DNA from: Anaerolineae bacterium
GTDB taxonomy: Bacteria; Chloroflexota; Anaerolineae; Aggregatilineales; Ch27
Length of the DNA stretch: 64,000 nt
Reading direction: 5' to 3'
Assembly: GCA_013178165.1 (NCBI GenBank)
Contig: JABLXG010000001.1
Location: 81,605 to 145,604 of the forward strand
The notes under the pieces are model-generated. The model did no database searches, was not told where the DNA came from, and saw only the letters and a list, made by a program, of their open reading frames with translations. Positions 1 to 64,000 of the stretch are shown one piece after another; position 1 is the stretch's first letter; the number at the start of each line of letters is the position of its first letter. Position numbers and translations under genes: made by a program.

Positions 1-2
1 AG

Positions 3-806
3 AAGGTGTTGCGCAGCGCACTCGAACAGGCCGGGTTGACAGCTGACCAGATTGGCGCTGCAGGGGTCGGGATTGCTGGGGCATCGGCGACCTACGCTGG
101 CGACTGGTTGCGGGAAGTGATCCGTCCGGTGGTTCCGGAGGCATTTATTGCCCTCAGCTCGGATGTGGAAATCGCGTTGGTCGGTGCGCACGGTGCAAGG
201 TATGGTGTACTGGTGCTGGCGGGCACAGGGAGTGTCGCGCTGGGCATTGACGCTTCTGGATGCACGGCGCGGGCAGGAGGGTGGGGGTATCTGCTGGGCG
301 ACGAGGGCAGCGGGTACTGGATCGGCCTGGAAGGGTTGCGCGCCGTGATGCGGGCTGCGGATGGGCGCGGGGAAAGATCCACCCTTGAACAGCATCTTCT
401 GGCTGCTCTCGAACTGCCGGATGTCCAGGCTGTGACTCTATGGTTGTACCGGGCCGAGATCAGCCGCACGCGCGAGGTCGCCCGCCTGGCGCCGCTGGTG
501 TGTCAGGCGGCTGTGGATGGCGACCGTGTGGCTGGCGAGATTGTGGATCGGGCTGCGGCGGAGCTGGCGCTGCTTTGCCGGGCGGTGATCGGACAGCTTG
601 GAGCCAGCGATCTGCCGATTGCCTTTGCCGGTGGATTGCTTGTTAACCCGACGCCAGTTCGCGATCGGTTGTGCCAGCGCCTGGGATTGTCGGAGGCGCC
701 ACAGCCGCGCTACCCGCCGGTGATTGGGGCGGCGCTGCTGGCGAGATTGGCGCTGGAGGGGCAAGGTCAGCGCAGCGGGGACTTTCCTGCGGGTGGGTCA
801 GCGTGA
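3..806 (+). CDS. BadF/BadG-family ATPase, N-acetylglucosamine-kinase-like (5' end outside window)
   Basis: The reading frame is open to the left edge, so the N-terminus, including the first phosphate-binding loop, is missing. What remains carries the second half of the ASKHA ATPase fold typical of N-acetylglucosamine kinases: a GVGIAGA segment near the start, SDVEIALVGAHG, the GTGS phosphate-2 loop, and GWGYLLGDEGSGYWIG, which is highly characteristic of the BadF/BadG/GlcNAc-kinase family. AGGLL near the C-terminus fits the adenosine-binding region. The likely role is ATP-dependent phosphorylation of an amino sugar in the cytoplasm. The gene is followed closely by a UxaE-like epimerase, which suggests a carbohydrate catabolic cluster extending upstream. 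The exact substrate cannot be fixed from sequence; a benzoyl-CoA-type activase is less likely because no cysteine cluster motif is visible. Confidence 0.8.
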   Translation, partial: KVLRSALEQAGLTADQIGAAGVGIAGASATYAGDWLREVIRPVVPEAFIALSSDVEIALVGAHGARYGVLVLAGTGSVALGIDASGCTARAGGWGYLLGDEGSGYWIGLEGLRAVMRAADGRGERSTLEQHLLAALELPDVQAVTLWLYRAEISRTREVARLAPLVCQAAVDGDRVAGEIVDRAAAELALLCRAVIGQLGASDLPIAFAGGLLVNPTPVRDRLCQRLGLSEAPQPRYPPVIGAALLARLALEGQGQRSGDFPAGGSA

Positions 807-833
807 CGAAATATGAACAGGCCGGAGCATACC

Positions 834-2159
834 ATGGATGAGGTGAGTGTCATCCAGACGCTGCAGGGAGTGCGCCTGCGCGTGATAGGAGAGGCCGGGC
901 GCGGATTCCACGGTGAGGAAGTGGAGCCGGATGTCTGGGTATGTCCTCTGGATGCCGATAACGCTGTAGCTGTTCGGCGGCTGCTGCCCTGGACAGCACC
1001 AGTTCCGGCAGGTCTACGCCAGTCGATCGGCCTGAGCGATCGGCTGGGATTGGCTGTGCCGGGTCTGCTCCGTGTAGCACGGCAGTGCGGACTCTTTCCG
1101 GTACTGGCTCAGCAGTCCATCCAGGAGATGGGGGAAACCGGGCGCACACCTCAGGAGGTCATCGACGCCGCCACGTGGGAGGTGCTGGCCGCCGGTGACC
1201 GTGATGGATATGGCGCGGACGTCGATGGTCTACAGACGACGGCCATGATCGACCTGTGCGTTGAGGCTGGATTCACAAGTTTTACGCTTGAACCGCAAAG
1301 TTGCTTTCTGAACCTGGCTGCGCTTACAGATCCGGAGGCGACTCTGGACGAGAAATTTGCAGCGTTGCCGTGGGAACAACTGGCTTTCAGCCCTGAGAGG
1401 TTGCTGGCTACCTACCGGGACGTTGCACCGGCAGGGCTGGCTGGCGAAGAAGCCGTGAAGCGCATTGCCTGCGCCTATGGCCCGGCTATCGTGGAGCTGA
1501 CTCGCCTGGCTGGTCATCTTGGTCGGCGCCTGGAAGGGCGACTCTACGACCTGGAGATTAACCCTGGCGGAGGCAGCAGTTTGCTCAGCCCACTGGCACA
1601 CCGGTTCATTGCTGCTGAGCTGTTGCGGCGGGGCGTACGCTTCACTAGTCTGGTATTGCACGGGGCAAAGCCGTCAGTTCAAGCACAGGATGCCGTGTCT
1701 GATCTGGAGATGCTCTGCGCTGCGCACGTCGGGATTGCCCGTGAACTGGGGCCTTACAAACTGACGGTTCGTGCTGGGCCGGAGGGTTGCCGCGTGTATC
1801 CGATCCTGGCGCGCTACGCCGGGTCATGCACTTACCTCAAGATCACAGGTGTTGACTGGCTTGTCGCATTGCGTGTGATCGCGGCTCACGAGCCAGCGCT
1901 ACTGCGGGCGATGCTGGCCCATGCGCTACAGCGGTATGCCCGTGACGGAGCAGTCCGGATCAATCAGGTGCCTGTTGACCTACCAGACGATCGTTTGCCG
2001 GAAATGCTCGACCAGGCGGATACCCGGCAAATCCTGCTGGTGATGTTCGGGGAACTGCTGAGGCGCTTCCGCGCACCGATCCTGGCGGCGCTCCACCGGA
2101 ATCGCGCTGCCTATGCCAAGGTGCTCGAAGCCGCCGTGATGGATTGTATTGGCGCCTGA
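834..2159 (+). CDS. uxaE: UxaE-like tagaturonate/fructuronate epimerase
   Basis: The protein of about 441 residues matches the UxaE (tagaturonate epimerase) family: GYGADVDGLQT followed by an AGFTSFTLEP stretch, a central EINPGGGSS segment, and a C-terminal block with TVRAGPEGCRVYPI and LKITGVDWLVALRVIAEH-like residues. Family members interconvert tagaturonate and fructuronate during galacturonate breakdown. An ATG at 813 is possible, but the ATG at 834 has GGAG six bases upstream and starts the protein at MDEVSVIQTL, so 834 is preferred. It lies a few bases after the sugar-kinase gene and probably shares its transcript. No other uronate genes are visible in the window, so the pathway assignment rests on family similarity only. 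Confidence 0.75.
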   Translation: MDEVSVIQTLQGVRLRVIGEAGRGFHGEEVEPDVWVCPLDADNAVAVRRLLPWTAPVPAGLRQSIGLSDRLGLAVPGLLRVARQCGLFPVLAQQSIQEMGETGRTPQEVIDAATWEVLAAGDRDGYGADVDGLQTTAMIDLCVEAGFTSFTLEPQSCFLNLAALTDPEATLDEKFAALPWEQLAFSPERLLATYRDVAPAGLAGEEAVKRIACAYGPAIVELTRLAGHLGRRLEGRLYDLEINPGGGSSLLSPLAHRFIAAELLRRGVRFTSLVLHGAKPSVQAQDAVSDLEMLCAAHVGIARELGPYKLTVRAGPEGCRVYPILARYAGSCTYLKITGVDWLVALRVIAAHEPALLRAMLAHALQRYARDGAVRINQVPVDLPDDRLPEMLDQADTRQILLVMFGELLRRFRAPILAALHRNRAAYAKVLEAAVMDCIGA

Positions 2160-2199
2160 GGTCGTGTCAGCTATGCCGCCGGGGGCAAGCTGCGCTTGG

Positions 2200-3747
2200 T
2201 TACGGGACATCCGGTTGACTATGGCGCAGGAAGGCCCGGCGAGTCTCCACGGTTCGATCGAATAGATCGGGTTCCAGCGTTGCCCAGAAATTGGCCGGAG
2301 CAGCAATCTGGCCGCTCATGCTGGCTGCGTAGGTCTGCAGCCAGGCGAAAAATGCTTCTGTGCCGATCTCCTGGCGCAGGGCATGAAGAAGCTGTGCACC
2401 GCGCAGATAGACGGCGTTGATATAGTCCCGGGCGGTTTGGAACTCGTAGACAGTTGAGTCAACAAATCCCGTTGGATGGAAGCTGTTGACGCGAAAATCC
2501 CACCACCAGTCGACCAGGTCCGGGTAGCTTTCCTGCAGAAAAACATATTCACTGTAGGTCGCCAGGGCTTCATCCAGCCAGGGATGGCTGCTCTGATCAT
2601 TGCCTACCCGGTGGTACCACCACTGGTGTGCGACCTCATGCGCCGTGATCAGGGTCAGGTAAGAAGCCGGATCACCACGATAGGAGCGAAACCACTCGCT
2701 GCCCACATAGACCAGCCCACTGAATTCCATACCGTCTGGGAAATCGCTTTCCAGGATGATCAGACGGTCGTGAGGGTAAGGGCCGTACAGGTCAGCGAAA
2801 AGATTAAGGGCAGCCACCGCGGTGTGCAGCGCCTGTTCTGCCGCTTCAGCGGATGTGGACGCAAAGGTGTAAAGCTCGACCAGAACTGCTCCGTCAAGAG
2901 CCGGGGCAGTAATCTGACGATAGTTGTCGCCAAGGCTGAGGGCAATTTCGCGGGCGCCGGTCAGTTGATATCGCCAGCCGCATGATTCATGGCGCGCTGT
3001 GCCGGGGCCAACGACTGTCAACGTCGGGGGCAGATTCTCTACAGCCAGGCAAAGGTCAAAATCTGCGGCAGGCAGGACAGTCTGCTCACCAACCGTGACA
3101 GGAACTGGTGTTATCCATTGCCTCCCGGCACGTGCTGCCACTGCCGGAAACCAGAGGGCCAGGTTTAGTTGTTGGTCCGAAAAGCCCAGGTACCCCTGCC
3201 GGGCAAAGGGGCCGACGCCCATACGCGGGATGTCTAACGTATAATCGAGGTTCAGGACTACCCGGCAACCCGGTTGGAGCAGGGTTGGAAGCGAGATCGT
3301 CAGGCGTACCCCTTCCAGAGTGACCGCGGAGGCACCGGTTTGCCCGGGAATGGCAATGCTTTCCAGGTGAAACAGACCGGGTTCCCGGTTAGGCATGACA
3401 TAGAAGACCAGTTGATCCAGGGGCGCATCCTCAGGATTACGGAAGGTAACGCGCTGGTGAGCTACAAGATGTTTGAGTGCATAATCGAGTTCTGCCCGGA
3501 TCACATAGGTGATGGTCGGCCCATTCTCGACGAGAGGGCAGCGTTCTATTCCCCCTGTCGGTTCGGGCGCGGTTGTTGGGGAATGCGGTAGCGTGGTTGC
3601 CGGTGTGGCTGACGTTGTCTGTATGAATACCGCCGTGGCTGTTGGAGCAGGCGGGGCGATGGTCGCCGGGGGAGCCGAGGGAAGGCAACCGATCACGAGA
3701 GCCAATAACAGGAGACTGCAAAGGGAGGCGTTCATCAATCGTTTCAT
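2200..3747 (-). CDS. M1-family (gluzincin) metallopeptidase, lipoprotein
   Basis: Zinc aminopeptidase-like protein of about 515 residues. The motif HEVAH is at residues 370-374 and the third zinc ligand, Glu393 in LDEALATYSEY, lies exactly 19 residues later, as in the M1 family. The N-terminus is a lipoprotein signal (hydrophobic LLLLALVIG then Cys), followed by a Pro/Thr/Ala-rich spacer, so the protein is probably anchored outside the membrane. Frames also open at 3786 and 3765, but the extra residues precede the natural signal peptide; 3747 or 3735 gives a normal lipoprotein leader. A TATAAT on this strand at 3810-3815 fits transcription from just upstream. It probably trims extracellular peptides. 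It is convergent with the uxaE gene, leaving only 40 bases between them. Confidence 0.85.
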   Translation of the reverse strand: MKRLMNASLCSLLLLALVIGCLPSAPPATIAPPAPTATAVFIQTTSATPATTLPHSPTTAPEPTGGIERCPLVENGPTITYVIRAELDYALKHLVAHQRVTFRNPEDAPLDQLVFYVMPNREPGLFHLESIAIPGQTGASAVTLEGVRLTISLPTLLQPGCRVVLNLDYTLDIPRMGVGPFARQGYLGFSDQQLNLALWFPAVAARAGRQWITPVPVTVGEQTVLPAADFDLCLAVENLPPTLTVVGPGTARHESCGWRYQLTGAREIALSLGDNYRQITAPALDGAVLVELYTFASTSAEAAEQALHTAVAALNLFADLYGPYPHDRLIILESDFPDGMEFSGLVYVGSEWFRSYRGDPASYLTLITAHEVAHQWWYHRVGNDQSSHPWLDEALATYSEYVFLQESYPDLVDWWWDFRVNSFHPTGFVDSTVYEFQTARDYINAVYLRGAQLLHALRQEIGTEAFFAWLQTYAASMSGQIAAPANFWATLEPDLFDRTVETRRAFLRHSQPDVP

Positions 3748-3809
3748 GGCATGAGATAACCGCATGGCGTGCTGGCTGCAGAACAAGATTACGGCCTGCG
3801 CAGAGATAC

Positions 3810-3815
3810 ATTATA
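3810..3815 (-). promoter_or_regulatory. Possible -10 box for the M1 peptidase gene
   Basis: A perfect TATAAT lies on the minus strand about 65 bases upstream of the preferred start at 3747. No good -35 box is found at 16-18 bases, so this is a weak call. Confidence 0.3.
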
Positions 3816-3951
3816 TCCGGCGTCGGGCTACCCTGTGGTAAGTTGCCCGCTGGTGATCGCGCCGGGAATTGCCCTTGTCTGTCGATAGCGATGCCGAATG
3901 TCGGCAGTTCCTGCGAAGATCGTTACCGGCACCAGCGCAGGATTCCTGCTC

Positions 3952-3980
3952 TTGTGCTGTCGCCATTGTGCGGCTAGAAT
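3952..3980 (+). promoter_or_regulatory. Possible promoter for the UbiA-family gene
   Basis: TTGTGC (3952-3957), a 17-base spacer and TAGAAT (3975-3980) resemble a housekeeping promoter. It would give a leader of about 105 bases before the start at 4095. Confidence 0.4.
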
Positions 3981-4094
3981 GGCGCATGTTCTTCCTGCTA
4001 CCCTGGGTGCGTATCCTGCGTATCATCTGTGGGTTATAGGTAACGTTAAGTCCGCGCTCATTCCGCGATCATCCTGATCATGGGAGGGGGAATC

Positions 4095-4982
4095 ATGCAG
4101 CAGCATATAGCCACGAAAACGGTCAGCTTGATCCGGCTCACCCGATGGAAAGAATTCGTTCCTTTTACAGTCCCGGTAACGGTATTTGCCGCTCTGCTTT
4201 CCGGGCAACCGCTGGACTGGCGGTTGGTGGCGGTTACGGCGGCTAACATCCTGGCGGTCGCCTACGCCTTCATGATCAATGACATCGAGGATGCGCCAGA
4301 CGACTCTCGCGATCCGGCCCGCGCCGCTCGTAATCCCATTGCGATGGGGGAACTCTCCATTCGTTCCGGGTGGACAGCATCCATGCTAGTGGCGTTTCTG
4401 TCACTGGTTCTCTATGCTTGTGGCGGCTGGTGGGTGCTGGGCATCGGGGTGTTGACGGTGCTGCTGTCGCATTTCTACTCCTGGAAGCCGATACGTCTCA
4501 AGGCCTGGCCGGTGGCCGATGTGACCTCCCATTCGTTGATGCTGAGCGGGTTGCTATTTCTGGCTGGCTACTTTACCTACGATGTGAATCCGGGGTGGGT
4601 CTGGCTGGTAATGTTGGCTGTCACACTCGTGTCGATATACGGCCAGCTCTATAACCAGCTTCGCGACTACGAAATCGATAAAGCAGCCGGGTTGCACAAT
4701 ACGGCGATCATTGTTGGCGAGCGCATGACTCGCCTGTTGATGTATCTGTGTGTTGCCCTGGCGATCGTGTTCTTCCTCAGCGCGTTTGCGCTGGGCGTTC
4801 TGCCGATCTGGTTGCCATTTGTGGGTGTTGGTGTCTTCGCTGTGGTGATGTATGTGTACCGCCCTGGCATGGATATGCGCGGCGGACAGGTTGCCGACAC
4901 CAGTGGAAACATCCAGATTCAATTTCTGATTACAGCGAACGCGACAGTCGCTCTGTGGCTAGCCCTGGCTCTGGTAGGGTAG
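4095..4982 (+). CDS. UbiA-family prenyltransferase
   Basis: Integral membrane protein of 295 residues with the two Asp-rich motifs of the UbiA superfamily. The first is NDIEDAPDD at residues 62-70, matching NDxxDxxxD. The second is DYEIDKAAG in the second half. Eight or more hydrophobic segments surround them. Such enzymes attach a polyprenyl chain to an aromatic or other acceptor during quinone, heme, chlorophyll or archaeal-type lipid synthesis. The start at 4095 is chosen because GGGAGGGGG sits four bases upstream; an ATG at 4080 would precede this ribosome site. The gene stands alone, followed by a terminator, so its acceptor cannot be inferred from neighbours. Confidence 0.85.
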   Translation: MQQHIATKTVSLIRLTRWKEFVPFTVPVTVFAALLSGQPLDWRLVAVTAANILAVAYAFMINDIEDAPDDSRDPARAARNPIAMGELSIRSGWTASMLVAFLSLVLYACGGWWVLGIGVLTVLLSHFYSWKPIRLKAWPVADVTSHSLMLSGLLFLAGYFTYDVNPGWVWLVMLAVTLVSIYGQLYNQLRDYEIDKAAGLHNTAIIVGERMTRLLMYLCVALAIVFFLSAFALGVLPIWLPFVGVGVFAVVMYVYRPGMDMRGGQVADTSGNIQIQFLITANATVALWLALALVG

Positions 4983-5016
4983 GGCTATTGGTGCTGCTGG
5001 CAAATCGGGTTTGATG

Positions 5017-5042
5017 GGCGCTCCATGGGGGCGCCTTTTGTT
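5017..5042 (+). terminator. Intrinsic terminator after the UbiA gene
   Basis: GGCGCTCC pairs with GGGGCGCC (one G-U pair) around an ATG loop, followed by TTTTG and TTT. It lies 35 bases after the UbiA stop. Confidence 0.65.
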
Positions 5043-5074
5043 TCGGTCGGCAAATTAGCGGGGCTGACGCGCCA

Positions 5075-5104
5075 TTGGCGTAGAGCCTGCCTTGCCACTA
5101 CAAT
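5075..5104 (+). promoter_or_regulatory. Possible promoter for the sensor kinase gene
   Basis: TTGGCG (5075-5080), an 18-base spacer and TACAAT (5099-5104) lie between the upstream terminator and the kinase start at 5142. Confidence 0.45.
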
Positions 5105-5141
5105 AGAGTGACAGCACTGCTGCACCGACGGATACCAGGGT

Positions 5142-8100
5142 ATGGGCTTCAAGATTCTCATTGTCGATGATACGCCAGATACCGTGCAGATGCTGTCCGT
5201 CTGGTTGCAGGGGGGTGGGTACCAGACCGTAGCGATCAGCAACTCGCTGGATGCTGTATCGGCGATTCGGCAGGAAAAGCCTGATCTGGTACTCATGGAC
5301 ACTGCCATGCCGGGCCGCGATGGCATCGAAACGTGCCAGGAACTGCATGCCAATCCGCTCACACGGCACATCCCCGTTCTGTTGATGAGCAGTAAGAACC
5401 CCGCTGAAGCCCGCGCCGATAGTCTGATGGCCGGCGCTGTGGACTACGTCACCAAACCGATCAACCTGCGCCAGCTTAGCGACCAGATCGCAGCCTGCCT
5501 TGCGCCGCAGGAACACAGTCTGCGGCCTGCAGACGCCCGGCGCATGGTTGATGAAGTTGTCTATGAGGCGCTGGAATTGCTGTCGTGCGACCTGGCCTGG
5601 CTGTTCCGGTACGATTCTGTGCAGAGGACGCTGGAGAGCCATGCCATCGCAGCGACACTGGGGCATGAAGCGGGGCAGCGATTGTCCGCGCGCTTGGGCG
5701 TGGATGCTACGGCGTTGCAGGTGGGAGGGCTTGACGATGGCAGCCCGCTGGCAGCGGCGATCAGCACACAGCAGACCGTGCTTAATCTGCCAGTGGAACG
5801 GTTTCGCCAGCATCCTGATACACAGTTGCTCTTTCAGGGCCTGTCGGCTCTGGACGTGACGTCAATCAGTCTGATACCCCTGGCCCTGACGCGGCAGGTG
5901 CTGGGCGTTCTGGTGCTGGGCTATGTTCGTCCACGCGGTCGCGATGGCAAGTCGCTATGGCCGGCGATCACCCTGCTCAGCAGGCAGGCAGCCATGGCTC
6001 TTGACTATACGCGCCTGGCCGGTGTTCTGGCTGAGCAGGAGGAGACCCGGAAGGCTGAACATGCCTTTTTGACCACTGTGCTGGATACGATGGGCGATGG
6101 CCTGATCGTCATCGGCGAGCATGGTGATATTGAGTATGTCAACAACCGTCTGTTGCGGATGACCGAATACGGGCGTGAGGAGCTGATCGGCCAGCGCGTC
6201 GATATGCTCTTCCACCCCGATGATCGCCAGGCCCTGGTCTACGGATTGCTGCACGAGCGCGGTTCCACGATCAAGTTCGACCAACGCCTCTACACGCGCA
6301 GCCAGCATGTGATACCGGTGCTGTTGTCGCGTTCTTCTTTCGCGCGGATTGACCCCGCCGCGCCGCAGCAGGTGCTGGTTCTCAGCGATCTGACTGTGCA
6401 AAAGAGCCGCGAGGAAGCGCTGGAACGGTATAGTCAGCAACTCCAGGCGCTGAACCGGGCGGCTGAAGCGATCACCTCATCGCTGACACCCCAGGAAGTG
6501 ATTCACGAAATCCTGACTGCGGCGATGGCGGTAGCTGATGCCGAGGGAGCCTCCGTGCTCTTGCGCAACGAGGATAACCCTGCTGAGTTGGTCTTCATGG
6601 CGGCGGTAGGGCCGGAAGCCGACCGCCTTCATGGCATGTGTGTGCCGATCAATGAGGGGATTGCCGGCTGGGTGGTCCGGGAAGCTACCGGCCAGCTTGT
6701 GGTTGACACAGCGGAGGATGATCGCTTCTATCGGGGAGTCGACGCCCATTCTGGCCTGACGACACGTTCGCTGATCGCTGTGCCATTGATTGTAGCCGAC
6801 CAGGTGATCGGCGTGCTGGAAGTGGTGAACAAACGCACTGGCACTTTTGACCGTGCGGATATGGAATTGCTGGAGAGCATCGCTGGCACAGCGGCGGTAG
6901 CGATCGAGAATTCGCGGCTGTTTGAACAGACACGCCGGCGACTCAACGATCTAGGAACCTTGCTGGACGCCAGTGCGGCGGTGTCCTCAACGCTTGATTT
7001 CGGCAGCGTTCTGGAATTGATCGCCCGGCGTTTGCTGGATGCCCTGCATGTGGAGCGCTGCCAGGTCATTTCCTGGGAACGTGGAACCAACACCTTGATC
7101 ACGCTGGCTGAAGTGGTTGATGCCTACTGGCGATCAGGGAGCGGGCCGCTGGTTGAGATCGTCGATTCGCCGCTGCGCAACCGGGCGCTGGCAGAGGGTC
7201 GGGCGCAGTATGTGCAGATGGGCGATCCTTCAACGACGCCGCAAGATCAGGCCGAGCTTATTGCATTGGGCCAACAGGCAATGCTGGTGATCCCCCTGTG
7301 GTTTGGGCGCAAGGTCATTGGCCTGGCATCGGTATGCAAGGGCGCGGGCAGCATAGCGCCTGCGGATATCGAACATGTTGGCCGGATCATCAGCGGCTGG
7401 ACAGCCCGTGTTGAGCGTAGCCAGCAGCGGTGGGCTGAGAAGTCGTTCCTTGATGACCTGTGCAATTTGCTGCAGGCAGTTCCCGGTGTCATGTGGGTGC
7501 GGATAGAAGAGTGGTTTCCTCAAGAGCGGCGGCTGTGCCGGTTGCGGGAGACCGGCTTCGCACTCTGGGGCGATCGCGACGGTGCCCAACTTGATCTGGA
7601 TCAGCATCCCACCATGAAACGAGTGCTTTCTATCGCCCAGCCCAGGGTGGTGGTGCGGCAGGACCTGGAGGCCGATCCGCGCGAGCAGGACCTGCTGGCG
7701 CAGGTTGGCGGCGAAGTCTGCCTGATGGCCCCGTTCATTATCCGGGGGCAGCCGGAGGGGTTGGTCAAGTTAATTGACTCTGACAGCCGGCGCACGTTTG
7801 ATGTTGAGCAGGTCTCGCTATGCCAGGGTATCGCCAATGTGGTTGGCAATGCCCTGGAGAATGCCTATCTTTACCAGAGTCTGGAGCGCCGTGCTGCAGC
7901 GCTGGAAGCAGCCTATGCCGAACTGAAGCAGGCTGACCAGCTCAAGGAGGAATTGCTGCAGAATCTCTCCCATGAGATTCAAACTCCGCTGATGCATGTG
8001 ATGGGGTACATGGAACTGATGTATAACGAGGCCTTTGGGCCGCTGAATGCCGAACAGCGTGAGAAGCTCTCGTTCGTTGTGGAGCGGGCACGGCATCTTT

Positions 8101-8678
8101 CCGAACTGGCCAGGAACATCATCACCGTGCAGGCGCTGCAAGCCCGGACACTGCATATGCAACCCTCCAGCCTGGATGAGATTCTCCCCCGCGTGATCAG
8201 TCAGTGGGAGCCGGAAGCCGCCAAGCGTTCGATCCCCCTGAAAATGCAGCTGCCAGATAGGCTCCCCAAGGTGATGGTCGATCCCAACCGTCTGGCGGAG
8301 GTGGTCGGTCACCTGCTGAGCAACGCGGTGAAATTCAGCCCGACGGGCGCGCCGATCGAAGTGGCGGCCCGCGAACGCGAAGGGGTTGTTGAGGTTAGTG
8401 TTCGCGATCATGGGCCGGGGATCGCGCCTGAGCATCACGAACGGATCTTCCGGCGCTTCTATCAGGTTGATGGCGGCGTGTCGCGCCGGCATGGGGGCGC
8501 CGGGCTGGGGCTGGCCATCGTACAGGAAGTCATCACCCAGCACGGTGGGCGTGTCTGGGTGGAAAGCGAAGCGGGGAAGGGCAGTACTTTCTTCTTCACC
8601 GTGCCCAAGGCTTCAACAGTCTCCACAACGGATTTTGAGCCGACAGCAAGCGCCTGGGATGAGACGTGGCAGAGCTAG
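5142..8678 (+). CDS. Hybrid sensor histidine kinase: REC - GAF - PAS - multiple GAF - HisKA - HATPase
   Basis: Protein of 1178 residues with no membrane segment, so probably cytoplasmic. The N-terminus is a receiver domain with acidic pocket DD at 9-10, phosphoacceptor Asp53 (LVLMDTAMPG) and Lys105 (YVTKPI). A GAF-like region follows, then a PAS domain at about 310-420 (DGLIVIGEHGDIEYVNN). A clear GAF domain lies at about 440-590 and further GAF-like regions at about 600-900. HisKA is at about 930-1000, with phosphoacceptor His944 in NLSHEIQTP. HATPase_c carries an N box (LLSNAVKFSP), a G1 box (DHGPGIAP) and a G2 box (GGAGLGLAI). No DNA-binding output domain or separate response regulator is nearby, so its partner is unknown. 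The N-terminal receiver suggests a phosphorelay intermediate or input from another kinase. Confidence 0.88.
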   Translation: MGFKILIVDDTPDTVQMLSVWLQGGGYQTVAISNSLDAVSAIRQEKPDLVLMDTAMPGRDGIETCQELHANPLTRHIPVLLMSSKNPAEARADSLMAGAVDYVTKPINLRQLSDQIAACLAPQEHSLRPADARRMVDEVVYEALELLSCDLAWLFRYDSVQRTLESHAIAATLGHEAGQRLSARLGVDATALQVGGLDDGSPLAAAISTQQTVLNLPVERFRQHPDTQLLFQGLSALDVTSISLIPLALTRQVLGVLVLGYVRPRGRDGKSLWPAITLLSRQAAMALDYTRLAGVLAEQEETRKAEHAFLTTVLDTMGDGLIVIGEHGDIEYVNNRLLRMTEYGREELIGQRVDMLFHPDDRQALVYGLLHERGSTIKFDQRLYTRSQHVIPVLLSRSSFARIDPAAPQQVLVLSDLTVQKSREEALERYSQQLQALNRAAEAITSSLTPQEVIHEILTAAMAVADAEGASVLLRNEDNPAELVFMAAVGPEADRLHGMCVPINEGIAGWVVREATGQLVVDTAEDDRFYRGVDAHSGLTTRSLIAVPLIVADQVIGVLEVVNKRTGTFDRADMELLESIAGTAAVAIENSRLFEQTRRRLNDLGTLLDASAAVSSTLDFGSVLELIARRLLDALHVERCQVISWERGTNTLITLAEVVDAYWRSGSGPLVEIVDSPLRNRALAEGRAQYVQMGDPSTTPQDQAELIALGQQAMLVIPLWFGRKVIGLASVCKGAGSIAPADIEHVGRIISGWTARVERSQQRWAEKSFLDDLCNLLQAVPGVMWVRIEEWFPQERRLCRLRETGFALWGDRDGAQLDLDQHPTMKRVLSIAQPRVVVRQDLEADPREQDLLAQVGGEVCLMAPFIIRGQPEGLVKLIDSDSRRTFDVEQVSLCQGIANVVGNALENAYLYQSLERRAAALEAAYAELKQADQLKEELLQNLSHEIQTPLMHVMGYMELMYNEAFGPLNAEQREKLSFVVERARHLSELARNIITVQALQARTLHMQPSSLDEILPRVISQWEPEAAKRSIPLKMQLPDRLPKVMVDPNRLAEVVGHLLSNAVKFSPTGAPIEVAAREREGVVEVSVRDHGPGIAPEHHERIFRRFYQVDGGVSRRHGGAGLGLAIVQEVITQHGGRVWVESEAGKGSTFFFTVPKASTVSTTDFEPTASAWDETWQS

Positions 8679-8708
8679 ACGCCTGCGTCTCACTGGAACG
8701 GATGGCTG

Positions 8709-9086
8709 ATGACTACCATTCACCTGGCACTGAACAATGCCTATATTCTCTTTTCATTCGCCCTTGGGTTCTGGTGCATCATCAAGCTGGTGCGCGACCA
8801 GGGGCTTGATGGTCAGTTCTGGGGGGCGGTCGCGCTCAACACCCTGCTGGCCGTGGTGATCCTGCTGCTGGCAGCGGTGATGTACCTGGCAGGCATCCGC
8901 CCTCACCGGGCGGTCTACTTTCTGTACGGAGTCTACTTTGCTATTGTGCTGCCTGGTACGTTCTTCTTATTGCGTGGGCGCGACGACCGCATGGCAGTGA
9001 TCATCTTCGGGATCGTGACCATTTTCTCCGGCGCAGCGGCCACACGCGTGCCCTTACTGGTGGAACCCTGGAGTGCGGCACCCTGA
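8709..9086 (+). CDS. Small four-helix membrane protein, unknown function
   Basis: Protein of 125 residues with four predicted membrane-spanning segments (about 8-28, 38-60, 68-88 and 93-113) separated by short charged loops. I do not recognise a family. It starts 30 bases after the kinase stop and its end overlaps the possible upstream extension of the next gene, so it is probably in the same transcript as the sensor kinase and the solute-binding lipoprotein. Codon use looks like its neighbours. Confidence 0.65.
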   Translation: MTTIHLALNNAYILFSFALGFWCIIKLVRDQGLDGQFWGAVALNTLLAVVILLLAAVMYLAGIRPHRAVYFLYGVYFAIVLPGTFFLLRGRDDRMAVIIFGIVTIFSGAAATRVPLLVEPWSAAP

Positions 9087-9186
9087 GCGACGCCTTCACG
9101 CGTGTATGTCTGCCGGGAGCATCCCATCCGCGCTGGGTGTCTTTGTGCAGGCGTCAGGTGATCCGGTGGGGCGGGTGCAGGATGTG

Positions 9187-10503
9187 ATGAACCGGCTCTT
9201 CGGGATGCCGGTGGCAATCTGGGTGATTGTTGCCGCTGTGGTTGCCGCCTGTGTGCCACTGCCCGCGCCAGTGATCATCAGCGATGTGGATGCCACCCAG
9301 ACGGCCATGGCTCCCCCTGTCACTGCTTCCGCACCGGGAATGGCAACCGGATCAGCGCGCACGCTGCGCCTGGGTGTCTTGTCCTGGCGCGGCTTTGACC
9401 CGTTTGACGCTGGCGACGCCGGGACGGAGCAGGTGCAGGCGCTGGTCTACGAGACTCTTCTGGCCTATGAACCGGTGGGCAACCTGATACCCCTGCTGGC
9501 GGCAGATCTGCCAGTTGCTGGCGACGATGGTCTGTTCTGGCAGGTGGGGCTGCGGGCTGGCGTCTCCTTTCACGACGGCACGCCGCTCGATGCCCTGACG
9601 GCAGCAGAGACGCTCCAGCGCCCCCTGGAGATTGCCGCCCAGGAGGAGATGTTACCCTTTACTGTGCGTGTTTATCGCCAGCTGGTGGAGTCGGTTAGCG
9701 GCGAGGGCATGACGCTGACGTTCCGGCTGCGCGAGCCGTTCCGCGCTTTTCCGGCTTTGCTGGCGGAACAGGCGCTGGCGCTGACTCATGGCATCGGAAT
9801 CGGGAGCGGCCCCTTTCGGCTCGCCGGTAGTGCACTGGAAGACAATCTGCTCAGGCTGACGCGCTTTGAGGATTATCATGGCGGCGCGGCTGCGCTGGAG
9901 ATGGTGGAAATTCACCTGGGCCGGCAGGAGCCGGACAGCGGAGCGGTTATAATGGAGTCAACCGGGGATAGCCTGCTCGATCTGATCGCCGGGGAATCAC
10001 TGGCTTCTGTGAATGGATTGGATTACCTTGAGCCTTGGCATGTGGTCGAACAGGAGCAGTGGTTGATCCTCGATGCGGGACACACTGCGCTGCTGCCCGC
10101 CGGAGTGAACTCTGTTCTCGCTTTAGCTGGGGAGGGATCGGCGGACGTATACCGGGTTGCTCTGGCGGAGATCGGTTTACCGGATGGCTTTGACCTGGCG
10201 GTTCGCGTTGTTGCCGGGCAGGATAGTGCGCTGGCGGCGGTGTTACCCCGTTTTGCACCGGTTCATCTTCAGGCCGTGAACGCAGGCCAGAATGTACCAG
10301 CGGATGCGTTGATTGTTGTCTGGAGACGCGACTGGGAACGTGACTGGTGGCTACGAGTCGCGGGTTATGCTGACGGTGATCTGGCAAAGGCGGGTGTACA
10401 GCTGGATGTCCGACCGGTGGTCACGTACGTGCGTACTGGTTTGACAGGACTGGGGGTGACTTCTGGCGGTTGGGCGCGTGTTACCGCACAGACGGACAGG
10501 TAG
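9187..10503 (+). CDS. Family 5 extracellular solute-binding lipoprotein (orphan, short)
   Basis: About 438 residues beginning MNRLFGMPVAIWVIVAA with a lipobox-like VAAC, so a membrane-anchored binding protein. The region RLGVLSWRGFDPFDAG to VYETLLAYEPVGNLIPLLA and SFHDGTPLDA matches the family 5 (oligopeptide/dipeptide/nickel) solute-binding fold. The frame is open from 9073, but the ATG at 9187 has an AGGA upstream and directly starts the signal peptide. The protein is shorter than usual (family members are about 500-550 residues), and the second lobe after residue 230 is poorly conserved. No permease or ATPase genes of a peptide transporter are adjacent, so it may be a degenerate or signalling binding protein. 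Confidence 0.65.
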   Translation: MNRLFGMPVAIWVIVAAVVAACVPLPAPVIISDVDATQTAMAPPVTASAPGMATGSARTLRLGVLSWRGFDPFDAGDAGTEQVQALVYETLLAYEPVGNLIPLLAADLPVAGDDGLFWQVGLRAGVSFHDGTPLDALTAAETLQRPLEIAAQEEMLPFTVRVYRQLVESVSGEGMTLTFRLREPFRAFPALLAEQALALTHGIGIGSGPFRLAGSALEDNLLRLTRFEDYHGGAAALEMVEIHLGRQEPDSGAVIMESTGDSLLDLIAGESLASVNGLDYLEPWHVVEQEQWLILDAGHTALLPAGVNSVLALAGEGSADVYRVALAEIGLPDGFDLAVRVVAGQDSALAAVLPRFAPVHLQAVNAGQNVPADALIVVWRRDWERDWWLRVAGYADGDLAKAGVQLDVRPVVTYVRTGLTGLGVTSGGWARVTAQTDR

Positions 10504-10532
10504 AGCGTGACAACGGATACTGGAGCACCAGA

Positions 10533-13172
10533 GTGAAGCTGATCCTGACACATGAGAACGCCGATTTTGATGCTGTAGCTGCCCAGCTAGCGGCTTACAA
10601 GCTGGAGCCGACAGCGATTCCGGTGTTGCCGCGCCGCCTGAACTACAATGTCCGGGACTTCCTGCATCTCTATGGCAGTGCCCTTCCTCACACGACGGTA
10701 CGCGATCTGCCTCGTGGCCCGGTTGATTCGGTCACGGTTGTGGATACCCAGAACGTAGTGACGGTACGCGGGATGCGGCCCAACACCCCGGCGCATATCA
10801 TCGATCACCATCCTCTGAGCGAGCCGCTTCGCCCACACCAGACCTATTCCGGTGAGCCAGTTGGGGCAACTACCACGCTGCTGGTAGAGCTGATTCGGGA
10901 GGCTGGCATCACGCTGACGCCGATTGAGGCGACATTGCTGACGCTAGGGATCTACGAGGACACCGGCTCGTTGCTCTATGGCACGACTACGGCACGCGAT
11001 ATCGCTGCGGCGGCCTGGCTGGTAGCCAAAGGAGCAGACCTCGATGTGGTACGCCGCTTCCTGCAGCACCCGCTGAATGAGGAGCAGCGCGAGTTGTACG
11101 ATCGCCTGCTTCAGAATACAAGCGTTGTGAATGTTCACGGTCATGCGGTGGCGATCGCGGCTGTCAGGCTGCAGGGCAATATCGACCAGATTTCCACAGT
11201 GGCCCACAAGCTGCGGGAATTACTGGAGCCTGCGGCGTTGTTCATGCTGGTGCAGATGGGGTCGCGGGTGCAGCTGGTGGCCCGCAGCACGGTTGACGAG
11301 ATTGATGTCGGGCGGATCGCGGAACAACTCGGTGGGGGCGGGCATAGCCGGGCAGCCGCCGCCTTGATCGAGGACGGCGATCTGGACGCGACGCGGCACA
11401 AGCTGGAGATGCTCCTTGAAGAATTGGTTGAGCCGGCAGTCAAAGTCGCCGACCTGATGTCGACCGGGGTAGTCCGCACCGTACCGGCGGACATGTCGGT
11501 GCGGGAGGTCTCCCAGGAGATGCAGCGCAGCGGGCACGAGGGTTATCCGGTCGTGCAGGACGGGGCGCTGGTAGGTTTGCTGACGCGCCAGGCAGTGGAC
11601 AAGGCCATGGCTCACCGGCTGGGGCACCTGCCTGTCTCCCAGATCATGGAAAGCGGGAGAGTCTTCGTACAGCCGTCCGATTCGATTGGCTACCTGCAGG
11701 AACAGATGATGCGTTCTGGCTGGGGGCAGATACCGGTCGTTGACGCGGACGGCAACCTGATCGGCATTGTGACGCGAACTGACCTGATCAAACGCTGGGG
11801 GCAACCGGACAACGGCGTCTCCCGCCGCAAGGAGATCGTGCGACGCCTGGAAGGCGCGCTATCGCCCGGCTTGTTGCGTTTGGTGCGGGTGGTCAGCCAG
11901 CAGGCCCAGGAGATGAATCTGGGGCTGTACTGCGTGGGCGGTTTCGTACGTGACCTGCTGCTATCCCGCTCCAATACGGACATCGATCTGGTTGTTGAGG
12001 GCGATGCTATCGCGCTGGTTCGCCAGCTGGTGGAACGGTACGGCGGGGCGATGCGCAAGCACGCGCAGTTTGGCACGGCCACCTGGCTCCTGGATGCGAG
12101 GGTTGCGGCTTCTTTTGGTGGGGGGCGCGACTGGCCGGATACACTTGATTTCGTGACAGCCAGGACGGAATTCTATGAAAACCCGACGGCGCTCCCGACA
12201 GTAGAGCAGAGTTCGATCAAGCTTGACCTGCACCGCCGGGACTTTACCATCAATACGCTGGCGATTCGCCTGGCGCCAGAGCCGTTTGGCCAGTTGCTGG
12301 ACTTCTGGGGCGGCGAGCGCGATCTGCGGGCCGGGCAAATCCGGGTACTGCATAGCCTGAGTTTTGTTGATGACCCGACACGCATTCTACGGGCCGCGCG
12401 TTTTGAACAGCGTTTTGGCTTCCGCATTGAGGAGCGCACGCTTGGCCTGATCGAAAAGGCGCTGCCGCTGCTGGATCGGGTAAGCGGTCCGCGGCTACGC
12501 CATGAACTGGAGTTGATCCTTGCTGAGGCGCGGCCTGAACTGGTGTTGCGGCGGTTGCAGGACCTGGGGGTGCTGGCACGTCTGCAGCCCGATCTGGCAG
12601 CTGATGACTGGCTGTTTGCCGCGTTTGAGGCCCTGCGCCAGGCCCGCCAGACGCCACCCTGGACGTTCAGGGAGATGACCAATACCCGCGATGGCTGGGA
12701 ACTGGCGCAATTTGTGGTGCTGTGCTGTCGTCTTAAGGTGGAGGATGCTGAGCGGATAGGGCGGAGATTGCAGGTCAAACGCCGGACTCTGGATGAAGTC
12801 GCTGATGGTATCAGGACTTACCGCTTGCGCCTGCCTGCGCTGGCTGAATGGCAGAAACCCAGCACCGTTGTGCGGTTGCTTGGTGGCTTGAGTGATGTTG
12901 GGCTGGTAGTTGCCTGGGCTATTGCGCCCACCTATCCGGCCCGGACGCAGATTGTGCGCTACGTCACTGAGTGGAAGGCTGTCCGCCAGGCGCTGACCGG
13001 CCACGATCTGCGCGCGCTAGGCGTTCCGCCCGGCCCGGCGTATGGGCGCTTGCTCAGGCGGCTGCGTGATGCCCGACTGGACGGGGAAGTTCAGACCCCG
13101 GAAGATGAACGGGCGCTAGCTTTGCAGCTTCTGGCTGAATTCAAAGAAGGGGATCATGACGCTCAGGAGTGA
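10533..13172 (+). CDS. DHH phosphoesterase - CBS pair - tRNA nucleotidyltransferase/poly(A) polymerase fusion
   Basis: About 879 residues. Domain order: a DHH phosphoesterase-like domain (IDHHPL, Asp90-His91-His92), a DHHA1 domain with GGGGHSRAAAA near residue 267, two CBS domains (about 305-360 and 365-420), then a class II nucleotidyltransferase. The last has GGFVRDLLL at about 469, a DIDLV metal-binding motif at about 483, RRDFTINTLA and ILRAARFEQRFGF. This long architecture is known for bacterial CCA- or A-adding enzymes, where the C-terminal part adds nucleotides to tRNA 3' ends. The GTG at 10533 is preferred: GGAG lies seven bases upstream and the protein begins KLILTHENADFD. The earlier ATG at 10470 is inside the preceding gene. 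Whether it adds CCA or only A cannot be decided here. Confidence 0.82.
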   Translation: MKLILTHENADFDAVAAQLAAYKLEPTAIPVLPRRLNYNVRDFLHLYGSALPHTTVRDLPRGPVDSVTVVDTQNVVTVRGMRPNTPAHIIDHHPLSEPLRPHQTYSGEPVGATTTLLVELIREAGITLTPIEATLLTLGIYEDTGSLLYGTTTARDIAAAAWLVAKGADLDVVRRFLQHPLNEEQRELYDRLLQNTSVVNVHGHAVAIAAVRLQGNIDQISTVAHKLRELLEPAALFMLVQMGSRVQLVARSTVDEIDVGRIAEQLGGGGHSRAAAALIEDGDLDATRHKLEMLLEELVEPAVKVADLMSTGVVRTVPADMSVREVSQEMQRSGHEGYPVVQDGALVGLLTRQAVDKAMAHRLGHLPVSQIMESGRVFVQPSDSIGYLQEQMMRSGWGQIPVVDADGNLIGIVTRTDLIKRWGQPDNGVSRRKEIVRRLEGALSPGLLRLVRVVSQQAQEMNLGLYCVGGFVRDLLLSRSNTDIDLVVEGDAIALVRQLVERYGGAMRKHAQFGTATWLLDARVAASFGGGRDWPDTLDFVTARTEFYENPTALPTVEQSSIKLDLHRRDFTINTLAIRLAPEPFGQLLDFWGGERDLRAGQIRVLHSLSFVDDPTRILRAARFEQRFGFRIEERTLGLIEKALPLLDRVSGPRLRHELELILAEARPELVLRRLQDLGVLARLQPDLAADDWLFAAFEALRQARQTPPWTFREMTNTRDGWELAQFVVLCCRLKVEDAERIGRRLQVKRRTLDEVADGIRTYRLRLPALAEWQKPSTVVRLLGGLSDVGLVVAWAIAPTYPARTQIVRYVTEWKAVRQALTGHDLRALGVPPGPAYGRLLRRLRDARLDGEVQTPEDERALALQLLAEFKEGDHDAQE

Positions 13173-13755
13173 TCCGGAGGCGATTCTAGCGACCTTTGAG
13201 CTTAAGCAGATCGTTGTATTGCGACTGGCGCTTTCTTCTGACCTGCCGAAGCTGGAATGGTTCGGACAATATACGCACTACCGCCGGCTTTTTCAGACAA
13301 CGTATGAAGATCAGCAACAACGACGGCGGTTGATGTTGCTGGCGGTGGTGAATGATTTTCCGATCGGTCAGGTGTTCATCCACCTGGGTGACGCACTGTG
13401 CAGGCCGCAACAAAGCAGTTACGGGCGTGGCTACCTGTATGCTCTACGGGTGCTGGAGCCTTTTCGCGGTCAGGGGATTGGCACGCGCCTGATCCAGTGT
13501 GCGGAAGAGCAAATCCTGGCCAGCGGTCTGCGCTGGGCGGTGATCGCCGCGGCTAAAGATAACCCCGGTGCACGGCGGTTGTACGAGCGCCTGGGTTATG
13601 TGGTCTACGGTGAGGACGCCGGCCACTGGGACTATACGGACAATGAGGGGCGCGTGCAGCATGTCCATGAGCCAGCCTGGCTATTACAGAAGCGGTTGCG
13701 CGTGCGGGCAGCGGGGGTGAAGGCGGGCAATTCAGAAGGAGCAGACGGATGCTGA
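13156..13755 (+). CDS. GNAT-family N-acetyltransferase
   Basis: Protein of 199 residues with the acetyl-CoA-binding region of the GNAT fold: LYALRVLEPFRGQGIGTRLI contains the R/Q-x-x-G-x-G/A motif, followed by the NPGARRLYERLGYVVYGE segment typical of motif B. The start ATG overlaps the end of the nucleotidyltransferase gene by 17 bases, which implies co-transcription and probable translational coupling. The substrate is not predictable. The N-terminal 50 residues contain an unusual Tyr/Gln/Arg-rich stretch (YTHYRRLFQTTYEDQQQRRR). Confidence 0.82.
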   Translation: MTLRSDPEAILATFELKQIVVLRLALSSDLPKLEWFGQYTHYRRLFQTTYEDQQQRRRLMLLAVVNDFPIGQVFIHLGDALCRPQQSSYGRGYLYALRVLEPFRGQGIGTRLIQCAEEQILASGLRWAVIAAAKDNPGARRLYERLGYVVYGEDAGHWDYTDNEGRVQHVHEPAWLLQKRLRVRAAGVKAGNSEGADGC

Positions 13756-14189
13756 GACGGCTGTTGCAGGGCGTGAGGCCTGAGGAAGCCAGCGCGAGTC
13801 AAGCGGTGCAACCGGGCGAAGATCGGCGCGACGAAGGGTCCCGATTAGCGCGCCGTGTCCGCGTGCGCTGGCGGTGGCTGGTGGGTATCCTAGCACTGGC
13901 GGCGGCTGTGGCCGCGCTGGGCACGGACTTATCCGGCTGGTTGCCTGCGGCATGGCCGGAACACTGGCCGGTACTTGTGATGGGGCTGGGGGCGCTGGGG
14001 CTGGTAGTCGGTATGGTGGCTGCCTGGGCGCCCGGTGTATTGATCGGGCCACAGTTGATCGCACTAGGCGCCACAGGCATGCTGGCCCGCCAAGGCACGC
14101 CGATCACCATTGAGGTGATCGGTGGCGCATCGCTGGTGGCGCTGGCCGTGGGCGTGATTATGCGCGGCCTGACCATGATCAGACTGTGA
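13749..14189 (+). CDS. Small membrane protein, unknown function
   Basis: 146 residues: an Arg-rich cytoplasmic N-terminus of about 40 residues, then four hydrophobic segments at about 44-62, 73-92, 94-112 and 120-140. I do not recognise a family. The start overlaps the acetyltransferase stop by seven bases, so it is probably the last gene of the 5.1-14.2 kb plus-strand group. It converges with the PLP-enzyme gene 25 bases downstream. Confidence 0.6.
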   Translation: MLRRLLQGVRPEEASASQAVQPGEDRRDEGSRLARRVRVRWRWLVGILALAAAVAALGTDLSGWLPAAWPEHWPVLVMGLGALGLVVGMVAAWAPGVLIGPQLIALGATGMLARQGTPITIEVIGGASLVALAVGVIMRGLTMIRL

Positions 14190-14214
14190 GCCAGTCTCCA
14201 GGTCGGTGGTACAT

Positions 14215-15435
14215 CTAGATTGAGCATAGCGCCTGATCAAGATCGGCGATGATGTCTTCAACCTCTTCCAGGCCGACGGATAGCCGGATCAGGCCCTCGG
14301 TGATGCCCATCCGCCGCCGTTCCTCCGGCGGGGTTTTGAAGTTCATCATGCTGGCCGGGTGGGCGATCAGCGTATCGACGGTGCCCAGACTGACGGCCAG
14401 GGTACATAGCCTGACGCTGTTCATCACATGCACGGCAGCGTCGTAGCCTCCGTGCAACTCAAAAGAGAGCATGGCGCCATAGGCGTCCATCTGCGCTCTG
14501 GCCAGGTCATACTGGGGAAACGAGGTCAGGCCAGGATAGTTGACCTGCGCTACAGCCGGGTGTTGTTCCAGAAAGCGGGCCACCGCCAGGCCATTCTCGC
14601 AGTGGCGCGGCATGCGCAGGTGAAACGTTTTGAGGCCCAGGCCGGTTAGCCAGGCGTCCATCGGGCCAGCGACCGCGCCGTAGTTTGTTAGAATGGGCAG
14701 CAGTTTTTCGCGGTAGAGCGCCTCATGAGGCGTGACGATGGCGCCGCCAATGACTGTGCCATGGCCGGTCAGGTACTTGGTTGTGCTGTGCAGAACGATG
14801 TCCGCACCCATTTCCAGTGGGCGCTGAACATAAGGTGAAGCAAAGGTGTTGTCAACCACCACCAGCGCTCCTGCTGCGTGAGCGCGAGCAACTACTCCCC
14901 GGATGTCTGTCAGGGCCATAGTGGGATTGACGGGCGTTTCGATGTAGACGAAACGGGCATGAGGGTGCTGTTCCAGTGCAGCCTCTAATTCGTCCAGGCA
15001 GGGGCCATTGAATGTCACATGCTGGACACCCCGGCGGGCCATTTCCCTGGTGAAGAGGGTGTGCGTTGCGCCATAGAGGGCTACCTGACTGATCACTGTA
15101 TCACCGGCGCTGGTGAGCGCGAGTAGTACGGTGCTGACGGCTCCCATGCCTGATCCGGTGAGCAAGGCATACGGCGGTTGGGGCAGTCGAATGCCCTCCA
15201 GCGCCGCAATGGTTCGGGCGGTCGCTTCTGCGTTGGGGTTGCCCAGACGCCCATAGATGTGGCCTTCTTCTTCCCCGCGCCACAGGGCCTGGCCATGAGC
15301 TACGCTGTCGAACAGATAGGTCGACGACTGGTAGATGGGCATGATGTGGGCGTGGGTTCGGTTGGTCTGGCGTTCCGTGCGAATCGCAACTGTGCCAAAA
15401 TGTGGCCTGTCACTGATACTTCTGGGGTCGGTCAT
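14215..15435 (-). CDS. Cys/Met-metabolism PLP enzyme (cystathionine gamma-synthase / methionine gamma-lyase type)
   Basis: About 406 residues of the gamma-family, fold-type I PLP enzymes. Diagnostic parts are PIYQSSTYLFDS near the N-terminus, YGRLGNPN (phosphate and neighbouring-subunit contacts), VVVDNTFASPYVQRPLEMGA, the Schiff-base lysine in HSTTKYLTGHG, and the C-terminal RLSVGLEEVEDIIADL. Reactions in this family include cystathionine synthesis, gamma-lysis of methionine and O-acetylhomoserine sulfhydrylation; sequence alone does not decide. The frame opens at 15492, but the ATG at 15435 (MTDPRSISDRPHFGTVAIR) matches the usual family N-terminus and has a GGAAAGG upstream. The gene stands alone. 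Confidence 0.85.
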   Translation of the reverse strand: MTDPRSISDRPHFGTVAIRTERQTNRTHAHIMPIYQSSTYLFDSVAHGQALWRGEEEGHIYGRLGNPNAEATARTIAALEGIRLPQPPYALLTGSGMGAVSTVLLALTSAGDTVISQVALYGATHTLFTREMARRGVQHVTFNGPCLDELEAALEQHPHARFVYIETPVNPTMALTDIRGVVARAHAAGALVVVDNTFASPYVQRPLEMGADIVLHSTTKYLTGHGTVIGGAIVTPHEALYREKLLPILTNYGAVAGPMDAWLTGLGLKTFHLRMPRHCENGLAVARFLEQHPAVAQVNYPGLTSFPQYDLARAQMDAYGAMLSFELHGGYDAAVHVMNSVRLCTLAVSLGTVDTLIAHPASMMNFKTPPEERRRMGITEGLIRLSVGLEEVEDIIADLDQALCSI

Positions 15436-15506
15436 ACGTTGTGGCTGCCTTTCCTGCTGAATCACTGCGTACAAGCATACCGCTGACAACAAGGAATGGG
15501 CAGGAA

Positions 15507-15536
15507 AACGAGGAAAACCGGGCGAATTGCCGGGGG
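15507..15536 (-). terminator. Possible weak terminator after the VWA gene
   Basis: On the minus strand a short CCGGC/GCCCGG hairpin with one bulge is followed by TTTTCCTCGTTTT, about 40 bases beyond the VWA stop. Confidence 0.3.
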
Positions 15537-15572
15537 CATTGAGAAGGTAGCCAGGGCTATGAGATCAATGCT

Positions 15573-16938
<1,366 letters not shown>

Positions 16939-16958
<20 letters not shown>

Positions 16959-17868
16959 TGTCGCTTCCTCCACCCAGCTTGAAGGCACGCCGCGCGCGAG
17001 CCATATCGGTTTCGTACTTGAGGAGGATAGTCAGGGTGGTTTCCAGCGTTTTCTGGTCAAGGCTGGTGGCGTTGAGCGCCACCAGCGCACGCGCCCAATC
17101 CAGCGTCTCGCTAACACTGGGGTTTTTCTTGAGATCAAGCTGGCGCAGGGCCTGCACCGCTTCAACCGCCTGCCGAGCCAGTTGTGGTGCCAGGTCGGGA
17201 ACCTTGAGGCGGACGATTTCCAGCTCCTCCTGAATATCGGGGTAGCCAATGTAGAGGTACAGGCAGCGTCGCTTGAGGGCTTCGCTCAGCTCGCGGGTGT
17301 TGTTGCTGGTCAGGAAAACAGTGGGGCGGTGGCGGGCGACAATAGTACCCAGTTCGGGAATGCTCACCTGAAAGTCGCTCAGCACCTCCAGCAGGAACGC
17401 CTCAAACTCGGCATCGGCGCGGTCGATCTCGTCAATCAGCAGGACAGTTGGTGTATCGCTATTGATGGCCTGTAATAGAGGGCGGGGCAACAGGAAGCGT
17501 TCCGAGAAAAAGACGTCTTCCTCCGCCGCCAGACGATCCGCGGCCTCGGTCAACGACTGCGCATCCGCCAGGAGCGCGGAGAGCTTGTCGCGCAGGAGTT
17601 GCGTGTAGAGCATCTGCTTGGCGTATTCCCATTCGTACAGGGCCTTGCTCTCGTCCAGGCCTTCGTAGCATTGCAGACGCACTAACTGATGGCCGGTGAC
17701 TGCCGCCCAGGCTTTACTCAGCTCGGTCTTGCCGACTCCCGCTGGGCCTTCCGCCAGGATAGGCTTGCCCAGCCTGGTGGCCAGGAAGATCACCGTAGCG
17801 ATCTCATCTGTGGCGATGTACTGCTGTGCTGCCAGCGCCCGCCTGACTTCCTGCACGGTGTCGAACAT
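16939..17868 (-). CDS. MoxR-family AAA+ ATPase
   Basis: 309 residues with Walker A GPAGVGKT at 41-48, Walker B VLLIDEI at about 142-148, a sensor-1 region (FLTSNNTREL) and an arginine-containing KRRCLYLYIGYPD segment typical of MoxR proteins. AAA+ proteins of this group form hexamers and remodel or insert metal cofactors in target proteins together with a VWA partner, which is the next gene. The ATG has GGAG about eight bases upstream. There is no CO dehydrogenase or other known client within the window. Confidence 0.87.
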
Positions 17869-17960
17869 GCCATTGTCTCCTGCTTAGAGGACAGACTTCA
17901 CCTGTATTATGGCGACATTTCGAGAATTGGGTACGAAATATCCGGTTTTCTCAGGGGATG

Positions 17961-19016
17961 CTAATCTTGCAAGTCAGCGGGGTAGGCGATCACCGGCCGG
18001 GTGACATTCACGGCGACGCGCTCTCCCACGTCGAAGGTCTCGCCCGGCCCCAGGCGCACGATCAGGGGCTGGCCATTTTCCAGCTCGACGCCCAGGCGCT
18101 GGTCATGGCCGTAGAACTCACGCCAGGTGACGCGGGCGTGTATGCCCCCGTTGGAGGCGGGGCCAAGGTGCAGCGCTTCCGGACGGATCAGGATATCCAC
18201 CGGGCCGGTCAACCGCTTCTGCAGGGGGAGGATGCCCAGCACGCAATCGACGACATCCCCGCGCGCCTCCCCGCCCAGGAAGTTCGATTCGCCCACAAAG
18301 GCGGCGACAGCCCGGTTGACTGGCTCATGATACAGAGTCTGTGGAGGTGCGACCTGAAGGATGCGCCCCTCCAGCATGACGGCGACTTCGTCAGCCAGAC
18401 TGAGGGCTTCCTCCTGATCGTGGGTGACAAAAAGGCAGGTCGCCCGCGTACGTTTGAGGATGGCCCGTACTTCTGACCGAACCTGAGCACGCAGGGCGGT
18501 ATCCAGGTTGGAGAAAGGTTCGTCCAGCAGCAGAACATCGGGTTGGGGGGCCAGGGCGCGGGCGAGCGCGACACGCTGCTGTTGCCCGCCGGATAGCTCG
18601 TGAGGCATCCGCGCTGCATATCCCTGCAGGCCGACCAGGTCGAGCATTTCCTGTACGCGGATATGCTTCTGCCGCCGGTTTCCCTGCAGGCCGAAGGCAA
18701 TATTTTCCCCCACATTCAGGTGTTGGAACAGGGCATATTCCTGGAAGACCATGCCAACCCGGCGCTGTTCCGGAGGGACGACAACGCCTGCTCCAGCCAC
18801 CGGGCGGCTGTTGAGCAGAATCTGGCCACCGTCAGGCTGATCGAATCCAGCGATCAGGCGGAGCAGCGTTGTTTTGCCGCAGCCGCTTGGCCCCAGGAGG
18901 GCGGTCAGTCGTCCCTGTTCGACTGCAAGGCTGACATCATCGAGCGCAGGCGTTGGACCGAATCGTTTGGTCAGGTGAAGGCATTCGACGGTGACGGGCA
19001 TGAAGGGCTGAAGCAC
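17961..19016 (-). CDS. fbpC: Iron(III)-type ABC transporter ATP-binding protein (FbpC-like)
   Basis: 351 residues. Walker A is LGPSGCGKTT (41-50), the signature is LSGGQQQRVALARAL at about 147, and Walker B is DVLLLDEPFSNLD. A C-terminal TOBE-like region (IRPEALHLG) follows. The long C-terminal extension places it in the FbpC/PotA-type group. GTG at 19016 is used because AGGAG lies just upstream; an ATG at 19001 is the alternative. It is the last gene of the iron operon, seven bases after the YwiC-like gene. It would power uptake of ferric iron by the permease and binding protein encoded upstream. Confidence 0.85.
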   Translation of the reverse strand: MLQPFMPVTVECLHLTKRFGPTPALDDVSLAVEQGRLTALLGPSGCGKTTLLRLIAGFDQPDGGQILLNSRPVAGAGVVVPPEQRRVGMVFQEYALFQHLNVGENIAFGLQGNRRQKHIRVQEMLDLVGLQGYAARMPHELSGGQQQRVALARALAPQPDVLLLDEPFSNLDTALRAQVRSEVRAILKRTRATCLFVTHDQEEALSLADEVAVMLEGRILQVAPPQTLYHEPVNRAVAAFVGESNFLGGEARGDVVDCVLGILPLQKRLTGPVDILIRPEALHLGPASNGGIHARVTWREFYGHDQRLGVELENGQPLIVRLGPGETFDVGERVAVNVTRPVIAYPADLQD

Positions 19017-19023
19017 AAAGCTC

Positions 19024-19836
19024 CTAAAGGTGAAAGGCGTATCCGGCAGCGATCAACAATGCAGTCAACAGACCAAAGCCTATTTCCAGGAATCCGATAA
19101 CTCTGGCAGGAACGTCCCGGTGGCGTTGCTGCAACACCCAAGCAGCCCGCAGTGTCAGGATACTGAGGGCGATGAAGGCCAGCCATGGCGTCAGGCCGGC
19201 GGCGGCCAGCGCAGCGACCAGCGCAACACCGGCCAGATGGCAGAGGATTGCTGCGGCTGGCCACGCCGGTTGGCCTTTGGACAGGCGCAGGCGGGCACGT
19301 ACATACAGAATCGAAGGGATGGCGCGGGCTGTAAGCAGGAGGGTCAGCAGCAGCGCCGGTTGCAGCTGCCAGCCGCCGGCCAGCGCGATCATGGTCGCAC
19401 TGGTAGCCAGCGCGACCGGCCCGGCCAGTTCTGGCAGCAGGTGGCGGCTCTGCCCGCGGAAGTCAAAGGCAAGCTGTAGCAGCCCCAGCGGTATGGCGAT
19501 CAGCAGGGGAGCCAGGATGCCTGGCCCGGCGAGGGCGATCGCCAGCACCAGGCCAAGCAGGGCGATCAGGACGTAGGCAGCGGCAACCTGTTCGGCCAAG
19601 CGCGTCCGCGCGAAACGCCGCCCGCGTCGCCAGTCTGCGACTGCTAGCTTGAGCGGATGGCGGGCCAGGAACGCCCCGGCTGTGCCCAACGTGATGCCCA
19701 GGCCCGCGGCGGTAGGTGCGAGCAGCAGCCCAAGGATCAGTGGTTCCAGCAGGAAGCCCCAGCCGCCGTGCTCACTGGGGATGGCTACGGATTTCAGGCG
19801 TACAGGATTGGCTGGTAGGGTCTGGGTCGATGACAT
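19024..19836 (-). CDS. YwiC-like integral membrane protein
   Basis: About 270 residues with many hydrophobic segments. The N-terminal signature IPSEHGGWGFLLEPL and the following ARHPLKLAVADWRRGRR identify the YwiC-like family, which has no established biochemical function. The start at 19836 has AAGGTG upstream. The gene is placed between the permease and ATPase genes of an iron transporter, tightly spaced (about 58 bases after the permease stop, 7 bases before the ATPase start), so it is almost certainly part of the same transcript and of the putative Fur-like regulon. A role linked to iron supply is an inference from position. Confidence 0.8.
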   Translation of the reverse strand: MSSTQTLPANPVRLKSVAIPSEHGGWGFLLEPLILGLLLAPTAAGLGITLGTAGAFLARHPLKLAVADWRRGRRFARTRLAEQVAAAYVLIALLGLVLAIALAGPGILAPLLIAIPLGLLQLAFDFRGQSRHLLPELAGPVALATSATMIALAGGWQLQPALLLTLLLTARAIPSILYVRARLRLSKGQPAWPAAAILCHLAGVALVAALAAAGLTPWLAFIALSILTLRAAWVLQQRHRDVPARVIGFLEIGFGLLTALLIAAGYAFHL

Positions 19837-19893
19837 GCTTGCACACCTTGCTGATATCCGTGTCAGTTGCTGTGCTGCCAATGCCTCATCAGT

Positions 19894-21549
19894 CTATCCA
19901 GCTTCAGAGCCTCTGTCACGGGCCAGAATCAGGCTGAGCGCGAGCGCCGATGTGGCGATCAGCAGCAGGGCCGGTACTCCGACCTGACTCATCTGGGCCT
20001 CATTTTGTGCCGACCAGATCTGGGTGGTCAGAGTCTTGAAGCCGGTAGGAGCCAGCAACAGCGTGGCAGGCAGTTCTTTCGCCACGTTCAAAAACACCAG
20101 CGCCGCTCCGCCCAGTATGCCCGGTCGCACCAGCGGCAGGGTGACGCGCACGTTGACCTGCCAGCCGGGCAAACCTAGGCTGCGTCCGGCTTCTTCATAG
20201 CAAGGGTTGACCTGGGCCAGGGCGCTCTGGGTTGCACCGATGCTGAGCGGGAGGAAGCGAATCGCGTAGCCCAGGATGAGGATCGGGAAGGTCTGATACA
20301 GGCCGGGCAGATAGCTGGCGGCGAAGAACACCAGCGCCAGAGCGATCACCAGCCCCGGCAGGCTGTTACCCAGGTAAGCCAACCGCACCAGCCAGCTTCC
20401 CAGCGGTGACCATTGTTGCCGGGCCAGCAGCGCCAGCGGAAGGCCAGTCAGGCTCACCAGCACGGCAGTTACGGCGCTGATGACCGCTGTATTCGCGGCT
20501 GGCCGCGCCAGTGCGCTATAAAGCGGGTTGGCGCCGCTGTGAATAGCCTGAGCCGCCCAGCTGGCCAGGACGGCCAGCGGGGCGATTAGGCCCAATCCGA
20601 TCAGGGCAGCCAGGAATACCAGAGCGGGAAACCGCCACCAACCAAGGCGAACCAGGGGCGGCTGGCGCAGTGTGCTGGAGCCTCCGGCGCGGTAGTTGCG
20701 CAGGGAGGATGCCAGGCGGCGCTCAAGGGTGATCAGCGTTAGCGCCAGCGCAACCAAAACCAGCGCCAGCACTGCAGCGCGGGTGCGGTCAAATGAACTG
20801 GTATACTGCTGGAAAATCGCCCTGGTGAAAGTGTTGTAGCGGAGCAGGGCCACAGCCCCGAAATCGCTCAGGGTATACAGGGCAGTGAAGAGCATCCCAG
20901 TGCCAATAGCCGGACGGAGCTGAGGCAGGGTGACACGCCAGAAGACCGACCAGCGGCTGTGACCAAGACTGCGCGCTGTTTCCTCCTGCGCAGGGTCCAG
21001 GCGCAGCAGGGCGGCGCGTACCGGCAGGAGGACATAGGGGTAGGTGAAGAGGGTAATCACCAGCCAGACTCCGGGGAAGCCGTAAATAGACGGTAGTTCC
21101 TGGATGCCCAGCGGGCTGAGCGCTTGCTGGATGACTCCACGCGGACCAAGGAGAGCGATATACGCGATGGCGCCAATGAAGGATGGAATCGCCAGGGGCA
21201 GCGGACCGCTGACCAGCCACAGTCTTCGCAGCGGGATATCGGTGCGAGTGGTCAACCAGGCGACCAGTAGGCCAAGCACAGTGGCGCTCAGCGCGACGGC
21301 TGCGGCCAGTTTGAGACTGTTGGCAAGCACGCCCAACATACGCCCGGACAACAGAAAGGCAATACTGTCGGTCCCTGCCTGGGTAGCCCGCAGGAACAGG
21401 TAGCCTAGCGGGAGCAGCGATAGACTGACTATGACCGCTGCAAAGATATGCAGGGGAGAGCGCAGGTCAGCCGCCCGCAGGCGGCGTTGAGCGGGGCTGT
21501 GCTCGCGCAGGCGGCGAGTCTGCTGGCGGATGGCATCAGTGTAATGCAT
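19894..21549 (-). CDS. fbpB: Iron(III)-type ABC transporter permease (FbpB-like, two fused modules)
   Basis: 551 residues with about 12 membrane segments in two homologous halves, each with an EAA-type loop: EETARSLGHSRWSVFWRVTL in the first half and EEAGRSLGLPGWQVNVRVTL in the second. This duplicated architecture is typical of FbpB/SfuB ferric iron permeases. It follows the binding protein gene by 76 bases and precedes the YwiC-like gene. The ribosome site region (21550-21564) contains a small ATCAGG/CCTGAT inverted repeat that could partly sequester the AGGA. Confidence 0.86.
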   Translation of the reverse strand: MHYTDAIRQQTRRLREHSPAQRRLRAADLRSPLHIFAAVIVSLSLLPLGYLFLRATQAGTDSIAFLLSGRMLGVLANSLKLAAAVALSATVLGLLVAWLTTRTDIPLRRLWLVSGPLPLAIPSFIGAIAYIALLGPRGVIQQALSPLGIQELPSIYGFPGVWLVITLFTYPYVLLPVRAALLRLDPAQEETARSLGHSRWSVFWRVTLPQLRPAIGTGMLFTALYTLSDFGAVALLRYNTFTRAIFQQYTSSFDRTRAAVLALVLVALALTLITLERRLASSLRNYRAGGSSTLRQPPLVRLGWWRFPALVFLAALIGLGLIAPLAVLASWAAQAIHSGANPLYSALARPAANTAVISAVTAVLVSLTGLPLALLARQQWSPLGSWLVRLAYLGNSLPGLVIALALVFFAASYLPGLYQTFPILILGYAIRFLPLSIGATQSALAQVNPCYEEAGRSLGLPGWQVNVRVTLPLVRPGILGGAALVFLNVAKELPATLLLAPTGFKTLTTQIWSAQNEAQMSQVGVPALLLIATSALALSLILARDRGSEAG

Positions 21550-21625
21550 ATCAGGGGTCCTGATGTACTGTGCTCAGTTGCCGGGGAAAGCGAACAGGTT
21601 AATCACACTCCGGGCAGCCATCCGG

Positions 21626-22648
21626 TTACGGAAGAACGCCGGTCTCCGCCAGCATGTCCAGCGTTGTTTGCAGATCGGCCAGATCGCTCAGGTCGATTAC
21701 TGGCGCTGCAATCAGGTTCAGCGGTGTCAGGCGCGGATCCGGATCGACGCCATCGACCAGCGGGTATTCATACGTGGCAGTGGCGAAGTATTGTTGTGCG
21801 CTACGGCCAAGCAGGTACAGGATCAGACGCTGGCTGAGACCGGGCTGATGAGTGGTGTTGACAATACCGACGCCGGCCACGTTAATCAGCGAACCAGCAT
21901 CTCCCTCGGGGAAATAGTACAGCCTGACTGGCAGAGCTGGATTGACATCCAGGAAGGGGTACAGGTAGTAATGGTTGATCAGACCGGCGGCAATTTCCCC
22001 GTCAATCACTGCCTGAAGGACGGCGCGGTTATTGTCGTAGGCAACAGTTCTGTTAGCCTGCATGGCGGCCAGCCAGTTGCGCGTGGCGTCATCGCCCAGC
22101 AGGACGCGCAGGGCAGTGATGTGAGCCTGGAAGGAACCATTGGTTGGCGCCCAGCCGACCCGCCCGGCCCATGCCTCGCTGGCAAGGTCAAGGATCGAGG
22201 CTGGCAGGGTTGCCTCGTTGACCAGCGTGGTGTTATAGGCCAGCACACGCGCTCGACCTGACAGCCCGATCCACAGGTTCTGCGGTGAGCGATAGGCCGC
22301 CGGAACTCGTTCCAGAATATCGGATGGCAGCGGCAACAAGCGTCCGGCAGCCGCCAGGGCTCCCAGCGCACCGGCGTCCTGGGCGATGAAGAGATCAGCC
22401 GGGCTGTTTTCACCCTCCTCGAGGATGGTCGCTGCCATCTCTGCTGTTGAACCATAACGGACATCGACGGTAATGCCGGTTTCTGTGACAAACTGCTCCA
22501 GAAGCGGGGCAATGAGTCCCTCGCTACGACCGGAGTAGACGACCAGGTGTTCACTACTATCCTGGGCCAGCGAGGGCAGGGTGGCGGTTGCCAGCAGCGC
22601 CAGGGAGAGGATCAGCGCGGACTTACGGGACATCAGGCGCAAGAACAT
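21626..22648 (-). CDS. fbpA: Iron(III)-type ABC transporter substrate-binding protein (FbpA-like)
   Basis: 340 residues with a Sec signal peptide (ILSLALLATATLPSLAQ). The mature start HLVVYSGRSEGLIAPLLEQF is the standard beginning of ferric-binding proteins. Adjacent tyrosines at 227-228 (NHYYLYP) are in the position of the paired iron-ligand tyrosines of FbpA. The start ATG has an AAGGAGA six bases upstream. It is the first gene of the four-gene operon and lies about 70 bases downstream of a promoter that overlaps a Fur-like palindrome. The mature protein should bind ferric iron outside the membrane and deliver it to the permease. Confidence 0.88.
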   Translation of the reverse strand: MFLRLMSRKSALILSLALLATATLPSLAQDSSEHLVVYSGRSEGLIAPLLEQFVTETGITVDVRYGSTAEMAATILEEGENSPADLFIAQDAGALGALAAAGRLLPLPSDILERVPAAYRSPQNLWIGLSGRARVLAYNTTLVNEATLPASILDLASEAWAGRVGWAPTNGSFQAHITALRVLLGDDATRNWLAAMQANRTVAYDNNRAVLQAVIDGEIAAGLINHYYLYPFLDVNPALPVRLYYFPEGDAGSLINVAGVGIVNTTHQPGLSQRLILYLLGRSAQQYFATATYEYPLVDGVDPDPRLTPLNLIAAPVIDLSDLADLQTTLDMLAETGVLP

Positions 22649-22722
22649 GGCGATCTCCTTGAGGTGTGCAGTGTGTTACCAGTTCCGGCAAGTGAGAATG
22701 GATCGCAATAACCATCGTCTCC

Positions 22723-22751
22723 ATTCTATTGAGAATGGTTCTCAATAGCAA
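22723..22751 (-). promoter_or_regulatory. Iron operon promoter with Fur-like operator in the spacer
   Basis: On the minus strand TTGCTA (22751-22746), a 17-base spacer and TAGAAT (22728-22723) form a good housekeeping promoter. The whole spacer lies inside a perfect inverted repeat, TATTGAGAA-TGG-TTCTCAATA at 22727-22747, very similar to known GAGAAT-type Fur boxes. A second overlapping repeat, CCATTCT/AGAATGG (22721-22738), and a further GAGAATGG at 22694-22701 suggest more than one repressor dimer. Confidence 0.75.
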
Positions 22752-22765
22752 TAGTGAGCCAGGGC

Positions 22766-22780
22766 ACAAATGACATTTGT
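22766..22780. promoter_or_regulatory. Palindrome upstream of the iron promoter
   Basis: ACAAATG-A-CATTTGT is a perfect 7-1-7 palindrome 15 bases upstream of the iron operon -35 box. It overlaps a second repeat, ATGACA-TT-TGTCAT. It looks like an operator half-site arrangement, but no regulator can be named. Confidence 0.4.
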
Positions 22781-22870
22781 CATGGGCCGCGGTGATTATC
22801 GGGTTAGGGAGAGATGGACAGCAGCAGGGCGGCAGGAAGTCGACTGACGGTGCAGGTCTGTGATGGATAG

Positions 22871-23329
22871 TCAGGTAGAAGCCTGTTGTTCTGTTTCGCC
22901 GATTTTCTCGTTGAACCAGGCGATCAGGATTCGGAAGATATCGCTTTCGGTGATGATCCCGACTACGTGGCGTTGCTCGTCGACTACAGGCAGGCCGCCG
23001 ATCTTGTGGTCATGCATGATCTGTGCGGCCTCCTTGATGGTGCTTTCGGGAAACACGGTCAGGGGGTCTCTTGTCATCACCTTCCGGATTTTGAGCCGGG
23101 AAAGCAAATAGTTGATTTCCCAGATATCCAGCGAAGTTGCCTGGGAAGGTTTGGCGGCCAGAATGTCGGACTGGGAAATGATGCCGATCAACACGCCGTG
23201 TTCGTCCACGACGGGCAGGCGGCGAATGCGCTTCTTGCGCATCAGGGCGGCGGCGTCGGGCAGGACCATGTCCGGCGGAACACAGATCACGTCAGTAGTC
23301 ATCCAGTCCTTGACGAGCAGGTTTTTCAT
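22871..23329 (-). CDS. CBS-domain pair protein
   Basis: 152 residues made almost wholly of two CBS domains. The first begins VKDWMTTDVICVPPD and ends VLIGIISQSDIL; the second begins VRKVMTRDPL-like residues (KVMTRDPLTVFPE) and ends VVGIITESDIFRIL. CBS pairs bind adenine nucleotides and regulate partner proteins. The start at 23329 is chosen for AAGGG upstream and because it begins at the domain boundary. It lies upstream of the iron operon on the same strand but 220 bases away with its own promoter in between, so it is probably separate. Partner unknown. Confidence 0.82.
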   Translation of the reverse strand: MKNLLVKDWMTTDVICVPPDMVLPDAAALMRKKRIRRLPVVDEHGVLIGIISQSDILAAKPSQATSLDIWEINYLLSRLKIRKVMTRDPLTVFPESTIKEAAQIMHDHKIGGLPVVDEQRHVVGIITESDIFRILIAWFNEKIGETEQQAST

Positions 23330-23479
23330 CGTGTCCCTTGCCCTTCTGTCGTGGTCAGGCATCAGCTCTCGCACCAGGATAGGCTACGGCAACACGCGCC
23401 ACCGGTCGGCGCAGCGACAATGGTTTCTTAATCTCTATTGTCATTATGGATCGGAATCGGATGGCTGCAAGCTGTCGGG

Positions 23480-23488
23480 TGTTATAAT
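23480..23488 (+). promoter_or_regulatory. Extended -10 promoter for the M20 dipeptidase gene
   Basis: TGTTATAAT at 23480-23488 is an extended -10 element with a perfect hexamer. No good -35 box is present, as is usual for this type. The ribosome site follows about 30 bases later. Confidence 0.5.
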
Positions 23489-23526
23489 CAGCCCCATTGC
23501 CGCTGCGACTGCCTGAAGGAGGTTTC

Positions 23527-24900
23527 ATGGACGCCCATCTTTATGCCAGAACGTATCAGCAGCGCTCCCTGGAAGAACTGATTGCGCTGCTGCGCATCCC
23601 CAGCATCAGCACCCTGCCAGCCCACCAGGCCGATGTCCGTACCGCGGCAGACTGGCTTGTTGCTCATTTGAGGGGCATTGGTCTTGAGTCCCGGCTTTAT
23701 GAGACTGCCGGGCACCCGATTGTCTATGCCCAGTGGCTGGGTGCCGGGGCTTCGCCAACAGTGCTGATCTACGGCCATTATGACGTTCAGCCGCCCGATC
23801 CCATTCAGGAGTGGCACACCCCGCCCTTTGAGCCAACGCTGCGGGATGGCCGCCTGTATGCTCGCGGCGCCTCGGATGACAAGGGCCAGCTCTTCGCTCA
23901 CATCAAAGCGGTGGAAGCCCTGTTGCGGACTGAGGGACGCCTGCCCGTCAATGTCAAATTCATTATTGAAGGCGAAGAGGAAACCGGCTCACCTAACTTA
24001 GCGCCGTTTATCCGTGCGCATCAGGACTTGCTGGTGGCTGATGTGGTGTTGGTCTCTGATACACACTCTCGTTCGCTGGAGCAGCCGTCGATTGTGTATG
24101 CTCTGCGCGGCATGGCCTATATGGAGCTGGAGGTGAGGGGGCCAAAGCGTGACCTCCATTCCGGGACCTATGGCGGCGCAGTGCACAATCCGGCTCAGGC
24201 ATTGTGTGAGTTGATTGCCCGGCTGCACAACGACAACGGCACAGTGACGGTGCCCGGCTTCTATGATCGCGTGCGTCCGCTCGATGAGGAGGAACGGGCA
24301 GCGCTCAACCAGGCGCCGTATACCGAAGCGGCGTTGAAGGCCGAGACCGGTGTACAGGCCGCCTGGGGTGAAGCCGAATACCGCCTCCACGAGCGTATCG
24401 GAGCGCGGCCAACGCTGGAGGTCAATGGTCTGGTGAGCGGCTGGACCGGCGAGGGAGCCAAGACCGTCCTGCCAGCGAAAGCACTAGCCAAGATCAGTTG
24501 CCGGCTGGTTGCTGATCAGGATCCGCAAGAGATCTACCACCTGGTACGGGATTACATCGCCCGGATCACACCGCCGACGGTCAGCACAGAGGTGCGGCTA
24601 TTGCACTATGGATTGCCTGCCATCACTGATCGGCATTCACCAGCCGTACAGGCGGCGGTAGCTGCATACGAGGAGGGCTGGGGCGCGCGGCCCATCTTTA
24701 CACGGGAAGGCGGTTCCATCCCGATCGTGGCTGAATTCCAGTCCAGCCTCAGAGCGCCGGTGGTGCTGATGGGATTTGGCCTGCCTGATGACGCTTTGCA
24801 CGCGCCGAATGAGAAACTGACGCTGGAATGCTTCTGGCGCGGTATCGCCACATCGATCAGCTTTATCACTCGCGCAGCAGCATTGCCGGTCCGCGACTGA
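23527..24900 (+). CDS. M20-family dipeptidase
   Basis: 457 residues. Metal-site motifs of the M20 family are present: YGHYDVQPPDP (His and Asp), ARGASDDKGQ (bridging Asp) and IEGEEETGSPNL (catalytic Glu pair). The length and the HSGTYGG region fit the CNDP2/PepV-type cytoplasmic dipeptidases, which use a dinuclear zinc or manganese centre. The ATG at 23527 has AAGGAGG six bases upstream, so the longer frame from 23497 is rejected. The last 35 bases overlap the convergent glycosyltransferase gene. Confidence 0.88.
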   Translation: MDAHLYARTYQQRSLEELIALLRIPSISTLPAHQADVRTAADWLVAHLRGIGLESRLYETAGHPIVYAQWLGAGASPTVLIYGHYDVQPPDPIQEWHTPPFEPTLRDGRLYARGASDDKGQLFAHIKAVEALLRTEGRLPVNVKFIIEGEEETGSPNLAPFIRAHQDLLVADVVLVSDTHSRSLEQPSIVYALRGMAYMELEVRGPKRDLHSGTYGGAVHNPAQALCELIARLHNDNGTVTVPGFYDRVRPLDEEERAALNQAPYTEAALKAETGVQAAWGEAEYRLHERIGARPTLEVNGLVSGWTGEGAKTVLPAKALAKISCRLVADQDPQEIYHLVRDYIARITPPTVSTEVRLLHYGLPAITDRHSPAVQAAVAAYEEGWGARPIFTREGGSIPIVAEFQSSLRAPVVLMGFGLPDDALHAPNEKLTLECFWRGIATSISFITRAAALPVRD

Positions 24901-26383
24901 TATCGGAGGGAACGGCTGTGCCCCATGCTGGCGGCGGGATCAGGCGGTAGACGGTGAAGTTATCCTGCTGTATGGCCACTTGAGGGGAAAAGCCGGCGTT
25001 ACTCAGCGCGCGTAGCCATGGTGTGACAGGCGCCCAGGAAGGCGCGACGAAGTATCGCGGCTGAGGATCAGGCTGACGAAGCGCATCTGTTACCAGCGCC
25101 ACAGGGGTAGGGTAATACGTCAGGCGCAGCCACATGTCAGGTGGGCGGCGCTGGCCGGTGTACCACCAGAGCAACCAGCCAATCCAGCGGTCATAGACGA
25201 TTGTGCCGGGCGGGAGCGTGTTCAGGAAGGTCGCCGTCCGGACAATGCCGATGTGCTGGCTGCGGGTGGCTTCAAGGACGGGGCTGGTACGCGGCGTGGC
25301 AATCAAACTGGCGAGGATGATCAGCAGCACGATCGCGGTAGCAGGACGCAGGCGGGAATGCTGCAGGCGACTGCCGTAGACATCAGCGCTGCGGGCAAAC
25401 AGGATGGCCGCCAGAGGAAGCACAGGATGCACGTAGCGGTCATACATGTTGAACGCCAGCAGCCAGTAGACCAGCAACCAGCCGAGACTGTACAGAATCA
25501 GGACAAGATCGACAGCGGCATGGTGATCGCGTGGCTTCCGGCGCAGCAGCATGGCCGTTCCCGTGATTGTGACGGTCAGGATGATCGGCCCGCCGAGCGC
25601 CTGGCTCAGGTGGTCCAGCCAGGTCAACAGGCGAGGGATGACTTCCTCCATGTTGACCAGACCTTGTGGAGCGTTGTTGGCCAGGCCAAGCGCCCACCAA
25701 CCAGTTGTGGCTTGGCGCGCGGCGTCCCAGGCGAAGGGCAGGATGGCGATAGCCGCTGCAATGATTGCCAGCAGGCGTGTGGATGCCGGTTGACGATGCC
25801 GTCGGGCAACCAGCCCCAGGGTAACGATCAGGGGGAGGGCCTGCAGAGCCGACTGCTTGACCGTGAAGGCCAGCGCCGTAAAAAGCATTGTGGGTCCCCA
25901 CTGCCTGCGGCCTGACGCCGCGCAGGCCAGCAGAACAAAAAGCGCCAGCAGTGGATCGACGAACACGCTCCCGGCAAGCGCCACGTCGAGTGGAGCGAGC
26001 GCCATTACTGTTACAGCCAGCGCCGCAATCCAGCGGCTCCGGTAGAGTCCCCACGCCAACGCCCAGAGGGCGGCCAGACTGAGCACGCTGGCGTAGAAAG
26101 TGGGCAAACGGGCTGCCCATTCGCTTGGATCGGTGAAGAGCTTGAAGCTCAACGCCGTGACAAAGAAGGCCAGCGGCGGTTTGTCCACAGGCAAGCCCAG
26201 CAGGTAGGGGTTGTTCTCGTGGCTGATCTGGCGGGCGAAGGTGGCATACAGCGCCTCGTCGACATCGAATGGCGCTGTAGTCCAGGGCAGGGGCGCCCGG
26301 AGCACCGCGCCCAGGAGGAGCAGGGCGACGGGAAGGGCAAAGTGGAACAAGGGGTTATGGCAGGGCCGTGCGGGCCGGCTCAT
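24866..26383 (-). CDS. GT39/ArnT-like membrane glycosyltransferase
   Basis: About 505 residues with around 11 membrane segments. The first periplasmic loop has FDVDEALYATFARQI and LPVDKPPLAFF, the acidic and DKPP-type motifs of the GT39/GT83 (ArnT/Pmt-like) glycosyltransferases that use lipid-linked sugars. The start is the ATG at 26383, sharing its A with the TGA stop of the upstream GT2 gene (TGATG), which indicates translational coupling. The likely pathway is that the GT2 enzyme makes a polyprenyl-phosphate sugar and this protein transfers it outside the membrane. Confidence 0.82.
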   Translation of the reverse strand: MSRPARPCHNPLFHFALPVALLLLGAVLRAPLPWTTAPFDVDEALYATFARQISHENNPYLLGLPVDKPPLAFFVTALSFKLFTDPSEWAARLPTFYASVLSLAALWALAWGLYRSRWIAALAVTVMALAPLDVALAGSVFVDPLLALFVLLACAASGRRQWGPTMLFTALAFTVKQSALQALPLIVTLGLVARRHRQPASTRLLAIIAAAIAILPFAWDAARQATTGWWALGLANNAPQGLVNMEEVIPRLLTWLDHLSQALGGPIILTVTITGTAMLLRRKPRDHHAAVDLVLILYSLGWLLVYWLLAFNMYDRYVHPVLPLAAILFARSADVYGSRLQHSRLRPATAIVLLIILASLIATPRTSPVLEATRSQHIGIVRTATFLNTLPPGTIVYDRWIGWLLWWYTGQRRPPDMWLRLTYYPTPVALVTDALRQPDPQPRYFVAPSWAPVTPWLRALSNAGFSPQVAIQQDNFTVYRLIPPPAWGTAVPSDISRGPAMLLRE

Positions 26384-27081
26384 CAGTCTACAAAGCGATA
26401 GCGCAGCAACGTCCACGCCGCCCGCGGCGCATCGTGCCACCTGATCTTCTTGCCCTCTTCCCATTCGCGGCCATTGTAGCTAATGGGCACTTCGTAGATG
26501 CGGTGGCCGCGTTTGAGGACCTTGGCCGTGATTTCTGGCTCAAATTCGAAGCCGCGCGCATGCAGCGGGATCTGCTGGACGATCTCCCGCCGGAAGACCT
26601 TGTAACAGGTCTCCATATCCGTCAGGATGGTATTGTAAAGGATGTTGGTCAGCAGCGTGAGCATACGGTTGGCGACCATATTCCAGAAGAACATGGCTTT
26701 GGTCGGCCCGCCGCGGAAACGCGAACCGTAGACAACTTTGGCGATACCTTCTTCGATGGGTCTGAGCAGCGATGGGTAGTCGCGGGGATCATATTCCAGG
26801 TCGGCATCCTGGATGAGTACAATGTCGCCCGTTGCCGCGGCAAAGCCTGTCCGCACGGCTGCGCCTTTGCCCTGGTTGTGAGAGTGCAGGATCACCCGTA
26901 CAATAGGGTCGTTTTCAAACGTCTTGAGGATGTCACGTGTGCCATCCCGGGAGCCGTCGTCGACCACGATGATTTCAGTCGCCCGGTTGACAGCCTTGAC
27001 GCGCCGGATGATCTCGGCAATGGTCGGCTTTTCGTTATAGCAGGGGATGATCACACTTAAGGTCAACGGCTGGGTTTCCAC
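26383..27081 (-). CDS. GT2 glycosyltransferase, polyprenol-phosphate-sugar synthase type
   Basis: About 232 residues. It begins with LSVIIPCYNEKPTIAEIIRR and carries EIIVVDDGSRDGT and the metal-binding IQDADLEYDP, matching dolichyl/polyprenyl-phosphate mannose or glucose synthases (GT2). There is no membrane domain. The frame opens at 27147, but the GTG at 27081 has GGGAG six bases upstream. A strong promoter at 27137-27165 has its -10 box overlapping the upstream ATG candidate at 27138, so translation cannot begin there from that transcript. It is coupled to the downstream GT39 gene. Confidence 0.87.
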   Translation of the reverse strand: METQPLTLSVIIPCYNEKPTIAEIIRRVKAVNRATEIIVVDDGSRDGTRDILKTFENDPIVRVILHSHNQGKGAAVRTGFAAATGDIVLIQDADLEYDPRDYPSLLRPIEEGIAKVVYGSRFRGGPTKAMFFWNMVANRMLTLLTNILYNTILTDMETCYKVFRREIVQQIPLHARGFEFEPEITAKVLKRGHRIYEVPISYNGREWEEGKKIRWHDAPRAAWTLLRYRFVD

Positions 27082-27136
27082 ACCTGTCTCCCTGTGACGC
27101 GGACGGTTCAGGGCCGTCGATGCTGCCGATGGGGGC

Positions 27137-27165
27137 ATTATAGCCAACGGCGCCCCGGCTGTCTA
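27137..27165 (-). promoter_or_regulatory. Promoter of the glycosyltransferase operon
   Basis: On the minus strand TAGACA (27165-27160), a 17-base spacer and a perfect TATAAT (27142-27137). Transcription would start near 27130, giving a leader of about 50 bases before the GTG at 27081. Confidence 0.7.
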
Positions 27166-27492
27166 GCGCCGCTGGGGCTGTATGTACCTGGCACAAACAG
27201 TCAGAGGCATGCAGGCAGCACATCGTGAACAAGCCTGGAAAGGAAGGTGAGGGAAGAGACTGTATGATGCCTCCAAAAGCAAAATCAGACAGTTTGGGGG
27301 CGTTTATCAGTCTCCTGTATAATTATACCCGTCTCTGCCTTGATGCCCTATCTGCCATCAACAGGCCCAGACTTTACTTCCATACCTTAGTGCGCAGTGC
27401 CTTCGGGGATATCCTCGACGTGGTGTCGGGAGGCGAAGGCGTGTATTGTGTCTGAGCTGGTTCTGGCCCAGACAAAGGAGAGTAGTCTCACC
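27166..27492. other. Intergenic region between divergent operons
   Basis: About 330 bases between the glycosyltransferase promoter and the pyrophosphatase gene. A TATAAT at 27318-27323 with TTGGGG 18 bases upstream (27294-27299) is the probable pyrophosphatase promoter. No convincing gene is present; short frames lack ribosome sites and family features. Confidence 0.5.
27294..27323 (+). promoter_or_regulatory. Probable promoter of the pyrophosphatase gene
   Basis: TTGGGG (27294-27299), an 18-base spacer and a perfect TATAAT (27318-27323). The leader would be about 165 bases. Confidence 0.45.
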
Positions 27493-30159
27493 ATGTCCGC
27501 GATGAAAGGCATCGAACCTTTCGAGCAAGTCATGATCTTGATCGTGCTTGCGACAGCATTCATCGCCCTGGCCTACGCCTACTGGCTGGCGCGGCAAACT
27601 TTCGCTGCCGACAAAGGCAGCCAGGCGATGCAGCGCATCTGGGGGTACATCCGCGATGGCGCTAACGCCTATCTGCGGACCCAGATTCGCACCATTGTCC
27701 CGCTGATTGTCATCCTTGCAGTGGCAATGTTCTTTAGCGTGGCGTTGGTCAAGCCAACCGGTGAAGCTAATGAACTGTTCTGCCCGGCCCTTGTGGAAGA
27801 GGCCTTCGCCCAGGATATCTCCGCAAACACCAGTCTCAGCGCGGAAGAGGTTGTGGCGTTGCTGGCCGAGCCACACGCGACAGCCAAGCAGGTGGCTACA
27901 GAGGCGGGGTATAGCACGTTCAATCCGGAGCGGGTGGCCGGTGCGGTGGATTGCCAGAGCGCTGTGTGGGGAGTGGCCATTGGCCGTGCCCTGGCCTTTG
28001 CGATGGGCGCCAGCTTCTCTGCGGCGGTGGGCTTCATCGGCATGAACATGGCTGTTCAGGGCAATGTGCGCGTGGCCGCGGCTGCTAACCGCAGCTTCAA
28101 AGAAGCGTTGAAGATCGCCTATCGTTCAGGGACAATCACGGGCATGCTGACCGATGGCCTGGGGCTGTTTGGCGGCACGCTGATCTTCATCATCTTTGGC
28201 AAGGCAGCGCCTGACGTTCTGCTTGGCTTTGGCTTTGGTGGCACGCTGCTGGCGTTGTTCATGCGCGTTGGCGGCGGTATTTATACCAAGGCGGCTGATG
28301 TTGGCGCGGACCTGGTGGGCAAGGTCGAAGCGGGCATGGAGGAAGACGATCCTCGCAATGCTGCCGTGGTGGCTGACCTGGTCGGTGATAACGTCGGTGA
28401 CTGCGCCGGTATGGCCGCGGACATCTTCGAGTCCTACGAAGTGACCATTGTGTCCAGCCTGATCCTGGGTCTGGCCCTGACCGCCATGACCGGCGAGTTG
28501 TTCTGGATCGTGCTGCCACTGCTGGTTCGCGGCATTGGCGTGATCAGCTCGATCGTGGGGACGTACGCGGTAGCGCTGTGGCGCGTAGACGACGCCGAAG
28601 AGGCGATGTATAAGAGCTACGAGATCTCCAGCGCGATCACGATCTTCTCTACGTTCACGCTGTCTGTGCTCTATGCTGGCTCGCGTGCACCTAGTGGAGA
28701 CACCCTCGCTCACCTGTCGCTCGGTTCGCTGGTGGCGGTAGGGGTAGCGCTGGCTGTGATCTTTAACCCGCTGACCTCGCTGGCAACCAGCGCCAAGAGC
28801 AAGCGCGTGCAGAAGATCGCCAAAGCTACGGCCTTTGGCCCTGCGCTGGTGATCCTGGAGGGCATGTCCCTGGGGTACATGTCCAGTGTCTGGTCGGTCA
28901 TTGTGATCGTCGCCGCGCTGAGCGCATCCATCCTGGTTTATAGCGTCAACTTCCCCAGCAACCTGTACCTGCCGGTGTTCCTGATCGGTGTGGCGCTCTC
29001 CGTCGTAGAGATTGTGCGTGGCTTCCGGCGCAATGATGTGGTTTCCGGTATCTTCCACGCGCTGTGGATCATGGTGGCGGCGCTCTTCCTGATCAGCATG
29101 CGCGTGCCAGTGGATCCGGGCACTGGTATGCCGGTGTCTTCAGGCCAGTTGTTCACGTACATCCTGTTCGGGGTGTCGTTGATCGGTGTGGGGATGCTGT
29201 CGCATACCGGCAACAATGTGAGTATGGATACATTCGGGCCAATCTCGGATAACGCCAACGGTATCGGCGAGCTTTCCGGTGAGGACTTCACGCCGGAATC
29301 ACGGCAGATCATGGCCGACCTTGACGCTGCCGGGAATACCACCAAGGCCATTACCAAGGGTGTGGCCATTGGCTCGGCAGTGATCGCGGCGGTCTCCCTG
29401 TTCGGGTCATTCTTCACGGATATCGAGCGCGTGCTACCGCCGGACCGTGTGTTCGAGCGCGTCATCAATCTGGCCGATCCAACCGTGTTTGTAGGGCTGT
29501 TGATCGGCGGGGCGATGCCGTTGCTGTTTGGCAGCCTGCTGATCAAGGCTGTGAATCGCGCTGCTGGCTACATCATGGACGAAGTGCGCCGTCAGTTGCG
29601 CATCCCGGAGATCATGAGCGGCAAGCGCACGCCGGACTACTCCCAGGCGGTGACGATCTCGACGCGGGCAGCGCAGAAAGAACTGATTCCGCTGGGTGTG
29701 ATTGCAATTGCGGCTCCAATTGTCGTTGGCTTGCTCCTCAAGGAGCAAGGGCTGGGTGGCTTCCTGGCAGGCGTGATCCTCTCCGGGCAGTTGCAGGCTG
29801 TGTTCATGGCGAACTCCGGTGGAGCCTGGGATAACGCCAAGAAGTACATCGAAGACGGTAACTTCGGCGGTAAGGGCACTGATAACCACAAGGCCAGTGT
29901 TGTTGGCGATACCGTCGGTGATCCACTCAAGGATACAGCTGGCCCGGCGCTCAACCCGATGATCAAGGTGATGAACCTGGTCGCGCTGATCATGGCTCCG
30001 CTGGTGGTGCAGTCCAGTGGCGGCGGCAGCGGCCTGACCGTTGGCGTTGCTGTGGTGGTGGGCGTTACCCTGATCCTGTGGGCGGTCCGCCGCAGTGACC
30101 GGGAAGAAGGTGGTGTGAGTTCTGAGGCGCTATCCCCGGAAACGATTGCCGCGAAGTAA
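27493..30159 (+). CDS. hppA: Membrane-bound proton-translocating pyrophosphatase, K+-independent type
   Basis: About 888 residues with some 16 membrane segments. The pyrophosphate site is complete: DVGADLVGKVEAG, then EDDPRNAAVVADLVGDNVGD, and C-terminal GGAWDNAKKYIE and KASVVGDTVGDPLKDT. At the position that separates K+-dependent from K+-independent enzymes the sequence is GNTTKA (Lys618), the K+-independent form, which usually pumps protons. The protein is longer than most, mainly because of an extra stretch at about residues 90-155 between the second and third hydrophobic segments. The start at 27493 has AAAGGAG upstream; the frame opens earlier at 27397 without support. It would use pyrophosphate hydrolysis to energise the membrane. 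Confidence 0.93.
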   Translation: MSAMKGIEPFEQVMILIVLATAFIALAYAYWLARQTFAADKGSQAMQRIWGYIRDGANAYLRTQIRTIVPLIVILAVAMFFSVALVKPTGEANELFCPALVEEAFAQDISANTSLSAEEVVALLAEPHATAKQVATEAGYSTFNPERVAGAVDCQSAVWGVAIGRALAFAMGASFSAAVGFIGMNMAVQGNVRVAAAANRSFKEALKIAYRSGTITGMLTDGLGLFGGTLIFIIFGKAAPDVLLGFGFGGTLLALFMRVGGGIYTKAADVGADLVGKVEAGMEEDDPRNAAVVADLVGDNVGDCAGMAADIFESYEVTIVSSLILGLALTAMTGELFWIVLPLLVRGIGVISSIVGTYAVALWRVDDAEEAMYKSYEISSAITIFSTFTLSVLYAGSRAPSGDTLAHLSLGSLVAVGVALAVIFNPLTSLATSAKSKRVQKIAKATAFGPALVILEGMSLGYMSSVWSVIVIVAALSASILVYSVNFPSNLYLPVFLIGVALSVVEIVRGFRRNDVVSGIFHALWIMVAALFLISMRVPVDPGTGMPVSSGQLFTYILFGVSLIGVGMLSHTGNNVSMDTFGPISDNANGIGELSGEDFTPESRQIMADLDAAGNTTKAITKGVAIGSAVIAAVSLFGSFFTDIERVLPPDRVFERVINLADPTVFVGLLIGGAMPLLFGSLLIKAVNRAAGYIMDEVRRQLRIPEIMSGKRTPDYSQAVTISTRAAQKELIPLGVIAIAAPIVVGLLLKEQGLGGFLAGVILSGQLQAVFMANSGGAWDNAKKYIEDGNFGGKGTDNHKASVVGDTVGDPLKDTAGPALNPMIKVMNLVALIMAPLVVQSSGGGSGLTVGVAVVVGVTLILWAVRRSDREEGGVSSEALSPETIAAK

Positions 30160-30196
30160 ACCAAGCCGGCTGCTTTAGCGCACAGTAGTCAAGCGT

Positions 30197-30236
30197 GAAG
30201 GGCGACTTCAATTCCTGAGAAGTCGCCCTTCTGTTA
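30197..30236 (+). terminator. Intrinsic terminator after hppA
   Basis: A perfect 13-base stem, GAAGGGCGACTTC (30197-30209) with GAAGTCGCCCTTC (30219-30231), 9-base loop, followed by a short T-rich tail (TGTTAT). Confidence 0.75.
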
Positions 30237-30281
30237 TACAATCGAGGCTATGCCGTTGCGTTCGATGCGACGAGACTGCTC

Positions 30282-31139
30282 ATGCAGCTGATTCATCTTG
30301 ACCGTGTGTATCGATTTCTGGGCGATGTCAGGCTTGACAACGCTGTGACGCTGCATGAGGTCAAGCGGTTGCCCCCAAACCGGCTGGGCTGGCTGGCGAT
30401 CGTCTTTGACCTGCTGGGGGGAATCGAGTTCATCTTCACGCTGCCGGGCTTTTGGGTGCCGTTTGTACACTGGTTGTGGCGGATACCAACGATTCTGGTC
30501 AGTGCCGGCAGCGTCAGCCGCGAGCTGGAAGATCAAACCTGGAACACCCTGCGCGCCACCACGCTCACCGTCCGCGAAATTATCATGGCGAAATTCGCGG
30601 CTATCATCCGCTATATGGAACCTCATTTCATGCTGGTTATCTATGTGCGGTCGATGCCGGTCATCATCTTTGGCGTGTCGTGGGTGGTCAGTACGCTGAC
30701 GGTGTTGCCGGCGCGCGGATTCGAGTACTGGGTGTCTACGTCGCTGGCTTTTCTGGCAGCGGGGGGATACTTGGTGGTGTCGCCAGTGCTGGACGTGGCG
30801 TTTGACGGCGCGCTGGGACTGCTGGTGTCAACCTTCAATGCGCGTCGCTCCACTGCGCTGATCGTCGCCGTGCTGATCCGACTCGTTGGCTTTCTGATTC
30901 CCATGATGCTGATTGTGCCTCTTTCCTATGGCCTGTTTGACAGCCTTGGCCGGCTGGATGTCATCCGGTTACGGGCCATCGCTGTGATGAGTACATTCGG
31001 CCCCAGTTATGCCTTTCTCTGGGGAATTGAGCGCTGGCTCAGTATCGCGATCGTGGTGGTCTACACGTTGGTACGGCTGGGGGCGATCCGACTGATGCTG
31101 AGGCTGGCGGTAGATCGCGCCGAGAAGATCGAGGTGTGA
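30282..31139 (+). CDS. ABC-2-permease-like membrane protein, orphan
   Basis: 285 residues with about six membrane segments. After the first hydrophobic region it has SRELEDQTWNTLRATTLTVR followed by EIIMAKFAAI, which resembles the pattern of ABC-2 type permeases (an E..T...L..TPL...EI..GK motif before the second membrane segment). The match is by pattern only. No ATP-binding protein gene is adjacent, so it may work with a distant ATPase or be a relic. It lies after the hppA terminator and before the copper operon promoter. Confidence 0.55.
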   Translation: MQLIHLDRVYRFLGDVRLDNAVTLHEVKRLPPNRLGWLAIVFDLLGGIEFIFTLPGFWVPFVHWLWRIPTILVSAGSVSRELEDQTWNTLRATTLTVREIIMAKFAAIIRYMEPHFMLVIYVRSMPVIIFGVSWVVSTLTVLPARGFEYWVSTSLAFLAAGGYLVVSPVLDVAFDGALGLLVSTFNARRSTALIVAVLIRLVGFLIPMMLIVPLSYGLFDSLGRLDVIRLRAIAVMSTFGPSYAFLWGIERWLSIAIVVVYTLVRLGAIRLMLRLAVDRAEKIEV

Positions 31140-31204
31140 TCTTGGTGAGTTCGGGCACCAGGCCACAGAAGGAGCGGCAGCCCAGATCATCCTTTGAAAA
31201 TGGG

Positions 31205-31233
31205 TTGACAACATCCAATTTATACGTTATGAT
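31205..31233 (+). promoter_or_regulatory. Promoter of the copper operon
   Basis: A consensus TTGACA (31205-31210), a 17-base spacer and TATGAT (31228-31233). Transcription would start at about 31240, at the left edge of the CsoR-type operator. Confidence 0.8.
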
Positions 31234-31240
31234 AGCGGAT

Positions 31241-31276
31241 GATACCCTCCCCCATGGGGAGGGGGGTGAGGGATAC
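31241..31276 (+). promoter_or_regulatory. CsoR-type operator
   Basis: A G/C-run dyad, CCCTCCCC-CAT-GGGGAGGG at 31245-31263, flanked by outer near-inverted GATACCCTC and GAGGGATAC (31241-31249 and 31268-31276). The layout (ATAC plus C-run, G-run plus TAC) closely resembles known copper-sensing CsoR operators. It directly follows the -10 box and precedes csoR. Confidence 0.75.
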
Positions 31277-31280
31277 TTCG

Positions 31281-31565
31281 ATGGATGACAGGGTACGCGC
31301 TGATGCCATTCAGCGGCTCAAGAGCACTGCTGGCCACGTCAACGGCATCATCCGCATGCTGGAAGAGGATCGCTACTGCGTGGATGTGATCAAACAGATC
31401 CAGGCGGTACAGGCAGCCCTGAATCGGGTCAACGAATCGCTTCTGGATAGCCATCTGCGCACCTGTGTGACGACGGCAATTCAGGGCGATGATCCTGCCG
31501 AGCGTGAGCGTGTCCTCAGTGAGATCACTGAAGTATTCCGCCACACCAACAAATCGTCCTCCTGA
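31281..31565 (+). CDS. csoR: CsoR-family copper-sensing repressor
   Basis: 94 residues, all-helical, with the copper-site triad Cys33, His58 and Cys62. The spacing is the same as the C-H-C triad of characterised CsoR proteins (C36-H61-C65 in mycobacteria). RLKSTAGHVNGIIRMLEEDR is the typical first helix. Cu(I) binding should release the protein from DNA. The start at 31281 is just downstream of its own operator, with GAGGG upstream, so autoregulation is likely. The frame extends to 31239 but that part is operator DNA. Confidence 0.9.
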   Translation: MDDRVRADAIQRLKSTAGHVNGIIRMLEEDRYCVDVIKQIQAVQAALNRVNESLLDSHLRTCVTTAIQGDDPAERERVLSEITEVFRHTNKSSS

Positions 31566-31584
31566 TTGCAGAAAGGGTTGTCTC

Positions 31585-31797
31585 ATGCAGAGCAAAACCT
31601 TCTCCGTCCCGAACATTTCATGCGGGCATTGCGTGATGACCATCAAGAACGAAGTCAGCGAACTGGCCGGTGTTAGCCGGGTGGAAGCTGACCAGCGGAC
31701 GAAGATGGTCAGCATTGAATGGGACGCACCGGCGACCTGGGAGCAGATCAAGGCGCGGCTGATTGAGATCAATTACCCGCCCGCCGAAGCCAACTAA
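31585..31797 (+). CDS. copZ: CopZ-like copper chaperone (heavy-metal-associated domain)
   Basis: 70 residues forming one HMA domain. The metal-binding motif is ISCGHC (Cys13 and Cys16), followed by the usual amphipathic helix and a C-terminal EINYPPAE. It would carry Cu(I) to the export ATPase encoded next. The ATG has GAAAGGG about eight bases upstream and lies 19 bases after the csoR stop. The motif lacks the Met of canonical GMTCxxC, which is common in stand-alone chaperones. Confidence 0.87.
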   Translation: MQSKTFSVPNISCGHCVMTIKNEVSELAGVSRVEADQRTKMVSIEWDAPATWEQIKARLIEINYPPAEAN

Positions 31798-31832
31798 TCG
31801 GCGTGGCGAGTTGAGTTCTGCAGGCTGAAATC

Positions 31833-31872
31833 AAATGGGGGCGGGTCAGTCTGCTCCCATTTTGTTTTCTGA
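31833..31872 (+). terminator. Possible terminator or attenuator between copZ and copA
   Basis: AAATGGG (31833-31839) pairs with CCCATTT (31856-31862) across a 16-base loop that can pair further (G-rich against CTGCTC), followed by TTGTTTTCT. It lies between copZ and copA within the presumed operon and could lower copA transcription. Confidence 0.4.
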
Positions 31873-31892
31873 AACGATCGAGGTGCTGGAAC

Positions 31893-34331
31893 ATGGGCGA
31901 TAAAACGTTGACCTTGCCGGTTACCGGGATGACCTGCGCCAATTGTGTGACTACTGTTGAGCGCAGTGTAGGGAAGCTGGAGGGGGTCAAGGAAGTCACC
32001 GCCAATTTTGCCACTGATCGGGTGACGCTGGTCTATGACGACAGCCTGGTCAAACCGGAGGCTGTGATCGAACGCATCCGCAAGGCTGGTTACGATGTCC
32101 CTCAGGAGACGATCGAGCTGCCGATTACCGGCATGACCTGCGCGAATTGTGCTCTGACGGTTGGCCGCGCCCTGAGGAAAGTGGAAGGTGTCCTTGAGGC
32201 GGATGTGAATTTTGCCAGTGAACGGGCACTGGTGAAGGTTGCTGCCGGTGTGTCGCGGGAAGCGCTGGTGGCGGCGGTTGAAAAGGCGGGCTATGGCGTG
32301 GTGCTGGCTGCTGAGGAAGATACGCTGGAAGATGCGGAGCAGGCTGCGCGGGAAGCGGAAATACGCCATCAGGAACGTCGTTTGCTTGTCGGGGCGATCT
32401 TCACCCTGCCGCTCTTTGTACTGAGCATGGGGCGTGACCTGGGCATTTTCGGCCACTGGGCGCATGCTGACTGGGTGAACTACCTGTTCTGGGCACTGGC
32501 TACACCGGTGCAGTTCTATGTTGGCCGGGACTACTATGTAGGCGCTTACAAAGCGCTGCGCAACGGCGCGGCCAACATGGATGTGCTGGTGGCACTGGGT
32601 TCCAGCGTGGCTTACCTGTACGGAATCCCGATCACGCTCGGTCTCCTGGATGGTCATGTCTACTTTGAGACAGCTGCGGCGATCATCACGCTGATTGTCG
32701 CCGGGAAGCTGCTGGAAGTGCGAGCTAAGGGACGTACCAGTGCCGCGATCAAGAAATTGATGGGTCTGCGCGCCAAGACGGCACGGGTTATCCGCGAAGG
32801 GGTAGAGGTCGATATCCCGGTCGCGCAGGTGCGTGTCGGGGATGAGGTGATTGTGCGCCCCGGCGAGAAAATCCCGGTTGATGGTATTGTGCTGGAGGGG
32901 CACAGTGCTGTCGACGAAAGCATGATCACCGGCGAAAGCCTGCCGGTAGATAAGCGGCCGGGGATGGAGGTCATCGGCGCGACGATCAACAAGCAGGGTC
33001 TCCTGCGGTTTAGGGCTTCCCGCGTGGGGCGCGAGACGGCCCTGGCTCAGATCATCCGTCTGGTGGAACAGGCGCAGGGTAGCAAGGCGCCCATCCAGAA
33101 AATCGCCGATCAGGTGGCAGCGGTGTTTGTGCCGGTGGTGGTGGTCATTGCGGTTGCTGTGTTCTTCATCTGGCTGGCCGCGACGGGGGACTTCACTGTA
33201 GCGCTGGTGCGGTTGATTGCGGTGCTGGTAATCGCCTGTCCCTGCGCCATGGGGCTGGCTACGCCGACGGCGATCATGGTGGGTATGGGCAAAGGGGCCG
33301 AGGCTGGCATTCTGTTCAAGAACAGCGAGGCGCTGGAACGCGCGCACAGGCTGACGGCCGTTGTCCTGGACAAGACGGGCACCCTAACACGCGGTGAGCC
33401 GGGCGTCACAGACATCGTCCTCCCTGAGCAAGCCGCCCTGAGTGAGGCGGAATTGCTCGCCCTGGCGGCCAGCGCCGAGCGCGGCAGCGAACATCCGCTG
33501 GGGCAGGCCATCGTTGGTGCCGCCCGCGCCAGAGAGTTGACTTTGGCTGATCCGCAGGATTTCGAGGCGGTGACCGGCCAGGGCGTCCGCGCTCGGGTAG
33601 ACGGGCGACAGGTACTGGTGGGCAATCTGGCGCTGATGCAGGCCAACAGCGTACGCCTGGATGGGTTGGAGGTCACCGCTGAACGGTTGCAGGGTGAGGC
33701 CAAGACGGCGATGTGGCTGGCGGTTGATGGGCAGGCGCGCGGGCTGATTGCCGTAGCAGATACCATCAAAGAGACCTCTGCCGCCGCGGTGCAGCGTATG
33801 CATGCGCTGGGCCTGACAGTGGTGATGATGACCGGGGACAACCGGGCAACGGCTGAGGCTATTGCCCGAACACTGGGCATTGACCGTGTTTTTGCCGAGG
33901 TCAAGCCTGGCGACAAGGCGGCCTATGTACGCAAGCTCCAGGAAGAGGGCTACTTCGTGGGTATGGTGGGCGATGGCATCAACGATGCTCCGGCGCTGGC
34001 TCAGGCCGATGTCGGTATCGCCATTGGCACCGGCACCGACGTGGCCATGGAAGCCGCCGATGTGACGTTGATGAGCGGCGATTTGCTCGGTGTGGCCCGG
34101 GCCATTGACCTGAGCAAAGCCACCATGCGCACGATCAAGCAGAATCTGTTCTGGGCATTTGGCTACAACACGGTGTTGATCCCGGTAGCGGCGGGAATCC
34201 TGGCGCCGTTTAGCTGGGCACCGCCTTTGCTGCAGCAGCTCCATCCGATTCTGGCAGCGCTGGCGATGGCTTTCAGCAGCGTGTCGGTGGTCACGAACAG
34301 CCTGCGGCTGCGCGGTAAGCGACTGGTCTGA
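31893..34331 (+). CDS. copA: Copper-exporting P1B-type ATPase
   Basis: 812 residues. Two N-terminal HMA domains each carry GMTCANC (Cys15/18 and Cys83/86). The membrane metal site is CPC at 449-451, the phosphorylation motif is DKTGTLT with Asp493, the P1B-specific SEHPLGQAI follows, and the hinge is [16 protein letters not shown]. The CPC motif with two HMA domains marks a Cu(I) transporter, located in the inner membrane and exporting copper. It follows copZ by 95 bases with a possible attenuator between, and is ended by a strong terminator. Confidence 0.95.
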
Positions 34332-34349
34332 GCAACAGAGCGTGTAGGC

Positions 34350-34398
34350 CCGGCTGGCAATCAATACGGGTGATTGCCAGCCGGACCATGGTTTTGTT
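34350..34398 (+). terminator. Intrinsic terminator after copA
   Basis: A perfect 14-base stem (CCGGCTGGCAATCA at 34350-34363 with its complement at 34371-34384), 7-base loop, then a T-rich tail (GTTTTGTTGTTG) starting seven bases later. Confidence 0.75.
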
Positions 34399-34409
34399 GT
34401 TGCTTGTGC

Positions 34410-34438
34410 TTTACATCGTATTAGGCTTATGCTATAGT
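34410..34438 (+). promoter_or_regulatory. Promoter of greA
   Basis: TTTACA (34410-34415), a 17-base spacer and TATAGT (34433-34438). The transcript would start near 34445, leaving a leader of about 130 bases before greA. Confidence 0.7.
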
Positions 34439-34473
34439 ATCAGTGCCGGCGAAAAACATACGATAAAATCCGT

Positions 34474-34545
34474 GGATCGTCCCCGTGGCGATCCCTTCGT
34501 TTTGGTGATGAACAATGGTGCACAGCCCAGGCTGTGTTTTGTGTG
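34474..34545 (+). promoter_or_regulatory. Structured greA leader with terminator-like hairpin
   Basis: Two hairpins lie in the leader. The first is GGATCG/CGATCC (34474-34494). The second is CACAGC-CCAG-GCTGTG (34521-34536), followed directly by TTTTGTGTG. The second looks like a short intrinsic terminator and could release a small RNA or attenuate greA. Confidence 0.45.
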
Positions 34546-34574
34546 CTTATTTGCGTGTTCGGTGAGGATTAACG

Positions 34575-35048
34575 ATGACAGAACAACCAACCTATCTGAC
34601 AGCGGCTGGTCTTAAGGAACTGGAAGAAAGACTGGAATATCTGCGGACGGTGCGTCGGGCGGAAGTGGCGGAACGGTTGCGCCTGGCGATGGAAGAGGGT
34701 GGCGAACTGGTTGAAAACGCCGAGTACGAGGATGCCAAAAACGAGCAGGCCTTTGTAGAAGGCGAGATCATGCGTCTGGAGCGCATCCTCAGCAATGTCG
34801 AAGTCATCGAGTCCGATGGCCGCAAAGACATTGTCGGCCTGGGGGATCGGGTTACCGTCCAGGAGATTGGTGCCGCCAAGCCAGAAGTCTATTACATGGT
34901 TGGCGCAGCGGAGGCTAACCCGTTGGAAGGGCGCATTTCCTACAAGAGTCCGCTCGGCCAGGCGCTGATGGGCAAAAAGGTTGGCGAGAAGGTGACTGTC
35001 AAAGCTCCTGATGGGGAGATCGTGTTTGAGATCAAGGCCATCGAATAG
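34575..35048 (+). CDS. greA: Transcription elongation factor GreA
   Basis: 157 residues, the standard GreA length. The N-terminal coiled coil includes LTAAGLKELEERLEYL and ends in the tip EEGGELVENAEYEDAKNEQA with its acidic residues, which reach into the polymerase secondary channel. The C-terminal FKBP-like domain (YYMVGAAEANP, GRISYKSPLGQALMGK) is complete. GreA stimulates RNA cleavage by backtracked polymerase. GTGAGGATTAACG upstream supports the start. It has its own promoter, a structured leader and a terminator. Confidence 0.95.
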   Translation: MTEQPTYLTAAGLKELEERLEYLRTVRRAEVAERLRLAMEEGGELVENAEYEDAKNEQAFVEGEIMRLERILSNVEVIESDGRKDIVGLGDRVTVQEIGAAKPEVYYMVGAAEANPLEGRISYKSPLGQALMGKKVGEKVTVKAPDGEIVFEIKAIE

Positions 35049-35072
35049 CGCCTGCTCTCTTTGTGAGGCAAG

Positions 35073-35109
35073 GCGGTCTGTCTGCGCTGGTGTGGACAGG
35101 CCGCTTTTT
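35073..35109 (+). terminator. Intrinsic terminator after greA
   Basis: GCGGTCTGTC (35073-35082) pairs with GACAGGCCGC (35095-35104) with one G-U pair, 12-base loop, followed by TTTTT. Confidence 0.75.
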
Positions 35110-35255
35110 GTGCCGGGCACGGTGGAATGGGCGCCTGGACTGCCACCGGGCAGTACTCGTAGTGGCCGATGGGCTTGCCGAAATGGAATCCCGACGCTTT
35201 TGTTGCCATGCGTGTATGCACGACCGACCATGTTGAAGGAGAGGTCTCACGAGTG

Positions 35256-36782
35256 ATGTCCTGGGAACCGAACAATGTAGAGCGTGACCGGCTGGAAAAG
35301 CTGGCTCGTCTGACAGAACTGGGGGTTGAGGCTTATCCGCCGCGGGTAGAACGCACCCATACCGCCGCGCAAGCTATCGCTGCTTTTGAAGCTGTTGAGG
35401 ATGACCCGGAGGCGGCGGAAAGCATTGAGGTCACTGTCTGCGGGCGCGTGCGACGAATCAATATCAAGGGCAAGGTGGCATTCTGGCATATTGAGGATGG
35501 CAGCGGGCGTGTGCAGCTGATGATCCGGCTGGATAATGTCGGGGAAGCCACCTATGCGCTGGTTCAGGATAAGCTCATCGAACTAGACGATTTTGTTCAG
35601 GCTCGCGGGGTTATGATGCGCACGCGCAGCGGCGAGGTTAGCGTGCAGGTGTACGAACTGCGGCTATTGGCCAAGGCGGTCAGCCCCCTGCCGGTCATCA
35701 AAGAGAAGGTCAAGGAAGATGGCACGATCAGCCGGTTCGGGGAATTCAGCGACAAAGAGACCCGCTATCGCCAACGTTACGCCGATCTGGCGGTCAATCC
35801 AGAAGTGCGTGAGGTCTTCCGCAAGCGCGCGCGAATGATCAGCGCGTTGCGGAGGTTCCTGGATGACGAGGGCTTTTTGGAGGTGGAGACGCCGATTCTG
35901 CAGCCGATCTATGGCGGGGCGGCGGCCCGGCCATTCGTTACGCACCATAACCAGCTTGATCAGGACCTCTACCTGCGCATCAGCTTCGAGTTATATCTCA
36001 AACGGCTGTTGGTCGGCATGTACGACGCTGTGTACGAGATAGGCCGTGACTTCCGCAACGAAGGGGTGAGCTTCAAGCACAACCCGGAGTTCACCCAGAT
36101 CGAGTTTTACAAGGCCTATATCGATTACTACGGGGTGATGGATCTCACGGAGCGGTTGCTGGCCTTTGTCGTGCAACAGGTCACCGGTGACACCGTGATC
36201 ACCTACCAGGACCACCGGATCGATTTCAGGCCGCCCTGGAAGCGCCTGACGTTGCATGAGGCGATCCTGGCTACCACGGGGATCGACTACAAACAGCACC
36301 CCGATGCGGCTTCTCTGCGCGCCGCTATGCGCCAGCGCGGATACCAGGCACGCGATGACGCGACCTGGGGCAAGCTCGTCGACAGCCTGCTGGGCGAGGT
36401 TGAGCCGACGTTGATCCAGCCGACGTTCATCCTGGACTATCCCCGCGATATCTCCCCTTTCGCCAAGATGTTGCCCGGCGATCCGTCCCATGTGGAACGG
36501 TTTGAGTTCTTTATCGGTGGGATGGAGATGGGGAACGCCTTTACCGAACTCAACGATCCGCAGGATCAGGAAGCGCGCTTTCTGGAGATGGGCCGGTTGT
36601 ATGCCGACGATCAGGATGAAGCGACGCCGCTGGACGAAGATTATCTGCGTGCTATGCGCTACGGCATGCCGCCATGTGGTGGCTGGGGCATGGGCGTAGA
36701 CCGGCTGGCTATGCTGCTTACCGACCAGCGCAGCATCCGGGATGTGTTGTTGTTTCCGCACATGCGGGATGAAGAAGGGTAG
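35256..36782 (+). CDS. lysS: Lysyl-tRNA synthetase, class II
   Basis: 508 residues. The N-terminal OB-fold anticodon-binding domain is at about 50-150 (VCGRVRRINIKGKVAFWHIE). Class II motif 2 is FRNEGVSFKHNPEFTQIEFY and motif 3 is GMGVDRLAMLLTDQ. It charges tRNA-Lys. The frame opens upstream at 35169, but AAGGAGAG lies at 35236-35243 and supports either GTG 35253 or ATG 35256. It is separated from greA by a terminator and is followed by its own. Confidence 0.95.
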   Translation: MSWEPNNVERDRLEKLARLTELGVEAYPPRVERTHTAAQAIAAFEAVEDDPEAAESIEVTVCGRVRRINIKGKVAFWHIEDGSGRVQLMIRLDNVGEATYALVQDKLIELDDFVQARGVMMRTRSGEVSVQVYELRLLAKAVSPLPVIKEKVKEDGTISRFGEFSDKETRYRQRYADLAVNPEVREVFRKRARMISALRRFLDDEGFLEVETPILQPIYGGAAARPFVTHHNQLDQDLYLRISFELYLKRLLVGMYDAVYEIGRDFRNEGVSFKHNPEFTQIEFYKAYIDYYGVMDLTERLLAFVVQQVTGDTVITYQDHRIDFRPPWKRLTLHEAILATTGIDYKQHPDAASLRAAMRQRGYQARDDATWGKLVDSLLGEVEPTLIQPTFILDYPRDISPFAKMLPGDPSHVERFEFFIGGMEMGNAFTELNDPQDQEARFLEMGRLYADDQDEATPLDEDYLRAMRYGMPPCGGWGMGVDRLAMLLTDQRSIRDVLLFPHMRDEEG

Positions 36783-36793
36783 GCGGTGCTGGC

Positions 36794-36828
36794 AAGGCCG
36801 GGAGTTCCTCCCCGGCCTTTTTATTTTG
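36794..36828 (+). terminator. Intrinsic terminator after lysS
   Basis: AAGGCCGGG (36794-36802) pairs perfectly with CCCGGCCTT (36811-36819), 8-base loop, followed by TTTATTTT. Confidence 0.85.
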
Positions 36829-36956
36829 GACAGGCGCTCCAAGAGGACAGGGATCATCCCGGCAGTGAGCGTAGCCGCGGAAAAGTAGCGATTCGATCGC
36901 GTTCCTTTGTAGAATAAGCTAAGCGTCCGCAAGCGAGTTTCGGAGCGAGGTCGATC

Positions 36957-38705
36957 ATGGAAGTATTCCGCCCGGAAAGCGAACACGCAGAAGGACTGAA
37001 TTCAGATCGCCACACTCGTCGAGGACGGGCGCGCCAGCGTTACATGGCCCGCCAGTCCCGCCGCGGACAAGCGCGGGTGCTTCCCCAGCGCCCGCTGAGG
37101 GTTGAGGCAGGAGGAGGGAGCATCTTCTCTCGTCTTGCCGACGGTGCGGCGCTGGTTGCAGACGCTGTACAGGACCGGGTGCGGCGGCTCTCCTGGCGCT
37201 CTCTGCGCGGCCAGGGGCTGGTGATTGTGCCGGTTCTGATCGGGCTGGTCCTGCTGTTTACCACCCTGTCGGCGTATTCTTCTGGAAAGGTCGTGGCTGG
37301 CGTATCCGTCGGTGGGATTTCGCTGGCCGGCATGACGGAGCAGGAGGCCGCCGAGGCGCTTAAGCGGGCCTGGCGGGATGTGCAATTGACCCTCCGGGAA
37401 GGTGAGCGCAGCTGGTCAGTGCGGGCCAGCGAACTGGGCTTCAGGCTGGATACTGCTGCCTCAGCACATCGTGCTGTGACCTATGGACGGGAGCAGGGTG
37501 GTCTGGGGGCGATGATCAGCGCGGCGATTACGGGCGTCAATCTTGGCCCGATTATTGATCTGGATCTCGCTGTAGCCCGCGATGCGCTGATCCGGATTGC
37601 CGGTCAGGCGAATGTACCGGCCAGGAATGCAACGGTTCGGCTGCAGGGCGTGGTGGTGACTCATATCCCGGCCCAGCCGGGTAGCCGGCTGAATATAGGC
37701 GAGTTGCTGCCCATGCTGGCGTCCGATCCGGCGGGGATTGTGGCGAGGGGCACGATCGATCTACCGATGAATCCAGTTCCCCCTCTGATTGTTGATGCTA
37801 CGCCGCTGGTCGAATACGCCCAGGCCCTGCTTGAGCGTGATCTGGTGCTTGAGGCGTACGATCCCGTTGCGGATGAGTCGCGCCGCTATTCGATACCGCC
37901 GGAGGAATGGGGCAAGTGGCTGGATACACAGCTGATCTATCATGAGACCGGGCCACGCTTGTACCTGTCTGTGGCAGCGGCGCCGGTACGCGCCTTTCTG
38001 GAACAGCAGGCTCAGGCTTTGCCCGATCCGCTGACCCTTGATCTTGGCGATGGCGTCCGTGCGATTCAACAGGCAGTGGCCGATGGTTCGCTCAATACCT
38101 GGGTGACGGTGCGCTATGAACCTTACATCTATACTGTTGGCCGAGGGGAGACGGCATACGGTATCTCACGTACAACCGGTATTCCTTTCTACCTGATCGA
38201 GCAGGCCAACCCGGATCGCGATCTTTCCGAGCTGTATGTTGGCGATACAATCGTCATCCCCTCGCGTGATAGCCTGTTACCGCTGCGGCCTGTGCGGAAT
38301 AAGCGAATTGTGGTCGATTTGAGCGACCAGTACCTGTGGGCGTTTGAAAACGGCCAGGTGGTGTATGAGTGGCCGATCTCCAGTGGTATCGCCTCCGCAC
38401 CGACTGCCACAGGCGTGTTCCAGATTCTGAGTCATGCGGAGGCTGCCCGTGGCAGTAGCTACACGCTGTGCGATGCCAATACGTGCGGGCAGTGGGTGAT
38501 GAGCTGGTTCATGGGTATCTACGAAGCGGTGCCCGGTTTGATGAACGGCTTCCATGGCGCTGTTGAGCTGCCTAACGGGCGTTACCTGGGTGACGGGCAG
38601 GTTGGGCGTCCCTTCACATTTGGCTGCATCATGTCCCAGGACGATAACGCCTATAAGCTCTATACCTGGGCTGAGGAAGGGGTGATCGTCGAAATCCGGC
38701 AGTGA
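36957..38705 (+). CDS. L,D-transpeptidase (YkuD) with peptidoglycan-binding and LysM-like domains
   Basis: 582 residues. A basic, Arg-rich cytoplasmic start of about 75 residues is followed by one membrane segment (about 90-108). A VanW/PG_binding_4-like region, twice repeated, then extends from about 115 to 370. A LysM-like segment (YTVGRGETAYGISRTTGIPF) is at about 395-440. The C-terminal YkuD domain has KRIVVDLSDQYLWAFENG, His533 in GFHGAVELPNG and Cys557 in FTFGCIMSQDD. The active-site Cys is kept but the usual SHGC is TFGC. The role would be cell-wall cross-linking or attachment outside the membrane. The start has GAGCGAGG upstream. Confidence 0.85.
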   Translation: MEVFRPESEHAEGLNSDRHTRRGRARQRYMARQSRRGQARVLPQRPLRVEAGGGSIFSRLADGAALVADAVQDRVRRLSWRSLRGQGLVIVPVLIGLVLLFTTLSAYSSGKVVAGVSVGGISLAGMTEQEAAEALKRAWRDVQLTLREGERSWSVRASELGFRLDTAASAHRAVTYGREQGGLGAMISAAITGVNLGPIIDLDLAVARDALIRIAGQANVPARNATVRLQGVVVTHIPAQPGSRLNIGELLPMLASDPAGIVARGTIDLPMNPVPPLIVDATPLVEYAQALLERDLVLEAYDPVADESRRYSIPPEEWGKWLDTQLIYHETGPRLYLSVAAAPVRAFLEQQAQALPDPLTLDLGDGVRAIQQAVADGSLNTWVTVRYEPYIYTVGRGETAYGISRTTGIPFYLIEQANPDRDLSELYVGDTIVIPSRDSLLPLRPVRNKRIVVDLSDQYLWAFENGQVVYEWPISSGIASAPTATGVFQILSHAEAARGSSYTLCDANTCGQWVMSWFMGIYEAVPGLMNGFHGAVELPNGRYLGDGQVGRPFTFGCIMSQDDNAYKLYTWAEEGVIVEIRQ

Positions 38706-38745
38706 GTCACTGGCGGCAATAAACGCTGGCTGAACGGCGGCAGTT

Positions 38746-38762
38746 GGCTCATTGCATGAGCC
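38746..38762. repeat. Hairpin between convergent genes
   Basis: A perfect GGCTCAT-TGC-ATGAGCC inverted repeat lies between the ends of the transpeptidase and trmD genes. A second, longer hairpin (about 38776-38806) spans the trmD stop codon. Neither has a T tract, so a terminator role is uncertain. Confidence 0.4.
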
Positions 38763-38788
38763 GATAAGGTACGGTTTTCCGCCCCTGG

Positions 38789-39544
38789 CTATTCGTCAGC
38801 CGGGGGCGGAGCATCTTCTTCCGCGAGGGTAGCCAGGAAGTGCCGATCAGCATCGTCCAGGCTGGCGGTCAGCAGTAGATCAGGACGGCGCTGCCAGGTA
38901 CGACGCAAGCCATGTTCGCGTCGCCAGCGGGTAATGCGGGCGTGGTGGCCGTTGATGAGCACGTCCGGCACCTTTAGCCCCCGGAATTCCGGCGGACGGG
39001 TGTAGTGTGGGCCTTCCAGAATGCCGGTTGCGTGGCTGTCCTGCTCAGCGGCCTGCGGCGCGCCCAGCGCACCCGGGATCAGCCGGGTGAGGACGTCAAT
39101 CAGCACCATGGCTGGCAGTTCGCCACCGGTGAGTACGTAATCCCCAATGCTCAATTCATCGCTGACGACCAGTTCGCGCACACGCTCATCTACCCCTTCG
39201 TAATGCCCGCAGATGAGCGCCAGGCGCGGATGGGTAGCCAGTTCACGGGCGATCGCCTGAGTCAGGACACGCCCCTGCGGGGAAAGCAGAATCACCGGCA
39301 CCTGCCTCAGATTGCTCCCCAGCACGCTTTCCACAGCAATCACAACCGGCTCGGCCTTCATCACCATACCGCCTCCGCCGCCGTATGGAGTATCATCAGT
39401 GATATGGTGCTTATCGGTGGTGTAATCACGGATGTTGTGCAGGGCAACGGTCAGCAATCCGTTATCCTGAGCGCGTTTGAGGATGCTCTCGGAGAGCGGC
39501 CCGTGGAACATAGCAGGGAATAATGTGAAGACATCGATGTGCAC
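38789..39544 (-). CDS. trmD: tRNA (guanine-37-N1)-methyltransferase TrmD
   Basis: 251 residues with the SPOUT trefoil-knot features of TrmD: start [40 protein letters not shown], and [20 protein letters not shown] in the knot region. It methylates G37 of tRNAs to prevent frameshifting. It is not in the usual rpsP-rimM-trmD-rplS cluster; here it stands alone, convergent with the transpeptidase gene and divergent from a HAD phosphatase gene. Confidence 0.95.
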
Positions 39545-39583
39545 GGTCTGCCCGCTTTCTGTTGATCCTTAAAGTGCCACACC

Positions 39584-39656
39584 ATTATAGCGGTCTTTGC
39601 TTGGTGTAGAATACTCAGCGTTTTCTCACCGATTGAAGTACTCAGGTGGTTATAAT
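39584..39656. promoter_or_regulatory. Divergent -10 boxes between trmD and the HAD gene
   Basis: A perfect TATAAT lies on the minus strand at 39589-39584 (40 bases before trmD) and another on the plus strand at 39651-39656 (about 23 bases before the HAD start). The -35 regions are weak in both cases. Confidence 0.35.
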
Positions 39657-39678
39657 CGCAGATATGAAAGGTCGGAAT

Positions 39679-40503
39679 ATGCCAGCAGACTGGGAATTAC
39701 TGGGCGGCATTCGGGCGGCAGTGCTGGATATGGATGGCGTCCTGTGGCGCGGGAACGCCGCCTTGCCTGGCCTCGTTGAGCTGTTTGAGTTCTTTGATCA
39801 GGCGGGAATATCGTATATTCTGGCGACCAACAATAGCACCACCACCGTCAATGCTTACGTGGAAAAGCTGCGGCGATTTGGTGTAACTGTGCGGCCGGAG
39901 AGCATCGTGACTTCCGCGGTGGCGACGGCCGATTACCTGCGCCTGCACTACGGCGACGGGGTGCGAGTACATGTTGTGGGGGAGGCCGGCCTGATCCAGA
40001 CACTGGCTGAGGCCGGGTATTCGAGCGTGGCGGCTGATGCCAATGTAGTCGTCGTCGGGCTTGATCGGGAAGTCACTTACGAGAAGTTGCGGCGAGCTTC
40101 AACGATGATTCGGAACGGGGCGCGGTTCATCGGGACCAACGCCGATCGCACATTCCCGATGCCGGATGGGCTGGTGCCTGGCGCGGGTAGCCTGCTGGCG
40201 TTTCTGCAGGCCTGCACTGACCAGCAACCCCTGGTGATCGGTAAGCCGGAGGCGACTATGTTCGCTATGGCCCTGACCCGACTGGGAACGCGACCGGACC
40301 AGACATTGATGGTTGGCGATCGGGTGGATACCGATGTTGTGGGCGCCAGGCAAGCAGGTTTGCTGACCGCACTGGTACTGAGCGGCGTCACGTCGGCTGA
40401 TATGCTAGCCAGCAGCCCGGCCCAGCCTGATCTATTGTTTGATGATATTGCAGCATTACGGCAGGCCTGGCAGTCTGTTCGGGGGAAGTCGGCGCCGGTC
40501 TAA
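39679..40503 (+). CDS. HAD-IIA family hydrolase (NagD/phosphoglycolate-phosphatase-like)
   Basis: 274 residues. HAD motif I is VLDMDGVLWRG, motif II lies in LATNNSTTT, the IIA cap contains VVVGLDREVTYEKL and FIGTNADRTFP, and motif IV is MVGDRVDTDVVGA. This is the standard HAD-IIA layout of NagD-like phosphatases that remove phosphate from small metabolites. The ATG at 39679 is preferred because GAAAGG lies seven bases upstream and a -10 box at 39651 would remove the earlier start from the transcript. Confidence 0.85.
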   Translation: MPADWELLGGIRAAVLDMDGVLWRGNAALPGLVELFEFFDQAGISYILATNNSTTTVNAYVEKLRRFGVTVRPESIVTSAVATADYLRLHYGDGVRVHVVGEAGLIQTLAEAGYSSVAADANVVVVGLDREVTYEKLRRASTMIRNGARFIGTNADRTFPMPDGLVPGAGSLLAFLQACTDQQPLVIGKPEATMFAMALTRLGTRPDQTLMVGDRVDTDVVGARQAGLLTALVLSGVTSADMLASSPAQPDLLFDDIAALRQAWQSVRGKSAPV

Positions 40504-40534
40504 GTGTGGGTGGGAATGTGAATGAGGTCTGGGT

Positions 40535-41728
40535 ATGGTAAGACGGTGGTGTCACTGGTGCGGGGCAGCATTCCTGATGTGGTTAGTTGGCGTAGCCGGG
40601 GCATGGATACCGGTCAGCGGTCAGGGTGCCATCCAGATAGTGCGCAAAGATACAGCGATCAGGTATCCTCATTCGGTGACCTTCCGTTTGTCCGCCGCTT
40701 CATCAGCTGCACCAATCACCGAGGCACGGCTCTACTGGCAGGCCGGCCCGCAGGATGTTTTCAATGTCCGGTTTGTTGCCTTCAGCCCGGCGTACTCGGT
40801 CAGTCTGGAGGTGCCTCTGAGCACGCAGTTGCTCAGCCTGCCGCCTTTCGCCCGGATCACCTACCGCTGGCAGATTCGTGATGGCCAGGGGAATACGGTG
40901 GTGACCGAGAATGAGACCTTTGAATACGCCGATAACCGAAAGAACTGGCAGGAGACTGCCAATGAACGGCTTCGCATGCTGTGGTATGGTCTTGACGACG
41001 CCCTCGTAGCGGAGTTATTTGCGGTGGCTGACCAATCATACCAGCAGCTAGCCGCTGACTTTGGTGTGACACTAGAGCGCCACCCGCTTGTCCTGCTCTA
41101 CCCTGATCGGCAGGCGTTCGAGGAATTCCAGGATCTGATGAGCAACGTGGAGTTCGTGGTCGGGCGCTACTTTCCCGGCCATAACATCATTGCCTGTCTG
41201 GTTACGCCTGATTTGCCGCGCGAACTCCTGATGGATACGCTGGCGCATGAGCTTTCCCATCTCTACAGTGATAACTACTACGTGGGGTACACACGGTTGC
41301 CACTGTGGCTGGAGGAAGGACTCTCGACGTACCACGAATCTGCCGACCTGAGTGATGAACTGGCGCTGGTACAACGGGCAGCTGCACAGCAAAGGCTGGT
41401 GCCATTCATTGAGTTGCCGGTTGCTATTCGGGCGAACAACATCCACACGGCCAATCTGGCTTACGCTGAAGGCGCGACGGTCTTCGCCTTCATTCACGAA
41501 ATGTGGGGGCAGGAATCGGTTGTTGACTTCCTGGGTGCATTCCGACGCACCACGCACGTCGATACGGCCATGCGTGATGTCTTTGGGCTGGGAATGGCTG
41601 ATTTTGAGATGGCGTGGCGGGCCTGGCTGGGCTATCCGGTCGAGCAGGTGCCTCAGGCCGTGCCTACGCCTACACTTATCCCTCTCCTTCTTCCTACGCC
41701 AACCTACCTGCCGCCGGGTGGCAATTGA
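40535..41728 (+). CDS. Secreted MA-type (gluzincin) metallopeptidase, paralogue 1
   Basis: 397 residues with a signal peptide (MWLVGVAGAWIPVSG region). An N-terminal beta-sandwich-like domain (about 35-140, ending ITYRWQIRDGQGN) precedes a peptidase MA-like domain. The zinc motif HELSH is at 238-242 and the third ligand candidate Glu261 is in WLEEGLSTY, 19 residues later. A short Pro/Thr tail ends the protein without an anchor. It is the first of three tandem paralogues at 40.5-44.7 kb. Substrate unknown; likely extracytoplasmic proteolysis. Confidence 0.8.
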   Translation: MVRRWCHWCGAAFLMWLVGVAGAWIPVSGQGAIQIVRKDTAIRYPHSVTFRLSAASSAAPITEARLYWQAGPQDVFNVRFVAFSPAYSVSLEVPLSTQLLSLPPFARITYRWQIRDGQGNTVVTENETFEYADNRKNWQETANERLRMLWYGLDDALVAELFAVADQSYQQLAADFGVTLERHPLVLLYPDRQAFEEFQDLMSNVEFVVGRYFPGHNIIACLVTPDLPRELLMDTLAHELSHLYSDNYYVGYTRLPLWLEEGLSTYHESADLSDELALVQRAAAQQRLVPFIELPVAIRANNIHTANLAYAEGATVFAFIHEMWGQESVVDFLGAFRRTTHVDTAMRDVFGLGMADFEMAWRAWLGYPVEQVPQAVPTPTLIPLLLPTPTYLPPGGN

Positions 41729-41761
41729 TGTGGTTGGCTGTCATCTTTGTTGGGGTGTCAT

Positions 41762-43048
41762 ATGTGTACCTGGAAGTGTGGTGTCTGGGGTGTCTGCCGC
41801 GATAACAGGCAGAGGGTAGTTGCTGCTGGTGTGCTAGTGCTGGCCGCAGTACTGCTGTTGGGCGGTCAATTTGTGGGAGCGCAGGGCGGGGGGCACACTC
41901 TGGCCGAACCGGTGGCGCCGCTGCCAGCCATGGTGCAGGGTAGCGCGGCGTGGACGATCGGCGAGCCAGCGTTTGAAGGGGAGTTCCCGGAGGGCATGCG
42001 TTTCAGCATCGCGGCCAGCAGCAGCGCGGGACGCATCACCAGCGCCCGTGTGGTATGGTCTCATGCGCCGGGAAACAACACACGGCGGAGCCGGGGAGCT
42101 TCCTATGAGGAAACGAGCGGACGTTGGGTGGCTGTCTGGCCTCATGATCGGGGCGATGTTCCCCCCTGGGTGCTGGTGCGTTACCACTGGGAGCTGACTG
42201 ACGAACTGGGCAACCGGTATATCAGCGCCGAACGCGATGAGATCTATGCTGATGCTGACAACGCAGCACGATGGCATTCGGCTGAGAGTGAAGACGTGGT
42301 GGTGTACTGGATCGATCTGCCGGCTGAATTCGGCCAACAGACGATCCAGGCTATGGCCGAAAGGCGTGAGTTCTTCCACCAGGCTTGGGGAGGGCCGCTG
42401 CCCTACCGGCCCCGCGTAATCCTGTATGGGCCGACGGCATTGCCTGAATATGAACAGGCTCTTGGCCGCCCGGCCCGGATCGGCGCTGGGATCACAACCG
42501 GTACAACCAGCGAAGACTGGGGTGGAACCATCCAGTATGCTCGCCTGGCTGATTCGGCGTATGGCATGGGCTATGGCACAGTGCTGCACGAGATCGCCCA
42601 TCTGTACCAGGGCGAGTATGCTCACCTGCCGGTAGACTGGTTTGTGGAGGGTAACGCGGAGTTCTTCAGCGTAGCGCGGGACATTGACTACCGGGAATGG
42701 GGGCGGCAGCGCCTGTTGAGCGGCGATCCGCTGTCCTTTGCTCACGGGTTTTCCATTCGCGGCCGCACCTTCCGGGATGGCTACCAGCTTGGCGCTACGG
42801 TCTTTGAGTATCTGGTAGCTACCTATGGACTGGATGCACACCGCCGAGTATGGGAGCTTATTGGCAGGAATGTGCCAGCCCTGCAGGCCATTGAACAGGT
42901 GACTGGCGTGACCATCGCGCAATTCGAGCGAGACTGGCGTTCCTGGATGGGTGTGGATACCCCGCCGCCAACACTGGCGCCGTCCCCAACCCCGCCATTT
43001 GACATCTATACCCTGCCAACGCCTACCTTTGTGGCACCTGGTTCCTAG
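41762..43048 (+). CDS. Secreted MA-type (gluzincin) metallopeptidase, paralogue 2
   Basis: About 428 residues. A signal peptide (VVAAGVLVLAAVLLLGGQF) is followed by a beta-sandwich-like domain with the same VRYHWELTDELGN pattern as paralogue 1. The peptidase domain has HEIAH at 276-280 and Glu296 in WFVEGNAEFF. A Pro/Thr-rich tail (PTLAPSPTPP) ends the protein. The ATG at 41762 has a GGGGTG upstream; a TTG at 41747 is less likely. It lies 34 bases after paralogue 1, so they are probably one transcript. Confidence 0.8.
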   Translation: MCTWKCGVWGVCRDNRQRVVAAGVLVLAAVLLLGGQFVGAQGGGHTLAEPVAPLPAMVQGSAAWTIGEPAFEGEFPEGMRFSIAASSSAGRITSARVVWSHAPGNNTRRSRGASYEETSGRWVAVWPHDRGDVPPWVLVRYHWELTDELGNRYISAERDEIYADADNAARWHSAESEDVVVYWIDLPAEFGQQTIQAMAERREFFHQAWGGPLPYRPRVILYGPTALPEYEQALGRPARIGAGITTGTTSEDWGGTIQYARLADSAYGMGYGTVLHEIAHLYQGEYAHLPVDWFVEGNAEFFSVARDIDYREWGRQRLLSGDPLSFAHGFSIRGRTFRDGYQLGATVFEYLVATYGLDAHRRVWELIGRNVPALQAIEQVTGVTIAQFERDWRSWMGVDTPPPTLAPSPTPPFDIYTLPTPTFVAPGS

Positions 43049-43157
43049 CGGTGTGGAAGTCCGGTCTGGCGACAGTACAGCGGTTTCAGGATTGGCCGAT
43101 CTGGCAAAGCTTGGTTTACAATCAAGAAAGCACCCGGTAATCAGGGGGGCCATAACG

Positions 43158-44657
43158 GTGATTCGACGAATCTTGCTGGTTGGTCTGCTGGCGATGATCG
43201 CGCTTCCGGCGGTGTCTTTTGCGGGCGTGAGGGCGCAGGAGGATACCGGCCCTGGCATTATGAGCCTGCGGGTGGAAGTCCTTTTTCCGGCAGTGGTACG
43301 TTTCTTCGTGAGTCTTGAGCAGGGTGCTGCAGCGCCACAGACTGCGTTGCTGACGTTGATGCAGGAAGGTCGCACCCTGTTTGTCGATCAGGTTGATCTT
43401 GTTGTTCACTCCGAAGAGACTGCCACGACATGGCGCTATGACTGGCCTATACCGCCGGAGGGCGCGCCAAAGCTATTTGTACCGGTGTCTTACCGCTGGA
43501 CTCTGGCTGATGCTGCAGGCGTTCAGCAGGAAGCCGAAGGTGAGTTCCTGTTTGCGCCGGGGTCGGCTGACTTCCGGCATGGCGGCGAGCCTCCTTTGTC
43601 ATTCAGTGTTGTGGACAGCAGCCTGAACCTCCGGATGGCCAGGCAGGCTGTGCTACCGGCGTATGCGCTGATGAGCACGCAAACGGCCCTTGAACCGGCG
43701 TTTCGGTGGGCCGTGTTGCCTTCGGGCTTCGCTTTCTGCGTCTCTATCATTGATGCAAACGGCAATCCTGCCTCGGTTGTGCTGGCTCCAGCGCCGAAAG
43801 AGGAACCAGCGGCTTATCCGTGTCGTGAGGAGGATGCTGAGCGATTGTTTGCCGAGAGCGGGTATCAGATTCTGCGGCGTCGGACAGTCGGTCTATTGCC
43901 CTTTGAGAACGAACTGGTTGACGCCATGTTTGAGGCGTTCTACGGACAATACTGGGCGGAGCGGGATGTGCCATCCTGGTTCCGCGCAGGATTGCGCCAG
44001 TACCTGCATGTGAACCCAGACCCGCTGGCAATCCGCTATTTGCAGGTTGAAGGGCGGGCTGACCGGTTGTTCAATGCGGCGCAGATGCAATCTGAGCCAG
44101 TTGAGGCGGATCGCCAGTTGTGGGAGGCGCAGGCGTACAGCCTGGTGCTGTATCTCGCCGATCGCTACGGGGCGGAGGCGCCGCTGACACTGGCGCGTGG
44201 CGTGATCGAAGGCGGTTGGGCGCAGGGATTCAGTGAGCTGGTCGGCGGCGACCTGGAGGCACTCATGGCCGGCTGGGAGCGCTGGCTGTACACCGACGCT
44301 GCAGCGCGGGCCGGAGGCTGGACATTGTACATGCCCGCTACGGCTACGCCGACCCCGACCCGGACGGTCACCCCTGTTCCGCTGACAGCCATACCTCCAG
44401 CGAGCGTTACAATGCTGCCCACCTTAGCCACGACTCTCACGCCGACCGGCGTGATGACCCATGACGTTATGCCGGTCCTGACAACAGCGCCGGCTGTGTC
44501 GACCGCCACCAACACGCCGCGACCTCCGGGAAGTCTCACGCAGCCGTCACCAGTTGACTCTGAGCCGGGTGGGGGGATCTGCCCGGCTGCCCTACCAGCG
44601 TTACTCATGCCTGCCGCAGGACTGGCAGCCGTTCAATGCCGGAAGAAATTGCCATGA
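43158..44657 (+). CDS. Secreted MA-like protein with lost zinc site, paralogue 3
   Basis: About 499 residues, starting at a GTG with GGGGGG upstream and a signal peptide (ILLVGLLAMIALPAVSFA). The N-terminal domain ends with VSYRWTLADAAG, like its two neighbours. At the place of HExxH it has NELVD (251-255), and the WLEEG motif is WFRAG, so both His and the third ligand are replaced and catalysis is unlikely. Other parts of the fold remain (YLADRYGAEAPL, LMAGWERWLYT). A long Thr/Pro spacer leads to a hydrophobic C-terminus after GGGICP and then Arg-Lys-Lys, suggesting a membrane or sorting tail. Its stop overlaps rlmN as ATGA. Confidence 0.75.
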   Translation: MIRRILLVGLLAMIALPAVSFAGVRAQEDTGPGIMSLRVEVLFPAVVRFFVSLEQGAAAPQTALLTLMQEGRTLFVDQVDLVVHSEETATTWRYDWPIPPEGAPKLFVPVSYRWTLADAAGVQQEAEGEFLFAPGSADFRHGGEPPLSFSVVDSSLNLRMARQAVLPAYALMSTQTALEPAFRWAVLPSGFAFCVSIIDANGNPASVVLAPAPKEEPAAYPCREEDAERLFAESGYQILRRRTVGLLPFENELVDAMFEAFYGQYWAERDVPSWFRAGLRQYLHVNPDPLAIRYLQVEGRADRLFNAAQMQSEPVEADRQLWEAQAYSLVLYLADRYGAEAPLTLARGVIEGGWAQGFSELVGGDLEALMAGWERWLYTDAAARAGGWTLYMPATATPTPTRTVTPVPLTAIPPASVTMLPTLATTLTPTGVMTHDVMPVLTTAPAVSTATNTPRPPGSLTQPSPVDSEPGGGICPAALPALLMPAAGLAAVQCRKKLP

Positions 44658-45706
44658 TCCAGCTTTACGATCTCACGCTAGATGAACTCACTGCGCTGGT
44701 CACCGGATGGGGACAGCCAGCCTACCGGGCACGCCAGATCTGGCAGTGGCTGTATGTGCAGAAGGTCACTGACATTCAGGACATGCGCAACCTGCCCGCC
44801 GATCTGAGGGCGCAACTGGCGGAGGAAACACGGCTTAACGCCCTTGAGGTAGCGCGGGAGCTGTACTCGACAGACGGCCAAACAGTCAAGTGGCTCTTTC
44901 GCCTGCCGGACGGCCAGTTGATCGAAAGCGTCCTGATGGGTTATGCGGATGGGAGACGGACAGCGTGCATCAGCACTCAGGCTGGCTGCGCGATGGGTTG
45001 TGTCTTCTGTGCGACCGGACAGATGGGTTTTGCCCGCCATCTCTCCTCAGGGGAGATTGTGGAGCAAGCGGTCTTCCTGGCAAGGTGGCTGGAGGGGCGC
45101 GGCGAACGGCTGAGCAATGTGGTGTTGATGGGCATGGGAGAACCCCTGCATAACTACGAGCAGGTCCTGGCGGCGATCCGGCGGCTGAACGCGCCGGAAG
45201 GGCTTGGTATCGGTCAGCGTCATATTACGCTCAGCACTGTTGGACTGGTGCCACAGATCCGTCGTTTTGCGGACGAGAATCTTCAGGTGAAACTGGCCAT
45301 CAGTCTGCATGCAGCGACAGACGAAGAACGATCGGCATTGTTGCCGGTCAACAGTCGCTGGCCGCTGCGTGAACTGCTTGACGCCTGCCGGTACTATATT
45401 GAAAAGACGGGCCGGCGGGTTACCTTCGAGTGGGCACTGATCGCAGGGCAAAATGACGTGCCGGAACAGGCCCATGCACTTGGTTCGCTGCTGCAGGGGC
45501 TGTTATGTCACGTCAATCTGATCCCCCTCAACCCGACTGGCGGCTATAGCGGGCAACCTTCTGATCCCGATCGTGTGGCCGCCTTCCAGGCGATTCTGGC
45601 CACGTATGGCGTCAGGAACACCGTGCGTGTGCGGCGGGGAATCGACATCAATGCTGGATGCGGGCAGTTGAAAGCGGAGGTCATCCGTTCCAGGGATGTT
45701 CGCTGA
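44654..45706 (+). CDS. rlmN: Dual-specificity RNA (adenine-C2)-methyltransferase RlmN
   Basis: 350 residues, radical SAM enzyme that methylates A2503 of 23S rRNA and A37 of some tRNAs. The iron-sulfur motif CAMGCVFC uses Cys112, Cys116 and Cys119. The methyl-carrying C-terminal Cys336 is in NAGCGQLKAE, and VLMGMGEPLHNYE is conserved. The ATG at 44654 overlaps the stop of paralogue 3 in ATGA and has GGAAG upstream; an ATG at 44636 is possible. Coupling to the secreted-protein gene is unexpected functionally. Confidence 0.94.
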   Translation: MIQLYDLTLDELTALVTGWGQPAYRARQIWQWLYVQKVTDIQDMRNLPADLRAQLAEETRLNALEVARELYSTDGQTVKWLFRLPDGQLIESVLMGYADGRRTACISTQAGCAMGCVFCATGQMGFARHLSSGEIVEQAVFLARWLEGRGERLSNVVLMGMGEPLHNYEQVLAAIRRLNAPEGLGIGQRHITLSTVGLVPQIRRFADENLQVKLAISLHAATDEERSALLPVNSRWPLRELLDACRYYIEKTGRRVTFEWALIAGQNDVPEQAHALGSLLQGLLCHVNLIPLNPTGGYSGQPSDPDRVAAFQAILATYGVRNTVRVRRGIDINAGCGQLKAEVIRSRDVR

Positions 45707-45726
45707 GGAGGCTGGCGACCACCTGA

Positions 45727-47220
45727 TCACTCTGGCTGGTTTGCCAGATCAGCATCAGCGGGGAGTGCTTCGCCAGTGTGCTGGGCGATAGCGCTGAGCA
45801 GATCATCTGAGAGGCGGCGGAGATTCTCAGCGACGATTTCCGCTGTTCGGGTAGATTCCAGGTTCTTCTGGGTAACATCGTGGATATTGCGCATGGAGCG
45901 CGTGATTTCCTCAAGGCCAGCGGCCTGCTGGTCGATGGCAATCATGATGTTGCGCATGGCGCTCATCGATTCGTTGACGTTGTCAGCCAGCTGCATGATC
46001 ACTTCGCTGGTCTGCTGTGAAAGCTTCAGCCCCTCATCTACCTGCTGATCGCCCGCCTGAGTAGCACGCACGGTTTGCCTGGTTGCCTCCTGAATCTGGC
46101 TGAGGATGGTTTGCACCTGGGCAGCAGCGTTCTGTGACTGCTGGGCCAGAGCGCGTACTTCCTCAGCTACCACCGCGAAGCCCCGCCCATGGGCGCCAGC
46201 GCGGGCGGCTTCGATGCTGGCGTTGAGGGCCACCAGGTTGCTTTGGGTGGCGATCTCGCTGACGGTGGCGATGATCTCGTCGATGCGCTGCGTTTGTTCC
46301 GCCAGTTGCACCAGGTTACGGGCGATGGCCGTAACCTGCGAGCGAATCTGGGCCATGCCGTCGGTGGTCAGGCGGATGGCATTCTGACCGTGCGCGGAGA
46401 TTTGCGCAGTTTGTTCGGAGAGTGTTGAGATGCTGCGCGCCTGGCTGCGAATCTGATCGGCCAGAGCGATGAACTCGTTCAACATGGTCACGGCCTGGGC
46501 AATCACGGCAGCCTGTTGTTCGGCGCCGCTGCTTTGTTGGCTGGTGACCATGCGGATAGCCGAGGCAGCGCGACCGAGGCCATCCGCTGTGGCGCTGATC
46601 TGCTGGGCCAGGTTTTCAAGCTGGGCACGCTGCTGGTGGATCGCATAGCTGCGCGACTCCGCTTCGACTCTCCGGGGCATGAACAGCAACACACCCAGAT
46701 GGGCAGCCAACAGCGAAAGCTGGGCCACCGGCAGGGCATTCGCTGCTGTAACCTGCCCGATCGGGATGGTTGTTGGAACCAGCCCGGAGGCTATGAAGAC
46801 TATGCTGGCTTCGATGACGTACCAGAGCAAAGTCAGGCGGGCGCCCCAGTAGTACATCACACCGGCGGAAATGGCCGCGCCCAGCGGAACGATCGCCAGC
46901 CACCATAGCGTATAAGGGACCAGAGCAAGGATATGAAGGCTGTAGGCCAGGGTTGCGCTGATTACCGACAGCCGCAGCGCCCACAGGACATAGCGCCCCC
47001 GCGCGACGACCAGCCCAGCGGCTCCCAGGGCGGCGGTAGCTGCCGCGGCAGCCAGCACCGTCCATGGTGCGCCAACGACGAGGGAGACGATTCCTAGCAG
47101 GGTGCCAGCCAGACACAATCCCAGGTTGAGCGGATCGGTGGGATAGTCCAGCATTCGCCGGGCGATATACTGGCGCAATGGCCCGATCACATCGTTCGGG
47201 GTGGGTGGCTCTTCAACCAT
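45727..47220 (-). CDS. Methyl-accepting chemotaxis-like protein with multi-span membrane sensor
   Basis: About 497 residues. Roughly six hydrophobic segments cover residues 25-190, unlike the usual two-helix periplasmic sensors. The C-terminal half is a long coiled coil with the MCP signalling tip ([20 protein letters not shown], then [14 protein letters not shown]), the part that contacts CheW and CheA. No che or flagellar genes are in the window, so it may signal to gliding, pili or a non-motility pathway. The ATG at 47220 is used; an extended -10 box lies about 60 bases upstream on this strand. Confidence 0.85.
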
Positions 47221-47276
47221 AGCTCTGTGGCACCCTCCTGCTGTCTGCACCCGGATCGCGAGGCCGGTATGCTGGC

Positions 47277-47285
47277 ATTATAGCA
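47277..47285 (-). promoter_or_regulatory. Extended -10 promoter of the MCP-like gene
   Basis: TGCTATAAT on the minus strand, a perfect extended -10 element, about 57 bases before the start at 47220. Confidence 0.55.
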
Positions 47286-47455
47286 CAGGCGCATGTTCCA
47301 GGAGGGTGTCAGGGTGGTGACAAAGGGCAGGTGAGACCTGCCAGGGATTCAGGCGGTTCTGGGCGAGTCGAGGAGGAGGCCAGGAGTCCGGGATGCCGGG
47401 AGACTGTTTGGTGCACAGGTGGGCGGCGTTCCGTTGCATGCACCTGGCCGGCGTG

Positions 47456-47483
47456 TTGCGGCGGCGATCGCAGGTGTTAGAAT
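47456..47483 (+). promoter_or_regulatory. Promoter of recF
   Basis: TTGCGG (47456-47461), a 16-base spacer and TAGAAT (47478-47483) with a TG one base before the -10 hexamer. It is 40 bases before recF. Confidence 0.5.
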
Positions 47484-47522
47484 CCCGTCTTGGGCTGATA
47501 GAACATCTGGGTACTGACCGGC

Positions 47523-48725
47523 ATGCATATTGAGCATCTGTCGTTAACGAATTTTCGCAATTTCGCCCGGCTGGAGTTGAGTCTTCCGCAAGGGCCGGTA
47601 CTGTTGTATGGCGCTAATGCGCAGGGCAAGACAAGCCTGCTGGAGGCTATCTATTACCTGGCGACGAGCACTTCGCCCTATACCACAGCCGACTGGCAGT
47701 TGATTAACTGGCAGGTGGAGCACGACGTACTGCCGTTCACGCGGTTGAGCGCGGATGTGGTTTCGCAACGCAGCCCGCTGGACCGTGTGGAGATCACGCT
47801 GGTACGGGAACTCAATGGCGGGGAACCACGCACCAAGAAGGATGTCCGGCTGAATGGCGTGCCCAAGCGGGTGATGGACCTGGTGGGCCAGATCAATGTG
47901 GTCATGTTTCTGCCACGCGATCTGAGCCTGATCGAAGGTTCCCCTGCTGAACGCCGCCGGTACATGAACGCGACGCTGTGCCAGACGGATCGGGCGTACT
48001 GCGAATCACTGGCAATCTACGAGAAGCTTCTACCACAGCGCAACGCGCTGCTCCGTGCTATTGCTGAAGGCAATGCCAACGCCGGTGAGCTGGAATTCTG
48101 GGATCAGCAACTGGCGGAACATGGTGCGCGCCTGATCGCAGGACGACAGCGGCTGTTGCGCGAACTGGAGCGGCTGGCGCAGCGCGTGCATCTGGATTTG
48201 ACCGGCAACCAGGAAACGCTGGAAGTCAGTTACCAGCCAAGCTTTGTGCCGACGGCGGAAGGTGACGGGCAGCTTTCGTTCAATATGCTGGGGCTTGACC
48301 TGCACCGCGAACTGACGGCTGAGGAGATTGTCCCGCAGTTCATGGAGGCGTTGCAGGCTCACCGCGCTGAGCAGATCGAGCGCGGCGTGACCTTGATCGG
48401 GCCGCACCGCGATGAGTTGCGTTTTCAGATCAACCAGCGCGATGTTGGCCTGTACGGGTCGCGGGGGCAGGCGCGCACGGCAGTACTCTCGCTGAAGCTG
48501 GCGGAACTACACTGGATGCGCGACGCCATCGGCGAATGGCCGATCCTGTTGCTTGACGAAGTCATTGCGGAGCTGGATGCAACCCGGCGGGCGTACCTGC
48601 TTGAACAGGTCAATGGCGCCAGCCAGGCGGTGCTGACAACCACGGATCCCGGCATCTTCACGCCGGAATTCCTGGCGCGGGCGACGCGCTGGCGTGTTGT
48701 TGAGGGACAAATTCATGCGGAGTGA
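47523..48725 (+). CDS. recF: DNA replication and repair protein RecF
   Basis: 400 residues. The N-terminus MHIEHLSLTNFRNF and Walker A GANAQGKTSLLEAIYYL are typical of RecF. Further conserved parts are FLPRDLSLIEGSPAERRRYM, IGPHRDELRF, the signature SRGQARTAVLSLKLAEL and Walker B PILLLDEVIAELD. RecF loads RecA at gaps with RecO and RecR. The gene is not next to dnaA, dnaN or gyrB, unlike in many bacteria, and it stands alone with its own promoter. Confidence 0.95.
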   Translation: MHIEHLSLTNFRNFARLELSLPQGPVLLYGANAQGKTSLLEAIYYLATSTSPYTTADWQLINWQVEHDVLPFTRLSADVVSQRSPLDRVEITLVRELNGGEPRTKKDVRLNGVPKRVMDLVGQINVVMFLPRDLSLIEGSPAERRRYMNATLCQTDRAYCESLAIYEKLLPQRNALLRAIAEGNANAGELEFWDQQLAEHGARLIAGRQRLLRELERLAQRVHLDLTGNQETLEVSYQPSFVPTAEGDGQLSFNMLGLDLHRELTAEEIVPQFMEALQAHRAEQIERGVTLIGPHRDELRFQINQRDVGLYGSRGQARTAVLSLKLAELHWMRDAIGEWPILLLDEVIAELDATRRAYLLEQVNGASQAVLTTTDPGIFTPEFLARATRWRVVEGQIHAE

Positions 48726-48802
48726 CCCCTTGCCGCGAAACCCCTTGTTACAGGCGGTGCTTTGCCGCCGGGTTGTTCCAGCTGTCTGGATTGACGCAAG
48801 GA

Positions 48803-49609
48803 TCAATATTCCTGTGGTGCCGGGCTGTCGGCACTGGCTCCTCTGGCTTCGCGGATGATCTGGACGCCAGCGCTGGCGCCGATCCGCGTGGCTCCGGCAG
48901 CGATCATCTGGCGGGCATCGGCGTAGGTACGGATCCCGCCTGAAGCTTTGACCCCCATCTCCGGGCCAACTATCCGGCGCATCAGCGCGACATCTTCCAC
49001 GGTAGCCCCGCCCGGTCCGAAACCGGTGCTGGTCTTGACGAAATCCGCGCCGGCATCGCGGCAGACTTCGCAGGCCCTGATCTTTTCATCATCAGTCAGC
49101 AGGGCGGTCTCCAGGATAACTTTGCAGAGCGCACCACCGGCCCTGGCTACACTGACAACACTATCTACATCCTCACGTACCAGGAGCCAGTCCTGGCTCT
49201 TGATCGCACCAATATTGATGACCATGTCCAGTTCGGATGCGCCGTCAGCGATTGCCTGCAATGCTTCAAACACTTTGGCTGTCGGCGTGTGCGCACCCAG
49301 CGGAAACCCGATCACTGTGCATACAGCGACATCGGGGACATCGGTGAGTAATTCGGCGCAGTAGCGGACATAGGACGGGTTAACACATACAGAGGCGAAA
49401 TGGTATTCACGGGCTTCAGCGCACAGGTGGGCGATCTGATCGGTGGTGGCATCAGGCTTGAGCAGGGTGTGGTCGATCATCCGCGCCAGATCGGAATGAC
49501 CACCGCGGCTACCGGCTGGTTTCCGGGCCTGCGGACCGGTCAGCGCACTGTTCAGGTGGTGGAACAGATTCTGGGCCAGGTTAACGACCTGGGGTGTATC
49601 AAGGGTCAT
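48803..49609 (-). CDS. deoC: Deoxyribose-phosphate aldolase
   Basis: About 268 residues, class I aldolase splitting 2-deoxyribose 5-phosphate into glyceraldehyde 3-phosphate and acetaldehyde. [15 protein letters not shown] begins the barrel, the Schiff-base lysine is in [15 protein letters not shown], and the proton relay lysine is in [10 protein letters not shown]. The frame extends back to 49732, but the ATG at 49609 gives a normal length, although its ribosome site is poor. An extended -10 box lies about 45 bases upstream. It is convergent with recF. Confidence 0.93.
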
Positions 49610-50027
49610 AGGAGTGCTCGCTGTTTCTATCGTACATGCAGGACGCTGCGCCAATTGTAGCACGCTGGAGGTGGGGAAGGATGTCTTTGTGAGCGCAGGC
49701 GAAGTCCGTGAGTGGATCTGGATGGCAGGCAAACGAAGCGGGCGGTAGCCCGGTGAAGTGTAGTGCGGAAGGCGGGATGCGACTGATTGCGAGCCGGGTG
49801 TTGCAGCACGGGCAGGAGTGTGCCACAGGTTGCAGGCGCCCGACAGGTGATGAGGGAGTTGTCAGGGAAGCGCAGGATAGAGGCGTTTGCCAGCGGTTGA
49901 CTCCGCTAGGTATCCGTGTTAGTCTTGCTGCGCTGGCGCTCGACTGCCGGTGTCTGACCAGCGGTACGGTGAATGGAGACATCCGGGGCGCTATCGATGT
50001 TGGCGTAATCTGAGGAACAACCGCACT
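49610..50027. other. Intergenic region between divergent deoC and LysM genes
   Basis: About 420 bases. On the minus strand TGCTACAAT (49654-49662) is a probable extended -10 promoter of deoC. Open frames exist on both strands (for example 49708-50013) but have unusual composition and no ribosome site or family match. No RNA gene is recognised. Confidence 0.5.
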
Positions 50028-51617
50028 ATGAGCGATCGTCGGTTTTCTGGTATTCGCGTTTTCACAGCAGCCATCCTGCTGGTGACCAGCCTGCTGGCTG
50101 GTGGTTTGCCCGGTGTTGTGAGGCCTGTCGAGGCGCAGGAACTGCTTACGAACGGCGATTTCGAACAGGCACACGGTGATGGCATCTCGTTGACAGCGCC
50201 ACCCGGCTGGGGAGTGTGGTCCAATCAGACGAGCGGCCTGGTCGGGCGGCAGCTACGGGTCGGGCAGGAGGTAGTGTCCAGCGCCGGAATCTACCAGGGC
50301 AGCGGGTCGTTTGACGCCTATAAGGGCTGGGCAACGTACACGATTTCGCTCTACCAGACGGTGAGCGGCATACAGCCGGGTAGCCGGGTGCGCCTGAGCG
50401 CGTTTGGGCGCATCTGGAGCTGCGACAGCGATCCGAACGCCGCCACCGATCCCTGCATTACAGGCGATGGCAACGTGGTTCCGCAGACGGATTCAGGGGC
50501 GGTCTTTCGGGTTGGCATCGATCCGGCGGGCAACAATGATCCGAATGCGGCAGGTATCGTGTGGTCGGGTACCACCGCGCCATATACAGCATTCCAGCAG
50601 ATGGTAGTTGAGGCTGCCGCGGCGGCTGACCGGGTGACTGTCGTGCTTAACGCTTCCATGCAGGTGCCAAAGCGACATCAACACGTGTTCTGGGATGCGG
50701 CTTCTCTGACCCTGGTGAGCGGCTCAGCCTCGACCGGGACGGGCACGACCGGCGGCGCAGCGGTCTCAGCAGTGGCACCGGAGGTGGTTCCGCAGGGGCA
50801 GCGCGAGGATGGCTCGATTGTCCATGTCGTTCGCAGCGGTGACACGCTGGCGGCGATTGCTGTTGCCTACAATGTGCCTATCCCGGACCTGCTGGAACTG
50901 AACGGCATGACCATGGAACAGGCCCGGTTCATTCAGCCCGGTCAGGAACTGATCATTAAACGTGGCACCACGCAACCAACCACGGCCTCCGAAACCGACG
51001 CGGGAGAGTCTGCAACGGAGGGGGAACCCCCTGCGGAGGCCCCCGCTGGCGATCAGAAGCCTATAGAGGAATATGAGAGCGCGCCAGTGGCGGCGGCTGA
51101 TCTGCCGGTGATGCAGATGGCGGCGCCGGTCATAACCGGCCAGGTGTGCAGCCTGCTGTTCGATGATGGGAATGCGAACCGTCTGCGCGAGGGCGGAGAG
51201 AACCTCCTTGCTGATGGTCAGATCGTGCTGACGCAGGGCGGCGCGACAGTGAGCGCCTATACCACTGACGGCACCAGTGAGCCGTACTGCTTCTCTGACC
51301 TGACGCCGGGCACTTACCTGCTAGTGCTGACGCCTCCAAACGGCTACGGGGCAACAACGCCGGACACCTATACTGTAACTGTTCAGCCAGGCAGAACCGT
51401 GCAGGTAGCCTTTGGAGCTGCTGCCGGGTTTGTGCCACCGGCGGCGCAGCCGGCGTTGGTCAGCAACGTGCTTGGCGAGATGACTACCCAGGTGAAAGAT
51501 AGCCGCACCGGCTGGCTCGACATGCTGCGTGACTATAGCGGCGTGATCGTGCTGGGACTGGCAGGTGTTGTGTTGGTCGGCGGCGGTGGGTTGCTGGCGC
51601 TGCTGCGCAAGCGCTGA
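50028..51617 (+). CDS. Secreted LysM protein with carbohydrate-binding-like and SdrD-like domains, C-terminal anchor
   Basis: 529 residues. A signal peptide (VFTAAILLVTSLLAGGLPG) is followed by a jelly-roll, carbohydrate-binding-like domain from about 40 to 230 (LLTNGDFEQ, WDAASLTLV). A LysM domain lies at about 255-310 (HVVRSGDTLAAIAVAYNVP), then an acidic linker. A prealbumin/SdrD-like beta domain follows at about 365-460 (GQVCSLLFDDGNANRLREGG). A final membrane helix with a basic tail (LLALLRKR) ends the protein. It is probably anchored in the membrane and binds the cell wall or surface glycans. Confidence 0.75.
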   Translation: MSDRRFSGIRVFTAAILLVTSLLAGGLPGVVRPVEAQELLTNGDFEQAHGDGISLTAPPGWGVWSNQTSGLVGRQLRVGQEVVSSAGIYQGSGSFDAYKGWATYTISLYQTVSGIQPGSRVRLSAFGRIWSCDSDPNAATDPCITGDGNVVPQTDSGAVFRVGIDPAGNNDPNAAGIVWSGTTAPYTAFQQMVVEAAAAADRVTVVLNASMQVPKRHQHVFWDAASLTLVSGSASTGTGTTGGAAVSAVAPEVVPQGQREDGSIVHVVRSGDTLAAIAVAYNVPIPDLLELNGMTMEQARFIQPGQELIIKRGTTQPTTASETDAGESATEGEPPAEAPAGDQKPIEEYESAPVAAADLPVMQMAAPVITGQVCSLLFDDGNANRLREGGENLLADGQIVLTQGGATVSAYTTDGTSEPYCFSDLTPGTYLLVLTPPNGYGATTPDTYTVTVQPGRTVQVAFGAAAGFVPPAAQPALVSNVLGEMTTQVKDSRTGWLDMLRDYSGVIVLGLAGVVLVGGGGLLALLRKR

Positions 51618-51644
51618 ACGCAACGATTGGTTCATTGCTGCGTG

Positions 51645-51680
51645 ACGGGCGGCAGGTATGATACAGCCGCCCGTTTGATT
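51645..51680. terminator. Hairpin between convergent genes, possible terminator
   Basis: ACGGGCGGC (51645-51653) pairs perfectly with GCCGCCCGT (51666-51674), 12-base loop, between the ends of the LysM gene and the convergent DUF2723 gene. The plus-strand tail is TTGATT, only weakly T-rich. Confidence 0.45.
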
Positions 51681-51696
51681 CCTGTGCACTAAGTGA

Positions 51697-54603
51697 TCAG
51701 CGGCTGAGGATGAGTGATGCTCCCTGCTGGCCGAGCGCCGGATCCAGGATCGGCCAGACTTCGCTAGTGAAGGCATCGTAGACTGTCAGGGTGAGCGGCT
51801 CTGAAGCCGTTTGTTCAGCAGGGCAGGGCACGTTCAGCCAGCTGGTAACCGTCGATCCCCACCCCCACTTGAGGGTGGGGATGGTGCCGCCTGCTGGCGG
51901 TGTATTGACTGCAGCGAGCGTGCCGCAGGCCAGTTTGAAGGTCATATCCCGGTCGAGCGTGATAGAACTTCGCATAGTCATGCTAACAGCTACAGCCTGC
52001 CCGGTCCCAGACAAAGCCACTGTATCAAGACTACTCAGCACCATCTCACCAATCGAGACAAAGCGCTCTCCCTGTCGAGGGCCAGCCAGCGCCACAGTTT
52101 GTCCCAGAGGCAGGTTTAGCACACCATGCACAGCAAGCGGTTGACCATTGCGGGCAACGCTGAGCCATAATCCGCGCACAGCTTCGGTATCCGGAATATC
52201 GTGGGCAGTCGTCAGATAGCCACTGCCTGTCAGTGTGATTGACTGGCTGGCCAGTTCATGCGCCGCGCCCAGAACCGTGATGTTCCAGGTGTCATTGGAA
52301 GACGCTTCTGTCACTGCCCAGTGCAGGTATAGCCGTGCACGTCCGGGCACTGAAAGATCGTAGTCGTAGCCTTTCAGTTGCAGCCGAGCGTCAAAGGGAA
52401 TATACGACTCCCTGGTGGTAACCGGCGGCACACCAGCCAGCCCGACGGTGATCCAGCCTAAAGTCACCTGAGGTTGACCTTCCTCGTTCCGAAAGATTTG
52501 CAGGCCATCAGATGCCGGGCGGTAAAGGCCCGCCATCAACCGATAGGTTCCCGGCGGGAGCGTCCTCGGCAAATGAAGCGTGTAGTTCTGAGTGATGAAT
52601 ATTGCATTGTCCCCGTCTCCGGCCAGGAATGGCTGATCATCTCCTGCCAACAACACACCGGTGCTATCCACCAGATGAACGAACGAAGTCAGTTCTCCAT
52701 ATGGAACCGATCGCGGAAGCCGCCAGTCCAGAGCCACAACCATACGATCGCCAGCGGAGGCTGAAGCCGGGAAATGGGCATCCAGCAGAGTATAGTCCGC
52801 AAAGCGGGCTAGAGCCGTTGCTGCCGGCGGGGAGACAAACGATCCTACCTGCCAGCAGGTGCCCAGGGCGCTGAATGGCAGGCTGACATGCCGAAACGTC
52901 TCTGGATAGTAGGAACACGTGACGACGGATCGCTTGGCGCTTTCCTCTCTAATCAACCTCAGCCAGGTATCCAGAATCGGCTCAGCGCCGGCAGGAGCCA
53001 CATATCTGACCTCAACATCGGGTCGCATCGATTCCAGGGACTGCACGTACCACAACGGGGTGGCGTGATGCCAGTTAGCCAGGATGACACTACCTGGAGG
53101 GGCGGTTGCCAGGATGGCGCGAGCGTCGCCAGCAGTGTGGTCACGTTCCTGAGCTATTCGCAGACTGATCCAGGTTGGCCAGCCAGACTGAAACGCCCCG
53201 GTTATTGCCAGCGCGGTCAGCAGGGCAGCGGTGCGATTGGCGGAGCGGAAGCCCGAACTTGCCACGCCGGTGACCCAGCCGACGGCTGCGGCCAAGCAGA
53301 CATAAGCGGGAATCATGTATTCAACGGTCTGGGGGGCGCGGTAGGTGGCGCTGATCAGACTGTGTAAAGCGAACGCACTGCCCAGGGTCAACGCCAGCCA
53401 GCGGTCGCGCCAGAGCATCATTACAAAGCCAAACGCGGCCAGAATGAGACTCAACTCACCCCACTGGAAATCAATTACCTGCCCGATCAGGCGCAGCCGT
53501 TCCAGCACTTCGGGCCATGACCGGTAGTAAAGCATGTCACCGCCAAATCCTGTAGCCAGCACATGCTGCCAGAACCCCTGCCATGTGGTCAGATTGTCTG
53601 GCGCGAACAGCGCTCCGGCGGCGCCGCGAATGAGCAGGTATAGCCAGGGTGTTGCTCCGGCCAGGGCCGCCAGCAGCGCAGGTGCCCAGTGGCGCACATC
53701 GCGGATCAGCGTCGGTTGTACGGCGATGATGGCCAGAGCCAACATACTCCCCGCAAACAGCAGGGATATGTGATGGGTCACGCCAAAACCGGCCGCCAAC
53801 CCAAAGCGTAAAAGCGCCTGCCGGGCCGCTGACTCTTCATCGTTATACACGGCGCGGCGGTAGTCCAGCGTTGTGGCGATCATCAGTGTGGCAAACAGGG
53901 CCGTCATGGGCCGGATGCTGGCCTGCGTGGCGGTCGTCCAGAAAGTGACAGCGGTTCCCAGCGTGGCTGCTGCCGCCAGACCGGCCCAGCGATTGCCCGT
54001 TTCCCGCCGGATGGCCTGCGCTACCACCAGGAGGGTCAGGGCTGCTGTCACCGCGGAGAAGAGATTGACCCGCCAGGCAACATCCCCAAAGGGCAGCAAC
54101 CGCACGAAACCGCCTCCTAGGATGGTGTAGAGCGGGTAGCCGGGCGGATGAGCCACCCCCCACTTGGCCAGCACCAGCTGAAATTCGCCGCCATCGGCTG
54201 GCTGGACGCCTGGCGCCATCGTGGCCCCATAGAGCAGCAAACCCAGGAGCAGGGGAAGGATGTCCAGTAGAGCGTGACCGGCGGGCCAGCGCAGGTAGAT
54301 CGCGGACACGCTGGCAAGAATTCCACAGGTGAGCACCAGAGCCGGGTCCTGGTACGGCCACAGAACCGCGGGCAACAGGAGCAGAACCGCCGCGTTAACC
54401 AGCCGTAGACGGCGAGCTGCGGCAGTGATCACCGCGCCGATTACCAGGCCGATCAGCACGGCCACGGGCAGGCTGGGAAAGAGAAATTCGGCACTGATCC
54501 GGCAGAAAAAGAGCGCCGGAAGCAGATCGATCAGGACCTTCCAGCCACGCCGGACAGCGGGTCGCTGAGAGGCTGACTGGAAGGTCCCGCGCAGGGTTTT
54601 CAT
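51697..54603 (-). CDS. DUF2723-family membrane protein, putative glycosyltransferase
   Basis: 968 residues: about 11 membrane segments in the first half and a large extracellular beta-rich part in the second. The DUF2723 signature is clear: GVQPADGGEFQLVLAKWGVA followed by HPPGYPLYTILGG. The family includes eukaryotic TMEM260, an O-mannosyltransferase, so transfer of a sugar from a lipid carrier to surface proteins is plausible. It lies 19 bases downstream of the glycoside-hydrolase-like lipoprotein gene and is probably co-transcribed with it. Confidence 0.82.
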   Translation of the reverse strand: MKTLRGTFQSASQRPAVRRGWKVLIDLLPALFFCRISAEFLFPSLPVAVLIGLVIGAVITAAARRLRLVNAAVLLLLPAVLWPYQDPALVLTCGILASVSAIYLRWPAGHALLDILPLLLGLLLYGATMAPGVQPADGGEFQLVLAKWGVAHPPGYPLYTILGGGFVRLLPFGDVAWRVNLFSAVTAALTLLVVAQAIRRETGNRWAGLAAAATLGTAVTFWTTATQASIRPMTALFATLMIATTLDYRRAVYNDEESAARQALLRFGLAAGFGVTHHISLLFAGSMLALAIIAVQPTLIRDVRHWAPALLAALAGATPWLYLLIRGAAGALFAPDNLTTWQGFWQHVLATGFGGDMLYYRSWPEVLERLRLIGQVIDFQWGELSLILAAFGFVMMLWRDRWLALTLGSAFALHSLISATYRAPQTVEYMIPAYVCLAAAVGWVTGVASSGFRSANRTAALLTALAITGAFQSGWPTWISLRIAQERDHTAGDARAILATAPPGSVILANWHHATPLWYVQSLESMRPDVEVRYVAPAGAEPILDTWLRLIREESAKRSVVTCSYYPETFRHVSLPFSALGTCWQVGSFVSPPAATALARFADYTLLDAHFPASASAGDRMVVALDWRLPRSVPYGELTSFVHLVDSTGVLLAGDDQPFLAGDGDNAIFITQNYTLHLPRTLPPGTYRLMAGLYRPASDGLQIFRNEEGQPQVTLGWITVGLAGVPPVTTRESYIPFDARLQLKGYDYDLSVPGRARLYLHWAVTEASSNDTWNITVLGAAHELASQSITLTGSGYLTTAHDIPDTEAVRGLWLSVARNGQPLAVHGVLNLPLGQTVALAGPRQGERFVSIGEMVLSSLDTVALSGTGQAVAVSMTMRSSITLDRDMTFKLACGTLAAVNTPPAGGTIPTLKWGWGSTVTSWLNVPCPAEQTASEPLTLTVYDAFTSEVWPILDPALGQQGASLILSR

Positions 54604-54622
54604 AGTTGCCGCAGCGTGTAGA

Positions 54623-56032
54623 CTACCTGTTCAGGGCTGCGTACAGGGCCGCATAAACAGGCCGGCGGCTGAAATCAGGCCGCAGCAGGCTGTAGCCCGC
54701 CTGCTCCTCCCGCCGGGCGACGGTGTCGGGTAGGGTGGCAAAGTTCAGATTCCAGAGCATCATCGGCCCCATATAATCGTAGTTGCCGGAGTTCTGGATG
54801 ATATCCAGCGCTTCGATGGTGTATTGTGCCTGGAGTTGCTCGTTGACGTAAGCGAAGAAGGGCTGGGGCGGTTCCACACCGAAGCCGTCATAGGTTGCCC
54901 AGCCAAACTCGGTTGTCCACAGCTGGGCGTCCGCATCGCCATACTGGAGCATGATCTGCCGGTAGGCTTCGATGGTGTCCAGGAAGAAGAAGTGCGGGTC
55001 ATCATCCCAGCTGCGGCCTTCCACGTTATTACAGCATCGTTCGCTGGGGGCGTTGCCCCAGGCGTAAGGGTGGATGCCAATGGCCACGCCCTGGTAGTTA
55101 GCCAGACCGGCCTGGTACATCTGCTGGAGGAATACCCGGTCGTCAACCGACCATTCGGAATTGCCGGTTGGGGCAAGGCCCGCCGTCACCACGGTGATCG
55201 GGTGGCTATTCTGCTGGCTCCAGGTGGTGATGGCGCGGTAAGCGGCGTCGAAGTAACGCATGTATTCCCGGCCATTCATGGGTGCGCCGGTCCATTCGCG
55301 CTTGAGATTGGGCTCGTTCCAGACCTCAATGGCGTGGATGGCGGGGCCGAATCTGCTCAGGATGTGGTTGATGAAATCCACAAGGGCCTGCGGGTTGCTG
55401 GGCGGGCCATTTTCCTCCGTTGTGGGCCTAGCCCAGTCCGGCGCTTTGGTGATGCTGACCATGACCTGGAACTTGCGGTTCAGCGCATCTTGCATGTAAA
55501 GCTCAAGTTGACGCCAGTACTCAGACTGAATGCCAGCGCCGTCCGGTTCCATTTCGTCCCAGGCGAACTGCACTTTGATCCAGCCGACCTTGAGTTCCGC
55601 GGCCCAGTGCATCATCTGTTCCCAGTCTTCCCTGGTGATGCGCGGGTGAATCTGAACGCCTATCCGCATCGGGTCAAGGCCGGGTGGTGGCGTTGGCGTG
55701 ATCGATGGTGTTGGCGTTACGGTTGTTGTGCCGGGAGCAGGCGTATCTGTAGGCCGCGGTGTGGTTGTTGGCGGCAGGGTGTAGCCCGGCGGAATGACCG
55801 GGCCGTAGACGGTGCCGTCAGCCGGCGTGGGGGGCAGGGGCGACGGCGTCGGTGAGGCCGCCGTGGGCGTCGCTGTAGAGGTCTGAGTTGCCTCGGTAGT
55901 GACCGTAGGCACTGCCGTAGGGCCGGCAGGCGTTGGCGTGACGTAGATCGGGATGGGTGTCGGCCTGGCACAGGAGGCCAGGAACACCATCGCAACAAAC
56001 AGCAGTAGTGAGGTAACGGTTCGTTTGGACAT
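54623..56032 (-). CDS. Clan GH-A glycoside-hydrolase-like lipoprotein
   Basis: 469 residues. The N-terminus is a lipoprotein signal (SLLLFVAMVFLASC), then a Pro/Thr spacer to about residue 115. The catalytic TIM barrel has acid/base Glu240 in EVWNEPN and the nucleophile Glu375 in TTEFGW, spaced 135 residues as in clan GH-A (GH5 or GH39-like). QIHPRITREDWEQMMHWAAE and KVQFAWDEMEP are early barrel strands. It would act outside the cell on a polysaccharide or glycoprotein; the substrate cannot be told. It is immediately upstream of the DUF2723 gene. Confidence 0.83.
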   Translation of the reverse strand: MSKRTVTSLLLFVAMVFLASCARPTPIPIYVTPTPAGPTAVPTVTTEATQTSTATPTAASPTPSPLPPTPADGTVYGPVIPPGYTLPPTTTPRPTDTPAPGTTTVTPTPSITPTPPPGLDPMRIGVQIHPRITREDWEQMMHWAAELKVGWIKVQFAWDEMEPDGAGIQSEYWRQLELYMQDALNRKFQVMVSITKAPDWARPTTEENGPPSNPQALVDFINHILSRFGPAIHAIEVWNEPNLKREWTGAPMNGREYMRYFDAAYRAITTWSQQNSHPITVVTAGLAPTGNSEWSVDDRVFLQQMYQAGLANYQGVAIGIHPYAWGNAPSERCCNNVEGRSWDDDPHFFFLDTIEAYRQIMLQYGDADAQLWTTEFGWATYDGFGVEPPQPFFAYVNEQLQAQYTIEALDIIQNSGNYDYMGPMMLWNLNFATLPDTVARREEQAGYSLLRPDFSRRPVYAALYAALNR

Positions 56033-56090
56033 GCGGCCAATGATACATCAGGACGGCGGGTACGGCCAGATTTTGCCTGCAGGGGGCGAC

Positions 56091-56120
56091 TTGTGCCGAA
56101 TCTCTATAGTGCTGTAGAAT
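56091..56120 (+). promoter_or_regulatory. Probable promoter of the SH3b gene
   Basis: TTGTGC (56091-56096), an 18-base spacer and TAGAAT (56115-56120), followed by a leader of about 105 bases and a strong GGGGAGAG ribosome site. Confidence 0.5.
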
Positions 56121-56231
56121 GAATCGGCAAGAGGATAAGCTGACCCTCCTTGTAGTTGCCAGGCTTTGTTCCATGGGTTTGTTTTGGCGAAGAGCCTGGT
56201 GTGGCGTGGTCGTGATCCGGGGAGAGAAATC

Positions 56232-57875
56232 ATGGGCATTCGTAGACCTGGTCTGGTGGCCGTTCTGATCATGATGGTGCTCGTGGGTGGGCTTCCCCTG
56301 CCTGCCGTTCTGGCGATGGATGGCTATGGTCCGCTGCCTGTGGGAAGCGACCAGCAACTGGCCCAGCCAATTGTCATCGTGAATACCGCCTTCCTCAATG
56401 TTCGCAGTGGCCCCGGCGCGATCTATTCCATTATCGGCACGTTGCCGGGCGGCGTGGAACTGGGGGTCATCGGGCGCAACCGGGACTCTTCCTGGTGGCA
56501 GGTGCAGTCAGTGTTCGGGATTGGGTGGGTCGCCGCTGAATTTGTGATTCCTCGCGGTGACTTCCGCGCTGTCCCTGTGGTGCAGGCCACAGGGACGCTG
56601 ACCCAGCCACGGGCGGCGGTGGTGGGCAACCCGGTAAAGGTCTATGTGACCCCTGATAGCAGCGCCGCGTTGCTGGGACTGGCCCTGCTAGGTTCGGAAC
56701 TACCGATCTCAGGGAAATCCGCCGACGGTGTCTGGTGGCAGGTTGAAACGAATGTTGGCTTGGGGTGGGTCATGCAGGAAGATGTGGCGCTGCGTGGCGA
56801 CGCTAGCGTTGTGCCGGTTGTTTCGGCCCAGCCGCTGCCGGGTATCACCGCACCAACCGGTGGCCAGACTGCTGGTGCGTATGGGCGGCCGATTGCCCTG
56901 CATTATGGCGAAGGCGATATGCAGATCAAACGCTCTCCGGATCCGGATGCTGAGGGCGTCGGTGTGCTACGCTCCGGCGATCGCGTGGAGGTTCTGGACT
57001 ACAGCGATGATGGCGAATGGGTACTGATCCTGTATATGGGCGATCGCCTGGGGTGGATACGGGCTGACTCGGTTGCCATCTCTGATCCGACCGACTGGCG
57101 CACGCAGGTGTGGTTTGATGGGCCGGGCGTGCTGGACCTGAAGGAACAGCCAACGCTGGCCTCTCGAACGCTGGCCATGGTTCCGGAGAACCAGCGGCTG
57201 GTCGTGGTCAATGATGCAGACGGCGGCTGGTTGCAGGTTGCCTACGGTAACAGCGTTGGCTGGGTACCCTCCTGGACGATTGAGATCATCCGCAATGGCC
57301 CGCGGACGGCCCCTGCTGGCGCAACGACTGGCGCGCAACTCAGCGGTAATATCGCTCAGCCCTCAGCAGCGACGCTCCTGCCTGCGCCGCAACCTGAGCC
57401 AGTGCGTTCGTATGTGATCGTCAATACCAGTTATCTGAATATCCGTAGCGGTCCGGGAGCGAACTACACGGTGGTGGCCACGGTTCCCGGCGGCACAGAG
57501 CTGGATATCACCGCGTCAACGCCTGATAGGATCTGGTTCCAGGTGCGGGGCGCTTTTGGCACCGGCTGGGTAAATTCTGAGTTCGTGATCTTCCGCGGCG
57601 TCTTTGCCAATGTGCCTATTCTGCGGTATGCGGAAGTGGCCGGGGAAACGACCGGGGCGGAAGTAATTGTGTCCTCCCCTGTGAACGTGTATATGGGCCG
57701 AGGGGTTGACTCAGGGGTGCTGGGGATAGCGCCCCTTGGGCTGACACTGCCGGTAATCGGGCGCACACTTGATGGTAGCTGGCTTCAGGTTCAGACGGCG
57801 CTGGGGCCGGGCTGGGTGCTGGCTTCAACCGTCACGGTGCGGGGCAATATCGGGCAGGTGCCGATAGTGTCCTGA
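56232..57875 (+). CDS. Secreted protein with six SH3b-type repeats
   Basis: 547 residues. A signal peptide (VAVLIMMVLVGGLPLP) is followed by six bacterial SH3-like repeats. Repeats 1 and 5 are close copies (IVNTAFLNVRSGPGAIYSII against IVNTSYLNIRSGPGANYTVV), and 2 and 6 are also related (NPVKVYVTPD against SPVNVYMGRG). Repeats 3 and 4 are more divergent and lie between. Most repeats end in a GxGWV motif. No enzyme domain is present, so it probably binds peptidoglycan or surface peptides. The ATG at 56232 has GGGGAGAG seven bases upstream. Confidence 0.82.
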   Translation: MGIRRPGLVAVLIMMVLVGGLPLPAVLAMDGYGPLPVGSDQQLAQPIVIVNTAFLNVRSGPGAIYSIIGTLPGGVELGVIGRNRDSSWWQVQSVFGIGWVAAEFVIPRGDFRAVPVVQATGTLTQPRAAVVGNPVKVYVTPDSSAALLGLALLGSELPISGKSADGVWWQVETNVGLGWVMQEDVALRGDASVVPVVSAQPLPGITAPTGGQTAGAYGRPIALHYGEGDMQIKRSPDPDAEGVGVLRSGDRVEVLDYSDDGEWVLILYMGDRLGWIRADSVAISDPTDWRTQVWFDGPGVLDLKEQPTLASRTLAMVPENQRLVVVNDADGGWLQVAYGNSVGWVPSWTIEIIRNGPRTAPAGATTGAQLSGNIAQPSAATLLPAPQPEPVRSYVIVNTSYLNIRSGPGANYTVVATVPGGTELDITASTPDRIWFQVRGAFGTGWVNSEFVIFRGVFANVPILRYAEVAGETTGAEVIVSSPVNVYMGRGVDSGVLGIAPLGLTLPVIGRTLDGSWLQVQTALGPGWVLASTVTVRGNIGQVPIVS

Positions 57876-57915
57876 GGCGTGAAGGCCATTGGCCGTAACA
57901 GGACTGATGTGAAGG

Positions 57916-57950
57916 CAACCGCCCGCTGGTTACGCGGGCGGTTGTTCTGT
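57916..57950 (+). terminator. Intrinsic terminator after the SH3b gene
   Basis: A perfect 11-base stem, CAACCGCCCGC (57916-57926) with GCGGGCGGTTG (57934-57944), 7-base loop, followed by TTCTGT. Confidence 0.65.
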
Positions 57951-57968
57951 CCGGGACTGTATTTGTGC

Positions 57969-57997
57969 TTTACACTCGGTGCGCAACCCGTTATCAT
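57969..57997 (+). promoter_or_regulatory. Promoter of the fabG-nusB-tat operon
   Basis: TTTACA (57969-57974), a 17-base spacer and TATCAT (57992-57997), 40 bases before fabG and just after a terminator. Confidence 0.65.
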
Positions 57998-58036
57998 AAA
58001 GCACGCCAGGCTTGGATACCCTGCGGGAGAACGGGC

Positions 58037-58786
58037 ATGTCTCAACTTGCTGATCGTGTGGCTGTTGTCACAGGCGCCAGTCGCGGAATCGGGCGGGGCA
58101 TCGCCCTGGAACTGGCCCGTCGTGGGGCAACTGTAGTTGTCAATTACGTGAGTTCAGCTGCCGCTGCTGAGGCGGTGGTGGAGGAGATCCGGCAGGCAGG
58201 TGGTAAGGCAATGGCTGTTCAGGCCGATGTCAGCAGTTTTGAGCAGGCCAGCCAGCTGATCCAGACGGCGGTAGATACCTATGGACGCGTGGATATTCTG
58301 GTTAACAACGCTGGTACTACCCGCGATGCCCTGATCATGCGGATGAAGGAAGAGGACTGGGACACGGTCATCAACACCAATCTCAAAAGCGCCTGGAATT
58401 GTTGCAAGGCCGTAGTGCGACCGATGATGAAGCAGCGGTATGGGCGCATCATCAACATCACCAGCGTGAGTGGAATTGCTGGCAACGAAGGGCAGAGCAA
58501 TTACAGCGCCAGCAAGGCCGGCCTGATTGGCCTGACGAAATCGTTGGCGCGGGAATTGGCCTCACGTACAATTACAGTGAATGCTGTAGCGCCCGGTTTT
58601 GTGGCAACAGACCTGACCGCGAACCTGCCGGCCAATATCGCTGAGCGCCTGAATGAGCACATTCCGCTGGGCCGGTGGGGTACCGTCGAGGATGTGGCGT
58701 ACGCGGTGGCCTTTCTGGCGTCAGACGAGGCTAGCTACGTGACCGGGCACGTTCTTTCGGTTGATGGTGGACTGGTGATGGGTTAG
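58037..58786 (+). CDS. fabG: 3-oxoacyl-ACP reductase, short-chain dehydrogenase
   Basis: 249 residues, a classical SDR. The cofactor loop is TGASRGIGRG, NNAG is present (LVNNAGTTRD), the catalytic Ser is in NITSVSGIAG and the Tyr-Lys pair in NYSASKAGL. It ends SVDGGLVMG. The RDALIMRMKEEDWD region is typical of FabG, which reduces 3-oxoacyl-ACP in fatty acid elongation. The ATG at 58037 has GGGAGAACGGG upstream. It is the first gene of a five-gene operon. Confidence 0.9.
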   Translation: MSQLADRVAVVTGASRGIGRGIALELARRGATVVVNYVSSAAAAEAVVEEIRQAGGKAMAVQADVSSFEQASQLIQTAVDTYGRVDILVNNAGTTRDALIMRMKEEDWDTVINTNLKSAWNCCKAVVRPMMKQRYGRIINITSVSGIAGNEGQSNYSASKAGLIGLTKSLARELASRTITVNAVAPGFVATDLTANLPANIAERLNEHIPLGRWGTVEDVAYAVAFLASDEASYVTGHVLSVDGGLVMG

Positions 58787-58825
58787 CGCCTCACCCCTTT
58801 TGTGAGTAGACCACAGGTAAGGGCC

Positions 58826-59188
58826 ATGATTGCTCCCCGTAACCCAAACGATCGCGTCACTGTCGCGCCGGAAGTCCTGTTGACGATCGCCCGGCTTTCT
58901 ACCCTGCGGGTTGAGGGTGTGGCCCGGATGAGTATGATTCCGGGTGGTGTGGATAGGCTGTGGAAGCGCACGCCAACCGCTGAGGGTGTGCAGATTCTGG
59001 TAGATGGGCACAGCGTAACGGTTGATCTGTTTATCGTGACTCGCGCTGACACTAATATGTATGAGGTAAGCCACGCCGTTCAGCGCGAGGTGGCGCGTGC
59101 AATCCGCCAGATCGTTGGTATGGAAGTCCGCGCGGTTAACGTCCATATTGATGATGTGGTATTCGAGCCGCGGACTGAGGAGCAATAA
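58826..59188 (+). CDS. Asp23/Gls24-family protein
   Basis: About 120 residues. VAPEVLLTIARLSTLRVEGVA and the LFIVTRADTNMYEVSHAVQR region match the Asp23/Gls24 (YqhY) family, small soluble proteins of unclear function linked to cell envelope and lipid synthesis. The start may be ATG 58826 (AAGGG just upstream) or GTG 58802. It lies between fabG and nusB. In many Firmicutes a related gene also precedes nusB and follows fatty acid genes, so this order is informative. Confidence 0.82.
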   Translation: MIAPRNPNDRVTVAPEVLLTIARLSTLRVEGVARMSMIPGGVDRLWKRTPTAEGVQILVDGHSVTVDLFIVTRADTNMYEVSHAVQREVARAIRQIVGMEVRAVNVHIDDVVFEPRTEEQ

Positions 59189-59193
59189 ACGTT

Positions 59194-59646
59194 ATGCCCG
59201 GTGCGCGTCATCAAGCGCGGCAGCTTGCCCTGCAGGCACTTTACGAACTGGATTGCACGACTCATTCGGTTCCAGAGGTGTTGGCCCAGCGTCTGGAGCA
59301 GGAAGAACTTGCGGATGAGTTGCGCCCGTTTGTGTACCAGCTGGTCAATGGCGTTCTGGCCCACAAGGAGAAGCTCGATCATTTGATCCAGCGGCATGCT
59401 CCAGAATGGCCGGTGGAGCAACTGGCGATCATTGACCGTAACATTCTGAGACTTTCTATCTTCGAGATTGCCGTTTCCCATACCGCGCCGCTGCGTGTCG
59501 TGATTAACGAGGCAGTCGAACTGGCCAAAGATTATGGTTCCGATACTTCGGCGCGTTTCGTAAACGGCGTACTGGGCAGTCTGGTAGCTGATCAAGCAGC
59601 GCTGGAGGCCCTGTTTCCTGGTTACAGGGTGGACACAGAGCAATGA
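59194..59646 (+). CDS. nusB: Transcription antitermination factor NusB
   Basis: 150 residues, all helical, starting with the RNA-binding region ARHQARQLALQALYELD. The conserved second half includes AIIDRNILRLSIFEI, VVINEAVELAKDYG and ARFVNGVLG. NusB pairs with NusE (S10) on boxA of rRNA leaders. It begins five bases after the Asp23-family stop and its stop overlaps the tatB-like start by four bases (ATGA). Confidence 0.94.
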   Translation: MPGARHQARQLALQALYELDCTTHSVPEVLAQRLEQEELADELRPFVYQLVNGVLAHKEKLDHLIQRHAPEWPVEQLAIIDRNILRLSIFEIAVSHTAPLRVVINEAVELAKDYGSDTSARFVNGVLGSLVADQAALEALFPGYRVDTEQ

Positions 59647-60116
59647 ATATCCTCGGTGTTGGGCCAACGGAACTGGTCATTGTTTTCCTGCTCATGTTGA
59701 TGGTTGCTGGCCCCAAGCGTATGGCCCGCTGGGCCTATGTGATGGGCGTCTACATGGGTAAGTTCCGTGACATGTGGCAGGAAGCTTCGACGATGATCAG
59801 GAAGGAACTGGCCGAAGCCGGAATCGAGCCGGAGGTGGTCGACATGGTTGGCAAGGCCGCCAACCCCCGAGTCCGGCAGCAGATGATCAGTGGACAACTG
59901 GATCGGCTGGTCGGTGATATGAAGAAACCGATTGAGGAATCCCTGAAACCCGTACAGGAAGTGACCAAGGAAATTGGCCCCATTCCATTGGAACCACGCC
60001 AGGCAGAGTCCGGAACCGCTGGATCGGCTGGCGATGGTTCCAGTGCGGATGAAGATGAGCAGCCCCGGTCCACTCAGGACAACTCAGGACGGTACGACGC
60101 ATGGACACGCAGTTGA
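59643..60116 (+). CDS. tatB: TatA/TatB-like twin-arginine translocase subunit
   Basis: 157 residues. One N-terminal membrane helix (ELVIVFLLMLMVAGPKRMAR) with the conserved Glu before it and the GP hinge after it, then an amphipathic helix and a long acidic, Ser-rich tail. The long tail fits TatB better than TatA, but the family separation is not certain. It is coupled by ATGA to nusB and overlaps tatC by 16 bases. Together the two form a minimal Tat export module for folded proteins. Confidence 0.85.
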   Translation: MNILGVGPTELVIVFLLMLMVAGPKRMARWAYVMGVYMGKFRDMWQEASTMIRKELAEAGIEPEVVDMVGKAANPRVRQQMISGQLDRLVGDMKKPIEESLKPVQEVTKEIGPIPLEPRQAESGTAGSAGDGSSADEDEQPRSTQDNSGRYDAWTRS

Positions 60117-60913
60117 AACCGGCTGAACGCGCCAGATCAGGCCAGCCCAAAACCGCGCCGGCCAGTCCACCAGAGCAGGATGATACCCCGGAAGCCTATG
60201 TTATGGGCTTCTTTGATCATCTGGCGGAGCTGCGCAACCGGCTCATCAAAGCCTTCCTGGGGCTGGCGGTCACCACAGGGGTGTCACTGCTCTTTGCCGG
60301 TCGTATTCTCGAATACCTGATTTCTCCCGTGGGGCGTGAGGACTTCCTGCTCCAAACGCTTGGGCCTACCGAGGGCGTGGTTATCTACTTCCGGGTGGCG
60401 CTGCTGGCGGGAGGAATCCTGAGCATCCCATGGATTACCTGGCAACTGTGGATGTTCATCGCTCCTGGCCTGACGCGCAAGGAGCGACGATACGTCCTGC
60501 TATCGCTGCCGGCGACTACGCTGCTGTTCCTGGTCGGGGTGTTGTTCGCGTGGTTTCTGTTGATGCCGGCGGCGCTGAACTTTCTGCAGAACTTTCAGAG
60601 CGACATTTTCAAGGCTGATTGGACTGCTGACCAGTACGTAGCATTTGTGACCTCGCTGCTATTCTGGATCGGTGTGAGTTTTGAGATGCCGCTTATCTTC
60701 TTCATCCTGGCGCGGCTGGGGCTGGTCAGCCCGCGTGCGCTGCGGCAGAACTGGCGGCTGGCGGTTGTTGGGGCGTCGATGGCGGCGGCGATGATCACGC
60801 CGACTATTGACCCGTTCAACATGATGTTGGTGATGGGACCGTTGCTGGCGCTGTACGCGCTGAGTGTCCTGTTGAGCACGATCGCCTACCGGCAGAGTGG
60901 CATGGCTGACTGA
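60101..60913 (+). CDS. tatC: Twin-arginine translocase subunit TatC
   Basis: 270 residues with six membrane segments. The N-terminal FFDHLAELRNRLIKA motif, which helps recognise the twin-arginine signal, is present, as is the first periplasmic region ending in FRVALLAGGI. The F-E-M-P region (SFEMPLIFFILARLGL) and ITPTIDPFNMMLVMGPL are conserved. It overlaps the tatB-like gene. No TatA is seen separately, so either the tatB-like gene serves both roles or tatA is elsewhere. Confidence 0.94.
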   Translation: MDTQLKPAERARSGQPKTAPASPPEQDDTPEAYVMGFFDHLAELRNRLIKAFLGLAVTTGVSLLFAGRILEYLISPVGREDFLLQTLGPTEGVVIYFRVALLAGGILSIPWITWQLWMFIAPGLTRKERRYVLLSLPATTLLFLVGVLFAWFLLMPAALNFLQNFQSDIFKADWTADQYVAFVTSLLFWIGVSFEMPLIFFILARLGLVSPRALRQNWRLAVVGASMAAAMITPTIDPFNMMLVMGPLLALYALSVLLSTIAYRQSGMAD

Positions 60914-61039
60914 TAGACCGCAATCTGTATAAGTTACACAATAGACTTGCAGTTTCTTTGGGGTGGGTGCACAATGGTTGCGCCCTCCCTGCGTTTCCGG
61001 GGGTAAGCACGGCCATTCGGATCAGGAGAACGGAGCTTC

Positions 61040-62365
<1,326 letters not shown>

Positions 62366-62381
62366 GGTCTGCACAGGGGCG

Positions 62382-63293
62382 ATGTCGGCCAGCGCTAGAA
62401 ACCTGCCTGAGCGGATCATGCGATTGGCGGGCTTTAGTGTGTTCCTGATCGGCTTTGTGCTGATACTGGTTCCGGTGGGGCTGGGATGGATGACGCTGTG
62501 GGGTACCACCCATCCGCCGTGCAGTATAGGGCCGGAGCCAGCGCAAGTAGGGCTGGAGGCCGAAGAGGTGAGCGTCCCGTCACGGCATGGCGTCGCGTTC
62601 CGCGGTTACTTTCTGCCGGGCAGCAATGGCGCGACGATCATCGTGCCGCCAGCCTATGGCCAGGATCGCGGCGGCTGGCTGCATGAGGTGGCCGTGCTGG
62701 TGGCAGGGGGCTACAACGTCCTGACCTATGACAGCCGCCCGTGCACGGGGATGTCTCCGCACAGCCTCGGTGTGTGGGAAAGCGGTGACATTCTAGATGC
62801 TCTTGCTTATCTGCGCCAGCGCCCTGATGTGGATATGTCCCGCATCGGGGCGCATGGTTTTTCCCAGGCGGGCGCCAGCGCGTTGTTCGCGGCGGCGCAG
62901 GCGCCGGAGATCCGCGCGGTCGTTGCTGAAGGCGGGTATGTTGACTACGGGGCGCAGACACTGGGAATCGGCGGGCCACAGGACCCTGTTACAGCGCTGT
63001 TCAGCCTTGGGGCACGACTGGGGTATCGCTCCGCAACGGGGATGAGCCTGAGCCAACTCAAGCCGCTGGATGTCATCGCAGCTATTGCACCACGCCGTGT
63101 GCTGCTGATCTACGGCGAACACGAAGTTACGCTGGCCGGCGCGCAGTATGCCGCCACGCTGGGTGCACACATCGATTTATGGATCGTGTCGGGGGCGACA
63201 CATGGCTCCTACCTGACCAGCGCCGGCCAGCGGGCTTTCACCGAGCGTGTTGTCGGCTTCTTTGATGCGGCGCTCCAGCCTGTCGGGTCATAA
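62382..63293 (+). CDS. Alpha/beta hydrolase, membrane-anchored
   Basis: 303 residues. One N-terminal membrane helix (LAGFSVFLIGFVLILVPVGL), then an alpha/beta-hydrolase fold with a nucleophile elbow GFSQAG and a catalytic His in GATHGSYL. The acid is probably in YGEHEVT. The ATG at 62382 is preferred to 62349, which overlaps the preceding gene. The substrate is not predictable; esterase or peptidase activity near the membrane surface is plausible. Confidence 0.78.
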   Translation: MSASARNLPERIMRLAGFSVFLIGFVLILVPVGLGWMTLWGTTHPPCSIGPEPAQVGLEAEEVSVPSRHGVAFRGYFLPGSNGATIIVPPAYGQDRGGWLHEVAVLVAGGYNVLTYDSRPCTGMSPHSLGVWESGDILDALAYLRQRPDVDMSRIGAHGFSQAGASALFAAAQAPEIRAVVAEGGYVDYGAQTLGIGGPQDPVTALFSLGARLGYRSATGMSLSQLKPLDVIAAIAPRRVLLIYGEHEVTLAGAQYAATLGAHIDLWIVSGATHGSYLTSAGQRAFTERVVGFFDAALQPVGS

Positions 63294-63315
63294 TCCTTAC
63301 AGGATTGTGAGAAAT

Positions 63316-63343
63316 CTGGCAAAGTCTTTTCTTGTGCGATAAT
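63316..63343 (+). promoter_or_regulatory. Promoter of tpx
   Basis: CTGGCA (63316-63321), a 16-base spacer and GATAAT (63338-63343) preceded by TGC, giving an extended -10. The leader is about 50 bases. Confidence 0.5.
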
Positions 63344-63398
63344 CTTCTAATTAAGCTCAACTATATCTACAATATCTCTTCTGGAGGGATGAAGTTCT

Positions 63399-63911
63399 AT
63401 GGCTGGCAGGCCCGGTATGATCGTGCGCGGAGTGGAACATCCTGTACGCGGCGAGATGCTCAAAGTTGGAAGCAAGGCTCCGGATTTCGCGCTGGTGGCC
63501 AACGACTGGTCGATCAAGACGCTGGCTGATTACGGTGATAAGATCAAGATTCTGAGCGTGGTGCCGTCGCTGGAAACCAGTGTATGCGCAGCTCAAACAC
63601 GCCGCTTCAATGAGGAAGCGGCTTCGCTGGGTGAGGAAGTGGTCATCCTGACCATCAGCGCCGATCTGCCTTTTACCCAGAAGCGGTGGTGCGGTGCGGA
63701 GGGTATCGACCGCGTGGAGACACTCTCTTCCCACCGGGACATGAAGTTCTCAGACGATTACGGCGTCCATGATACAGAGTGGCGGATCAACCAGCGAGCG
63801 GTATTCGTCCTCGATCGCGACAATACCATCCGTTACGCTGAATATGTGCCGGTGATGGGGAATGAAGTGAACTTTGAGGCAGCCCTGGCCATCGTGCGGG
63901 AGCTGCTTTGA
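63399..63911 (+). CDS. tpx: Thiol peroxidase Tpx
   Basis: 170 residues, atypical 2-Cys peroxiredoxin. The peroxidatic Cys63 is in VPSLETSVCAAQTRRFNEEA and the resolving Cys98 in FTQKRWCGAEGI, 35 residues apart as in Tpx. VGSKAPDFALVANDW is the typical N-terminal strand. It reduces hydrogen and alkyl peroxides with thioredoxin. GGAGGG ten bases upstream supports the ATG at 63399. It has its own promoter and terminator. Confidence 0.95.
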   Translation: MAGRPGMIVRGVEHPVRGEMLKVGSKAPDFALVANDWSIKTLADYGDKIKILSVVPSLETSVCAAQTRRFNEEAASLGEEVVILTISADLPFTQKRWCGAEGIDRVETLSSHRDMKFSDDYGVHDTEWRINQRAVFVLDRDNTIRYAEYVPVMGNEVNFEAALAIVRELL

Positions 63912-63938
63912 GCGCAGGTAATCGTCTGTAGGGATGTG

Positions 63939-63982
63939 AAGCTGGTAGCGGTCTGGCGCCGCCGCCAGCTTTTTGTTTTTTG
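63939..63982 (+). terminator. Intrinsic terminator after tpx
   Basis: AAGCTGG (63939-63945) pairs with CCAGCTT (63965-63971), with further imperfect G/C pairing inside, followed by TTTGTTTTTTG. Confidence 0.75.
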
Positions 63983-64000
63983 TACTATGATCGAAGTGCC

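Follow-up and report, generated by a model that had tools for sequence, protein, structure and literature searches.

A membrane-anchored gluzincin homologue, predicted to be inactive, encoded beside two predicted active secreted homologues

Background

Active metallopeptidases paired with inactive homologues are already known in prokaryotes. Two-gene operons encode M16B active/inactive pairs (PMC11266112), and TldD has an inactive partner in TldE (PMC5810440). Elsewhere, pseudopeptidases bind through their former active site or surface, and Goe, a membrane-bound Drosophila M13 protein, is thought to trap its ligand; the review of these proteins covers mostly eukaryotic cases (PMC11266112). An earlier reading of the locus described here, made from the DNA letters without searches (the sequence-only reading), stated that no system of this form had been described, and the M16B and TldD/TldE pairs make that statement too strong. 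In open-licence papers, we found no anchored pseudo-member beside soluble active members and nothing relevant on this protein family in Chloroflexi. Judged from sequence comparison, what appears to be new is that the dead member is anchored and independently conserved.

Organization of the locus

The window, the whole stretch of DNA that was analyzed, is 64 kb within a 4.2 Mb draft genome. Judged from its nearest named relatives, metagenome genomes with the labels Chloroflexi, Ardenticatenia, Anaerolineae, and Aggregatilineales, the bacterium belongs to Chloroflexota and most likely to the class Anaerolineae. The gene order is lysS, an L,D-transpeptidase-like gene, trmD (opposite strand), a HAD-family gene, three homologous genes that we call g1, g2, and g3, and rlmN (Table 1). 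The names lysS, L,D-transpeptidase-like, trmD, and HAD-family (NagD-like) phosphatase are our assumptions, taken from reading the translations rather than from a family search. The open reading frames bear out three adjacent genes on one strand, with narrow gaps between them, and g3 and rlmN overlap by 22 bp. We place the start of g1 at ATG 40535, of g2 most likely at ATG 41762 (its open reading frame opens at TTG 41747), and of g3 at GTG 43158, with GGGGGG upstream. Residue numbering starts at codon 41747 for g2 and at codon 43155 for g3. A scan for operon signals between 39.5 and 45.8 kb gave one promoter-like and four terminator-like sites, not above shuffled sequences.

The tail of g1 carries a conserved PTPTxxPxxxPTPT..PPG pattern. 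A P/T-rich C-terminal end of the (L/F)PTPTFxxPG type occurs in g1, in g2, and in two unlinked paralogues (window 41660-41725 and 42970-43045; L061, L062), and is a possible sorting or interaction tag.

Table 1. Features of the gluzincin locus, in window positions
Feature	Position	Strand	Basis or remark
Putative HAD-family (NagD-like) phosphatase gene	39646..40503	+	BLAST-conserved upstream neighbour of g1/g2/g3 in f1, f4, f6
g1, predicted secreted gluzincin, intact zinc site, 397 aa, HELSH + WLEEG	40535..41728	+	PF13485, 72.5 bits
HELSH zinc motif of g1	41246..41260	+	sequence
g2, predicted secreted gluzincin, intact zinc site, HEIAH + WFVEG, no C-terminal anchor	41762..43048	+	sequence, AlphaFold2 model
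HEIAH zinc motif of g2	42587..42601	+	sequence
g3, predicted dead gluzincin: signal peptide, beta-sandwich, P/T-rich stalk, C-terminal membrane anchor	43158..44657	+	profiles, model, hydropathy
DAMFE (256-260), predicted site of the lost HExxH in g3	43920..43934	+	profile alignment, HEIVT in G042, helix position in models
WFRAG (275-279) of g3, Glu ligand position = Ala278	43977..43991	+	alignment
Cys195 to Cys223 stretch of g3	43737..43823	+	aligned orthologues
TNTPRPPGSL motif of g3, N-terminal to the anchor	44508..44537	+	conserved
Predicted C-terminal anchor of g3 (GGGICPAALPALLMPAAGLAAVQCRKKLP)	44568..44654	+	hydropathy
rlmN, neighbour common to nearly all g3 genes	44636..45706	+	neighbourhood census

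Homology and predicted fold

The three proteins are full-length homologues with a signal peptide, an Ig/fn3-like beta-sandwich, and a gluzincin domain (signal peptide and anchor calls are rule-based). The sequence-only reading had named these shared parts, and they were recovered in each gene: an N-terminal hydrophobic signal; the sandwich motif Y-x-W-x-(L/I)-x-D-x-x-G, present as YRWQIRDGQG (g1), YHWELTDELG (g2), and YRWTLADAAG (g3); and an MA-type peptidase domain, supported by PF13485 matches, by profile–profile homology, and by AlphaFold2 models of g2 and g3. Against PF13485 (Peptidase_MA_2; curated cut-off 32.4 bits), g1 lies above the cut-off, and g2 (17.7 bits) and g3 (24.4 bits, E 2.9e-5) lie below it; a few g3 orthologues exceed it. 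Profile–profile comparison (hhalign) relates the g3 family to the g1 family at 99.2% over 340 columns, the g3 family to the g2 family at 99.1% over 312 columns, and the g2 family to the g1 family at 100%. In NCBIfam, no family reached its cut-off. When the PDB was searched by sequence, the g3 profile found no relative, and the g1 profile gave weak M1 aminopeptidase matches only (best E 0.0056).

The AlphaFold2 model of g3 has 300 residues with pLDDT of at least 90 and is confident from about residue 36 to 398. The g2 model is of fair quality and has the same order of elements. In both models we predict a beta-sandwich and a gluzincin domain in which the active-site helix comes before the ligand helix, in keeping with the common fold that had been proposed. 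Both match solved gluzincins of families M30, M9, and M1 (VIA-align), with M30 lugdulysin at the top and M1 and M9 enzymes lower; the Z-scores for lugdulysin (13.4 over 214 residues for g3, 13.9 over 231 residues for g2, both at 4.2 Å) are only moderately over the tool's background note, and the matches are remote. We accept the gluzincin fold despite the moderate Z because the domain order and the sequence profiles concur. Among the structural matches of g3 is PDB 7edx chain B (Z 10.8), which we take to be TAF2, a pseudo-M1 protein. For g3, most plain Foldseek matches were lone beta-sandwich domains of low TM-score, so the VIA-align rows were used instead.

Loss of the active site in g3

As had been read from the window, g1 and g2 keep HExxH and a downstream Glu (HELSH/WLEEG and HEIAH/WFVEG). 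The full catalytic set is present in 29/29 g2 rows and 9/9 g1 rows, and by this residue criterion we predict both to be catalytic gluzincins. HExxH with a downstream Glu is absent from g3. The sequence-only reading had seen a dead site there, with NELVD and WFRAG in place of the two motifs; the dead site and WFRAG (Ala278) stand, and NELVD (252-256) does not, as profile alignment pairs HELSH of g1 with D256-A-M-F-E260, four residues later. In the models, the active-site helix spans 271-291 in g2 (with H281-H285 inside) and 247-267 in g3, beginning 10 residues before H281 and 9 before D256. One orthologue (G042) has HEIVT at exactly the D256-E260 register, followed by WFEEG, the best remnant of the site.

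Across about 55 g3 orthologues, none has HExxH and none has the full H,E,H,E set. In the corrected register, the first His is found in 1, the second-position Glu in 4, the third-position His in 0, and the downstream Glu in 12. Substitutions at the former catalytic positions are scattered and varied, and the scaffold residues Y263, W275, G279, C195, and C223 are nearly fixed, with W267 conserved as well. The two cysteines (C195 in 51/55 and C223 in 55/55 aligned orthologues) probably form a disulphide, and T454 and P457-L461 of the TNTPRPPGSL motif are invariant columns. Because no g3 row has the full catalytic set and all g1 and g2 rows have one, we predict that g3 is a pseudoenzyme in every member seen. 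As a single clade under purifying selection, it is an old and conserved one.

Genome G000 also encodes a second PF13485-like protein without HExxH (L060:8853-10127, minus strand; G000:C25 near 44867-45229). It is a probable lipoprotein (LAAC lipobox), contains '...LPVWALEGAAEAV', and sits on a very long branch. Since it branches apart from g3, the zinc site may have been lost more than once.

Selection on g3

The sequence-only reading had made purifying selection on the third gene a check on its proposal, and such selection is seen. In a comparison of G000 with G001, a genome of the same genus, dN/dS is 0.26 (bootstrap 0.15-0.41) and 0.17 (0.11-0.23) for two pieces of g3, 0.10 for g1, and 0.13 for g2. 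The constraint on g3 is weaker than that on the active paralogues, yet far from neutral. Intact g3 orthologues occur across families f1, f2, f4, f6, f7, and f8 of the order. In G001, a stretch of about 107 bp is tandemly duplicated inside g3 and disrupts the reading frame (L039:7781-7900); either the assembly is at fault or the gene has truly been lost.

Gene neighbourhoods in relatives

We searched 101 draft genomes and found g3 in 63, g2-type matches in 46, and g1-type matches in 55 (the types cross-match). The window's own family (f1) has HAD-g1-g2-g3-rlmN in 5/5 genomes, with one contig (G004) ending at g1 so that HAD is not visible there. The arrangement is mostly HAD-g2-g3-rlmN in f4 and mostly g2-g3-rlmN in f8. 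Family f6 has HAD-g1-g3 in one genome (G015) and HAD-g3-rlmN in another (G009), and f7 has mostly g3-rlmN, with HAD-g1-g2 elsewhere in G016 (L144). In most of the 20 f2 genomes g3-rlmN stands alone, and g3-rlmN is the sole arrangement common to nearly all. Of the linkage expected in relatives by the sequence-only reading, the f1 triplet and the g2-g3 pairs of f4 and f8 are found, and the full triplet does not extend beyond f1.

The f2 genomes gave no g1 or g2 match at E 1e-10. Their PF13485 matches listed by place are g3 itself (two weak f2 matches have no listed place), and a query with an anchored relative found nothing in f2 among the matches listed. A hidden, unlinked g2 in genomes with g3 alone was considered; the g2-type, PF13485, and anchored-relative searches rule it out for f2, and it holds for f7. 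As f2 is without g1 or g2 matches, g3 needs no close active relative. Outside f2, 40/41 genomes with a clear g3 have a g1- or g2-type match, a co-occurrence that is suggestive and follows family lines.

Active members appear to multiply repeatedly, as one f7 genome (G046, L142:3465-8600) encodes four tandem active gluzincin genes. The HAD gene also adjoins single active relatives in other orders, and in other groups of the class one anchored active gluzincin lies between HAD and rlmN (L146, L154, L156).

Membrane anchor and origin of the set

A membrane anchor (GGGICPAALPALLMPAAGLAAVQCRKK) lies at the C-terminus of g3 and is missing from g1 and g2; the sequence-only reading overlooked it. A hydropathy rule applied to the 55 C-terminal residues calls an anchor in 50/53 g3, 0/27 g2, and 1/9 g1 proteins, and in 30/33 active relatives elsewhere in the class. 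These are counts of sequences and not of independent events; a single loss of catalysis, with between one and three anchor losses, would be enough to explain them. The three unanchored g3 proteins look truncated or broken; two of the three unanchored active relatives are apparently cut by a contig end and one is borderline. The split of catalysis and anchor is not absolute, since the g1 protein of G015 combines an anchor with an intact zinc site. Many anchors (window 44568-44654; L147, L164, L175) have a Cys beside Gly or Pro just ahead of the hydrophobic stretch, with basic residues following, and resemble a C-terminal sorting signal; the NCBIfam search reported no sorting-signal model for g3.

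In each of three genomes (G270, G355, G312), HAD and rlmN flank one active peptidase that carries an anchor, and this is likely to be the ancestral arrangement. In the tree, g3 forms one clade (SH-aLRT 97 and 100). The G270 and G109 proteins join g3, together with some g1-type rows, at support 91. The stem of the g3 clade is long (1.78), so a long-branch effect may explain why g3 falls near the anchored enzymes that occur as single copies.

On the simplest reading, HAD and rlmN would at first have flanked one gluzincin, active and anchored at its C-terminus. This gene would have multiplied in the window's order, and catalysis and anchoring would then have parted between the copies. Loss of the anchor would have made g1 and g2, with their zinc site intact, soluble secreted peptidases; g3 would have kept the anchor and its place on the rlmN side and lost the zinc site. 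We infer the direction, from an anchored enzyme to soluble active and anchored dead copies, on this basis.

Possible functions of g3

We predict that g3 is exposed on the outside of the membrane, carried by a P/T-rich stalk that ends in the conserved NTPxPPGSL motif. Its sandwich and degenerate gluzincin domain would bind a peptide, wall, or protein ligand without cleaving it, and g3 may dock or regulate g1 and g2 where these are present. The role that we infer as most likely is that of a cell-surface binding (docking) protein. The account as a whole, in which an anchored gluzincin multiplied to give soluble active g1 and g2 and an anchored, dead, surface-binding g3, seems moderately probable. 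Docking of soluble g1 and g2 is favoured by the split of anchor and catalysis and by the co-occurrence; the arrangements in f2 and f7 argue that it is not obligatory, and in f2 a partnership is not needed, since g3 occurs there without a detectable active relative. We suggest tentatively, as a possibility rather than an expectation, that g3 became a surface receptor or adaptor of g1 and g2 after the split by duplication and was later reused alone in one family. If true, catalysis and localisation are divided between paralogues.

Other explanations fit parts of these observations. The sequence-only reading proposed an active/active/inactive enzyme of three parts, an extracytoplasmic protease of several subunits that g3 would regulate or scaffold. 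In its strict form, g3 would be indispensable to the enzyme, on the pattern of MPP alpha/beta or TldD/E. The same-strand linkage in all five f1 genomes, the g2-g3 pairs of f4 and f8, the presence of active paralogues in nearly all g3 genomes outside f2, and precedents (PMC11266112, PMC5810440) speak for such an enzyme. The inactive partner of an obligate heteromer would always occur with an active one, however, and in 20 f2 genomes g3 is kept with neither g1 nor g2; g3 and g1-g2 lie at separate places in f7, f4 and f8 are without a linked g1, and the triplet is confined to f1. The three-part enzyme is thus not supported as the conserved unit, and we consider the obligate assembly unlikely.

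The same f2 and f7 arrangements would suit a free-standing surface adhesin or ligand binder that never contacts g1 or g2, with adjacency as a relic of tandem duplication. The constant partner of g3 is rlmN, which encodes a cytosolic RNA methyltransferase, and the strong conservation of the g3 scaffold would also agree. Against this stand the near-perfect co-occurrence with active paralogues outside f2 and the g2-g3 adjacency maintained across f1, f4, and f8; we regard such a binder as quite possible, if somewhat short of probable. That g3 is instead a decaying pseudogene drifting to loss could be read from the broken frame in G001 and from stops inside the G032 and G040 copies. These broken copies come from draft metagenome assemblies, however, frames are intact in most orthologues of several families, dN/dS is far under 1, and W, C, G, and PPGSL positions are invariant, so that decay is very improbable.

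Comparison with known systems

The locus is an unusually readable natural case of the apparent conversion of a protease to a non-enzyme. One can still make out the genomic slot, the active relatives with their anchors, the active paralogues in soluble form, and part of the zinc site as a remnant. The dead g3 has been conserved in several families, at times in the absence of an active relative. The g3 family is tractable for studying the roles of bacterial pseudopeptidases at the cell surface.

By sequence, the closest described family is PF13485, to which the gluzincin cores of g2 and g3 show weak similarity; unlike the family, g3 is without the zinc site. By structure, lugdulysin (M30, PDB 7bb8/7bb9) shares 10-11% identity with g2 and g3, and it is an active enzyme whereas g3 is predicted to be dead. 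The peptidase domains of M9 collagenases (ColT, ColG, ColH) are the best Foldseek matches of g2 (E 4.7e-7, 17% identity), although g2 is far shorter than a whole collagenase. Goe and TAF2 are gluzincin-type pseudopeptidases with non-catalytic roles, as we propose for g3, but they are eukaryotic, belong to other families, and have no tandem active partner. In MPP alpha/beta, the prokaryotic M16B pairs, and TldD/TldE, a catalytic protein and a non-catalytic homologue are likewise encoded together. These belong to other families, and their inactive subunit is required for the enzyme, whereas g3 persists alone in f2; they also differ from this set in that here only the dead member carries a membrane anchor.
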